From NCBI GenBank assembly GCA_003971905.1, contig RSEE01000025.1, forward strand, positions 708,467-772,466: 64,000 nucleotides of DNA, given 5' to 3'. The translations under genes and the position numbers were made by a program. Source of the stretch: Moniliella sp. 'wahieum'. Lineage: Eukaryota > Basidiomycota > Moniliellomycetes > Moniliellales > Moniliellaceae. Below the pieces are notes generated by a model. That model saw only the letters and a program-made list of their open reading frames with translations. It was not told where the DNA came from and searched no databases. Of the stretch, positions 1-64,000 are shown piece by piece (within the stretch, counting starts at the first letter, position 1; every line of letters starts with the position of its first letter).

Positions 1-16
1 CTCGGTAGACTCTTTC

Positions 17-1224
17 TTAATCCGTACCGGCGCCGCCGCCGTGGCCGGGGCCGCCGGTGTGTCGGTGGAGGCCGAAGTGGGAACGAGAGAGGAGACGGCG
101 TCGGTCGAAGACGCCGTGTGGTAGGAGGGCGGCAGTGGTAGGCTGTGCAGGCGGCTGGGCGATTGGGAGGGGCGAGGTGGCGCGGCGGGATGTCTCCCTA
201 TTGGCGTGCGACAAGGCCCAGGCGGTGTAAATCCGTTTTTGCTCTTCGTACGTCGCATACACACTGGGATTGGCAAATGCCTCAGCGCTTGTGGCGGGAA
301 GTGGGGTGGGAGGGTGAGCGATGAGGATGTCGTAGAATGCCTCGGTGGGCTCGGGAAACACAATCTCTTCGTACTGCCACGAATGGACCACGGGAACGAC
401 GACCAAGGACGAGGCCGCGGCCGGGTCAGGTAGCGACAGGATCGGTGCCACAGAAGTATCGGCTGATTCGGTACCGGGAAGAGGGTGGGTCGAAGGGCGC
501 AACACGCCAATGGGGTCAGGAGGGATCGGCTTGTCCAACAACACGTCCGCCCACTCGTCCAGGGATGGAGCTTGAGATGGTGGTAAAGCGTGATGGGCTT
601 CTCGTTGGCTTCCGGTACAAAGAAGATCTTGATTTGGATCTCAAACTCGCCCCAGCCCGTCTCGGTCACTTGAAATGGGGGTTTGTCCACATCTGCCGAC
701 ACACATGGAGTTAACACATGCCGTCTCTCTGTCTCATCAAGCAGCCGTCAACAGCAAGGGGGAGAGCCACGTACTTCTCGTTGGTTGGGCATACGTCTCA
801 TGCAACTTAAACTGAACGCGGCGAATAAAGTAGGAAATGTCATCTTTGCCCCAATCATCTTGTGAAAGTCCAGCTCCGACTCGCGTCCGCGCGTCGAAAC
901 GCCCACGTGCGCAGCGGTCGTAGCAGCCACAGCGGCAGCGGCTGCAGGCGTAGAAGGGGTAGGATGGTGGCGCAATCGAGCTCCCACACCCCACGCACCA
1001 GGCGTGCCGCCTGTCGTAGGCGCATCCACTGTCACCGGCGGCGGCGCAGCAAGCATCGGGTTGGACGCTGCGCTGCGCACAGCCACTGTCCACCGGTGGG
1101 TATGGTCCGGTGGGGACACCAGTTTCTCCGCCGGGCTGAGGGGCGTGGCAGTGGTGCCGACGATGATGGGGCGGCTGACAGCCACGCCGCGGATGCGTTT
1201 GACAGGCGGTTGAGGCGCAACCAT
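17..1224 (-). CDS. YAF9: YAF9-like YEATS-domain chromatin reader
   Basis: YEATS protein of the Yaf9/GAS41 type, the histone acyl-lysine reader shared by SWR1 and NuA4 complexes in the nucleus. The start at 1224 gives [16 protein letters not shown]. The family motifs follow in order: [50 protein letters not shown], then the C-terminal YEATS strand [19 protein letters not shown] and HPPTPLP. Three exons are needed: 1224-999, 858-775 and 692-17, with introns 859-998 (GTGCGT donor) and 693-774 (GTACGT donor, CAG acceptor). Both junctions splice in phase into the expected family sequence. Near 560 the frame breaks just after KLHPW; one extra G in the GG run would rejoin it. The last ~60 residues are low-complexity and lack the usual C-terminal coiled coil, so the 3' end is uncertain. 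Confidence 0.85.
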
Positions 1225-2057
1225 GGGGCGATGGCGGTGGTGGTGGTGGTAGTAGAGCAACAGACAGACGCGTCTGGAGATGGGCCGTCCCGAAGACACT
1301 TGCTCTGTCCCGCCGCCTCCAGCCCACGAGCGGGTTCCGCTTTTTCCGCCCGACTACCCGCGTGTGCACTGTGCAGGCGGGAATAATGCGAGGCTAGCAT
1401 GGGGCCGCAGGAGGTTGCGTTAGGCCTTCGGGCTCGCTAGTGCGGATGCGTGATGCGCACCAGCATCCCCCTTGGGACGAGTTGGTCCGTTCGCCAGGTA
1501 CAATCCAGCAGGGTTGTTAATCTGGGAACGCAGCAGCACCGCCATCGCCGTGGCTTGGAGGCTGCTCGGGAGCGCCTGAGACGGGGAGATGCCGACGGGG
1601 AGCTATTATATCCGCACACAACTACTCGTTTGCGTGCGTGAGGCAAATCGCCCGCCAGATCTGTCCAGGCGTACACGGAGGACGACACAGATCCAATCTC
1701 CCTCACACGCGCTACGACGGTGGTGGTGAGGACAAACGATGAGATAGAACGATGAAGGCTAGAAACGGATGGAAGGGAGAAGAGACCAAGGGAGCCACAC
1801 GGGTCGGACAAGATGCGAGAAACTGAGAGAGGGGGACAACACACCCTGAGGCCTTGAAGGCTGTAGGGAGGCACGACTGCAGAGCCACAGTGCCAATGGA
1901 GGATGGACAGGGCTGTGGGGACAACCAACATGGACGGGAGGGAGGGGGTAGGAAAAGGGGAAGGGTTGTAATCGGAGACAAGAAAAAGGAATGGGGGGGC
2001 AGTCCCGTTCTTTCTCTGCACAGGACGGGGGGGCAGGTAGGTAGGATCAAGCAGCCA
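1225..2057. other. Spacer between YAF9 start and bZIP end
   Basis: No supported gene. It holds a short GGT-rich run upstream of YAF9 (about 1232-1250) and the presumed 3' UTR of the bZIP gene. Open frames here lack family signatures. Confidence 0.5.
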
Positions 2058-3683
2058 TCATGTGCATCTGGGAGACCAAGGGCTGAGGGGGGACCGGGTA
2101 AAATGAGCCTTGCCCATGATACGGGGGGAAGAGGGCACGTCCTTCCGCGGGATCACCACCTCTGCTCTCCGAGGATTGGGGGAAGATACCGACGCCGGCG
2201 GACTGAGGGGCGTGGCGGTGGAGGACAAAGGAATATTGAGCGCGGCCAAGTTGAGAACGGCGGCCTCGGGCGCGAGTGGGTTCGACAAACTTCGTGCCAT
2301 CCGCGGCTCGTCGGTCGGATGACTCTGTTGCCGCCGCAGCACATCCAGAATCTTGTTCATATCGTACGGTCCCTTGGGCACGACAGCTCCCATAGGTGGA
2401 GGCTGGTGTGCCGGTTGGGCTTGAACAAGAGCAGGGGCGTACGCTGAGTCATCAACGTTCACTTCAGGTCGAACAGACGGCGGACCGCAGCGGGGACAGA
2501 GACAACAGCAGCATTGAGCTCGTGTTGCCGCACAAGCTCCCATAACCGTTCATTCTCACTTGTCAACGAACCGTGTTTGCTCTTGAGCTCCCCGATCGCC
2601 TCGTCCCGCTGCGCCAACAGATCTTCAAGTTGGGTAATGTACTCTTTCCTCCGTTCCCGAAAGTTGCGCGCCGAAATCTTGTTGCGCAGCTGCCGTTTCT
2701 CCTTGGACGAAAGCGCGCGGTACTCTTCTGCGTTCCGACGGTCCGCTAAAGCCACCGCTTGAGCCTGGCCCTCGCTAGATTGCACACTGGGCAGTGGAGC
2801 GTTTATGCGCAGTGACCTCGGATGGGGCACGTCCGAACCAGGAAGATGCGCGGCGACCTCTGGAGCTGACGTGCGTTCCCCACACACAACTGGCCCGACT
2901 TGGGACCCTTCCTCGTGCTCAGGGACAGCCTGGGTCTGCAACGCCTGGAGCTGCTGCGCGATCTGGTCCGCTAGCGTCATTTGGACCAAGTGCGGGTCGA
3001 TCGAGTTGGGGTCCAAGCTGTTGGATAGGTCCATAGATGGCTGTGAGATGGGAGGGAGTGCGAGCATGTCCGTGTCCTCCATCTCCATCTCTGGTTTCCT
3101 CGCTGCCCCCCACAGCGACCCAGGCAGGGTCAGTGTACCTGATGGGGACAAGGCGGGATGCAGGGGAGGGGGAGCGGGGCCAGTGAGTGCGGGTTCGGGC
3201 CGGAGAGGCACCGGTTGGGAGGCAAGTGGGCTCGAGGGTGCATCGATGGAAAGAGGCGGGGGGTCGAGCTCGTCAAGAGTCCAGCCAGACAGGTCGTCCT
3301 GCCCGGCGTCCTCAGAGAGAGTGGGCGTAAGAGGGGTGGGGTCGGGAAGCGGGGGTGGGGCAGAGGCCGTGGGGAGGGTGGCTGGGACGGGAGGGCTGGG
3401 GCGTGTACAGGGGAACTGGCAGGGGCTGGGAAGGGGTCGGCGAGGTACGCGGACCAGCTGGGTTGAGGTTGAGATTGAGGTTGAGATTGAGATTGAGGTT
3501 GAGATTGAGGCTGAGGTTGAGGTTGAGGTGAGATTGAGGCTGAGGCTGAGGATGGGGCTGAGACGGAGAGGTGGCGTAGTGGGCACGGAGCGTGCGCTCG
3601 ACGAGGGCGGGGGTGGGCTCGATGCCGTGGCGGCGGAGCTGGAGGATGAGGTGGTGGCGGAAGGTGGACTCGGGGGTGGCCAT
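2058..3683 (-). CDS. bZIP transcription factor
   Basis: Nuclear basic-leucine-zipper factor. The basic region lies at about 2635-2720 and reads LRNKISARNFRERRKEY, fitting the N-x7-R rule. It is followed by a heptad zone with leucines in QLEDLLAQRDEAI and NERLWELVRQHEL. The likely start is 3683 (MATPESTFRHHLILQLRRHG), after a C-rich stretch. The N-terminal half is Pro/Ser/Gln-rich and crosses a hexanucleotide repeat where the frame changes. After the zipper the frame stops at 2459, but a neighbouring frame continues for ~130 residues (VNVDDSAYAPALVQ and onward). Adding one G to make AAG-GTG joins them. The basic-region variant resembles fungal stress or metabolism bZIPs, but I cannot assign an orthologue. 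It is divergent from MSP1 across a 316-bp spacer. Confidence 0.8.
3462..3553. repeat. Hexanucleotide repeat (GAGATT/GAGGTT) in bZIP coding region
   Basis: About 15 imperfect copies of a 6-nt unit (TTGAGG/TTGAGA/CTGAGG on the plus strand). On the coding strand they encode alternating Q-P/Q-S or N-L, depending on frame. The frame of the surrounding bZIP gene changes across this tract. Confidence 0.85.
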
Positions 3684-3999
3684 GGTGGTGGGGGGGGGGG
3701 TGGGGATGGGGAGGAGGCAAAGGAGGGCGGTGGGCTGAGGATGGAAGACGGCTGGTCGTGGGACACGGTGGATCAGCGCAGCCCACCCGGGTCCTTTCAA
3801 TTTCATCGGGCGAGTGACTAGTGACTAGTGACTAGTGACTAGTGACTAGTGACTAGTGACTAGTGACTAGTGATTAGGGACGCGATTATCGATTGGACAC
3901 TGGTTACGTCAGCTGCTGATCCCACTCACCAGTGCGGTGGATCTGCCATCGGACGTCTCCCACATCGAAGCGCCCAATCAGTCGCTCACCCCCCCGGCC
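3684..3999. promoter_or_regulatory. Divergent promoter of bZIP and MSP1
   Basis: Only 316 bp separate the two predicted start codons. The spacer contains the heptamer array at 3814-3876. No clear TATA box is visible. Confidence 0.5.
3814..3876 (+). repeat. (GTGACTA)n heptanucleotide tandem array
   Basis: Eight perfect 7-bp units (3814-3869) plus one degenerate unit (GTGATTA, 3870-3876). The array sits in the divergent promoter. The same heptamer recurs elsewhere, for example inverted at 46513-46542. Confidence 0.95.
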
Positions 4000-5280
4000 A
4001 TGAAGGACGCCACACGCAAGATCATTGGAGAGGGTTAGTACTCGCACCCATGCTTCTCCTCCTCTTCCCTCGGTCCTCCTCCTCCCCCAGCGCCTAACCA
4101 CTCCCCCCCCCCCCCAGTCGCCGTCTTTGCCGTGTCGCAGGTGGCGTTCTACTACGCCTTCCGCTACATCCTCTCCTCCCTCGACCCCAACCGCTCCCAG
4201 CGCGCCGAAAGCAAGAAGGCCGCCAACGCCAAGCTCCAGCGCCTCGGCCTCGCCTCGGGCGCCTCCGAGCTGCTCAACCTCACCGAGCACGAGGAGCAGA
4301 TCTCCTCCGAGCTCATCCTCCCCGACGACATCCGCGAGACGTTTGCCGACATTGGTGGCCTCGAACCCATCATCTCCTCGCTCCGTGAGAGCGTCATCGC
4401 GCCCCTCTGCTTGCCCCAGCTGTTCCACCCCGACACTGCGGCCGATGGCTCAGGGGTTGGCCTCCTCGGCGCGCCGAAGGGCGTCTTGCTCTACGGGCCG
4501 CCCACAGGCAAGACCATGCTGGCCAAGGCGCTCGCGAAGGAATCGGGTGCCACATTCATCAACATGCGTGTCTCCACGCTGACCAACAAGTGGTTTGGTG
4601 AATCCAACAAGCTCGTGGCTGCTTTGTTTAGCTTGGCACACAAGCTCCAGCCCAGTATCATCTTTATTGACGAAATCGACTCGTTTCTCCGCGAGCGCGG
4701 CTCCAGCGACCACGAGGTCACGTCGATGATGAAGGCCGAGTTCATGTCCCTCTGGGACGGTCTCACCTCGGGATCGGACCGCATCATGGTGCTCGGCGCG
4801 ACCAACCGGCCGAACGACATTGACAGTGCCATCCTACGAAGAATGCCGAAACGCTACGCGGTCCCACTGCCCGATGCTACCCAGCGACGCAAGATTCTCA
4901 ACCTGCTCCTGTCGCCCGACAACCACGTCTCCCTCGACAAGCAGTTCAACATGGACGCCTTGGTGGACCATACCGAAGGCATGAGCGGATCGGACTTGAA
5001 GGAACTGTGTCGGAACGCGGCCATGGTACCCGTGCGCGAGTTTATGCAATCGGCCGCGGGCAAACAACATTTAGAGGCAACCGTGCGCGCCAACCGAGAC
5101 CGTCACACTACTCCCACCCACGCACCGTCTCCGTCCAACCCCGCCTCGTCCAGCCGCATCTTGACGCGTGCCCTGCGCAACTCGGACTTTTACGTCAACG
5201 ATTCGGCTGCTACGCCACTGCACACACAGATGAGGGTACGCACAGACTCATCGGTGCCGCTAACGGAAGGGCTGGACTAA
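4000..5280 (+). CDS. MSP1: Msp1/ATAD1-type AAA ATPase (membrane-protein extractase)
   Basis: Outer mitochondrial/peroxisomal membrane AAA translocase that extracts mislocalised tail-anchored proteins. Exon 1 (4000-4033, MKDATRKIIGE) splices across 4034-4117 (branch CTAAC at 4094, C14 tract before CAG) into exon 2. The frame also stays open upstream of 4000, so an earlier start is possible. An N-terminal membrane segment (VFAVSQVAFYYAFRYIL) is followed by the linker, then the AAA domain. Walker A lies near residue 137, Walker B is PSIIFIDEID near 195, the sensor region is LGATNRPNDIDSAILRRMPKRY, and the helical lid is EGMSGSDLKELCRNAAM. Oddity: Walker A reads GPPTGKT, one residue shorter than GPPGTGKT. 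Unlike most neighbours, the rest of this gene is a single open frame. Confidence 0.9.
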
Positions 5281-6581
5281 GTGCCGCCCGAGTCGTCGAG
5301 CCAATGACGGCAGTACGTTTAAGGGTGGGCGGTTAGTCGTGGTCTGTCCCCTGTTCCATATGGGAATGCCGAGACATGGGTAGTTTCTCAGGAGGACAAC
5401 TCACCGGTTCCCGATCTGGGTATTGCGCATAGATCGCATGTGGACAGAAGGTTGTGTCCACAGGCCGGGGCTGAGCATTTATTCCATTTGCCGGGCAATG
5501 GCTGGCCTCGTTGACAATCGTTTGGAACCCCCCGTTGAAGGGATGGGAATGAATGAGAGGCCACTGGAATGGAATCTGGACATCATGTCCTGCCATCGAC
5601 ATCTTCGTCTACCAGGACACATCCACAGGCCTGTATAACTCGGACTAGCGCCTCACTAGTTATAAACAAACAAGCACCACGTACACACGCCAGTGATGTA
5701 GCCCCAACACTATACCACCTGCATCAAGGGCCACGGTCTCGCAGCTGTTTTGTCCTTCATCTTTGCCCCCCTGATCTTGTCCTGCCTGCACCCACTGCTG
5801 GCCCAATTCAATGACAAGCAGGGCTCTTGTCCGACTGTAGGGGGAGGGGGGCGGCCACGACAAAAGGGCGCGGCGACCTCTTTTACGCAATCAGCTTTTG
5901 CCCCCCCTCTGAAGCACTGCCGCCCCACCACTATCACTTCTCAAGCTCTCTCGAATCGGCACTCTTTCTCTCCTCGTTTTCTTGGATTGGGAGCGGGGAG
6001 TCCTTTGCGAGGCGCACTTCATTCGTCCAAATCATTAACAACGCGGCAGATCGTGGTCGCAGGAAAAGAAAGAGAGAGCGCACAGGCGCTTCTCTTAGCA
6101 ATTCGAACAAAACAGCAATAACATGTAACAGGGCAAGGTGGGGGGGAGAATATGGATCAGTGACGGTCCTACTCAACCACAACCCGAGAGACAACGAAAA
6201 ATAGTAGGATCATCGTCACACTCGGAGATCTATGTGGTGTAGAAGAAGGGGGTTCAAATCAACAATGCAATGGGTAGCAAACGAGAGTGGGGGAGAGAAA
6301 AAGAAAGGTAAATAGGGGATGTCAGGTATACACAATGAAGTAGATAGTAGGGCTTGGGGTAAAAGGTGTCGTCGTCAGGCCACAAAACCACATCTTATGC
6401 ACCATACTCCCATCATCGAATAGGAACCCAAAGGCGCGGATCTTGAGGCTCGAGACGGGAGACGGTTCTCTGTACTTGATTCTTCCTGTTGCTTCGCGTA
6501 TGCAGCCCTCGCCTGTTTTCCTCTTCCAGGCAGACACCTGGAATTGAAGGGCTTACCTTGTGCCCATTTTGCAGCAAAACG
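5281..6581. other. Intergenic, no gene seen
   Basis: This holds the 3' flanks of MSP1 and of the convergent GH79-like gene. Short open frames on both strands show no family signature. Confidence 0.5.
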
Positions 6582-8991
6582 CTAGTCTGAATCAGCAGGA
6601 GAGTTGGCACTGCCGTCCGTGCCTGTCAGATTGCTCGTCGATCCCTTCCGAGTGCCCCGACCGCCTCCATTGGAATTCATGATAAACTGAGGGGGATACG
6701 TCCAGAGCGGATTGGGTGCAGCGGGGGGGAGATACGGCAACGTCGGATCGGGAGGTTGGAAGGGTGGAATGGACGCCATGGCAACCGTAGCTGGCGTGGC
6801 AAATACCAGTGCCGCCCCGGGCGCGGGAACAGGGATGGACAACTGCCATTGGTACATAAAGCCGTTTGGATCACCTCGGTGTTCCACAACGTCCCGTTGG
6901 ACCAGTAGCCAAACGTTTGGTTCGCCCACCGTACGTCCTGCCCCCATGCATTGAGCGACGGAGCTGACAAGATCTTGTACGTCATGTTTTCACGTTGGCG
7001 GGGGGCGTGATGAAGGCCGTCCAGATGTAGGCAGTGGAGTTGGCAGCTCCTTGGACAAAGTTGATCAACACGTACTTGTCCGGGAGCGGCGGCGCTGTCG
7101 TCGGGTTGGGTGTCGGTGGTAGCATGGTGGCAGAAGGGATCGTGCTCGGCCAATTGGACGGTAAGGGCAGGTTGTCCCAAATGCCATACGCGGCCACATT
7201 GTCGTTGGGAGCGTGCAAATCGGCCACGCGGACACCCGAGTACGTGCGCAAGGAAGCGTCCGGGGTGGACGAGGTAGACGCTAACGCTTCAGCCGTAACC
7301 AGCAGCGCGTACCATGAGGGGGAGGTAATCCAGCCCAGCCCGGGCCAGAGGTGGGTGATGTTGGTTCCATGCGGGGGGGTAATGGCGTTGGTCAAATCGG
7401 GCTCACCATCACGGAATCCCTGGGTGGCTAAGAACATGCCCGAGTGATTGTTGGCCGCCAAGGAGAGCGCTTGGTCGATCGCCCAAAGCGCCGAAATAAA
7501 GCCATCCGAAATTCCAGCCAAACCGCCACACTGGCCCGTACTCGTCTCGAGCACAATGAGAGGTACCTGTGCTTCCGCCGTCTGCCAAATCGCAGCGAGT
7601 TGGACTAGGCTGTTGGACACGGTTCTGGAATGGCTTTGGTACAGGCTCATCCCCTGTGGTGGGGGGGTCGTATTGCTGCATGTTTGTTGCGGATCTGTGC
7701 AAGACAAGAGGAGAAGAAAGTCACAAGGGGCATAGTTAGGCACAAATATATCCGCAACGTGTGTTGTGCCTCATCTGTTCCCTTTTCCCCATGGGGAAGG
7801 AAGTTAGTACTAAGAGGGGGAGAAACATACAGTGGATGTAAGTCGCTGCGGTTAGGTTGTCTCCTGCCGTTTGCAACAGACTTGTGGTGATGTTGGTCGT
7901 GGCATTCGTAAAGTTCAGGACATCTGACAAATTCCAATGGCAGCACACACCGGGTCCAGCAAACAGTCCCTTGGCTGGACGAAGGGAGGGAGGCACAGCA
8001 ACAATGGCATCATGCATCATGTGGTCCCATTCCGACAGAAACTGTTGCACGGAGTAGTTACTAGCACGGACAACTGCCTGAGGAACGGCAGAGGAAGAAT
8101 TGGACGAGCCGGAATATGAGACAAGGTGTGAGGGTACATATCGGGTTTGTACCCTATCTCAACAAAGTCCAGGTTGGGACCCAAAGCTTCCGGGCCTGCA
8201 CAACCTGTTGCCCCATGTTGTTCCAGTTGAGGACAGAAGCCGACCCGTAAAGTCCCCCAGATTCAGCGACAGGCTGAAATGGGTGTCTACCGACTGGGCC
8301 AGGTACCGCAAAGCCCAGTACAGACCAAAGGTGTACGCAGCCTGGGGTATGTCTTCTCCCATCGGAAGTGAAGGGGGATTGGGATTGGGATTGGGGTTGG
8401 GATTGGGATTGGGATTGGGGTTGGGATTGGGATTGGGATTGGGATTGGCTGGACTGGGAGAAGCGTTGGGTGGATTGACGCCTTGACGACGGGCAGGAGA
8501 GAGTGTTTCATCGACGAAGCCGTCAGAACCTGAACCAGAACCGGAACCAGAGTCGGAGCCAGAGTCGGAGCCATCTTGATTAGAAATAATCGCAACCGTT
8601 GGGCACCGTACCGTTGATCAGGTCATAGAGAATAGGAAGGGAGAGGTTGGCACCAACGGTGGCGTTGAAGATAACCTCATCCTGGCTCGGGCCTCCCAGA
8701 TGGACTCGCGCACCCACACGAGCACGCTGTTGCACTGCCCCCAGGTAAGCCGTGAAGGCAGCCGAAATATTTACCCCGTCCGCTTTGGCATTGTCACTGT
8801 TGTTATCACTTGCTGAGTCGTTGGCCTTCTCCTTCCCGGGGCGTGGGGGCGCGGCCGCCAGTGAGGAAGGTGTCGGCGCTGCTCATCTCGATTTTGATGC
8901 CAAGAAAGTTGGGCGCGACTGGCAAACCAGGCCAGATTCCCGTCTCGTTGTCGCCACCGAGAGGGATGCCTACCTTTGTCGCTCCGATGGG

Positions 8992-9038
<47 letters not shown>

Positions 9039-9226
9039 AACATCCAACCCATTGCGGATCGTCGTGTAGTTCCACCCCACGCCATAAGAAGGGATAGGAG
9101 GAAAGGGAGGAGTAATGTTGGTTGGGTCCTGAGGGACAGGAGCCCAAGGCAGCGTAGGGGGCGCGAGGATGATCATATCACTCCCAGCATAGTCCGGCTT
9201 TGTCGTGACGGGCAGCCGACCAGGGC
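6582..9226 (-). CDS. Secreted GH79-like glycosidase (possible pseudoenzyme)
   Basis: Resembles GH79 (beta-glucuronidase/heparanase-type). N to C the frames give PNFLGIKIEMSSAD (family strand PNFLGFSFELS), LGGPSQDE (family GNSQD), YWALRYLAQSVDTHFSL, IGYKPDMYP (family GNEPDLY), a region ending TYIHYPQQTCS, then IVLETSTGQCGGLAGISDG with SALWAIDQAL (nucleophile Glu region), and a C-terminal beta domain ending NTEVIQ and VPAPGAALVF. An intron at 7695-7830 (GTATGT...CACAG) joins YIH to YPQQ in phase. The exon beginning at 9226 follows an acceptor, so the signal-peptide exon upstream is unresolved. Many N-x-S/T sites support secretion. Frame breaks occur near 6870, 6985 and 8115-8240. The acid/base Glu appears replaced by Lys. 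An NP-repeat and Ser-Gly linker interrupt the catalytic domain. Confidence 0.7.
8373..8448. repeat. GGGATT hexamer repeat encoding Asn-Pro repeats
   Basis: About twelve copies of GGGATT/GGGGTT on the plus strand. In the GH79-like reading frame (minus strand) they encode alternating Asn-Pro, right after a Ser-Gly/Ser-Asp linker (8500-8580). Confidence 0.85.
8989..9037. repeat. Extreme G homopolymer (C on coding strand)
   Basis: Five G, one A, then 43 consecutive G (8995-9037). It lies in the N-terminal part of the GH79-like gene, either as a polyproline tract or in an intron. The length is unlikely to be exact. Confidence 0.9.
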
Positions 9227-10740
9227 CTTTTTAGCGCCAACATGCGTGGTCAAGAAGAAGGGGAACACAGAAGCGGAACACGGGAAGGCGCAGATACATC
9301 GAGTGGTGCAGGTATGTCTGGATGGTGGAGAAGAGGGAAAGGTGAGTGAGAAACCGGAGTTGGGAGGAGTCCTATATGTGGGTCATAATCGGGATTCGGA
9401 CACCCACGAAGCTACTACTGTTGGGGGCTGCGCTGTTGTGGAGCATCACAGGTGCAGTAGCAGCAGAGGGGCGAATGATTGTTTTCACATTGTAGGTGCT
9501 CAGATTGGCTCGGGGGCAGTAGCATCACAGTCGCAGAGGCTATATCTTCATCTGGATTCGTATTATCATTCGCCGAGAGCTTGTTATAAGGCCAGGGGGA
9601 TAAAGAAACACTGCACCTACTTGGGACGCTCTCATCCTCCCTGTGCCGTTTGCGCGTGCAATAACCCGATTAGGGAAACCAGGGGGTCGGCAGTAGGCTT
9701 GGATCCTCTGGCTGCCGCGCCATTCGCTTCCGAAGCCCTGATGCATAGTGGCGCGCATGAATGATACAACTGAGCATAGTAGTAGTGACGGAATTGTGAG
9801 CAGCGCGAAAGAACCATCTTCAACGAGGCCATGAGGGCGCCCTCTCGTATATAATGGCGCCTTACCTCCTCTCAACCATATGTATCTCGTTGCGAGCTAC
9901 AAGTACCTTCAGTATTAGGCGGGAAGGTACCTCACAGAGCAAATCGCCACACCGAGTGCGCGAGATGCGGGCGCTCAGACGGCGGACTACCGGTGTCAGT
10001 GTGGTCACTTGTATAGAACACACGATGGTCACGTGGCTAGCCCACGTACCACTAGGTTCTTGTCTCCGTCTCTGCCCTCCTGTATCTACCAGGCCGCTTA
10101 GGACTCCTCTGAACGCACCACACCATCATCTCATCGTTCTCACGTTTTCCTCAGCAAACCGGTGGGCGCACCCTCGTCTGCCCATGGGTTCGAGCAGGCT
10201 CGAGCGCTCGAGCCATTCATTCATTGTTGCTGGGGGTTATATTGTGTTCGGCAATTGGGATATGTTGCTATCCCCCCTCGGCCCGACGGCGACGAGACCC
10301 GCTCGCAGGACATACACTTTTTTTAGTCGCCACAGCAGCCAGAACCAGGCAAAGCTCCCATCTCCGTGGGCATCGCCATCGATTTTTTTCCAGTCGATAC
10401 GTAGGTAGGCGCTGGTGTTCTGACGATCTGGGGCGTCCACCGGATGCGGTCTTAGTGCTCGCTGAGGCGGGTGGCTGATGATGTCGATGACGCATAACGA
10501 TGCAGATGATAACCCACGGGCACGGCGCCAGTCGCAGAGCATGCGCAGCCCCGCCACCTTCGCCGTGCGTCACATGTCACACGTCACTAGCACTCGTCAG
10601 GGTCAGGACCCAGGCCGCAGCTGGCGCAGCCCCTCTGAGCGGGCGCTCTGAGATCGAAAGTCTGTGCGCTGCCGAGCCACCCACGTAGAGCACAGCAGAT
10701 GTCGGGTCCTCAGCCTGTATGAGCCTCATATACCAATGCC
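9227..10740. other. Intergenic, no gene seen
   Basis: Upstream flank of the GH79-like gene. Open frames here are short and without recognisable motifs. Confidence 0.45.
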
Positions 10741-11432
10741 ATGCCTCTCCTTCACGCCTCCACCTCCACCTCCACCTCCCCCCACATCCTCTGGATTTCG
10801 CTGCGATCACAGGCCAAGATGTCTTCTTCTTCTGCCCCGTCTGTCCATGTCGACACCTTCCTCCCTCCCGAAGCCAGCGCCTATATGGCAACACACGCTC
10901 CCCTTCTCCAGGGATCCCTCGAGGAGCCTGCGCCCCAGTTCCTCCTCCATCTCCTCGAAACCTGGAAGAACGCTATCCTGGCCTTCGAAGCCCCAATGCC
11001 ACATGGTTCAATTCCGAGCCCCCAGGCAAATGGCAGTTCAACATCACCAATCATACCTCTGTCCGCCCTGCCACTGCTGCTGCCTGGTGGTCTGCCCAGC
11101 TGGGTCCGTCCCCCCCTGCCATCCTACCCACTTGCTCCATCTTCTCATACTGACACGACACTAACTCCTGGTCTACCGTGGGGAGCACAGGAGAAGTACT
11201 GTATGAGCTGTGGCGCACGAAAGACGGCAATCCCAATGAGATGCGGATTATGATGGGACATGGGCCTGTGATCCCCAACATGTACTCCTCCCACATGCCC
11301 AAAGAGGAGGGAGAGAAGGTTCTCCAAGCAGCGCAATCGCCAAGAGAAGAAACACTGCACACTAGCTATCTCCTCGACCTTGTCCACGACCTCGACCATC
11401 TCGGGCTGGGCCACAATGGAAGTTCAATTTAA
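10741..11432 (+). pseudogene. Unidentified, frame-broken coding segment
   Basis: I do not recognise this gene. Coding-like stretches appear in successive frames: MSSSSAPSVHVDTF near 10819, then PNATWFNSEPPGKWQFNI near 11000, then GEVLYELWRTKDGNPNEM and IMMGHGPVIPN at 11185-11280. The last stretch may follow an acceptor (CACAG at about 11185-11190, with CTAAC upstream). The pattern YELW...NEMRIMM loosely recalls the YDLW...EIMIW strand of GH12 endoglucanases, but no catalytic motif is visible. It could be a decayed secreted enzyme or a gene broken by indels. Confidence 0.25.
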
Positions 11433-12834
11433 CCACAGCCGGCGCGCGTGGATGGCACCAGCAAAAAGCGTATTGGATGCGCATCTTACGTACGCCCATC
11501 TCTCCATCCCATCAGAATCTTAATCCAGGGGGCCCAGACTAACACAGCGGCGAATTGGTTGTGGCTACAGGCTTTCACTACACGATTGAGGTGTACCGCA
11601 TCCCCATATCCGGATCGGAACAGGAACCTCCACCCGAGTCAGTCCCGCTTCTGTCGAAACACTAGAGCAACGGCCGGGTCGAAGCGTCCATGGCGAGCTA
11701 TGGTCTGCTATATGGTCTGCCAGCCAGTTAGCCGGTCAACAGTTCTGGCCAAAACGACACTCCCGTCGCTTCCGACTGGAGCTGAAGGTTTGAAGTGGCA
11801 GCATGTATGATGCACACGTGTTTTATTGCTGTTTTGTTTCTTCTGTAGTAACGCGTAACACCTCCAACTCTCCATCGATGCATGCATCAATGTCATGACT
11901 TGTGGGCTCGCCACCACCGAACGCACTTTGCTGCTCTGTTGAGCTCTAGTTTGGGCGTCACTATAGTTCACGGGGCACGCTCGCCTCCTGGACGTGGTAA
12001 AACGGCTATGCGAGGGTGAGACCAAAGTCCTGTCAAGAGAATGGAAGATCGTTTCTGGTAGGAAACAACACGAGGTATCGGGTAGGGAACAGAGGCAAAA
12101 GGGAAAGGGAAAAGCGAGAGATGCACCGGCTGCAGAATTGGAAATTGATGCGAGATCGATAACAATGTAGTATTTTTGGCCCTGGAGTTGCAGCAACTAG
12201 CACGACGTACAACGGGCGCGTCCCCTAATGATGTAGTCCTTTAATTACCGTTGGCAAAAACCATGCACCCCTTCCAGTCAGGACGCGGTTACAAGGGAGG
12301 CTTGCAGGTCTCACACGCTGGAGAACAACTCGATGAAGGTGCAGCAATACACTACCCACTTATTAGGGAACCTAAGTAACCCATGAACTATAGGTGGAAG
12401 CTCAAACTATGAAGATGAGACCCTGAGGACTAGTGAGGGTGACCGATGATACCGGTAACGGTGATTCACTGTATAGTCCCATCAGTCATTGACTAATCAT
12501 TCATCATTCCTCCTATACTTCGTTGAGCACTCCGTGGGAATGCACGTGGGAGGGATGCATGGGAGTGGGAGCGAGGGTGGATCAGGCGCTCAGGGCGCTC
12601 AGGAGAGCAGGCGCGACTGGCAGCCCCGTGGTGGTGGCCGACTAGGGACGCGGACAGAGCAAGCAGATGGCCACGGACACCCACAGCCCCTGGGAGATCA
12701 AGACACTGCCCCCTGCCGGCTCTTCGGGACGTGCGATCATATGGACCCTGGTTACCGTTTTCCGTCGGGCGCGCGAGTGGTTAGGTGAGCGCGCGAAAAG
12801 CTTCCCCCCACAACAGCCACAAGACACGCCCGAA
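11433..12834. other. Intergenic, no gene seen
   Basis: No supported gene. It includes an ATGCATGCATCAATGTCATG cluster at about 11877-11896. Confidence 0.45.
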
Positions 12835-12840
12835 TATAAA
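12835..12840 (+). promoter_or_regulatory. TATA box of small gene
   Basis: TATAAA about 100 nt upstream of the ATG at 12940, followed by a C/T-rich leader. The spacing matches the TATA-to-ATG spacing of the repeat-protein gene at 15491. Confidence 0.55.
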
Positions 12841-12939
12841 GAGGTCTCTGGCGTCGCTACTCCTGCCACGTCCTTTTCCACCACCCCTACACACTACCCC
12901 CCATCCTCAACTTCCTCGTCTCCCCGCAACTCCACTATC

Positions 12940-13272
12940 ATGGTACATCACCTCTCCCATCTTACATGCCTTTTGTTCCTCTCAGCAGGCTACCCGACTG
13001 ACCTCCCTCTCCTCTTTCCCGATGTGGGGATGATCTGCATGCAGGGCCTGTGCCAATCCAAGACCAAGAAGACCGACCCCTCGGGGCTGGCACGCACCGC
13101 CTCCTCCTACGAAGGTACCCACACTTCCAACCCACTCCGCCACCCTGAGTCGGACGGGGCGCCCAAACCCAACCCCGCATCTGCCAGTGAGATGTACAAG
13201 GCCGACACGACCCGCAACGCATCAAGGCAGCCGAAAATAGCCATCGCAGCGCCTGAAGGGCCAAGCATGTGA
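12940..13272 (+). CDS. Small hypothetical protein with TATA promoter
   Basis: A 110-residue frame beginning MVHHLSHLTCLLFLSAG, with a weak hydrophobic N-terminus that may be a signal peptide. The rest is Ser/Pro/Lys-rich with one KTKK stretch and no known domain. Alternatively, the GTACAT immediately after ATG and the CTCTCAG at 12979-12985 could bound a 43-nt intron, which would give a different short product. The TATA box and pyrimidine-rich leader argue for a transcribed unit. The product is unknown. Confidence 0.35.
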   Translation: MVHHLSHLTCLLFLSAGYPTDLPLLFPDVGMICMQGLCQSKTKKTDPSGLARTASSYEGTHTSNPLRHPESDGAPKPNPASASEMYKADTTRNASRQPKIAIAAPEGPSM

Positions 13273-15384
13273 TGCATGGTCGGTTCTACAAGAACCCAAA
13301 TCCTGCTCCTTTGGCTTGTGGGCTCGTTTCCCTGTTTTCCCGCCTTTCACCACTTTTCGGCCCGTTGGGGGTTCGGGTAGACCAGTTGAGTCACCCCCAG
13401 TCGGGATTTCTACGTCACACTATCGCTCTCTTTTTGTTTCCCCTCCTCGCCTTCGCACCTCCTGCACGCACGTTAATTTGTGCGTAGATGAAATGTGTAT
13501 CGCCGTTTCTGTGGGAAGAGTCCCCTTCTATTCTTTGAAAACTGAACTCCACAATTATTCAAGCAGACGATCCAGGCAGCCTGAGGGGCTCGGGAAGCAT
13601 CACAGTTGGTGGGTTGTGTTGTCCATGCAGTGTGCATGAAACTTGTCTTGGGGAGACGTTCCGATGGTTGGCCCAGGAAAAGACGTTCATAGTGTTGTGA
13701 AGATGAATTGGATGCGGATACGCCAAGCTTAGTGCGCTCTTGGGAGATTAACTCCCGGGCCACTGGAGGCACCCCGGTCATCCGTCACCACGTCCACCGA
13801 ACAAAGGGATTGTCTCTTCTGCCATTTTTCAAGGGTTGCTGTTCAGAGGAACCCCACCGCCACACTATACTACCTCCCCCCTGCCCGAGAGCCTTGGTGT
13901 GCACACAACCTTAAGAATTGTGCCACACGAAAGCTCACATTATTTTTTACCTTGTCGATATCTCCGTTCGGGACCACCCCAGGCTCAATCACGAGCTCCC
14001 ATGAGCCGGGTCCATGTCTACATCGTCCTCCAATAACGGACTTTTGATACTTCGAACGCTAGGTCTTCCGTCATTATAATCACTTTTGGTGTTTGAGGGG
14101 GCAAATTCATGACAGTCTCGACCTGGGCAACCCAACTATAACATTTCAAGGATGGGGCCAGTCGCAGTGCGATCCTCGATTCTCGCTCTCCATCCAATAT
14201 CCACACCATCTCCCCGCCACCGCTGCGCAGCACCGGCTGCTTTCCAAAAAGAATGTTCAGCATGTGTGGCATCTTGCCCCAGGGCTTCCCACCCGTCCTC
14301 GTTTCTTCCCGTTCGTCGAGCGTCAAGCCCCAACCCTCAGGGTCTCTCGCACTGTGTACGCGTGCGGCTATAGTAGCGCTGCGTAGTACTTATATGAAAC
14401 CCTCTGTCAAAACTCGTATACGTATTAGCAGGTCATCTCTTTGCATACCAACGTCAATCGTACAGGATGTCGGTAGCGCCGTACGGTGGAACAACTCAGC
14501 TGTAGTCCCCCTCCACGCACACAGTGCGGTGGTGGCTGATCGCAAGCTTTTCGCAAGAGGTGTCGTCCAACAGTAAGATATTCTCGGAAAGGGAAACACC
14601 ATCAGTGGGCCACATACTAATGTGTCAGAGTATAGCGGCTATTAGTGACGGTCCAACAGCAAGGGGATTGATTGATCGGGGCCGCATCGATTTCATCTCT
14701 CCTTCTGTGTCACCACTGCGAGGGAACAAGGAAAAAAAGCGAAGCGCAGCACACGAGTTGCTCCCCTCACATTCGGATCATCTTTTGCCCTACAGAGCTA
14801 AAGGCTTTCATGCAAACACACAGTTCCTGTCATGTACCGGAAGGTGATTCGCAGCATCATATTGTGGCGCTGGAAGTGTGGGTGAGCGATATTGTGTGGC
14901 GTGCTCTAAGTTGATGAGACAACTCCTCTTAGCCCTTGCCAGGTGAATCAGGTAAAGGATGTCAGCTCTTCTCTTTTGGAACAAAGAGAGTACACGACGC
15001 CTGTACTGTGCTGCAGATGATGTAGTTGCAGTGAGTGGCTCCAACGTGGACTACGCATCGCAGTATAGATTGAACGCCACGAAGGAGAGCGACTTAGAGC
15101 GCAGCAGAGCAATTGGTACCTATGACCCCCCTTCCCTATACCAGAATCTGTCGATCGATGCTGCAAGGTGTCAGTGGGTTGATGCAGAGCACTCGAGGTG
15201 CGTCGACAGAGCAGATCGCCCATGTGGAGATCGACGCCAAAGTATGTGCTAGACTGTGAGCGGATCATTTCTTCGCAATGAAGCGCGCACACAAGGCTTG
15301 TGTTCTGTTTGAGCAATCTGTCCAACATGCTGATCATCTCTTCGAAAGACCAACTGTATGTTCTATGTTCGACTCCAGGACGAG
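13273..15384. other. Intergenic, no gene seen
   Basis: About 2.1 kb of moderate-GC sequence. No frame shows a family motif and no obvious repeat is present. Confidence 0.5.
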
Positions 15385-15392
15385 TATTTATA
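15385..15392 (+). promoter_or_regulatory. TATA box (TATTTATA)
   Basis: It lies 99 nt upstream of the ATG of the secreted repeat protein and is followed by a CT-rich leader. This is a strong core promoter by fungal standards. Confidence 0.65.
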
Positions 15393-15490
15393 CCAGGTCA
15401 ATCTGACCTCTCTCATCAAATTTCTACCCCCACCCCCTGCACCACTCTCTTCCTCACCTCATTCCACCTCACCATATCTCTGTCCTCACC

Positions 15491-16676
15491 ATGCGCACTA
15501 CCGCCTTCTTCACCGCTCTTGTGGCCCTTGCCATGACTGCCCGTACGTATATTTGTCCACACACATCATACCAAACATGGACTCTTCCCGAACCCTCACT
15601 GACACACTGTATCCTCAGAGGCCATGCCGCCCACCGTTCCCGGAACGAGCCTTGCGCCTCCCCTGAACCATTCCTCTCCTCCTCCGCATCACCCTCAGCA
15701 CCGTGCTCTGGACGGGGACAACCAACCGAACAAGGTACCGGTTCATTTCCCCGCGCACAAGCCGGGGCCTAAGCGAGGCCAGGCCCACCCCCCTCCGCCT
15801 CCTGCCAAGTCTGGTGGCCCGCACCCGGAGAAAGGCCACGGTCAGGGGCCTGTGTCCAAGCGCGAAGAGGACCACCCTGCGCCTCCCAAGTCTGGTCTCC
15901 CGCCCAAGTCTATCCCGCCCCCCAGGATGGACATGGCGAACCGCCTGCGTCCAAGCGCGAAGAGGGCCACCGTGCGCCTCCCAAGTCGGGTCTCCCGCCC
16001 AAGTCGAGCCCTCCTCCGGCTCCCAAGGGCAGCCAGCCCCCCGAGCATGGGCATGTCGAACAGCCTGCGTCCAAGCGCGAAGAGGACCACCATGCTCCTC
16101 CCAAATCGGGTCTCCCGCCCAAGTCGAGCCCTCCTCCGGCTCCCAAGGGCAGCCAGCCCCCCGAGCATGGGCATGTCGAACAGCCTGCGTCCAAGCGCGA
16201 AGAGGACCACCATGCTCCTCCCAAATCGGGTCTCCCGCCCAAGTCGAGCCCTCCTCCGGCTCCCAAGGGCAGCCAGCCCCCGAGCATGGGCATGTCGAAC
16301 AGCCTGCGTCCAAGCGCGAAGAGGACCACCATGCTCCTCCCAAGTCGGGTCTCCCGCCCAAGTCGAGCCCTCCTCCGGCTCCCAAGGGCAGCCAGCCCCC
16401 GAGCATGGGCATGTCGAACAGCCTGCGTCCAAGCGCGAAGAGGGCCACCGTGCGCCTCCCAAGTCGGGTCTCCCGCCCAAGTCGAGCCCTCCTCCGGCTC
16501 CCAAGGGCAGCCAGCCCCCCAAGCATGGGCATGGCGAACAGCCTGTGTCCAAGCGCGACGAGGACCAGCGTGCTCCGCCGCCCAAATCGAGTCTTCCGCC
16601 TCAGGCGAGCGTCCCCTTCGACGACAAACCGGCTCCCCAGCAGCCTAAGAAGAATTCGTCGCACGCTGCAGCTTAG
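15491..16676 (+). CDS. Secreted tandem-repeat protein with Lys-Arg sites (KEP/repellent type)
   Basis: Exon 1 (15491-15542) encodes a signal peptide, MRTTAFFTALVALAMTAQA. Intron 15543-15618 (GTACGT...CTCAG) splices in phase to exon 2. The mature part is Pro/His/Lys/Glu-rich and built from 40-residue (120-nt) repeats of the form EEDHHAPPKSGLPPK...GSQPPEHGHVEQPAS followed by KR. Lys-Arg codons (AAG CGC) begin at 15858, 15953, 16073, 16193, 16312, 16431 and 16551, with another KR at 15771. Regular dibasic sites between near-identical units are the hallmark of Kex2-processed repeat proteins, such as Rep1 of Ustilago maydis. The product may therefore be cut into ~38-residue peptides. Two repeat intervals are 119 nt and one early interval is 95 nt. 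Each reflects one C missing from a C-run (near 15920, 16281 and 16397); together the three restore frame to the TAG at 16674. The peptide function is unknown. Confidence 0.8.
15941..16560 (+). repeat. 120-bp tandem repeats
   Basis: Five near-identical units of 120 or 119 bp plus diverged flanking copies, differing by a few substitutions (AAATCGG/AAGTCGG, GACCACC/GGCCACC) and by C-run length. They lie inside the secreted repeat protein. Confidence 0.95.
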
Positions 16677-17841
16677 TCAGGCACAAGCGAAACACGGCTT
16701 AACAGATTGGATCAATGGATCTAACCCAACCCGACGTTGAAGGAGTTTCTTCTCTTCTGCAAGGCAACTCTCATTTCTGTGCCCGCGCAAGAGGGGTGGG
16801 CAACTATTAAATGGACCCTCTCTACTTTTTTTCTACTGCGTTTTTCCCGCGGGGAGCAGGCTCCCCTCTTCTACTTTTTCTTTTTGCGTCCTCTTCAATC
16901 AGATTATATGAACGAGGATAAATGATATAGAATGCGAAGAGTGCGATCGGGCCTACAGGCTTGACCTGGGTCCAATTTGTATAGAAGGACGCCTGTCCAG
17001 AGTGTGGTACGAGAATATCCAACTCGGATTGAGTATGCCTATTCTGTTGTTCTTCCCGTGCTTCCTTGGGTATCTGTGGTGCGGAAGCAGAAGGGTTAGG
17101 CATGCAACCTCCCATTGATTGACCGAGTATAGATGACGGTCGTCCAGGGACAGGCGCCGTGCCAGCGCGAGAGAGGATGTTCCGGCGCTCAGCCACTCAG
17201 GCTAGCCTCCGCGGACTGGGGCGTAGAGCGGGCCGGGGACGGCAGTGTGGCCCTGTGCAGCGTGGATCTGATGGCCCCAAGAGGCAATCGCTTGGCACGC
17301 CAGGGTGCAGCTCGCACAGCCGCCCCGCACGGCAGTGCTCAGCGCAGCAGACAGGGGCGTGGTGCTCGCATTCGCCCCTAGCACGGCGGGGGTGCTCTCC
17401 AATGCAGCACTGGGGCAGCGCGGCGCCGCCACGCGAGGGTGCGCTATGCTGTGCCTGCCGAGGCGGCTGGTGCCTGCCAGCGCTTGCGGGCGACAGGAGA
17501 GTGGGCTGGTGGGGACGCGGCGAGCGGCGAGGCTGCGCCAAGACGCGCGTGGTGCTGCTCTTGGCTGGTGGCGGTGGCGCGGCAGGAGCCAGCAGGCACC
17601 AGCGCAGCGCAGTGCCCAACACTGCTCTCAGTCTGAGATGAGATGATCCATGTATAGCTTGTAGCATAGCAGGCCGGGCAGCCCGGCACCCAGTAGCATC
17701 CCACCCCAGTCTCTACGCGCGCTTCCATCTCCCGCACATCCACCTCTCTCCTTCTGTCCCCAACCCCAACCCCAACCCCATCCCCCCCCACCCTCCTTCG
17801 CATCCGCCCCCACACTCCTTAGCCCCCCCACCCCTTCCGCC
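16677..17841. other. Spacer upstream of GH128 gene
   Basis: No confident gene. A 124-residue minus-strand frame (16822-17196) contains a hydrophobic stretch (PVGPIALFAFYIIY) but no family match. Positions 17130-17640 are very GC-rich with repeated GCAGTGC/CAGCGC words. A C-rich leader precedes the GH128 start. Confidence 0.4.
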
Positions 17842-19081
17842 ATGGCGCTGCGCCTCTCCCTCGTCAGCGTCCTCGCGCTCTTTGCCGCCCTCCTGGCCCT
17901 TGTGGCCGCACCCGCTTCCGCCTTCAGGCTAGGTTTGCCCTGGGGCGCCAACAATGCCTGGGCCCACGAGCTGACATCCAACAGCCACATTGGGCTCTAC
18001 CACACCTGGCAAGGCCGCCACATCTCCAGCATCTCCAAAGCCGGTGTGCAGTGGGTCCCAACCCGCTGGGGCAACAAGAAGGGCAAGAACTGGAAGTCCA
18101 TCAAGAAGCTCTTCCCCAAGTACCGCTACCCTTACGTCCTTGCCTACAACGAGCCTGACATCGCCACCCAGTCCGACTACACTCCCAAGCAGGCCGCGGT
18201 TGCTTTCCAAAAGGAACTGGCGCCCCTGCGTCAATACGGGACCAAGATCTCCTCCCTCAGATTTGCTATGATGTTGACTGGCTCGGAAAGTTCACCAAGC
18301 AGCTCAAGAAGCGTGGCGGGCACTACGACTTATTGCTGCCCACTGTATGTTGTCCCTCTCGCTTTTGTTCTCCCCTCCGTCTTATATATGCGCTGCTACC
18401 TTGTGGACACTGACGTTTTTCCTGCTAGACTATGGTTCGTGGAAGTCGATTTCCAAGCTGCGCAAATACGTCAAGAAGATCCACAACAAGTACCCGTCCA
18501 AAGACATCTTCATCACCGAGTACGGCGTCACATCGTCCTCCAACCCCTCGGCCGCCCAAGCCAAGCAGTTCATGGTGGACGCGACCAATTTCTTTGCCTC
18601 CACGGGCTACGTCAAGGCCGCCTTCCCCTTTGGCATGTTCTCTACGCCCCCGGACAATTTTGGTTCACGCCAAAACGCAGCGTTCCAATCGGGTGGCAGC
18701 TTGCGCAGCGTAGGTAAGTACTGGAAACATTACAGCAACTCTCGTCGCTCGATCGAATCGGGTGCGCTGTCCGGGAGCATGCTGCGTCGCCATGAGCGGA
18801 TGCTCAAGCGTCTGGAGCAGCCCGACCCCAATGACGAGGAATTGTGGGACAACTATACCAACCAGACCGATTGCGATGAGATTTGCCAGAAGCGCGATGA
18901 GTGGCTGGCTAAGCTCAGTGACGACCCGGAGGAGGACGACGTTGAGGACGACGCGGAGGACGATGACGATGACGATGATGATGACAATGTCGGTATTGAC
19001 ATTGACAGTTTCACTGAAGAGGACGCCAATGCTTGGCCTACCGAGGAGGATGAGGCTGAAGAGGACGAGGACGACGAGTGA
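17842..19081 (+). CDS. Secreted GH128-like glucanase (Asl1-type) with acidic tail
   Basis: Glycosyl-hydrolase catalytic-core protein of the GH128/Asl1 family (beta-1,3-glucanases acting on fungal walls). The signal peptide is MALRLSLVSVLALFAALLA, ending in PASA. Motifs: LGLPWGANN, YNEPDI (acid/base region), SSPQIC, HYYGSWKS and FITEYGVTSSSNP (nucleophile Glu). Intron 18345-18428 (GTATGT...CTAG) lies inside HYYGSW. Two single-base losses break the frame: one C near 18257 (restores SSPQICYDVDWL) and one T near 18333 (restores YDLFAAHYYGSW). Beyond the ~250-residue domain is an unusual extension with an Asp/Glu-rich tail (about 18925-19078) and a Cys pair in NQTDCDEICQKRDEW. Stop TGA at 19079. 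Confidence 0.85.
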
Positions 19082-20016
19082 GTCCACCTGGTTGTCTCCC
19101 CACCTCCTCCCAGCCATTGAGTGGCTGGAGGATACGGTATCCTATTTCGCCTCAGACTTGTGCACCTTTGGTCCGTCCTTGGCATCTTCCTATTATACCA
19201 TTTGGGGTTTACATTCATTTTCTTTCCCTTTCCGATCACCTGATCACACCCCGCTCTTGTCCCACCTTCCTGCCAACGGGCTGTTGCATCCCCATTTCTT
19301 TGTTCCCCGACACGAAGCTAGACTTCTGTACCGGATTGTCTTGAACTCTCGGAAACTGCTTCCGCACATGGCCACCTCTGGGTAGGTTGCCATCAAAGTA
19401 ACGTTGTTGTTCACGCACCGTCAACGTTCCCGCGCTTCCACGTTCACGGTTTTTTCTTTTTTGTTTCGCTCGCGGCCCTTTCCTTTTGTTTCTCCTTTTG
19501 CGTTGCCTTTTTTCCCGTTTTCCTGTCCATCGTTACTTAATGGTTGTTTCTTTGCATCTCTTGTCTAGCGAATCACGTATCACGAAGAGAACAACAGGAA
19601 ATGTCACTAGTATAGAGAGATGAGCCAAGGTTGGTTTGACGGTGCCTCTGCGTGGCAGCGGCGTAATCTGTTCTACAACACCATTTGGGCGCCAGCCGCG
19701 CTAGTGACCACAAAGAGAGAAGGTGGATCTGCCAGACGTGCAAAATGTGTGGCAAGACTATTGCCACTGTTATGGGGCGCGGGAAACCGAAACACTGAGT
19801 GGCTGTCAATCTGGAGCGGGGAGGTGGAAAGCTGAGAGGTGGAAAGCCGAGAGGGAAAAGGCGGAAAGCAGACGTGGCAACTCACAGGAGAGGAGGAGCT
19901 GCCTCTACTGTATGGACTGATGACGATGGAGACGCCAATAGATTGCGTCAACAGGCGAGCTCGACGAGAGATGTCCGCGATCCACATCATGCATCAACCC
20001 CCATGATGCATGATGT
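19082..20016. other. Intergenic, no gene seen
   Basis: T-rich 3' flank of the GH128 gene, including a pyrimidine-rich stretch at 19440-19560, then GA-rich repeats of GTGGAAAGC at about 19823-19865 and ATGCATCA motifs at 19987-20016. Confidence 0.5.
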
Positions 20017-21075
20017 ATGACCCCTGCAACCCTAATGCGCCGCACGCCATACGCGTCGTGGTCCGGTCCGGCCCCCGTCCGACGCTCTCTCCGACGCTCC
20101 CTCCGACAACGATGTGGTCAGGAGTGGTTCCACTCGCCTGGCACCCCAACAACCCCTCGTCCCGCTCCGTCTGTTGAGCCCGCTCCCTTGGCCCCTACGC
20201 TGCCTGCCACCGAGCTGACTGGCCTGGAGCTCGAGGCAGCTCAGCGCCGGGTCGACGAGGCCTGCAGATTGCGCCAGCTTCTGTTGACGGAGGCCCAGGA
20301 AAATCAGGCCTATCTTGCTGCTCAGGAGGACCAGCACCGTGCTTTCGAGGTGGAGCAAGAGGCGAAGCGCCGCGACTCCCGCCTTCACCCGGTTGGCCGC
20401 CTCGGTACGGGAGTTTCAGACTGGTATCGTGTGCTCGGCCCCACCCCCTCTCCCGCCGCCGGTCTTCTGTTGATCAGACCGCCATCCCATACAAGGCGCC
20501 TGAAGAGCCGAAGATGTTCGAGCCCGCTTGTTTCCCCCCTCGTCCGGTGCGAACCCCCACTCTCGTAACCGGGTCCAGGCCCATCCAGCACGTTATCACC
20601 TCCTTCGAGATTTACGCGCGCGCCGCCCTCACCCTTGGATGCAGCGGCGTGGATCGACGGCTTTATGGGCCTGCTGAAGTCGGAGGCCCTCACTTGGGTG
20701 GAGCAGTTCGGTTCGGAGGTGGTTCTTCCTTTGGAGGTGCGCATCACGCCCGCCTTCAGCTTTGGCCTGCGTTTCGTGCCGCTTCCTGCAGCAGGGGCGA
20801 GCGCAACCTGGCGCAGAAGAGCTTTGAGGAGTTTCGTCGTCTCCGGCATACGGGACCTGCGGCGGACTCGGGTGCGTGATGCAATCGTCTCCCGCCACGA
20901 GCCGGATCACTTGGAGCGAATCAGTTTCGAAGACCTGCGCACAGCGGCCTTTGACTTGGACCAATCCCACTCGCTGGACGCGCATCGTACGCAGTTTCTC
21001 TGGCATCTGGGTAGCAATCATTGGTTTCAGTCCTCAGACATCAGACTTCATTCATCGCCCGAGGCCGAGCGATAG
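20017..21075 (+). mobile_element. Decayed gag-like retroelement fragment
   Basis: Consecutive frames give the layout of an LTR-retrotransposon Gag. First comes an N-terminal coiled coil (LEAAQRRVDEACRLRQLLLT... from about 20230). A core follows with SRPIQHVITSFEIYARAAL, AAAWIDGFMGLLKSEALTW and NLAQKSFEEFRRLRH. Last is SRHEPDHLERISFEDLRTA, resembling the end of the retrotransposon gag domain. Frame shifts fall near 20400-20510, 20640 and 20870. No protease, reverse transcriptase, integrase, zinc knuckle or LTR was seen nearby, so this is a gag-only relic or a domesticated gag fragment. The family assignment rests on the pattern only. Confidence 0.45.
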
Positions 21076-22672
21076 AAGGTGAAAAAGACGCCAATGGATC
21101 GTGGGGGAGTAGAAGAGGGTGGAGATGATTGATGATCGGCCCTGGGTTCGTTGATGGATCCTAAGATCTAAGAGGATCCTCCGCCCTCTTAAAAAGATCA
21201 ACGTTCAACCTACCCAACACCTACCTCTATAACCGGTAACCTCACCTCAGCCTCACATGTCACATGCCACACCTGCCACTCGATCCTTGTCAACGCGTCA
21301 ACGCCACCTGGCCTCTGCTTGTGGCTATATCACCCCCCGCTTTGCGCACGGTTGGTGCTCGAGGGTACTAGAGTTCCCCTGCACGGCCCTCAGTATCTCA
21401 GTCCCTCAGTTGATCGGCGGTGCTCGCCTAGCCGGGCGGAAGAGTTTCATTCGCAGGGAGAGGGAGATGGTCTCCTGTCTCCTGCCCTTCCGACGTTAGG
21501 CCTTAGGCCTTAGGACTGGAGCTTTACCGTGACGCGTGACACTCGTGAAGCTTGAAGCTTGAAGCTTGAAGTCAAGCTTGAAGTCAAGCTTGAAGCTTTG
21601 AAGCCTTGTCTGAAGGCTGCTTTGCAGCTGATCGCGTTGATCAGCTGATCCCATAGAATCATGTCACACATGCCACACATGCCACATGCCACATGTCACG
21701 CCAGTCATATACTTGTCATCGACCTGTCACATGCCATCATGCATCATGATGCATGATACATGGTGCATGCTGGATTTGATGGCCTGATATGGCTGGTCTC
21801 AAGGCTTGAAAGCACACAGGCGCAGTCGTCCCTCAGGTCCTCAGGCCCTCAAGCTTCAAGCTTCAAGCTTCAAGAGCTTCAAGCTTCATGCTTCGGGGTC
21901 CGACTCAGTTTCCCATCGATCATCGACCACCTCTTTCCGCTGTGGCGGGCGCATTGGCTAACGCGCTAATAACGACACAATCACAAGAGCTGTTCTCCGT
22001 CTCCCTTCGTTCCTGTTTTCTTCTTCTCCCCTACCTTACACTTCCTGCTTACTCTGGCTTTCCGGGAGCGAGCAATCGATAGCCCTCGCTCTCTGGCGAG
22101 TCGTCTACTCCCCATGTACATGCCTCGTGCATATCTTCGCTGGCATCGAGAGCCAGAAGGATCATGCAAATGGAGGTGATCAATGCACGGCAACGCCTTC
22201 TACGACCGTCTCCCGATATCCGTTCGATAACACGATAACGCAATGAATTCGATAACGCGATAACACGCAACGCCGCACTCCAAAAACGGCGGAATGGGGA
22301 CGGGCGGAATTGAGAAGCTCTTGCCATGTGGGGGCGCTCTGGGACGCCCAGACTGGTGTCGTGCTTGTGTTGGACGAGCCGGCGCTGGCTGGCGGCAGAC
22401 AGCACCAGGCAAGTGTGCGCGTTCTTTTAGCCCACCCCGTCGTGGCGGCACCACCAAACCTACTCAGCTGAGGCACCACGCCAGCCGGGTGCGGCAAGCC
22501 GCCTCCAATTCACAATTCTGGTGAGGCATCACGCGTCACGCACCTCGCCACTGTGCTTTATTAAGGACGCCCTGTGCCGACCCCGCTTCGACGGACCCAC
22601 CACCACTGCTGCCATTCATCGCACCGCCATCGACGCCCCGCATCTACACGCTACCTCCTCTGGTAGACGAAG
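21076..22672. other. Repeat-rich spacer
   Basis: No gene. It contains two clusters of CTTGAAG/CTTCAAG words (21540-21605 and 21846-21893), an ATGCATCATG cluster (21730-21770), CACATGCCACATG runs (21664-21700) and CGATAAC words (22220-22265). Confidence 0.6.
21540..21605. repeat. Clustered GAAGCTT/CTTGAAG words
   Basis: Overlapping copies of CTTGAAG with embedded AAGCTT palindromes. The same words recur at 21846-21893, 27326-27412, 40638-40680 and 46170-46360. Confidence 0.8.
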
Positions 22673-25644
22673 ATGTGTGACTCCCAGGCGGCAAACCCGC
22701 CTTCTTCGTATATACCCGTCTCCCGAGCAGGCGAGGCATCCAGATTGGATGCGGGGACATCCTGCCATGCGCTGCCCATGCCCATGCCTCTGGGTTTGAC
22801 TGCGTCCAACGCGCATGCATTCGACAACCCCATCACGCTTGCACTGCAGATGTCCGGCATGTATGCCCAACAGCAGCTGCAACAAAGTCAGCTCCAATAC
22901 CAACCACACCACTATCCTCGCCAGCTGGATCCACAACCACAGTCCAACATCCAACTGTGGGCTCCTGAATTCGCCGGCGTGAATGCTGGTCTCGACGTAT
23001 CATCCATCCTCACCAGCTACCATCATCGCGGCGACCTCAGTCTTCCCACACCCCTTACGTCAACCATATCCGGATGCGGCCGTGCCCGTCGGCATGGCCT
23101 CGAACTTTGTTTCCACTCCTCTTGCTCCCAACTTTTCTCTCCCAGCCCACAGCTCCCCAACTTTGTTCCATCTCCTATCTCCGTACCTGCTTCCACCCCA
23201 GGCCTTTCCACGTCACCAGCGCTTTCCCTTGCAACCCCCCCACCATCTGCATCTCCCCGGAACGGTTGGTCCTTTCCCCAACCGTCTCCCCCAGTGCACC
23301 CGCATCCCAACCCCTATGTTCAAGGCCCACTCTTGCCGGATTCTAGTGGTTTCGCGATTAGCTCTAGCCTGGATGATATGCAGTGCCGCCGCACTGGGCG
23401 CACTTGTTTCCTCATCCTCGAGTGTCCCCCTTGCCAAGACACCAGATGCCGCAACACCACCACCACCACTAGGTCCAGCGAGCACGGTCGACCAGGTTCC
23501 GTCGGCATATAAGGATGATCCTGCAAGGGCGGCTGCATGCTCAGCCGCTGGTTCGCAGACCTCATCACTGTCTGCCATGCAGACGAGTGGGTCCCACTCT
23601 CGTTCCGTGGATTCGACAATGTTCGATTCGGAGCGACGACGAAACTCCAGTGCTCTGTCCACTGGGTTTCCTGCCTTTTTCGACAAGCACATGCGCCAGC
23701 AACTCGAGAAACGGGGCCAAGTCGGCTTGTCCCCGCAGCAGCTGCAGACCTTGGCGCAGCAGCAGCAGCGCTTATATCATGCGTGGTGCCTAAGGCATAC
23801 GCAACAACTACATGCACTGCAGCAACAGCATGCACAGAAGTCGCAACCGCAGGGACAACCGCAGGCGCAATCACAGGCGCAACAGCAGGCGCAATCAAAC
23901 GGGCAACAGCAGGCGCCACCACAGGCACAAACGAAACTGCAAAGGATATCGCGAACCAAACGGCGAAACAAGCCGGAAACGCAACCAGAAACTCGGCACG
24001 CCTCGCCACCGAAGCAGCATAACCAGCAGCAGCAAGCACCTCCTGTGTCACTAGCCCCTGATTGTGGTGATTCCGCCGCATCTGGTCCTATTTCCTCTCC
24101 TCCAAACGTCTCCCCCAAAGCTTCTCCACCCAAGCGCCTGCACCAGGTGCTTTGTGATGCGTTGGATCGTCTTGCTGCCGTTGAAGTGAATGACGAGATG
24201 AGACGCGCGGGAAAGTTTTGGATTCCATTTCGTTGTCAAACTCCGTGTCGTTACTGCATCTGGTTCAACAACCAAGGATGCTACGACATATGCGCACTTG
24301 GCTGCAAGACCTCCACCCGATCGACGGAACGAGTGAGTTGGAGCGGTATCCACGTGTTTCACAACAACTACCAGCTATACTGGAAAGGATGGTTCGCACT
24401 GTCATCCAAGCGCCTTCGGTTCCGGATTGGGTTTCTCAGGATATCGCCGGCCTTCAAATAACGGGGTGAAAGGCATGCGGCCTGCCCTGAACAAGAAATG
24501 TGAGTTCCCCTCCTGTTGTGTGTTCTGTGTGAGAGGGTCCCGTACGGGATGGCCGCCGTGGCCGTCGGTTATTGATGGCTGCGGCCGCAGTTTTGGAACG
24601 AGAAATAAATGTGCTCGTCAAATTGGGACGAGGGATCAAAATTCTAATTCGTTGTACTGCCCCCGTGCCAGGTCCTCTCAGACACGTGGCACACTGCCCC
24701 AATGCGGAGCGCATACTGACTTGGCCTGCGTCGCCATTTTGCCTGTGTGATTTGTGCAGTTGACGACCAACTGTCCCACTTGCTGAATGCGTGGGACGAT
24801 GCCCACCCTGACGCAACCACCACCACCTCCAAATCTCGTTCGCCGCAAGCATCCCTCGATGTGCCCGCTACATCTTCGGTGTCCACTAAGCGCAAGCGGA
24901 GCGACCCTCCTGCGGTAACCAGCGCCAAGAAACCCAAGCTCCCGGAGATTGTGACGAAGCCCGTTTCCCCCAGCTCTCGGGTGGCGGCCCCCAAGCTTCC
25001 CCTCGCTCCCAAGAAGGGCGCCACCAATGCACCGTGTCCAGTGCAGAGGGAGTAAACGGAAAAGGACTGTATCACCACTATCACCACCGCCTTATCCTCA
25101 GCGCAGCCAGTGCAACTTGACGGCGATGGACAAGCGTGCGCTTGCCGAGGACGAGAAGCGCCAGCTCTCCGCTGCCCGGCAGGCTCTGGTCAAGAAGCAT
25201 CGCCAGGCTCGTTTGTCTAAGGACATAAAGGAGCCCACCAAGGTGACAGGGAGGAAAGAGGCGGCTCCTTCAGGGGAAGCAGTTGCAAAACCCAATCCCT
25301 CCACCCAGCCTCGTCCCTCTCGGGTGGGCCCGGCGGGGTCGAGGCAGGATCGTCCAAGCCTAAACCAGTTACCCTCCTTCCGCAAGGTCTCACCTACCGG
25401 GGCACAGAAGGCGCCTGGCATGATGGGGATTGGGTTTCTGGACGCACTTCTCCGGCACACCAAGGAATCTGCCGAGTCCCCTTTGCCACCTCCCAAGGAA
25501 CCTTCTCGCACTTCCAATGCGAAGGATCCCACTCCTCCCGAAACCAAGACAAGGGAAGCTTGTCCCAAGAGGGAAGTTGTCCCAAGAGGGAAGCTTGTCC
25601 CAAGAGGGAAGCTTGTCCCAAGAGGGAAGCTTGTCCCAAGTTAG
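22673..25644 (+). CDS. Q-rich, probably nuclear regulatory protein (frame-broken)
   Basis: Coding signal runs through several frames. It starts with an N-terminal MCDSQAANPPSSYIPVSRAG and a Pro/Ser-rich region with short poly-Gln. A long Gln/Ala tract follows (23740-23935), then a basic patch (SRTKRRNKPET). Next is a helical segment, RMLRHMRTWLQDLHPIDG, from another frame at 24270-24330. Intron about 24500-24759 (GTGAGT...TTTGTGCAG) splices to DDQLSHLLNAWDDAHPD, followed by a Lys/Pro-rich C-terminus with nuclear-localisation-like STKRKRS and TSAKKPK. Frame changes occur near 23030, 23130, 23360, 24230 and 25035. The helical segment before the NLS could be a TFIIS-N/LW-type domain, but that is weak. 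It ends at an 18-bp minisatellite. Confidence 0.45.
25554..25640 (+). repeat. 18-bp minisatellite (GGAAGCTTGTCCCAAGAG)
   Basis: About five units. The second is 17 bp because one C is missing, which shifts the encoded frame. In the last units the reading is Leu-Val-Pro-Arg-Gly-Lys repeated. Confidence 0.9.
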
Positions 25645-25974
25645 GCCGCAGGTGGGGGACAACGCCTTCGAAAATGGCCACTGCCCCTACAAAGTCCACT
25701 GGCGTGTCGGTTTGCAAGGGGTAGAGAGCTGGTTTCGTACCGGACCCTACCGAAGCGAGACTATGCGCAGTACCATCCTTGGTGGCTTGCCGCGACTGGG
25801 AGCCGGGTATGAAGACCGCGCCCGTACCGAGTTGATCAGCCACCCCTTTTCTCCAGTTCAGGAGTGCCACTGAAGCAGAATGACCAGTTCATCTCTTCTT
25901 CCTTTCAGGCAAGGATGCTGATGGGCATCATATGGTTCAGCGTGCCGAAGAGTTGAAGGGGGGGAAAGGGAGAC

Positions 25975-26411
25975 GTGTGGAGGAGGTTGTGGAGCCAAGG
26001 AGAGAGAGGAGAGGGCGGAGAGAGGAAGGGGCAGGAGAGCGAGAAGGGGGAATTGGAGGAAGGTGAATTGGAAGAGGGGGAATTGGAAGAGTCTGATACC
26101 GACGGATTCCTCCCTTCACTCTCGGATCCTCTTACCCCTCCGACTCTCCCAGGACCAGAAGAAGATCCAGCACCTTTGACCCCGACTCGCCCAAGCCGGA
26201 GGCAGATCCACCTTTGACTCCCACTCGCCCAAGCCCAGAGGCAGACCCAGCACCTTTGACCCCGACTCGCCCAGGACCAGAAGAAGACCCAACGCATATG
26301 CAAGGCGTCACACTGGACTTACGCACCCCATCCAAGGCGGCAATACCGTCCTCAACGGTCCCTTCATCGCCACCGCCTCTTCGGGTTATGGCACACCCCT
26401 GTCGTGCTTGA
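25975..26411 (+). CDS. Acidic/Pro-rich coding segment, possible 3' exon of the upstream gene
   Basis: Starts just after a CTTTCAG acceptor-like site (about 25903-25909). The frame reads EKGELEEGELEEGELEES, then Asp/Pro-rich text with imperfect repeats PLTPTRPS/PEADPAPLTPTRP (26115-26290). A frame change near 26215 is needed to continue to 26411. Composition suits a disordered tail of the preceding regulatory protein. I cannot identify it independently. Confidence 0.3.
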
Positions 26412-28618
26412 ATATGTAAATCGGCGAGGGGAAGAAAGTCAGCTCGCCCCTTTGGATGTAGACATTCCCTGGGCCATGGGAAGGACGGCACAACTCCTGG
26501 ATCTGTCTAATCCATATGCCTTCAAGGTAATCCGTATGTGTGTCAAGCCACAAGTCCCGCTTCATGCAGCGTTTTGTTGATCCGACTAGGCATGGCAGCA
26601 GATGGAAGAAAGAAAATATGCAGGGTGGAAAGCGTGTGGGCGGAACTCATGCTCCGCGTCCGTGTGAGAGCTTGACAGCGATCAAATCTGGAGGCGAGCG
26701 AATCGAGCACAAGTAGGACCTGCTGTGGAGACCGGCGCCTCTCATTGATGTCACGGTTACCCTCCCAAGGTTCTTGCAGACCCGAAACCCACAAGTGCAT
26801 AGGCCAGAGAGGCCATTAACCCCACCATTCGCCTAAGCTTAACCGCGACAGACCCTCATCATAACACGCAACAAGTTCACGCCGGATAATGGCATTTGTT
26901 GACTTGGCCCCAAATCTTTCCAACTCTCCAGACCTCGATGGCATATATGAAAGGTGCATTGAAGCACCGTGGCGGTTCACAGGCGGAGTATACCCCGGCT
27001 TGCAGCGCGTATCCCTCCAGAGCTCCATTATGAGGGGCTCACACATAACGTCCCACACTGGTCGCATGCCACAGCGCCATCAACGGGTCATCCGCCGGAA
27101 AAGGTACTAACTATTGCACATGTTTTATACGCGGGGCCATGAGGCGCCCCAAGGACAATGAGGCTCACATGGCGCTCTTCACGCGCATGAGGATGCTCAA
27201 CAATCATCGACATCGAAACTCCTGGAGGTCGAGCTGAGGAAACCCCTCTGCGCAGCGGCTCCTGGAGACAGAGCCGCTTGAGATGGAGTCTTAATCAGAT
27301 GTAGATAAGCCTCCACATGCTCTTTTCAAGCTCCAAGCTTCAGGCTGCAAGCTTCATGCTTCAGGCTGCAAGTTTGAAGCTGCAAGCTTCAAGCTTCAAG
27401 CGCTTCAAGGCCTCCAGTCTTATCTTGTCACATCAAGAATGCATCGCAATCACCTCAGATCTGCCCTCTTAGGATGCCCAAGGCACGGGATGGCATCAAT
27501 TCGCTGGCCTCGTCAGATCAAACACGAAGTAGTCCTAGTCATTTAGTAGTCACGTGTACCTTGAAGCTAGTCGTGGTTACTAGTTACTAGTTACTTGTCA
27601 CTTTAGCAGTACCTTTTGCATGTCGAATTCACGTGTGGACAACAACTTCATCCAGACATACGTGCATGTCCTGCTTCAAACGCTACTCTCAGATCTCAAC
27701 GTCGGAGTATCAGATCTGCAATATGAGACGAACACATGAAGCTGCGCTTTCCGTTCCTTTTTGCTATCGATGCCATCAATGGCCTTGATGCATTAGTCGA
27801 GGGATGCAGGTGGGCTCTCTCCTGTTGCTGTTGCGGCTGTTGCTGCTATAGCACCTGTTGCGCCTGGTGTGTAGCACCACGGCTTCTCTCTCCTAAAATG
27901 TGTCGCCTGTCAATTATAGCAGAGTAGGTTGAAAAGCGCGTAGTAAGCAATTGGGCTGGACGCCAAAAAAGGTCCTGAGTTGCTCGCGCATCAACTATTA
28001 GCAACTGGTCTTCTATATCTGGATTGGATCGAACAAACAGCCCTACCAGAGGAACTCGATGAGCGAGCCAGTGGGAGGCGCAACATATCGTTATCCATGC
28101 CTTAGCTCTGTAAATGACATTATGGATATACAACACTGTGTCAGACCTAAGGCGTGGCTCAGGACTCACACAGGTTTTTCGAGAGGGCCAACCAGATTGT
28201 GGTCCGGCAGGTGCGCTGTCAAAGAAAAAAACTGGCGGTTTTGTGTGAGAAAAGATGCGTCCTGAGAACCTGGGGTGGGGCAAGTTCGGAATAGGAATGA
28301 GTCACTACCTTTCCGGGACACGAATAAGAGTGCGATAGTGCTGTAATATGCATGCCACATGGTGTCAGAATACCCAGGACGAGTTTGAGATGAACGTCCA
28401 TATTGCTTTCCCAGTCAATATCTGTTCGCTTTTCTCACTCTGCCGAGACATGTTTTTGACCCCGGAAAATCGCCACAGCAGGTTATGCATTATGCGCGAC
28501 CGGAGGATGCACGGTTCTGGAGACGACAGCTCCACACGCAAGGCTGAAGGCTATTGCCCATACACCGAGCGCCGACTAAGAGTTGTTCGCATGCGAGCAA
28601 GCGACATCTCTCTACTGT
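26412..28618. other. Intergenic, repeats only
   Basis: No supported gene over 2.2 kb. It contains a CTTCAAG/GCTTCA cluster (27326-27412), GTTACTA/GTCACTAGT words (27537-27605) and lower-GC sequence. Confidence 0.5.
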
Positions 28619-28626
28619 TATATAAG
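28619..28626 (+). promoter_or_regulatory. TATA box of Dal5-like transporter
   Basis: TATATAAG lies about 75 nt upstream of a 5' UTR intron donor (GTAAGT at 28700). The UTR intron ends CCGTCAG at 28780, immediately before the first ATG at 28782. Confidence 0.6.
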
Positions 28627-28781
28627 TCCAACCTATCCGTGTAGTAGTTGTATCTCGTTCCCTACACCGTCCGCCACACCAAGCGACCCTTTTCATCGAG
28701 TAAGTACAAGCGGTCCAATTTCCCTTTTTGTTTTCATGGTTCCGACTGAGCATTAACGCTAGTACCTCACTTTCCGTCAGT

Positions 28782-30454
28782 ATGGTCCACATTGCGGCTG
28801 AACCACTACCAAACTCCACCGGCTTGAGGGCGACGCCCAGCCACAGGACATGGAAAAAGCTCCATTTGATGAGCCCCAGGCACACCAACCGACACATGCT
28901 CTTCCAAAGGAGACCTGGATATGACCTACGAGAACGAGGACGAACTGACGCCCAAGAACGGGGGGGTTCTGCGGATCAAGTGCTGTGCATTCATGGCCAT
29001 TATCCCTGGTCTGAGCTTCTCACTCCAGTTCATGGACAAGTCATGCGTTGCTGCAGCCTCGGTTATGGGCATGCGCAAGGATCTGCATATGGTTGGCGAC
29101 AAATATTCCTGGACCGCTTCCAGTTACTTCATTGGCTACATGGTGTGCAACATTCCATTTGCCCTGTTTTTGCTTCAGAAGGCGGGTCCTCGCTGGAACG
29201 GCGTATCGCTGCTATGCTGGGGCATTGTTGTCGCCTGCAGCGCTGGCGCTCAAAGTTTTGGTGGGTTCATTGCGTGCCGTGTTTTGCTGGGTATGATGGA
29301 GAGCGTGTGCGAACCAACGATTACCGTCATGACCCACCAGTGGACGCCTCCCGACGAACACTTCGCTTGGATTGAAACCTGGTTCTCATGGAATGGTTTG
29401 TTGGCATCTTCCTCAACGCGGTCGGTTACGGATTGTACAGAGGACAGGTACACCATGAGTACACCATGGCCGGATGGCGAATCCTTTTCCTCATCTTGGG
29501 CTTGATCAGCATGCTCGCGGCGCTCGTGTATATCTTTGTGTACGTTGAGATCCTTTGCAAAATAACCCTCTCAGATTTCGAAGAGTGTTTTTTGGTACCT
29601 TCTTCAATACTAACCTTACAACACACTTCTCAGGGTTCCCAACAGTCCGCAAGACGCTTGGTTCCTCAACGAGAAGGAAAAGCGAGCGATGCGCAAGACC
29701 GATGTCGGTGAGAAGCACAAGTTTAAGCGTACGGACATTGAATGGTACCAGATTAAAGAATCCCTGACCACGGATCTGCACAAAACCATCTTTTTGTTCC
29801 TGGCCATTTTCTGCAACTCGTTGAATGGTGGTGCGGTCAACACCTTCATCTCTCTCATCATCAAAACGTTTGTCGTGCAGGGCAATCGCCACTTGACGAA
29901 CTTGCAGGCCAACGAACGCTCGCTGCTCTATGGAATGATCCCTAGTGCGATCAAGGCTGCTGGGTGCGCGATCATTGCGGTGTTGGCACTTAATGGCTTC
30001 ATGAAACGCTACCGTTTCTTCTATATCCTCATCTTCTGCCCTTCACGTTGCGGCTGCGTTTATGCTCACGTACGGCACTCACAATAAGAAAAGGCGGGTT
30101 CGAGCAGTGCCAATGTTTCTCTGGCTGGTACGTCACAACTTTTCGCTCGAAGTCGCCCACGGCGGCATCATCTCTTTGGTCGCTTCCAACACCCAGGGCC
30201 GCACCAAGAAAATCCTTTGTCAACGGCGTCACGCTCCTGGCATTTGGCCTGGGCAACGTGCTGGGACCCAAGTGATCTTCAAGGCGTCCAAGCTCAAGAG
30301 CGGGCATTGGGGAGCAGGCCAAGCAGCTAATGCTGCCCTCTCTGTAGTCTCGTTTGCGGTCCTGGTCTTCCTCTACATCTCGTATGTAGTGTGGAACAAG
30401 ATTCGTGACAAGAAGAACGAAAAGTTGCCCGAGGGCGCTGACCCGACCTTTTGA
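28782..30454 (+). CDS. Dal5-like MFS transporter (anion:cation symporter family)
   Basis: Plasma-membrane permease of the fungal allantoate/nicotinate/vitamin family. The frames give about 12 membrane segments, including LRIKCCAFMAIIPGLSFSL, SYFIGYMVCNIPFALFLLQ, GFIACRVLLGMMESVCEPT and GWRILFLILGLISMLAALVY. The QWTPPDEHFAWIETWFSWNG loop corresponds to the family's KKEQ..R...WFS.NG motif. The middle loop has PNSPQDAWFLNEKEK and the second half ends near SNTQGRTKK and a cytosolic Lys-rich tail (stop 30452). Intron 29540-29634 has a perfect TACTAAC branch point. The frame slips near 28915, 29400, 30045 and 30230-30270. Substrate is not predictable. Confidence 0.8.
29540..29634 (+). other. Intron with TACTAAC branch site
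   Basis: GTACGT donor, TACTAAC at about 29609-29615 and a TTCTCAG acceptor. Removing it joins ATCTTTGT to GGTTCCC, giving the expected FVVPNSPQDAWFL. Confidence 0.8.
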
Positions 30455-30980
30455 CCGACGGTGAAAACCCGAGTTCCGCTACCACCTCTAAGACCTAAGC
30501 CTTTGTGTTCTTCTCATCATCGCTTCACATCCGATTGGCTGTGGTGTTACTTTATTTTGTGCTGGGAAAAAGGTTGGTGAGCACAGCTGTTTAACCTCTG
30601 CCCTCGATACTCTACTAACTACTTCTACTACTATCACTACCACTATCCCTGCTGTGAAAAGTTTTGGCAATGACACTGTATAGGTTGTTGGCGAAGAGAA
30701 CGCGAGCAGTCTTAATTGCTTTAATAGTTGTGTGAAACCTAGTGGAGAGGTCCTCGGCAGCTTTCCTACGGTTCGATCCGTTTGCGCTAACACCTGCACT
30801 ACTCTAAAACCGCGTGCTAACCATAACCACCTCTTCGCAGTGCACATAAATGAGATTCCACAAGAACGTATCGACCTGGGCCTGAAGTATACAGAAAAGA
30901 TGCGAAGGAAAAAGAGTATTGAGGAGAACTACTTAGTAGCCATGTTGCACTGCTGCCCGCCCACCAGCCTGGGCTGGAAC
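30455..30980. other. Short convergent spacer
   Basis: 3' flanks of the Dal5-like gene and of the minus-strand gene ending near 30981. Nothing else is evident. Confidence 0.45.
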
Positions 30981-33900
30981 CTAATCGTGCTGTTGCTCAA
31001 AGAAAGCGACGCGAGCGGCCAAACCAGAGCCTTGCCGCTTCTTCTCCACGCCTTCTTGTCCGTCGGGGGACGTTGGGGCGAGGCGAGGCGCGAGGGGCTG
31101 CGCCGGGCCCAGGGGCTTACGACGCGGGGGGCACCAGCACCTTGGCTTGCCTGAGCAGATCGGGGAGGGGGCGACGTGGTCTCCCACCTAATGTGGGACG
31201 TTGGCGCCGGCGCCGACGCGCGCAGCGCAGGCCGACCCTGCATCCCTTGCATCCCAGGAAGGGCTCGTCCAAACTTAGGTGGCGCAGCAGGCTGCACGTC
31301 GGCCGCGGCGAGGACGAGGCGGCATCCGAAGCGGTCAGGGAAGGTTTCTTGTTCAGGTTGAGCGGTGTCACTGCCCCAGTCCGGCCTACTGCACCCCGAT
31401 CCCGCTCTGCCACCGGAGAGGAAATGGGCTGAGACCCAGGCCGAGGCGAGTGCGGCGCTACCCCAACTCTTCCGCCAGATCCGCTTCGATCGACCAATCG
31501 TCCGGGACGTCGAGAGGACTCGTGCTTGGTCCGCCGCGCAGGGCCGGGTCCGAATGGCCTTGCGGAGCAGTAGGGGCGCTGATAGGAGCAGCTTGGGCAT
31601 AGGCTGGGTGACCACGAGGTCCACCAGTTGTCCTTGGTACCTTCTTGCTCGTCTCGCTCTCCGCAGAGTACTCGCTTGCCCCATCCGTGAGAGCGGCAAG
31701 GGAGAAGGACAGTTCAGCTTCCTTTGAAGGATCGTGTTGAGGAGCGCCTTGGAGCACCGCCTCCGCCTCCAATTGTGAGAGCGTGCGCGCCTCGGCCAAC
31801 GCATTCCGCAAAAGTGCAGATGCACTTTGGTCTTCTTCCTCCTCTGGCGCAGGAGGCTGCAGCTGCCTCCCGTCCTTCTCGGGGGGTGCGCCACGATCCT
31901 CAGCAGCGGCAGCCGCAGCGGCGCTGGCAGCCGCACCAAGCCGCCGGGGGGGCAACGGCCGGCCCATAGATGGCTGGGGAGGAAGAGGCGAGGCCGTGCG
32001 GGACGGGTAGTCGCGTCGTGGGGTAGTGTGCGCCGTCGTCGGGGCCGAGACAGCAAGCGGGATAGAGCTGAGTACAGGCGTGCCCGGCGCCGGCGCGCCG
32101 AGTGCACTCGTAAACCTGGGACGACCCGTCGGGCTTACGCTTACAGCGTCCGACGAAGGCTGAACTGGGTTGCCGGGTCTGCAGGCTGGGGCGTTTCCGG
32201 TTCCGTACGGGCGGGGTAGGGCGATGCTCGGCCCGCCAGGTTGATCTCCCTCGCTGGGCCAGCAGGATTGGTGGGGACATGCACTTTGAGCGGTGTGACA
32301 GGCGGTATGTCGGCAGGGGCGGATCCGCGCCGGTTCGTGGCTAGACGAATGTCTTCCAACGCAGCACGGGCAGCAGTAAGTTCTTCGGTAGCACGTCCCA
32401 GTTGGCCAATCTCATGTTTCATCAGCCGTGTCATCTGTTCCACCCACATGTCCATCTCGGCGCTGCCGGTAGTCGAGACGCTGGTCCCACTGGCTTCGGA
32501 CCGGAAAGTGTCCGTACCACGTTTGCGCCCAGCGGCGGCAAATGACATTTGCGCATCCTTCTCCACGTCCACCACCCGCATCTTCAGCTCGCGTAGCAGC
32601 GGGACAGCGTACCTCTCAAATCGGTAGAAACGGGCCATCATATCGTCCAGCGCTTGGGGAGGTGCGGATCTTGCCAGCCTGCTACGTGGGGCAACGGCCC
32701 GGAGCCAGGAGTCAAACCGGACCCTTGCGCTGGGTTGGCGCGCGCTTCGGTGGCCGTCGTAGCTGATGGTGCTGCTGAGAGAGGGCGGGAATGCGCAGCG
32801 CCACCAGCAGGAGGCGGATGGGCAGTTGACTTGCTTTCTGCCGAGACTACCCGCCCCGGTGACGGCGGCACTGGAGTCAAGCTCCGCATTGCTTGGCCTT
32901 GTTGTTCGTGCGGAGCGGGCAGAGGCGTCGTGGCACGGTAGGCCGGGCCCGTGGGCGTGGTCGGGATGTGGTCCTTGAACGGAGAGGGGGAACGCGACGC
33001 AAGAGGAGGAGGGGTAGACTCTCTCTGCACCTGAGTGGGGGCAGGCACAAAGGCTGGACCCTCCTCGGCATGGGAAACCCAACTTTCCTCGGCCGTACGG
33101 TCACCCTCCTCAGACCACTCGCCCTGGTCCACCTCGCCATGCCCGACGCGCTGGGACTTGACGTGCTGCAGACCAGAGGAGGATTGGACGTGGACAGGCG
33201 ATTGGGAGACACGCGCAACTCGTTCCCCATTGGTACCTAGGTGTTGTTCCAGGCGAGACAGGGGCCTGAGACTCCTCCACATTCGGACCGGGGGGTTTCC
33301 AGCATTCCCACCCCAGAGTGTTTTCCACGCGCCGGCCAATTGCGCCGCGGGGCTCCGCACCCGGCCGGTCACATCCGCATCGGCGGTGCTGACACTTCCT
33401 AGCGTCGTTTCACTCACATCATCCGCTTGCATCGGCCAACCGGGGGGCTCGCGTGGAACTGGAGTATGAGCAGGTGCAGGCGCAGGCGTAGGCGCAGACC
33501 GAGTGGCACTGGGGAGGGGCAAGGGCTGGTCCTCGAGCGCGTACCGGGCGATCCTTTGTTCGGGTGAACTGGGTGGCCGGTCCTGGAGAATGTAGCGCGT
33601 CTGCCCGTCCCCTTCGGACGATGGCGTGGGAGCGGGGAGGGTATCGGTGCGGGCGCAGGAGATGGGGCTGGGGCTGGCGCAAAAGCGAGGGGGCGGTGGG
33701 GTGAGACGGGCGAGAAGGAGGGCCCGGGGGCAGAGGGAAGAGGCCGGCGTGCGGGGGAGGGGCTGCGAGCGCGGGCGGCAGCACGGGCAGCAAAGATGGA
33801 CGTGGGAGCCGGGTGGGGGGGAGGTTGCGGGGAGGGTGCTTCTGCGCGCGACCAGGGGCGGGGGGGCACGTCGTGCCCGGCTGGTGTGGTGGGACGGCTG

Positions 33901-34605
33901 CCCATCGGGCGAGCGGCGATGGGGGACGGGGGCTGGGCGGCGGCGGCCATGGCGGGGGATGCGCACGAGGTGGTCGATTGCAACGGCAATGGCGAGGGAG
34001 CGCGCGAGGGCGAAGGTGAGGGTGAAGGTGAGGGCGAAGGCGAGGGCGTTTTGCGTTTGAACGCATTGGCCTGGATGGAGGGGCGGGGCGAGTGGGACAT
34101 GCGTGGCGACGGCGAGCGTGGCGAGGCAGCTGAAGGCGTTGGGGTCGGGGACGGGACGCGGGCACGGGCGCGGGCGCAGGCGCGCGAGGAGACGAGAAGC
34201 CGTACCCTGTCCCACCCCCAGGGCCGCCAGGGGGCACACCCAATGCCGATCCGTAGCCAATGCCGCCACCGGGCCCGCCCAGGGGCACAGCCAAGGCGGC
34301 GCCGGGCGAGGGCGAAGGGGCGCACGCACGCCACCGGGGTCGCGCACGACGCTCTTGACGACGAAGCTGCCCTGGGAGGTGGCGGAGGCGTTGGACGCGC
34401 GGCGGGAGCGGGGCTTGAGGCTGCCGAGGAAGCTGCGGACGCTGCGGCCGGAGCGGGCACTGACGGCGCTGAGGGCGCTGCGGGCGCTGCGGCCGGAGCG
34501 GATGGAGGCGCGGTCGGACTCGGAGTCGTCGTCGTCGGAGGCGTTGGGGGACGCGCGGTGGAGGAAGGCGCTGAGGCGGCGGCGGCGGTCGCGGGGACGG
34601 TCCAT
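30981..34605 (-). CDS. Large Pro/Ser-rich protein with a coiled-coil segment, unknown function
   Basis: The likely start at 34605 gives MDRPRDRRRRLSAFLHRASP, then an Asp/Ser patch and RSGRSARSALSAVSARSGRS with LKPRSRRAS. A long Pro/Ser-rich disordered middle follows (33500-34300, all three frames open). Next are ordered stretches: QTRYILQDRPPSSPEQRIA, AQLAGAWKTLWGG, and a helical zone ARFYRFERYAVPLLRELKM with EMDMWVEQMTRLMKHEIG (32400-32640). The C-terminal part has EEEEDQSASALLRNALAEA (31750-31830), VPDDWSIEADLAEELG (about 31460) and a final GLAARVAFFEQQHD. Frame changes at about 34360, 33600, 33080, 32640, 32140, 31970, 31480 and 31200 prevent one clean model. The RxxF/VAFFEQ end and Ser/Arg-rich start suggest a cytoskeletal or polarity scaffold, but this is a guess. 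Confidence 0.45.
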
Positions 34606-35322
34606 CGGGGAGGCAGGGGGAGTGGTGGTGGTGGTGGTGGTGGTGGTGGTGGTGGTGGTGGTTAGGGTCTGCGTCCCAAGTGACACGCGCGGCGCAGGTG
34701 CCAGACACTGGCGCCGTGCGGCCGGTGGTTGGTCCAGCTTCTACCAGCGCTCCTTGCAGCGCAGGAGCATCACCCATCATGCATCATGCATCATGCATGG
34801 TCAGCCTCCCCAGCAGTGCTTGGCGACTGGGTTCGAATCCGAGGGTGGCCATTTGTTTTGGGGACACATGTGATGTGAGAGCCGTGCGACACGTGGCAGG
34901 TGATGATGATTACCGCCTCGGCACGTCAGCGTCAGCGTCAGCTAGCTGGTCGACTCATCGATCGTCTCTGTCTGGATGGTCGATGGCCCATCGTAACGTG
35001 AATATTGAATGTTCAATCGCTGCGCCGTGTCCGCGTGTCCGCCGTGCTCCGCCGCGCACGGGCCGCTGCTTCTTCTCCGCTATCACGAATGGAGCAATGC
35101 TTAAGCGCCTTAAGCACTTTATCCGTCCGGAGCACATCTCATCCATGCCCGATAACCGGTAACCGATAACCAGTCACGCCACAGCCGCCCGAGTGTCATC
35201 GTCATCGTCATCGTCATCGTCTTCGTCTTCGTCAGCGTCACCGAGCACGCAGACGCAGACGGAGCTCGCCCCTCCCCTCCCCTCCCCTCCCCCACCCCAC
35301 CATCCCCCGCTGCGTCTGCGCC
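34606..35322. promoter_or_regulatory. Divergent spacer with microsatellites
   Basis: Contains a (GTG)n run at 34622-34661, ATGCATC tandem words at 34776-34799, (GTCATC)n/(GTCTTC)n at 35198-35240 and a CCCCTCC pyrimidine tract (35271-35293) before the plus-strand start. Confidence 0.6.
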
Positions 35323-36719
35323 ATGCCGCTGCCCCCACCCGCCCTCGCCACCGCCCTCATCCACGTCGATGACCCCGCCCACCCTCCTACGGCCAGGGCC
35401 GCACCAACACGCTCGGCGCAACGCGCCCATTGCGCCCAGCCTCGTCACCTCCACCACCTTCCGTGCCCCCCGCCAGCCACCGACCTGTCCGACCGCCTGC
35501 AGAAGCTCGAGATCGATTGGCAGGCCAACGAGCTTGACGTGTACAGCCGCTGGGACAGCGAGACGCGTCACCGTGCTGAACTGGTGCTGGGTGCACTCCA
35601 TGGCGAGGGTGCCCAGACGCTGCTCTATGGCTCGGGCTTGGCCGCTGCCGCCGCTGCCATCACCCACCTTTTCCCCCTCGGTCGTCGCCATTCGCAAGGG
35701 GTATCCGGGCGTGCATGGCGCGCTCAAAGCGTACGCGCGCGGTCGCAAGCTCACCATTCTCGACCTCGATGATCCCTATCCCACCGTGCCTGTTGACGAC
35801 CAAGAGCCCATCCCTGGTTCGGACCAGCGGCGCGGCGGCCTGCTCGTCTGGCTCGAGTGCCCGCTCAACCCTACAGGCGAGGCACGCGATATCCAGCACT
35901 ACGCCGACCGAGCCCATGCAGTAGGCGGATTCCTCGTTGTCGACTCGACGTTTGCCCCGCCGCCGCTGCAAAACCCGTTTGCCCAAGCGGCCGACTTGGT
36001 GGTACGTTCGTCTCCCCTCTTGCTTTGCTTTTCCTATTTCGCGTACGCACCCCATCCCAGCGATCTGACCCCCACCCACCCCATGTAGATGCACAGTGGA
36101 ACGAAGTACTTGGGTGGCCACTCGGACTCCTCGCTGGGGTTTCGTCACGCGCTCCAAGGCCGTGTGGAACACGCTGTTTGAAGATCGAATCCACCAAGGT
36201 GGCGTACCGGGCAACCTGGAGTCGTTCCTGCTGCTCCGATCGTTGCGTACGCTTCCGCTGCGTGTGGAGCGACAGGCATCTTCGGCGCTCGCGCTGGCTA
36301 CTTGGCTGCAGTCTGACTGTGCAGGGCGAGGCGGCGCTCGACCCGCAAGACGCGGCCTTGGGCAAGGGCAAAGTGGTGGACTGGTGTGGCACCCGTCGTT
36401 GCAGCCCTGGACCGAGACGCATACCCCCTTTGGACGTCAACTCGAGTCGGTCGGATTTGATCCCCGTACCCAGATGCACGGCGGCTTTTCACCTGCTTCT
36501 CTCTTCCACCTGGCCCAGACCCACGTCGCAACCCACCTCGCCCACAACCCGCTACTTATCCCGGCCACCTCGTTGGGCGGCGTAGAGTCGTTGCTGGAAC
36601 AGCGCATTGTCGTTAACCCCGACGAAGACCCGGGCGTGGTGCGTGTCTCGGTCGGGTTGGAGAGTGTGGAGGATCTCAAGGCCGACTTGCGCACCGCATT
36701 TCTCACTTTGCTCCAGTAA
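35323..36719 (+). CDS. Cystathionine gamma-synthase-like PLP enzyme
   Basis: Cys/Met-metabolism PLP-dependent enzyme (cystathionine gamma-synthase/lyase fold, closest in pattern to fungal YHR112C-type proteins), cytosolic and acting in transsulfuration. Motifs: LATALIHVDD, TSTTFRAP, ELDVYSRWDSETRHRAE, TLLYGSGLAAAAA, VWLECPLNPTGEARDIQHYAD, FLVVDSTFAPPPLQNPF and MHSGTKYLGGHSD, with the Lys that binds PLP. The C-terminus has VGLESVEDLKADL (family VGIE...L..DL). Intron 36002-36088 (GTACGT...TGTAG) sits between the substrate-site Asp-Leu-Val and MHSGTKY. Frames slip near 35395, 35410, 35460, 35680 and 36145. At about 35407 one G restores NTLGATAPIAPS. It converges on the acyl-CoA oxidase gene. Confidence 0.85.
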
Positions 36720-37043
36720 CTAGTAATGCCCAACCTAGTTGAACGTGACTCGGCTGGTTGCTTCCAGTTGCCTCCTCCTAGTACACTCTTGTGCCGGCAC
36801 TGTTCCCCCCCACCTGGGTTGCGAGCAGCCTGCACATTTGGCCAGTGGTTGGTTACAAACAAAGACGTCTATGGTGCACAAATCATCACTGTGGGTAGCT
36901 CGCTGGCTGGTTGGATAGTGGATTCGTTTATTCGTGTGGGCACATATGAGGGGAAAATATCGAAAACGCTTCGAAGTCGATAGAGAGAGGGTACATGTAC
37001 ATTGGACCAATGGGCCGGCAGGACGACGGGTACCCTGACGCCC
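36720..37043. other. Convergent 3' spacer
   Basis: Short region between two gene ends; nothing recognisable. Confidence 0.5.
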
Positions 37044-39248
37044 TTACGCCTTCTTGGCTGCCTCGGCTTGCTCCTCCGCAATCTCTTGAATCTCATCATC
37101 AATCGCAATCTCCTCATCCAGGTCCTCCACTTGCAGGTTGGGGCGATGAATAAAGTCGGTAATGAGCTTCTTGTACGGGTGGGGCACGCCTTGTGGGTTG
37201 TTCCTGCGCACAAACGGAAGTACTACTCGGCATAGACATTGCCGTCGGCACGGCCGAAGGGCGAGTTGATAATGTGGTCCGACAACACAAAGCTGTCGTC
37301 AACGGCACTGCAAATCCACGCACCGTCTTGCACAGCGCTGACACACTCGCCTGGACCGTATCCAACTGCGTGGGCGCCAGCCAGCCCGAACGCAAAAGTG
37401 CGCCGCCTTCTCCTCCATCTGCCACAGACCGTACAGCTCGCCACCGTCGTCAACGTCGCCCGCACCCCATCCTTGTCCGCAGACGGCGGCAGTTGCTTGA
37501 TGGCATTGTGGAACTGACGGAAAATGTAGTTCGAGGTGTGGACCGAGGCGGCAACAAAGGTAGCCTGCGAACACGCTTCCAATGACGCTTGCTTGTTCAG
37601 CCCCTTCTTTTGTGCGGCCACCACATCGTCCGCCGCCTTCTTGACCAGCATGGCCGAAGCAGCGTCAAAGCCCTTTTGGATTCCCTCGAGCGAGTCGAGA
37701 TCGGCATCGCTGGCTTTCGAGCTCAAGTTCTTCTCCCGTACGTCCGAGCCGAGGTAGGTGAGTGCCTCCGACATGGGCTTGCCCTTGACCGCGTCCACAT
37801 AGGCTTGCACCAAGAACCGACCCGATTGGAGCGCCAGAATCGTATTGTCGCCTTCCCACGTGCAGTGCACCGCAAAGTCAGAGAACATGTTGGCCAGACC
37901 ATTGTACGCCGAGTACCCGTGTCCTCCGAGCGATTGCCGCGACTTTTCAATCGCGTCGAGCGTGGCCCAGGTGCAGAACGCCTTGAGACCAGCCGAGGTT
38001 GAGTGCGTCTGCTTCAGCATGTCCACGTGCGTTCGAGGTTAGGGTCACCAGGCTCCAGCGCCTCCAGCGCCTTGCTCGTCTCGTCGTACATGGCCGTCAT
38101 CTCGAGCGCAGTAAAGCCAAATGCGACCGCCTGCGCCAAGAGCGGCAGCAAACGCCGTTGGTGAATCGGGTAGTCAAGCAACTGCGTCTCCAACTTTTGC
38201 GATGGGTCCGACTTGAATTGCCGTCGCACCGCCGCATACCGCACCGAAATGGTAAGTGCCTTCTTGGCCGTGTTGGCACTGTCGGCGACCATGGCGGTAC
38301 GACCACCGAGCAGAGCACCGTACGTCAGCTGCGCCAGTGGCGGCTCCCGCACCTCGCCTTCGCGAGTAACCTGGGTGTGCTTCATCAGCATGTAGGCACG
38401 TGGGATGCGCACATTGGTGAATTGAATGTAACCATTGTCAATTCCGTCGCGGCCCATCTTTTTACCAATGTCACCAATGTTGATGCCGGGAAGCAGGTCA
38501 AACGTCTGCGTGTTGCGCAGCGGAACAATAAACGTCTTGACACCATAGTCCTTGCCATCCACAATCAGACGCGCAAACACAGAGCAGTGCGTCGCCGTTT
38601 GGGCCGCACCGCCAATCCACCACTTGGTCGCACCCAGGTGCGGGGTATGGATGACAAACTCATCGGTTTTGGGGTCAAACGTGGCGCGCGTCTCGAGACC
38701 GGCAACGTTCGAGCCGTGCTGCAGCTCAGTCATGCCAAAGCATCCAACCATGCCCTGGAGCGTAATGACACCCTTGTCAATCCAGTATAGAACTGGTTGG
38801 CAGTGGCGCCCGAGCGGATGGCACCCAGGAACAGGCCATAGTGCACGCCAAACCGGGTCCAGAAGCCAGGGTCAAAGCCCGATGAGCTCCATGCGCCTTT
38901 GGAAGTCCTCGACCGACTCGTTGGTAACGTAGTGCACAAGAGAAGTGATGCGCTTCATGGTCAACTCGCGCAGCTGCTCCTTGCTCAAGTCGTAGAAGTT
39001 GCCCATGTAGAAGAGGGGTTGCGCTCGAGCTCGAGCATTTGTTTTTCCTTGAGCAGGAGCGCTGCTTCGGTGCCATGCTGGGCAATGGCCAGCTGGAGCG
39101 CGAAGATGCGGATTGGTCAGCGGGCACGCGGGTTGGGGGGGGGGGGGGGGGGGAAGAAGGCACATACAGCGCGGACGTTGAACGGCGGGTTGGCACGCTC
39201 TTGCATCATGGTGGTGACGCTCTGCTTGTCGATCCACTTGGTCGTCAT
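37044..39248 (-). CDS. POX1: Acyl-CoA oxidase
   Basis: Peroxisomal beta-oxidation flavoenzyme (acyl-CoA to trans-2-enoyl-CoA with H2O2). The start at 39248 gives [20 protein letters not shown]. Intron 39093-39167 (GTATGT...CTCCAG) contains a 19-C tract. Motifs: [30 protein letters not shown] (FAD/substrate domain), [40 protein letters not shown] and [21 protein letters not shown], then [19 protein letters not shown]. The C-terminus is [19 protein letters not shown] and ends AAKKA, not a classic SKL-type signal. Frames slip near 38770, 38020, 37440, 37370 and 37205. Length (~690 aa) suits the family. Confidence 0.9.
39135..39153 (-). repeat. 19-nt C homopolymer inside acyl-CoA oxidase intron
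   Basis: On the coding strand the tract is C19, between the GTATGT donor and the CTCCAG acceptor. Confidence 0.85.
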
Positions 39249-42200
39249 GGTGGGCAGGCAGGGGTGGTGGAGGCGGGGGGAGTGGGGGTGGGGTGGGGGT
39301 GGGGGTGGGAGTACGGCCGGCAAGTGCGGAGGCTTTTTATCGCCCGACTTTGGCGTGGGCCTGCCGGGAGCCAGTGTGGGGAAGGGCCAGTGTGGACGCG
39401 GCTGCCCACTGCCGCCGGCTGAGGCCCAGCCGCCCGGCACCGCCTAACCCTACGCGCCGGCACGCGTCTACCCGGCCGGGCCGGACACACGGCCTGGCTG
39501 TGAAATGGCTATGACGTAACGCGCGCACCACACCACACCAGTGCGCGCCCCCGCGCTCGCACCAGCCGCAGCGCCCCATGCGTGAAAACCTCCGCCGCAC
39601 CGCACCGGTGTTCGGCTTACGCCCGCCGGGAGCACACCGAGGCGCACCTAATCTGCGCCCTGCCACTGCCCCCGTGCGGGCGTGTGCCGGACGCACCACG
39701 CGCACGCAGCGTCGCGGTGGAGGTGGCTGGGCCAGTGCCAGCGTCTGCGGCGCTAATGCATAATGCCGCTGCGCGTGCGCCGGCTGGCGCTGCCCGCGAC
39801 GCGCTGCCACCTCGGCTCCGCCAAGTCCGTCGCTTTCAAAATCCAAGCCATCGCCTGCCTGGCCAGGCCTAGTCTCTTCTCCCCATTCACTCGTCACGCG
39901 TCACGCGTCCAGCAACCTCATCATTAATCATTAATCAGCCACCCCCCTCCTCCTCGCACCTGCCCTGCCGTCCCGGTCGACGCGCTCAGATCCCTCAGAC
40001 TCAGACAAGTGTGGACTGTCCCCCCTGCTCCGCCCTGGACACCTGCCCAAAGTCAGCCCATCTCGTCCTGCGCCCGACCCCGGGGAACACACCCGGTCCG
40101 CGTGTGACATGTGACGCACAACGCGTGGCACAGCTACTGCTTCGACCCTCTGTCCCCGCACGCTTTGGCTCGCAGTAGGTGTCCCTTCCAGACGCGTCTT
40201 CGTTTTCTCTCTGATCTCTCAGATCGAACACCTCAGGGGTACCTAGTACCTGCCCTCTGTGTGGATGTCGCCTGCATCTGAGATCGGATGGCGCTCTAGC
40301 ATCTTTTCTTCTTGCTAGTAGCATTCACAAATAGACTTCACACACTAACCTCCTTCTCCGGATCAAAATACCCCGCGTTAAAGCTTCAGGCTCTATCGAC
40401 TATCATTTCAAGAATTTCAAGGTCGACCCACTCTGCCCACAAGTGTGATTTGTGATTCACCGCATATGGCCTGCTTTTCTGAATGGCGCGGCAACGCGCA
40501 ACGGGTACCGCATGAGATTATGGACCGGTACTAGCTATTACTAGAAAAAGTGATAGTCGCCTCTGTTTTGTCTGACCTCTGACCTCTCTGGCATACTGTC
40601 GTAGAAAACCTCTTCAGCTTCATTCTGCATGGGTTTCAAGCTTCAAGCTTCATCGATAATCGACAATCCTTCAAGCGCTCAAGCTCCATCGATCATCGAC
40701 CTATCACACTCAAGCATATAAATGCCAGCACGCAACGAGTTTTAGCGTACTCAATACTCATAAGTGAGGCACTGCGACGGAGGCCATGCCACAGGATCGG
40801 TGTCGCAATCTGATCTGCGCCAACATGTGGGGAACTTCACCCACCCCGCCCTGTAAGGATCGGCGCGGGTACGAGGGAGAACCACAACAACTACCGCCAA
40901 TAAGGAAACTTAGCAAAGGATGCATTGGTAAAGAGAAGGAAACAGGATCAGCGAAGAGCAGTGAGATCTGAGAATATACTTGAAGATTTACCTGATTGTG
41001 TATGCTGTTGGGACCCGTGGTCCCGTACTTAGGCCAAGGTGCCTCATCACCCTTCACCCCTGATTTGTCCTCCGAAGCCTCCACGTGTATACTCAGGCTT
41101 GTTTGAACCCCTGTCTCTAGGTGTGGCACAAGGCTTAGACCTTGACCACGACCACCGCGATTGCATTGCTCTACACTTCCAGAGGTTCTTCGCCCAACCC
41201 CTTGGGCTCCTCCGGTCTTACATATGCTATACCACGGCTGCACCTGCAGTTCCTGCTGAATCCTGAACTTGGTACTGTCGGGATGGGGCCTGAGAGGCTG
41301 CGACGGGGACAACCTCAACTATAAAGATCACATTTGTCCTTCTGATGAGAGACGGCACGAGGGACACTCAGATTGAGGTCTGCCAGGTGAGTGTAGCGTT
41401 GGAGGGGGCAAGTTTGATGCAAATTTTGATCGAATTCGTCATGTGTTGAGTGCATCTCTCTATAAAGTTCTGACGGATCCCTGAGGGAATAAAGTCCCCC
41501 CAGGGTGGGAAACGAAATAACGATCACTTTTGACATGATCCTCGCGCGCAACTCTTACGCGCACTTCCTAAGCACGCGCGTGTGGTGCAGCCAAAAGGAT
41601 ATCAACGACTACCCTTTATAATTGCCTCAACTGGTTCGTACGCCGCGAACGCGGTTAGGACGAAGCATCATTGGTAGCACTATAGAGAGGTACGGAAGAA
41701 GTGTCCGCAATTGAAAGCGAGACTCAAGAAGACACCTCAATTATTCGAGACGAATTGTCATAACATGTGGTCAAGCACAGCAACAGTAGAGGTTACAAAA
41801 CGCTTAATGGCTTTCCTCAAGACTGGCAACACAGCTACAGGTGTCTCGAGCTCACTGATAAAAGCAGGTTCCGATTGATATCCGGCTTTGTTCCTTTGGT
41901 GCCGCTGTTAACGCGCAGCAAGCGCAAGGATAGGATATGATGTTATAGCTTGAACACATCTTGGTTCCTTCCCTCCATACCCCCACAACAAGTTTGGAAC
42001 GATTTGAGCGAGGCAATGTGTTGAGGAGCCGATTCTCAAGCATGAGTGCACCATCTCCGCGGTAGTCATATTCACAATCGGCCGGTTAGGGAGGCACAAG
42101 AGGAAAGGGGGACAGAGGAGGCAGGCCAGATGCACATATTCCCGAATGATGAGACCACGTGTTTGGGGAGAACCGCAGGAATATAGTGATGGACCACCCC

Positions 42201-42773
42201 CCAAGGATTCGTGTACAAAAGGAGGCCATCATGGTTGTATATTAGAACGTGGTATATACGCGAGAGCTGAACCGTGAGTCATACTTTTTACTCCATCAAC
42301 GAAGAAAGGCTCTATAAAAGGATTCTCGCTCCCTGCCTTCAAGGTTCTGTCATTTTCCATCCTCGCTCGACCTCCTAAATCACAAGGCAGCTCGCGCCTC
42401 CAAGCTTCATCATGCCCAACACAGAGCCGGAGACTGCAAAGGAGTGCGTCTTCTAGTGAGGCATCAGACTTATTGTGTGCGCGCCGAGTTGATCGCCGCT
42501 CTGGCTTGGATCCGGACTGAGGATCCGCTGTCGCTTCGGGTTCGGTAGACGGGCCGGTCGACTGTGGGCAACGCACCTTTCAGCGTTGTCCTCCGTCCAA
42601 AAGCATTTTTTCCACATCGCCATTTTGCGTGGGAGACCCAGGGGGCAATCCAGAGAGGGGCTGAAGGTGCAACTCAGGGGAACTAGCCACACGTCTGACA
42701 TATTAATGTCAGATGTGAGCCACAGTAGAGATGGTGGCCAGCGCTCACCGGTTGGAACCAGCTGAGATCGTGC
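39249..42773. other. Long spacer without recognisable genes
   Basis: The first 650 bp are very GC-rich (ACOX promoter side, C/G-rich). From about 40300 the sequence becomes AT-richer, with CTTCAAGCTTCA and CATCGATAATCGA words (40638-40700) and a TATAAA at 40717 followed only by a 61-residue frame (40786-40971). A 186-residue minus-strand frame (40758-41318) has no family signature. Confidence 0.45.
40717..40722 (+). promoter_or_regulatory. Isolated TATAAA box
   Basis: The nearest downstream ATG is at 40786 and opens only a 61-residue frame. Possible non-coding or unrecognised transcript. Confidence 0.25.
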
Positions 42774-43081
42774 TTGCGCCGGAGCGCTGGCCAGACCAAT
42801 GCGTCTAACCCGTCCCGTCCGCAACTCGCGCTTACCTACTCAGCCTACTTCCCCTCAGACTTTAACTTTGTCCAGGGAGGTAAGCTGCCGGGGCTGTACT
42901 CCTCTGTCGGGGCATCAGGTAATGTGCCGATCAATGCTTCTACCTCCTCCGGCTGTGAAGGTGGGTCGCTCGACGGGACCGGCACCTCCTGCTGGTCGGC
43001 TCGGGTGATGTGGCGCGCAGACGGCCAAGGCGAGATCTAAGTCTACATCCCCCAGAAGTTGGGGGGAGGGTACAAGCTTTG
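42774..43081 (+). pseudogene. Polysaccharide lyase family 14-like fragment
   Basis: The frame reads LTYSAYFPSDFNFVQGGKLP, then GLYSS, then SCWSARVMWRADGQGEI and, beyond an in-frame TAA at 43038, VYIPQKLGGG. This matches the central beta-jelly-roll block of PL14 (glucuronan/alginate lyase-like) proteins: F...F.F.KGGKLPGL followed by C.S.R.MWR..G.GE.Y.YIP. The signal peptide, upstream strands and the C-terminal catalytic half are not recognisable in the flanks. I interpret it as a broken gene or fragment rather than a working enzyme. It lies in the repeat-rich, AT-richer segment. Confidence 0.55.
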
Positions 43082-44527
43082 AGGGTTTCTCCATACTTCT
43101 TCTCCGCCATCTTCAAGTAAACGTTCATCCTGCCTCAGTGGTGTGCGATCATATCCATACTTTTCTTGTGGGCAATCGTACCATCAATGTTAGGCGTAAT
43201 GCTCAGCTCACTACAACGGTATGGTGTGTGATCAATGTGAGTAGGTCGGTACATATATGGTTCATACCACGTCTGATGTACACCATCATGATTGCCAGCA
43301 GGAAATGACCCCTGTGGCGACCCTAACCGTGCAAGCGTCGCAGAAGCTCAGTCCTTTCAAAGACGGTACATCGGGCTATATAATAGGCTGGCTCCAAGTG
43401 CTGCGTGAAAGAGGTACAAGAGTCATGGGCATATGCGGAATGCTTCCAATGCCGTTTTCCTAAATACCGATCTAGGAAATCAGAATGAAAGTGCTCCAAC
43501 TATGCACGGGCAAGCGGTCCCCCAACGTACTGGCCGCTTGCCTCCACAAGTTGTAAGCGCAAAGGGGAAGACGAATCGACAACGAGAGGGAGGGGACGTG
43601 ACTGATTTCATATCGGGAACGAGGCTGAGGAGGGCAGATAACGAAAGGAGGAAAGAACATATGCTCTTCAAGCATTGTCCATTGTTTCTGAGGGCTATAT
43701 AAATGCTTTTCTGTGGCTAATATCGGGCGCAGCGGCAGGTGTTCCTCAAGGTCGGTGTGGCCGGGCAAACGATGATGTGTGACGGGTGCTATTCCCATGG
43801 CCGGCGGTGGAAGTTACGGTTAGGACAGGGACGGCATCCGCTTAGGATGTACTATGACCTAACGGTGCATGCCCTTTGAAGATATCAGGAGATGGAGATG
43901 GGGGAAAGGATAGAGATCATATTCATCGAGTGGCATGGAGCGAGGTATATATACCTCGGAGAAGAGGAGGCCGAGTGAGCTGACTCACACGGAGAAAACA
44001 AAAGGGGCATAGAACCAAAAGGGGGACAGGATCTAGAACAAAACAGGGTCCAGTGAAACTGGTGACATCGGTGACCAGGTGAGCCTGGTCCCGACAGAAG
44101 ATGAACAGGTGGTCGAATTTGGGGGCGCCGAATGTATGTTTTAGTTGGCGCGGAGGGGTCCGGCTGGTCACTTATCAATCAAGACTTACATCCACCTGTC
44201 AGTTCTAGGGAAAACAACGCACCGTTGTCTGCCTGAACCCCAGAGTCGAAGGCGGTCTTTGTTGGGACTACCAAAAGAATGTGTTGCCCCTCCATCCGCG
44301 CTTTGCGAAGTCTGTAGAAAGGAGCGCTCCACTCCCCCCCCACCATCTACATAGCAGCAGCAAAACCCTACTGAGCCACATGGAGGAGGATGCTGATTTC
44401 AACATTGCAATCACAAGCGGAACCAGCGCCGAAATTTTGTGACCGGGCGGAATGCGCAGCGAGATGGCGCAACTGTCCTCAGGAAGAAGAGTTTGCTGGC
44501 CCCCACCACATCCAATTTTTGCCCATC
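43082..44527. other. Intergenic with palindromic TATA element
   Basis: No supported gene. A perfect 18-bp palindrome, CGAGGTATATATACCTCG, lies at 43941-43958. Confidence 0.5.
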
Positions 44528-45443
44528 ATGTCAGGTTTGCCAGCTAAGCCCACCGCGCCCATGGGCAACGTCCCTGCCGCCGAGCCCACCGAGCCTGCCG
44601 CTTCGGCCGACCCCAAGCCTTCCTCTGCGTCCAACGACGAGGAGGCGGGGACAAGACGGTGTTTGATGACCAGGAAAATTTTACTCTCTCGCACCCGCTC
44701 GCTTCCACCTGGACCATGTACGCCGACCTGCCCAGCTCCAATCGCCGCGCCACCTCTTCTTCCTGGGGCCAAACGATGGAGAAGCTGGCCGACGTGGACA
44801 CAGTCGAGGCGTTCACTGGGTACGTGCCAACCCCTTTTCCCAACTCTTCTTTTTCCACCCCCTCCCCTCCCCTTGGCGAGCACGAAAGCTAACCACGAAC
44901 CCCTGCTGTCAAGTCTGTTCCACCATGTGCCTGCGCCGACGCAGCTTGGCCAAAAAATGACTTTTTACCTTTTCCGGGATGGAATTCAGCCGGCCTGGGA
45001 GGACAAGGGGAACGTTGGTGGTGGCTCGTGGAACGTGCAGTTCCCAGGGACAAGTCGGCGGGCAAGATTGATGACATGTGGCGCAACACGATGCTTGCCG
45101 CGATTGGCGAGACGTTGGACATTCCTTTCCCCTCGGGCGCGCGTCCGATCCAGAACCTGGACAAGGCCCCCTCGGTCGTGGCCGGCGTCGCGTTGGCGGC
45201 GCGGCCGAACTTTTACCGTATTTCCATCTGGACCCCTCGCCTCCGGATGCGAACAAGAATGCGGAGGATGATGTGGCGCGCATCGGCCAGCGCACGTACG
45301 ATGTCGGCTTGAACTTCAAGGTCCATGCTCTTGGCTTTACGCAGGAGGAAAGGTTGAGCACCGCCTACGGCTCCGAGGTCGAGTTCCAGTCCCATGAGGA
45401 TGCAGGTCGGAACAAGGGCCGCAAGGGTAAGGTGGGCGTTTAG
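44528..45443 (+). CDS. eIF4E: Translation initiation factor eIF4E (cap-binding)
   Basis: mRNA 5'-cap-binding subunit of eIF4F. The start at 44528 gives MSGLPAKPTAPMGNVPAAEP. Motifs: HPLASTWTMYADLPSS (cap Trp region), SWGQTMEKLADVDTVEAFTG (eIF4G-binding VEDFW equivalent), MTFYLFRDGIQPAWEDKGN (cap-binding Trp-Glu), GGGSWNV and DDMWRNTMLAAIGE. Intron 44820-44913 (GTACGT, branch GCTAAC, acceptor TCAAG) splits the Gly of FTGLFHHV. Frame slips occur near 44650 (one missing G, restoring AGDKTVFDDQENF), 45050 and 45230. The C-terminus is basic (GRKGKVGV). Slightly longer than yeast eIF4E. Confidence 0.85.
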
Positions 45444-48425
45444 GTTCCCCCTTTCGTGTAGTCTACCGACCGCGTCTCTTCTTCCTCTGCTCTCCTCCCC
45501 CTCGTGCGAGACTCTACAGTGGAGGTGGTAGAGCGCTCCGCCTGTGAGCCGCTAGACTCTAGCTGCCGCCCCTACAGCTCACATGCCCCCCAACCCATGG
45601 CCATTTCTCTTGTGCCGCTATTTCTACGAATCCTTTTCTCCCTCGTTGGCTTGTGCTTCTGTCACGTTATTCGGATGTCATCTTCTACACCAACTCCAAA
45701 GCCATGCATCTCTTGTTCTTGCCCAACATGTCACATGTTGCCAATGCAGCTCCGTCCATTCCACTGCAGGACCAAAGGCGTTCGGCTGGAAAGGTTCGAG
45801 CCCTCGGTTGGCTGGACTGGATACTAGGTACTGGAAGCGGGCAGTTGCATCTTATAGGGGCTCAGGCGCTCAGGCTGAGCTATGACACTGACGGGATGAC
45901 TTGGACGACCGAAGGAGAATGCGTTGCGTGGGAGGAGGCCTTGCCGCCGCGAAACGGGGGCCAATGTACCTGGCCCGTTAAGCGACTCGATTGGTTGGTC
46001 CGGTAGTTAGGCCTTAGGGGTCAGTATGTCAGTCGCTGACCGATCAGAATGCGTTGAGCGTTAGTGAGTACGTGAACGTTGTACACATCAACGCGCCAAC
46101 GTTCACGTTAAGCTTAACGTTAACGCTAAGCCTTAGTAGCGCAGCAGAGAGAAGAGCCGCGGCTTCCCAGGGACTTGAAGCTTGAAGCTGACACCCAGGG
46201 GGTTGGATGGAGTAGGTCGATTAAATGGTTGACCGAATGAACCAGGGGCACCAGCAGGGACACTCGAGGAAGGGGCAGGGGAAGCCGACGCTAAGTACCG
46301 TTACACGTTAAACGTTAAACTTGAACGTTGAAGACGTTGAATCTTGAAGCTTGAAGCTCATCTGGGCAAGATGGCCAGATAGAAGATGTCCTTGGAAACG
46401 GTGCAAAACAGGGAGGGAGCATCGAGCACACGGCTATGTTGGTGCCGCACGTGCTGGCCCAGAAGGCGGTGTACGGAATCCAAGGATGTGCCCTCCATCA
46501 TGCATCGCTAGCACACTAGTCACTAGTCCTAGTCACTAGTCACGTCACCAGCTGGAGCCACTAGTCACTACTAACAAGTCCCGACTCTGGACCGAGATCG
46601 TCGATTCGATGACATGATGACATCTGAGATCCTCCGGTCTCTGAGATACGTACTCTCTAACGCTCCGAGGCGCCACGCAGCAGCCGATGCAATCAGTTAT
46701 TAATCATACTCGGTACAGAGCGTGAGGCTTGAGGTACTGAGTAACTCAACCCTGTACGTGAGTACACTGAGTACAGAGTCCTCGCAGTCTTAGTACGTTT
46801 AGTACTCACTTACTGATACCAGCTGCGATCAAACTGGCGGTCTGGCGCAACTTGCACATCTGCACCACGGGGCCATTGTTCAATCTACGCGGCGTTCCCG
46901 CACTGCGCCCTGCTTCAGAAGACCCAGGCTGTCAAAGGCAGCGCACTCATCCTATTCACTTTTCCTAACGCTTCATAACGATGGGACGTTGGAGTGGATT
47001 GGAACGCCTCGTGCCCAACGCCGACAGCCTCCATTGCCGGTTTCATACCCTCTTCAGCTTGATCGAATCCCTGTTGCTCCGGGCCACCCTACCTTACATG
47101 TTACAAGCCTTGATGTGCCCCGTACCGGTGACGGATGGTGGGGTGGCTGATACTCAAAACGGAATGTACTGAATCGATAGTCGATAGTCCTTGGTAAATT
47201 TGAAAACTCAATAAGCGAATCCAGTGCCCCGTGCTGAGTGGCTGAGCCTTGCTGCGCCGTTGCGGGCATGTTGAGCAGCGGGGCTGCAGCGGCTGAGTGC
47301 TGCCTGCGCCTGCTGCGCCCGCTCTGGAACCTGGGGTGTCCAGTGTGTGGCTTGAAAAATCCCGAAGATAGGGGCGGGAACGCCCATTGTACTACGTGCA
47401 ACGTTCAACGTAGTGTTCGTTCGTCGAACGTCGTTGAGGTTGAACTTGATGCGTTCTCATCGACCATCGACCATCGACCATCGACCATCGACCATCGACC
47501 ATCGACCATCGACCATCGACCATCGACCATCGACCATCGATTCTCCATGGTGATGTTGATGCTGCAGATGCCGGGGGCATCTGGTGCATCGTTCTTTGAT
47601 GCTGGGATGGGGGGGCCTGACGCATCCTCAGGCTCAGGCCTCATGAGGACCAAGTCTATTCGAATACTCACAGACTTTATTACTGTTGCTAAACAGACTC
47701 ATACGCCATCGCTCTAAGACCCAATCGCGCTCAGTCGAACAGCGATCTTACCGTCTTACCCGTGGGCGGAGATCCAAGAACCTCCTCTGGTTTTCGGGGC
47801 CGACGGGTCGAAGTGTATCCCAGTGTTGGGAACGTTGAGCGGGGAGTACATGGTGCAGACAAATACAAAATACATACTGTGGGTGCGCCCTGGTGCATGG
47901 TGTGGCCTGGTGCACGGTGCACCGGGAGGCTGGCTGGCAGCAGCCATCGGCGCATTGTAGCGCACATCATGCATGATCGTCATGCACCATGCCGTCGCAC
48001 CTGTGGCGTTAAGCTTTAGAGCGAAGGCTTAGCGCTGTAGCGCTGTAACCCTGCCTCCTTGCATATCCAGCGCACTGGCCCCGCGCCGTTGCTCCCACCA
48101 CTGAGCCCTTGCGCTCTCCCTCCGGATTGCGTGCAGCAGCGCATCCGGCACCAGCGCACACTGCCCCGCGCCCATGCACGGCGCCACCCGCAGGCGAGTG
48201 CCTGGCCACCCGTCACAGACTGCAGTCCCTCGCAGCTAGCACTATCCGCCATCAGTGCATCCGCCAGCGCAAGCCCCGCGCCCGGCCCTTTCCTGCCCCG
48301 ATCCGACACTACACGCGTGTCCTCCGGCAGCAGCCTCCAACCAACCCTCTCCCTCCTCCATCCAGTGCCCCCCGCTGCCCCCCCCCCCCCACCGCTCCCA
48401 TCCCCTGCTCCCGCCACCACCAGCG
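45444..48425. other. Repeat-rich spacer, no gene seen
   Basis: About 3 kb. It contains AACGTT/TTAACG palindromes (46072-46340), GAAGCTT words, CACTAGT heptamers (46513-46570), a (CATCGAC)n array at 47458-47540 and ATGCATCATG/GGTGCA words (47890-47990). The GC-rich 48050-48425 stretch is the permease leader, with a C13 tract at 48378-48390. Confidence 0.6.
47458..47540 (+). repeat. (CATCGAC)n heptanucleotide tandem array
   Basis: Just under twelve perfect 7-bp units. This is a second heptamer-based array, with different sequence from the one at 3814. Confidence 0.95.
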
Positions 48426-50616
48426 ATGCAGCCCAGCATTCCGCTCAAGCGTTTCGACACGGGCGAGTCGGATGAGTCGGCCATCGACACCGGCATGGGC
48501 GAGGGCATGGAGGAGGTCCACCCCGGCGGCATGCCCACCAAAGTGTTCAGCTGGCCGCCCGACACCAAGGTATCTGACGACGCCCCCTGGGCTCACATCG
48601 TCCCCGTGCGGACCAAGGACACCAGCGACGACCATGCTGCCCAGGCGGAAATCGAGAGTGGCGACCGCTTTCCTCCCGAGGACCAGCAGGACGTCCTCGA
48701 TGTCTTGGGCGGCGGACTTGTCTCCCATCTCAATCTCTGGCGCGGGCAGAAGGCTTCCTTGGCGACTTGTCCGGAGTCCCTACTGCCCAACAGCAGGAGC
48801 TCTTTCATCTCCCTGCCGGCTTGCGCAAGGGGCTCAAGCAACGACAGTACGTTCTCTACCTCTCGCACTGCTGCCGCTGACTTCTCTCCCTCCACAGTGT
48901 ACAGAGTGAGTCGTGATTTTTTGTTCTTCCGTATTGTGCGAGATGGTGGTGGGGAAGGTTGGACCATCGATCGAAATGCTAACCAACGAGACGCTAGTGA
49001 TCGCCCTCAGCTCTGTGATTGCTGGTGGGATTTTCCTCCAGACGGGACATACCCTGGCTGTTGCCGGCCCGCTCTCCCTCTTGATCGCGTATCTGTTACA
49101 GGCGGACTGATTGCGTGCGTGATACTGTGCGAAGCCGAGCTTGCCAGTTTAGCCCCTGTCTCGGGCTTTTACGTACGGCACCCGTCCATGTGGCTGGATG
49201 AGGCGTTGCGTTCGCCACGGGCTGGGCTATCGTCGTAGGCAACGCGCTGGCGCTCGCGCCGGCCGAACTAATCTCCTGTGCCCAGATGGCACTCTACTGG
49301 GGAATGTCTCCCCTGCCGTCCTAATCACCGTCATGGCCACTCTGATTGTGGCATCCAACGTGTTTATGCTACGCATCATGGGGGAGGTGGAGGTGGTAGC
49401 AGCAGTGTTCAAACTGATTTTTATCATCATGCTTGTCATTCTCAGTCTCTGCCTCGACCTAGGTGCCGGGCCCAAGGGGGAACGGATCGGGTTCCGGTAC
49501 TGGACCGCGCCCGATGGGCCCATGCGATCTTTTCTTCTCCCAGGGGCGAGCGGTAGGTTTTTCGGCGTTTGGCAAGCGGCCATCACCAGCGTTTACACCT
49601 TCACCACCATCGACGCTACGTTTGTTGCCGCTGCTGAGCTCGAGGCTCCACGACGCAACATCCCCAAAGCTGCCAAACGGTAGGTTTCTCTCCCTCTACG
49701 CACTCGCTTGTCTTGCGGTAGCAGATGACTGACAAGCAGGTAGTGTGTTTATTCGCGTTTTTGTCCTTTATAACCTGCTCATCATTTCCATGGGGCTCAT
49801 CGTCTCCTCCCGTGACCCACGGCTGAACCGTACCGTAGGGACCCAACAGAGCGTCTTTGTCATTGCGGTCGAAACAGCTGGCATCAAAGCCATGCCCAGC
49901 ATCATTAGTACGTCCTCTTGTCCCTTGCTCCGCCGTCCTTTCTCCATCCACAAGAAATTGACAAGTTGGATCACAGACGTTTGTGTCATCGCTTCATCCT
50001 GGAGCGCAGCCAACTCGTTTGTCCTTGCAGGTTCGCGTACCTTGGTAAGCCTTTCTGAGGAAGGATATGCCCCCAAGGCGTTTACCAAGATTCACAAGTT
50101 TGGCGTGCCCTGGGTCGCGGTTTTGACCATGTGCATTTGCTTTTTTGGCCTTTCTTTTCTGGCCATGTCTTCGCGCGCCACTTCCATTTTCAACTGGTCC
50201 AGTGCGTGTGCCATGTGTACCTGTGGACATACTCGGTAATCTGCCTTACCTCGATCCGCGTACAACGCGGGATGAAGGTGCAGGGAATCAAACGTTCCTC
50301 CCTTCCCTGGAGTATGAGGGGGCAACCGTACATTGCCTACGTTGGACTGAGCGGCTGCCTCCTCCTCCTTCTCAGCAACGGAATCCAGATTATGGTCCCG
50401 GGTCACTTTTCCGTCCCGGCGCTCCTCTCTTCGTACTTGGCTCCGTTGGTTCTGCTAGGCGTCACGGCCCTGTACAAATTCTGGTACCGTACCACCATTG
50501 TACCAGTGGAGGAGATGCCAATCCAACCCTGGATCATCCAACATATCATGAACCCCGAACCTCCTGCCCCTCGTTTGAGAGGGTGGCGCCGCCTCCTCGT
50601 TTTCCTCTGGGCATGA
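48426..50616 (+). CDS. AAT-family amino-acid permease
   Basis: Plasma-membrane amino-acid:H+ symporter (APC superfamily, fungal AAT type). A long cytosolic N-terminus starts MQPSIPLKRFDTGESDES. Then QRH-VQ-MIALSSVIAGGIFL matches the family's RHVQMIAIGGTIGTGLF. Later segments: LIACVILCEAELASLAPVSG, LITVMATLIVASNVFMLRI, PRRNIPKAAKR, IASSWSAANSFVLAGSRTL, GVPWVAVLTMCICFFGLSF, and the C-terminal ten-to-twelve-TM half ending at 50614. Introns: 48847-48897, 48906-48997, 49680-49743 and 49911-49977. The first two flank an 8-nt exon (48898-48905). Frames slip near 48757, 49110, 49200, 49320 and 50203. The VAG substitution for GTG in the first membrane motif is notable. Confidence 0.85.
48898..48905 (+). 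other. 8-nt microexon (TGTACAGA)
   Basis: Bounded by CTCCACAG and GTGAGT. Joining CAACGACA + TGTACAGA + TGATCGCC yields Gln-Arg-His-Val-Gln-Met-Ile-Ala, the conserved start of the permease core. Confidence 0.7.
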
Positions 50617-52441
50617 GTGCCTTCACCATTTTCTCCTCCTGTATCATAATATCTTGCCCGCATCAATTCTCTGGATCCAACTGTTATGTGGGGAGTGAGA
50701 CTCTTGAGGTTCGTAGTCGCGCATAACCAGTCACAAGGCGGCCGCACAGGGGGGACTCTAATCCGCCAAGCTGGACGATTGATGATCGGTTTCCCACCAA
50801 CGATGGGATCAACGAGGATAAAAAAGTCAGGATCGTGTTGCCAACGGAACGAGGCCGACCAAAGACAACAGGGAGGAAGAAAGGAAAAGAGACACCGAAG
50901 CAATATAAACTTGATGCGTTCGTTTTTGTAATGGCCCATTGAACAAGGGGTCAACTCTATACTTGCTTCCATACCGTCGACAGCACAGGCGGATTGTAGG
51001 GAGATTGAAGCAACAGAGGATACCGTGGATGCAATAGAACAGATAATCCACCGGCAGTGGGGATATAGGGGTCAAATACATCTCATCCACCAACCCATGT
51101 TGTGGGTGGTGGCAGAGTGGGTGGATATGACGACGGGCAAAGCGTTAGCACATAAAAAGGGTGTGGGGGGGGGTCACGGCATGAAGAAAACAGGCGTAAC
51201 GATGAGAAACACACAGAAGCGGAGGAAAAATGATTGCTTGCGCAAGCAGGGTGGAGGTGGCCGGGGAGGGACGGGGAAATGAACAACCCAATGTGTGCTG
51301 GCTCCCTGCGGGTTGGCCTCCGCGTTTGGTACACGTCGAATTCTGTTTCGGGGCTTCGATGTAGCAGGGCTCTCAGCAAGGTAAAACCGGCGGAGCATGA
51401 AAATGGCTTCAGTTCCAGGTCGCCCCCCGACCCACGGCAGATGGATAGGTCGGACGAAGGATGCATACCGAGCGCTGTTTGTGGGCTTCTACCGCTGATG
51501 CTCGTGCCGGGACGCTGCCTCAACTAGGGCAAGAGTGTAACGGGGTCGTCCGGCACTTGCAGGATGATACTGTTGATGCCGAACTGCGCGCTTCCCGCCG
51601 CCATACTAGGACACGCATTGGATCCCGAATTGGCCTAGGGCAGCCCTACGCATGGGACACGCACAGAATAGGACCGCGCATGTCATGCATCATGGTCAGT
51701 CGCATGGGGAAAGAGGGCGAAAGGGAGAGGGGGGCATCGCGCGGCGGGTAGAGCAGACATCTGATTCCCGGTATCTCTGCGAACTCAGCATGAATGGCGT
51801 GCATGACTCAGCACGGTGCTCTTGCAACCAAAGACACACCCCAGCCGATTCTGCGCCGTGTTCGGCTGCATCTGGTACAAGGGCCAAGGCGAGACGCATC
51901 GCCCGCTAGCCAATCACCCTGCAACGGCTGCCCGGCGGCGTCGACGTGATTGGCTACCCGTTAGCGCCACATGGTGTGCGTGCATGACCTCGACTGTCGC
52001 AGCGTCGACGACGGGCAGAGACGGAAGGATGACATGGATGACAGCAAACAAGAAGACCGCGGGCCGACACGTGGCGGCGATGGCGGTGGCGGGGCGCAGT
52101 CCGGGTGACAGGAACCGATTTGCGGGGAACGGACTCGATCTCCTGGCGCCCTACGGCCTAGAGCTGCCCCACAGGCCTGGTCCCGGAGCGGCGTCCCTGT
52201 GTGGGGTAAACGTTTAAAGGGGAGGTTCTGCCGGCGAATACACGCCGCAGCACGATGATGGGTGGCACCCAACCAGTGTCGGCGCAATTCAACCCTAGTG
52301 GACATGCACCCTCTCACTGAGCCCGCTTCCCGCGGCCTGCACCCCCGCCGCGGGACGCGTGCCGGGCGTGTGGCGTTAGCATTGAATATTGAGCCAAGTC
52401 CCGAGGCAGCGCCCGCGTCCTGCTCCCACCCACCTGCCGTC
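50617..52441. other. Intergenic, no gene seen
   Basis: 3' flank of the permease and promoter side of SSB. It includes GATGAGATG-rich and GGGTGTGGGG stretches and an ATGCATCATG word near 51680. No gene signature. Confidence 0.5.
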
Positions 52442-54290
<1,849 letters not shown>

Positions 54291-55815
54291 GAAAGGCTTT
54301 AGTCCTTGTTCCAAAAGCTCCTCATCGCGATTTCCTCTCCTATTCTCCTGAGGTCCTACTAGGTTCTCCATGAATCGCCTGCGCCTCATGCTCAGTCTAG
54401 GCTCATAGGCTCAGGCTCGGATTGGGTGCTCTCGCGTCAAGCATATACGCAGCAATAAAAAAGAGAAAAAAAATACTGGTTGAAAGGGATTTGATCACGA
54501 GGACTCCAAGGAGCCGCGTTCTAGTGCTACGCACTGGTCTGCCGTAGGACAGCTGAGAGATTACTACGCGATCTGTTGTTGTGGAAAACATGTTCCTTTC
54601 AGCCTCATAAACTTTGATGACCCACAAAGCCTAGTACTTCTGCTTTTTGTCTACCAGTCTCTCTGCCGGGTAAGGCCTAGCAGTAGTACCTCTGAGTACA
54701 GCCTAAGCAAGCGCCAGGCAGCTGTTCTGCGCCACCGACTGACCCACCCTCGCTTCTTCTGCTCGCGTCCCCCATAGGGCTGCATGCATGCATTGCTGTA
54801 CGAAAACCAATCGCTTTGGCAGCGCATCGCGTGCCGGCTTCTGCGGCTGCACTCATCTCCCTCAGTCTCTCTCGCTGCAAGACGCCGCCCACGCCTGCGG
54901 CTTGGACAGTGTGCCCAGCACATGGCAAACATTGGTCATTAACATTGCCAACGAACTCCTCCATGCCCCCTTTGAATGGAGCTTGTCCGGCACACCGCTT
55001 CGTCTGCCTTGTCCTCCTCCTCGTCTGCCACCCTCTCCTGCCCACTGGCGTATACGTACCGGTCTCCGGCACGGCCGCAGCGTGCGAGCAACCGCCGAGA
55101 CACGGCACGGCCGCTGGCTGCGCCTGCGCCGCACGCCGCGCCGAGCGGAGGAGCAATCGAGCGGGGCAGCGCAACACAGTGTGACAGTGACGCGTCGCGT
55201 GCGTATCACGCCCTGCGACAAGCGGCCCTCGGACGGAGCGGCTTTAATAAGCTTTACTGATCGATTTATCAACAAGTAGGAGCTATTAGGCCCAGCGCAC
55301 CCTCCCGGCCTGGTGGAACGCGGCATCAGCTGCCCGGCTGGTCCGCCAATCCTGCCGCCGACGCTTCCCCATGCTCCGCCCGCCGTCTCCCCCGTCGCTT
55401 CTGCCTGTCCCCCGCTACGCCCTCCCCTCCGCTGGCGTGGGACGTAGTCGTCATGCGGAGGTGGGTTTGGGCGGACGAGGAGGAGGCAGCGCGGGGCCGC
55501 CAACGGCCGCTCCGCCGGTTCCAGCTCGCCGAGCGCGTGGGGGAGCTCGTGCCGCACAGGGCTGCTGTTCCTGCGTCCAACAGAGGATGATCAATGTCCT
55601 GTGTTTCGGACGCACGAGACTGGACAGCAGTGGACTTTTTCCCCCCTTGTCTTACGATCAGCGTACGATTTTCCGTTGGTTCCTATGTATATAAGTATCG
55701 TACGCTTAATTGGCGATGGAGAGCCTTTGGTCGACAACACTGGAAGTCGTTGATCTGAACGGGTACGACCGCTGCGACTTCCGCACACGGCCCCGCCCCA
55801 CTGACTGTTTTCAGT
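54291..55815. other. Intergenic, no gene seen
   Basis: 3' flank of SSB and upstream region of the QDR-like transporter. GC-rich at 54980-55560. No supported gene. Confidence 0.5.
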
Positions 55816-57804
55816 ATGGGCTCCTTGATCGATATCTCCCCGGCCTCCAAGGAGGGCTCGACGCACGATGCGCTCGCGGGCAGTAGTAATCAGGTTGACC
55901 TGGCTGTCGGAGAGGAATCGCCGGCCGGAACCGCTGGCCGTGTTCTCCCGCTGGGCTCAGACAAAGGACGCGGTGGCCCAGGTGGACCTGGAACAACAGG
56001 AAGACGAAAAGGATGATCTGGGGCCAAAGGCGCTGCCGACCGAGCCGTACTGCGCCTTCACTCAGGGAACCAAGCTCTTCATTGTCCTGACCGTCTCCAT
56101 GGCCGGCTTCTTCTCGCCGTTTTCCATCAACATTTACATTCCGGCCCTGCCCCAAATCGCACAAAAGCTGCATATCTCTGGGAGTAAGTGGACCTGTGGC
56201 GAGACTTGGCCGTACTAGGACGTGCGCTTCTGACCTTTGCTCCATGCCGCCTCTGCTCCTAGCCGACACCAATGTCACGGTGACCGTCTACATGATCGCC
56301 CAGGGTTAAGTCTTCTGGGCCCCGCTATCAGACGTACGTTCCCCCCTGTCTCCGAGTACTTCTGACCGTGTGGGCGTGTGGATCCGCACGCTGGTGTTCT
56401 GACGCGAACCTGTACCCTTATGAACGCGATTCGATAATGGATGCTGCTTGGTTGTGTATACCTGCAGGTTTTGGCCGCCGACCCATTTACCTCATCACGT
56501 TCCTAATCTACTTTGCCGCCAACCTCGGTTTGTCCTTTACGAACGTCTACTGGCTTCTCGTCGTTCTGCGTATGGTCCAGGCGGCCGGCGCGTGCAGCGC
56601 GATTGCCATTGGAGCAGGGACGATTAGCGATGTTACGGAGCGCAAAGAGCGGGGGGGTTACATGGGGTACTATGCCCTGGCGCAGTACACCGGTCCGGCC
56701 ATTGGGCCCGTCATTGGCGGCGCCTTGGCCCAGCGGTGGGACTTCCACGCGACCTTCTTCTTCCTCACTGCGCTCTCGGGCCCTTTCTCATCTTTATGGC
56801 CCTGTTCCTCGTCGAGACACTGCGCGTGCTAGTGGGCAACGGAAGCGCTCGCACCGGGGGATCTACGCCCCCTCCTCGAGCCCAGCTGCTCGCCTCCTCC
56901 TCCTCCACCTCCTCGGCCCCCGCCCGCGCATGAAGAGCCCCCCCAGCGCCCGTCGAGCAGCCCCTGGAGTTCGGCTTCCAACGGCCCTTTTGGTCTTTGC
57001 CCGACCGGAAACTAGTCGGCCATCGCGGCCTTTCGATGATGGTCTATGCGACCTACTACCTATCCTCGGGCTCGCTGCCCTACCTCTTCAAAGAGGTGTA
57101 CGGCCTGGACGAGCTGATGATTGGCGTGTGCTTCGTCCCGAGCGGCGTGGGGTGTGCCCTGGTACCGTCGTTGCGGGAAAATTGCTCGATTGGGATTACC
57201 GCCGCGCCCTGCGCAGCCGCGCGTACAGCTCACCCGTGCCCGCTTGCGCTCGGCCTGGGTCTACTTGCCTTGCTATTCCGTCTCGCTCTTGGCATACGGC
57301 TGGTGCGTGCGTGCACATACGAGCATTGCCGCTCCGATCGTCTTTCAGTTACACGTACGTCCTGCTTTGCCCGCATGCAATGTATGCAGCACCGTTCTAC
57401 GTATACTAATGCGGAAACGCTAACGAGAATGATGATGATGATTCTGCCTTTCTCTTTCTTCTGTGCCGCCCACCCTGCCCATCTCACATGGTATATGGGC
57501 GATGACCTCCCTGGACACGGACATGGTATTCTAGTGGGCTGTTCTCCACCATGTACTTTACCAACATCAACACGCTCATCGTCGACCTGTACCCCGGTAA
57601 GGCCGCCAGTGCCACGGCGGCCGTTAATGTAGGCCGGTGCCTGCTGGGCGCTGTGGCTGTGGCGGTGGTCCAGCCGATGATCCAGGCCATGGGCGCAGGA
57701 TGGACGTTCACCCTCGGCGCACTCCTCACGCTCGTTGTGGGGCTCGTGTGCCAGGGCCTATTTATCTCTATGGCGAGGCCTGGGCCGCACGCGCGTCGGC
57801 CTAG
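55816..57804 (+). CDS. QDR/DHA1-type MFS drug or polyamine exporter
   Basis: Major facilitator with 12 predicted membrane segments. The start at 55816 gives [15 protein letters not shown], then an acidic N-terminal region (EQQEDEKDD). Motifs: [45 protein letters not shown] and [11 protein letters not shown] (MFS motif A), then [33 protein letters not shown], and in the second half [39 protein letters not shown] and [20 protein letters not shown], typical of Qdr/Dtr proteins. Introns 56184-56262, 56334-56467 and 57355-57534. Likely stop TAG 57802-57804 ([10 protein letters not shown]). Frame breaks near 55920, 56310, 56468, 56785, 56990, 57165, 57230 and 57760. Substrate unknown. Confidence 0.8.
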
Positions 57805-59342
57805 GCATCCTCCTCGTCCTCCTCCTTCTTTTCCTTGTCTTCGTCTCTCCTGCGGAGAATCACGCATCCGCTTCGCCGGATCTATCTATTGTCTACTCTC
57901 TCGGCTTCCGATGGTTACACTTGCGTGCGCTCTCTGGTTTTATACAGTGCCCCATTTTTATCCTGCTGCGTCCCGTTGCTTGCCCAATGCATCATGCCCA
58001 ATGCATCCTCCTGCGCCAGTGGATGTGGAGCGGGAGGCCGCAGACCGTAGTTGGACGAGGCGTAGTAGTACAGGCTCCCCTCGGGCGCACATCGCACGCC
58101 TCGGATCGCGTCGCGTTGCAACCTGCCGCGCCCCTTCTCGTTGGGCATAAGCGCGCTCCCGGCTCCCTTTAACCACCGCTAAACCCAATTTCTCGATCCG
58201 TTGCAACTGTGAAGGCGGTGGCCTAGATTCAATAGTCACGATCTGGGGATGGCGGCTCTCTGAAAATGGTTGGAACTGGCCCCATGTTCATCCTGAATCA
58301 GATTGTTCGCCTTGGCCAGTGTACGTTTTCTCGTCCCTATTCACGCGTTATACTGATGCTCATGGAAAAAACACCAATAAGGTAAGTACGGTGGGCACTC
58401 ATCGTAATGGCTACTTTCGCGCTTTGCTGCAACTGAGAGAAGAGAACGGGGCGGAAGAACGCAGGTTCGTAACTCGGATCAACAAAGCGAACGGCGAGCA
58501 AGCGCGTTGGCGCTGCGAGGCTCAATGTACGATGCACGGTGCACGACGGTTGGACCGATAGCGAGGATGGCGTGGAGCAAGCGACCCCCAACATATGGCG
58601 TGAGCAGGATCATGCACGACGCCGGTCCTCGGCGGCCGCGCTCGGAGGTAGCGGCGTTGCTTCCACACCATCATGAGAGAGCGGGAGGCCGATCGCTTCT
58701 TGGGGTGAGAGACCGACGCACGCAGCCTCGTGTGCATGTGCACCGCGCAGGATGCGCAAGAGCCGTCGCGTGCGCAATGGGGGCCAGCGATGAGCCGCGT
58801 TGACATGTGACATGACATGTGATGTATGCGGCAAGTGACACTGAAAATTGAATAGTGACTAGAGCGACGCACAGACCACCAGGTACGACCCGCCAAGTCC
58901 GCGAGCACGCTGCACATGCGGTCTGGGTACGCAGGCACCGTCCTGGCCCACGACGGACGAGGCGGCCTTGCCGTTCGCTCGGCCGTGCGCGCTGGGCAGC
59001 CGGCAGGACGTGCGACATGTCACAGCAGATGCGGATGCCCCCACCGTGCCATCCGAGCGCCGCGCTTGTCCGCCGGGCGACCATTCACGATTCCATTCAT
59101 CATCTGAACGACGATCCATCCGCCGTCTGCGACGTGCGCTCCGCACAGGCTGTCCGCCTGCGCCGTGCGCAGTCCCCCCAGTGTACCGCCGGCTCCCCGC
59201 CCGATTTGGGACACCGAGCTGAGACGCTGGACGGGGTCTGTGCGGGACAAGCGTATAATGTAAGCTGTCCTCCTCGGCGCCCACTGCCTCCTCCCCCTGC
59301 TCTCGCTCTCACCAGCACCGCCTCGGACGCACTCCAAGCCCC
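57805..59342. other. Intergenic, no gene seen
   Basis: AATGCATCATGCCCAATGCATCC at 57987-58009 and ACGATGCACGGTGCACGACG at 58530-58549 belong to the dispersed ATGCAT motif family. No gene signature. Confidence 0.5.
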
Positions 59343-60888
59343 ATGGCACCGCTGCCTGCCGCCCCACCTTCCCCCACCGCCGCTGCCGCGGCCTCGGTCC
59401 CCCTGCCGCTCACCGGCCACCCGGACCTCTCCGACACGGGCGGCACTTTCAGCGACATCTTTGGCACGCCGGCTATGCGGGCCATCTGGTCGGACCAGAA
59501 TCGCGTCGCATGCTACCTGGCCATCGAGGCGGCCTTGGCGCGCGTCCAGGCCGACCTGGGCATCATCCCCCGCCGCGCCGCCGAGGAGATTGCCCGCCAC
59601 TGCCGTGTGGAAGAGGTGGATTGGGCACTGTACAACGCCAAACGGAGCGGATTGGCTACCCCGTCCTGGGCATCGTCCAGCAGCTCGTCGCGCACTGCCA
59701 GGATGGCTTGGGCGAGTACTGCCATTGGGGCGCAACGACACAGGGTACGTTTTCGTCTACGCTCGCTTCAGCCTGCGGCCGGCGCGCGCCGCCGCAGGGA
59801 CATGCAGAAAGAGAAAGAGAAGGGTGACTGACACAGTAAGAGGGGACTTTGTTGGACAGACATTACGGATACAGCGACCGTGCTGCAGCTTCGCCAGTCC
59901 TTTGGGTTCATCAAGGCCAAGTTGGCCAGCATGGCAGCGAGCTTGACGCGCCTGGCGCAGACCTACCATGACGTGCCCATGGCCGCGCGGTCCAACCTGC
60001 AGCAAGCGGTGCCCATCACCTTTGGGTTCAAGATGGCCCGCTTCCTCGCCACTCTGCAGCGGCACCAGGCCCGCCTCGCCGAGCTCGAGGCGCGCCTGTA
60101 CACACTCGAGTTTGGTGGCGCGGCAGCAACCTTTCCTCGCTCGCGCGCACACGGCCTCGCGACGCACGAGGCGCTGGCCACGGCCCTGGATTTGGCTCCG
60201 GCAGAGATCGCATGGCACACGGAGCACGACCGGTTCGCCGAGGCCGCCACGTTCCTCGGCTTGCTCACGGGCACGTTGGCCAGTTGGCCACGGACATCAA
60301 ATTGATGTCCCAGACCGAGGTGGGGGAGGTGAGCGAGCCCTTCCTCCCCCACCGCGGGTCGTCGTCCACCATGCCCCAAAAGAACAACCCCATCTCCTGC
60401 GTCTATATCCACGCTTGTGCCGCGCACGTCCGGCAGGGCGTAGCGGCCTGCCTGGACGCCATGCAGTCAGACCACGAGCGCGGAACAGGGCCCTGGGAAA
60501 TTCTCTGGTCCAACTGCCCCTGATGATGAACTTCACCTCGGCCGCCCTGGCCAACGCCGATTTTGTCCTTGCTGGCTTACAGGTCTTCCCCCAGGCCATG
60601 CAGCGCAACTTGGGGCTGACCAAGGGCCTGATCGTCTCCGAGGCGGTGATGATGGGCCTCGCGCCGACGCTCGGAAGGCAGTATGCCCACGACGCCGTGT
60701 ACGCCTGTTGTCGTACGGCCCTGCTTCAGGACCGGGCACTGGTCGACGTGCTGTGGGAGAATCAAGAGATTGCGAGTAAGCTCGATCGCAGCGAGCTGGA
60801 ACGGCTGTGCGATCCGGCGAATTCCCTCGGCCAGTGCGACCAGTGGATCGATCGCGTCTTGGCCCGCGCGCCGGCCGCTCCGGCCTAG
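59343..60888 (+). CDS. Fumarase/aspartase-superfamily lyase, CMLE-like
   Basis: Resembles 3-carboxy-cis,cis-muconate cycloisomerase and adenylosuccinate lyases. The start at 59343 gives MAPLPAAPPSPTAAAAAS, with a 30-residue Ala/Pro leader. Then FSDIFGTPAMRAIWSDQNRV (N-terminal helix), EYCHWGATTQDITDTATVLQ (family HxGxTSQD block), TYHDVPMAARSNLQQAVPIT (family ARTHLQ.A.P.TFG) and the superfamily signature SSSTMPQKNNPISC at about 60360-60400. A helical C-terminal domain follows. Intron 59746-59859 (GTACGT, branch CTGAC, acceptor GGACAG) falls in TTQ-DITDT. Frame slips near 59645, 60115, 60285 and 60505. Role could be aromatic (protocatechuate) catabolism or an uncharacterised lyase; the SSSTMPQK loop alone cannot decide. 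Confidence 0.82.
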
Positions 60889-61790
60889 GTGCCTGCCCCA
60901 CTCGTCGACTCTGGTCCGGGGAGGACCTGCTTGGGGGGGGCGGCGTGCCTTCTTGTGATCCTCCCGGGCGCACCCACGCCCCATCACGATCGACTCCCGA
61001 GTGTGTTGCTGTATAAAGTACTCTGGCGTGGTGTGCGTCGAGGACAAAGCCGGCACCACGCACGCCCTTGTCTCCTTGCACACCTCGTACGCAGCGCGGC
61101 ACACCCGCCGGCACCACCCACGGCTCCCACCCTACGAACCTAGAATCCATCCACCTTTTCCTCTACCCACGTGTACGCGACTCGACGAAATCTACCGACC
61201 CGATCTGCGTGTCGAGTACGATGGTGCACCCGGCCTGGCACGAGCAAGAGGGCGCACGGACACCGTAGGTCACAGACCGCAACGTCCCAGGAGAGTATCG
61301 GTGAAATACGCAAAGATTAGGAAGGGTCAGAAAGACGTGTACATGTATTCCATTCACAAGTAGAGCCGTTTTGCCTCAAGCCTCTGCAACCTCGTGGCGG
61401 GGGGAGAGGGGTGGGGGTGGGGGGGGGGGTTGCGCAGCTCGGCCCTTGTCCGTCGTAGCGTACGCGTACACACGTCCACATCGATGCGCACACCTTCAAG
61501 GCGCCCCCCGCACCGCGCCGTCCTGGACGAAAGCGATCTCCCTCTTCCTTCCTTCCGACTCGGGACTCCTGTCCAACACACACGCATTCTCAATCCGCCA
61601 AATGAGCGGAACGGCTCATCTTGCCGGGGGGAACGGGAGAACGAAACAAGACCAACCGATCCAACGTCCGCCCCTGCGCCCTGCGCGCCGCACCACGTAC
61701 ATCTCCAACCGCCCTTGCCCCCGCCTCAGGCCTCAGGCCTCACTGCGCATCCTTATACGACGAAGCTGTACACAAAACCACGTACCAAAG
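60889..61790. other. Convergent 3' spacer
   Basis: No gene seen. A GGGG-rich run lies at 61398-61430. Confidence 0.5.
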
Positions 61791-62625
61791 TCAATGCTCC
61801 TTTCCTTCTGCTGCGGCCGTGCCGGCTCGGGCTGGATCCAAGGATCGCGCTCGACTCACCGAGATCAAGTTGCCATCGGGATCGCGCACGTAGACACTGA
61901 GGATCGGCCCGACGGCGCCCGTGCGCCGCACGGGGCCTTCGACCACGTCAATCTTTTGCTCCGCGAGGTGTTGCTGTTGGCGTTCGTACATACGTAGTGG
62001 GAGCGGGAGGGGGGTCGGTGGGTGAGCATTCACGCCGTAGGAGCGGGGAAACGAGGGGTGGAGAGGACCGACAGAGGAGTAGGAACGGGGGTGCGTACCT
62101 GCGCAGCGGCGATGCTGTCCGAGATGATAAAGCACAAATCCTGGGATCCTGGTTGGGGCAGGGCGGCTTCTGGGGGTGCGTGAGGAGGGTGAGTGTGTGT
62201 GGCGTGGCGTTGGGCGCTCACGCACAGGGGGGGGGGACGTACTTGGTTCGCTGAGGAGCAAAGGGGGGATGAGGGAGAGAGGAGATGGAAAGAGAGCACA
62301 GAACGTGAGAAGGAAGCAAGGCCAAACGGACAAGGCCATCATCCAGTCGGGTCAATTCGTCTGTGTGCTACTACTCTGCACTGCTCGACCCTGCTCTTGG
62401 CGCGCACCGCGCTCCGCTCCGAGCACAACAGGAAGGGGTACATACAACTCGTTGCCCTTCTGGTGCAAATTGATCTTCTGCTTGCCAAACGCCAGCGCCT
62501 TGCGGCCCGGACCAAAATGGACCAGCTCCATCCCGAGGCGGGTGTAGAACGCAACGGTGCGATCAACGTCGTGGCACGTAATGACCAAATGGTCCAGGGA
62601 CGCAATGGTGAATCCACGCTGCGCC
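61791..62625 (-). CDS. VOC/glyoxalase-fold metalloprotein
   Basis: Vicinal-oxygen-chelate protein (glyoxalase I/dioxygenase fold). Text: ASLDHLVITCHDVDRTVAFY (metal His in DHLV), TRLGMELVHFGPGRKALAFG, KQKINLHQKGNE, a spliced FEPKA, PGSQDLCFIISDSIAAAQ, then EGPVRRTGAVGPILSVYVRD with PDGNLIS (metal Glu region shifted). Exons run about 62625-62446, 62250-62243 (8 nt), 62169-62099 and 61973-61860; introns 62251-62445, 62170-62242 and 61974-62098. A GTGAGT right after NLIS at 61859 suggests one more intron; otherwise the frame stops at 61791. An Ala/Arg/Pro-rich sequence upstream (to about 62830) may be a mitochondrial presequence, so the start is uncertain. Confidence 0.75.
62243..62250 (-). other. 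8-nt microexon (CGAACCAA)
   Basis: Bounded by CCTCAG and GTACGT on the coding strand. GAGTT + CGAACCAA + AAGCC reads Glu-Phe-Glu-Pro-Lys-Ala, the conserved FEPKA turn of this VOC subgroup. Confidence 0.7.
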
Positions 62626-63168
62626 GCGGCGGCGCTGGAGGGGAGCGCCGGAGCGCACGGAGGTGGTGGTGCAGGAGGGTGGATGGGGGGACGCGGGCGG
62701 CGCGGGCGGCGCTGGCGCGCACGAGCGCGGGGGCATCATGCACATGATGGTGGTGGTGGGTGCTGGACGCGGGCGCGGGATGGCCGATGTCGATGACGCT
62801 GGACCGTCGACGGTTGGGAAGCGGCAAGGCGCAGAGGGCGCTCAGGCAAAGACGTCATCGGCCGGCCCGGCGCCGATGTGCCGGGCGAGTGACTGGACGT
62901 TAGTTGGTGCGGTGTGCAGAGGCGACGAGCGATGGCTCTGCTATGCGCGGGAGCGCAGCTGCTGGCAAGCCAAGTCACCAAGTCACTAGTCAGCAATCGA
63001 CGTTCGACGCAGCACTCCGACGCTGCGCCCCGCTCCTCCGTGCGCCGCCATCTCCGCCGCCGCCGCCCATCGGCGCAGCGGACGTTTTCTCTCCAAGCCG
63101 CGTGCGCCGCGTGTTCCCGCCTCCCCGGCTCCCCTTGACGCCACGATTGTGCCAGGATTGTTCCGCAC
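62626..63168. other. Divergent spacer
   Basis: GC-rich. It may carry the 5' ends of both the VOC gene and the metacaspase-like gene. Pro-rich frames near 63020-63170 could be the latter's N-terminus. Confidence 0.4.
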
Positions 63169-64000
63169 GTGCTCCGGACCCATGAGCGAGGCCGTATCCC
63201 CAACCGCTATCGCCCTGTGGACGGCCCGCTGGGCCCGCCCGACTTCAGGCACCTCAAATTCCGCGCCAACCATGCGCGAGTGGGCACGATGGAACGAGGG
63301 CTGCGGTGCGAGTACAGCACCATGACCGGTCTCGAAAGCGCTGCTGATCGGGATCAACTATGTCGGCACCTGCGCCGACCCCACATGGTACTCGAACGAC
63401 GTGGTCAACGGTCGGCACTTTCTGCTCCGTGCGGGCTTTGGCGCAGATAACACGGTCCTTACGGACCAAACCGCCGATCCGCGCGTCCGCCCCACCCTAG
63501 AGGCGAGCGACCGACAGTGGCGAGGCAATGAATCAACGATTGCATTGGTGGGCGCTTATTGATAGTGGAGGCAGGGGGGAGCCCTGCTCGCGCTCGCTGG
63601 TAGCCGACTTGCCCTCCGGTCCACCCAGCTCGCTCGCAGCTCCGTTACCTTCTTCCTCGCCCAGCGCAAACTCCTCGTCAGTTCCACCAGGCAAGGGGGC
63701 CAAGGCTACCTGCGAGAAGCAGCCCTGCGCGCTGCCATCCGCGCCGATCGCCGCACCCCGGTCCCATCGACACCCCACGACCAAGACCACACCTGTCGCT
63801 CGCGCCGCTGGCGTCTTGACCGCCACAAAACGCCTCCCCCATCGACTGTAAACAGACCACGCTTCCTTGCAGATGAACCACGCGCGCTTGCCCGGGGCGC
63901 ACCAGAAGCTGCAGCTGCCATTGCCGTTTTCGATTCGCTCCGACCCGTTCGCCACGACGTCCTCTGCGCTGCATTCGACCTGCTCAGGGGGTACCCCTTT
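63169..64000 (+). CDS. Metacaspase-like protein, incomplete at right edge
   Basis: The region at 63300-63480 reads EYSTMTG then, after a small frame slip near 63343, KALLIGINYVGT, YSNDVVNGRHFLLRAGFGAD, VLTDQTADPRVRPT. This matches the p20 start of fungal metacaspases (YSNCTGKKKALLIGINYFG ... NDV ... L...FGY ... LTDD......PT). The N-terminal Pro-rich region is not resolved, and the true start may be 63169, 63183 or upstream. The expected catalytic His block (HYSGHG) and Cys block (DSCHSG) do not appear in any frame before the window ends, although more than 450 bp follow. The rest is Ala/Arg/Leu-rich. So it is a truncated, interrupted or highly diverged member. Confidence 0.5.

Follow-up and report, generated by a model that had tools for sequence, protein, structure and literature searches.

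The forward strand of the DNA stretch analyzed here (64,000 nucleotides, the window) carries a gene at 15491..16676 that is probably a Kex2-processed repeat protein (KEP) gene new in sequence, present as one locus per haplotype, whose breaks in reading frame would be assembly errors. A sequence-only reading of the window had proposed the KEP architecture. The signal-peptide-like start, the repeats, the Lys-Arg sites, the absence of inner dibasic sites, and a kexin gene in the same genome agree with that proposal, but the frame is broken as assembled.

Anatomy of the gene and its repeat units

A TATA-like element, TATTTATA at 15385..15392, ends 99 nt 5' of the ATG at 15491, just where a strong TATA box had been noted, and it is also present in a second copy of the gene on contig C139 (L026 4175). 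Exon 1 (15491..15542) begins with MRTTAFFTALVALAMTA, which resembles a signal peptide. Residues 5 to 15 form a hydrophobic core with a mean Kyte-Doolittle value of 2.3, and the A-x-A type end (TAQA) of MRTTAFFTALVALAMTA(QA) needs exon 2 for its completion. The signal peptide of the earlier reading is retained as a prediction. The intron of that reading was found at 15543..15618 (76 nt, GTACGT...CTCAG); it is predicted, called by eye, and in phase 1, with the single base of the split codon at the end of exon 1. Exon 2 opens with (Q)AMPPTVPG..., and its first part (15619..15770) is a propeptide-like stretch rich in Pro and His that extends to the first Lys-Arg. Eight Lys-Arg nodes and the units between them occupy 15771..16556, in pieces read in three frames. 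The C-terminal tail (16557..16676) contains one Lys-Lys at 16647 and finishes with the residues SSHAAA and a stop codon ending at 16676.

A tandem-repeat scan detected an array at 15917-16576 with a period of 120 nt, 5.5 copies, and 95% matches, and the presence of a tandem repeat in the gene is certainly beyond chance. Seven AAGCGC nodes about 120 nt apart had been described, and all seven are present, at 15858, 15953, 16073, 16193, 16312, 16431, and 16551. Their spacings are 95, 120, 120, 119, 119, and 120 nt, so that one departs from the described value, and an eighth Lys-Arg with the codons AAGCGA was added at 15771 as the first node. The five spacings of 119 to 120 nt each accommodate Lys-Arg and a unit of some 38 residues, which bears out the near-identical 38-residue units described before. 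No other dibasic site occurs inside the units in the node frame, the single Lys-Lys being that of the tail. The residues following Lys-Arg were EE, GQ, EK, HE, or DE across the node contexts of both copies. Other tandem arrays in the window are located at 25552-25640 (18-nt unit, 5.0 copies), 26140-26291 (42-nt unit, 3.7 copies), and 47458-47540 (perfect CATCGAC, 11.9 copies).

The second copy and retention of the Lys-Arg nodes

A DNA-level search of the assembly (69.5 Mb, 223 contigs) revealed the gene at one other place, C139:94199-95124, with 81% identity over the aligned part. When 80 kb of C139 (60,000-139,900) was compared with the window, 19 blocks of more than 400 bits matched window 1-54,634. 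The identities of these blocks ranged from 77 to 97%, with 13 of the 19 at 90% or more, and one 456-nt block was inverted; beyond 132,644, no block above 400 bits was found in the part compared, up to 139,900. Window 1-54634 and C139:78799-132644 are collinear, with about 4% substitutions (2,045 over 52,512 covered window bases) plus many indels. Judged from this alignment, the C139 stretch probably represents the second haplotype, the strain being heterozygous or dikaryotic; a large duplication could also explain it. Because only one kexin P domain was found among the matches listed, doubling does not extend to the whole assembly.

The two copies have the TATA-like element, the intron, the N-terminal part, and the tail in common. 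In the C139 copy, the Lys-Arg nodes number six and are 87, 132, 93, 94, and 96 nt apart; its units are fewer and mostly shorter than those of the window, and copies differing in unit number and length in this way represent a small natural experiment on array change. About 184 nt in the 3' flank of the C139 copy (L026 ~5413-5596) are missing from the window and could be a mobile-element footprint.

An earlier count of Lys-Arg at 14 of 14 junctions was circular, since the junctions had been chosen by the AAGCG motif itself, and a count from a Gly-His landmark was made for this reason. Lys-Arg followed the landmark in 7/7 window units and 5/5 C139 units (12/12), the landmark being defined by two patterns, one of which was widened after the C139 unit at 4761 had been seen. 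One Lys-Arg per unit is not rare by chance, and the weight therefore rests on its retention in diverged units of both copies. A secreted proline-rich structural protein of the cell-wall type, which stays uncut and in which Lys-Arg is just part of the unit, would suit the composition of the unit (11 Pro in 38 residues; grand average of hydropathy [GRAVY], -1.54) and the finding that 10% of shuffled 40-residue units hold a Lys-Arg. Such a protein is unlikely, because Lys-Arg stands at all of the landmarks despite changed neighbors, as in EVKRHES of a C139 unit, and because the flank of the first node, PKRG, has little in common with those of the other nodes. We prefer a precursor that is cut at these nodes.

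The differences between the two copies were of the coding type in the Lys-Arg frame. Across exon 1, the N-terminal part, and the tail, 15 of 23 differences fell on third positions (P = 0.0017), and the pooled count, which covered every aligned coding column with a few bases around each break set aside, was 44/87 (P = 0.0007). A narrower count, which skipped the final 8 bases of exon 1, positions 15867-15870, and the greater part of the array, gave 13/18 and 15/26 on third positions. Several observations count against the KEP reading. The array shows a weak excess (29/64, P = 0.03) and is ambiguous to align, and third-position differences were few in the array piece 16286-16394 (1/6) and in a unit stretch compared separately (2/8, with 6 replacements). 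GC content by codon position does not pick out the node frame, since its GC3 of 0.69 lies between those of the other two frames, 0.77 and 0.61; four conserved gene pieces showed values of 0.63 to 0.76. In addition, exon 1 of the C139 copy is longer by one base before the donor, and a later shift near 4543 restores the frame, so that copy would not necessarily have the same signal and propeptide.

Frame breaks and the error rate of the assembly

No single frame contains all eight nodes. Their phases relative to frame 15603 are, in order, 0, 0, 2, 2, 2, 1, 0, and 0, corresponding to three frame shifts, and inspection by eye placed the breaks on or close to runs of C at ~15930, 16280, and 16399. 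The Lys-Arg repeat frame originally described is therefore interrupted three times as assembled. The sole frame open throughout is 15603-16676 (357 aa), in which the Lys-Arg repeat is read at both ends only; it remains open, though its middle misses the repeat, because the three shifts sum back to the first frame. All three forward frames are free of stops in the array. Open frames also occur on the antisense strand and are tentatively put down to composition.

We compared the window with C139 in plus-strand alignment blocks that scored 700 bits or more and counted 817 indels over 52,512 covered window bases, 456 of which were of one base. Conserved domains of acyl-CoA oxidase, AAA, MFS, HSP70, glycosyl hydrolase, and eIF4E (2,658 nt) contained 14 frame-shifting indels between the copies, with zero in the MFS stretch. 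Three of the 14 affect the outermost base of a stretch, and the count mainly measures the C139 side, as the domain frames were picked as open in the window copy. The dynein AAA_6 domain provided a count free of this selection. A profile search found it in differing frames, in 5 pieces on C2 (C2:1288815-1289826) and 4 pieces on C50 (C50:39344-40359), giving 4 breaks in 1,012 nt and 3 breaks in 1,016 nt, respectively; apart from a single gap of 38 nt on C50, all of the pieces overlap. The resulting density on these two contigs is 3 to 4 breaks per kb. Applied to the 1,058 nt of exon 2, this dynein rate predicts 3.7 breaks, compared with the 3 observed. Furthermore, the S8 and P domains of the kexin gene on C165 are in different frames, and the HSP70-like gene of the window shows two frame changes relative to an intact HSP70 from the same genome. 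Because the assembly error rate predicts about as many, the three breaks need no biological cause, and on this comparison they look like assembly errors.

One-base indels are dense in conserved genes, at window 4483-5076, 18440-18721, 38041-38790, and 53042-53584 and in the dynein genes of C2 and C50, and the assembly appears unpolished. It is unfit for calling frame breaks or pseudogenes, and caution is called for with any finding from this genome that depends on reading frame. The HSP70-like gene piece at window 52970-53599 has 97 matching pieces in the genome, which would represent many HSP70-like genes or broken copies. For the acyl-CoA oxidase, the nearest PDB sequence was 5ys9, acyl-coenzyme A oxidase 3, which we take to be a Yarrowia protein. 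Nothing in the window matched Rfam. In the genome, at least 14 5.8S rRNA matches (C21, C33, C2, and others) were found among the 39 of 1,571 candidates scored, and these copies are not all alike, as their scores span 148.6 to 120.3 bits. Some of the C33 rDNA is given as N. Matches to dynein AAA_6 were confined to C2 and C50, and a radial-spoke search gave none, although its control gave none either; together these results are weak evidence against a flagellated fungus.

If the frame breaks were real, the locus could be a decayed gene, to which the three breaks of the window copy and the approximately four shifts of the C139 copy (by reading) would correspond. We regard decay as improbable, since dynein, kexin, and acyl-CoA oxidase have a similar break density, and the third-position excess and the conservation of the promoter element and tail also speak against it. 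Real, compensated frameshifts under selection were attractive since both copies are open to one tail; they were dropped because conserved domains hold frame-shifting indels of 1 to 2 bases and dynein is likewise broken on C2 and C50.

At six of the seven AAGCGC nodes, each of the three frames encodes a dibasic site; the node TCCAAGCGCGAAGAGG (window 15858-16567) reads SKREE, PSAKR, and VQARRG. With these sites and the stop-free frames, a slip in a C run would still give Kex2-bounded peptides, though with a very different, Arg-rich composition. The gene could thus be a frame-tolerant peptide precursor whose alleles diversify by frameshift, to which we give a very slim chance. We rejected the three-frame dibasic node as a design, as 8% of synonymous recodings equal it. 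The frame open as assembled might also itself be real, its middle yielding Arg-rich units that are again bounded by dibasic sites. The stop-free 357 aa that extend from exon 2 into the tail, the C139 copy open to a matching tail, and the three-frame dibasic nodes would fit this proposal, which nevertheless seems hardly credible. The coincidence of open dibasic frames is weak, because both other frames were stop-free in 15% of synonymous unit recodings and stop-free with dibasic sites in 8%, and the breaks are accounted for by assembly error. We therefore return to a single Lys-Arg frame with assembly errors as the preferred reading.

Predicted processing and comparison with known systems

A kexin gene is located on C165 (Pfam Peptidase_S8, 4.1e-43; P_proprotein, 1e-27) and was the only P-domain match among the matches listed; the organism thus has the Kex2-type protease that the KEP class implies. 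In the pathway described for KEP precursors (PMC6339444), cleavage behind Lys-Arg takes place in the Golgi and is followed by Kex1 trimming and secretion. We infer that the window gene is expressed as such a peptide precursor. Its signal peptide would direct the precursor into the endoplasmic reticulum, Golgi kexin would cleave after every Lys-Arg, and a Kex1-type carboxypeptidase would remove the Lys-Arg. The exported product would be a hydrophilic peptide some 38 residues long, in several copies, which reads EEDHHAPPKSGLPPKSSPPPAPKGSQPPEHGHVEQPAS when it comes from the intact unit. The intact unit of 38 residues has a calculated mass of 3,939 and holds 4 His, 4 Glu, and 3 Lys besides its 11 Pro, and the peptide would be extended, disordered, and extracellular or wall associated. 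It is perhaps a signal, or perhaps binds metal via His. The release of several proline-rich peptide copies, as proposed in the sequence-only reading, is accordingly kept as a prediction that the units, nodes, and kexin fit, but that the broken frame of the assembly does not.

None of the three window frames matched Pfam, nor did the C139 frame; PDB sequences gave no match for the one frame searched, and the genome held no relative besides the C139 copy and weak matches, in line with the earlier reading, which recognized no described family in the repeat. The weak matches (E ≥ 0.26) were rejected as relatives; those on C155, C2, C32, and C121 lack Lys-Arg-spaced units, and a fifth place is on C19. 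Four repeat words did not occur in the texts of the KEP papers, which is a weak result because KEP sequences are listed in supplementary tables, and a pattern search of the genome was uninformative (220 forward and 222 reverse; controls, 125 and 117). A literature search on proline-rich Kex2 repeats of basidiomycetes likewise turned up nothing. The sequence looks new, but genes of this kind form a known and very diverse class that is common among fungi.

Ustiloxin-type (UstYa/DUF3328) ribosomal peptides have Kex2-cut repeats in common with the window gene. UstYa was absent among the 14 window open reading frames (at least 170 aa, outside the repeat gene) scanned with Pfam, and a genome profile search gave no match to it, which is weak since the control also gave none. 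Repellents are hydrophobic or amphipathic peptides that coat the wall, and its very hydrophilic unit (GRAVY, -1.54) would set the window gene apart from Ustilago maydis Rep1, a repellent precursor. The peptide length is similar, 37 aa in Rep1 (PMC6339444) versus 38 aa here, with several peptides per precursor. Ascomycete alpha-type pheromone precursors share with the gene an acidic residue after Lys-Arg at most nodes. However, descriptions of these precursors place X-Ala or X-Pro steps behind Lys-Arg and give peptide lengths of 9 to 24 aa (PMC6339444), whereas the window gene has no Ste13-type X-Ala/X-Pro after Lys-Arg and a longer unit of 38 aa. Kinship to Rep1 or pheromones is not supported.

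In a survey of 1,461 strains, 7,878 KEPs were detected in 1,345 strains, with 2,560 stand-alone and an average of about 5 per strain in Ascomycota and Basidiomycota (PMC7329392). KEP-derived peptides were reported in several mushrooms, and deletion of Coprinopsis kep genes was described as having no phenotype; Coprinopsis KEPs were also expressed in Pichia pastoris in that study (Vogt 2022, PMC9769878). The window gene adds one more apparent orphan to a fungal secreted-peptide class of mostly unknown functions. The published definition comprises a signal peptide and at least three repeats of 8 to 100 aa between Kex2 sites (Umemura 2020, PMC7329392; Le Marquer 2019, PMC6339444). Such repeats are present unit by unit, not in one continuous assembled frame, and the gene would fit the definition provided that one accepts its signal peptide and that the frame breaks are erroneous. 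It is like the described KEPs (PMC6339444, PMC7329392, and PMC9769878) in its signal-peptide-like N terminus and at least three Lys-Arg-bounded repeats.
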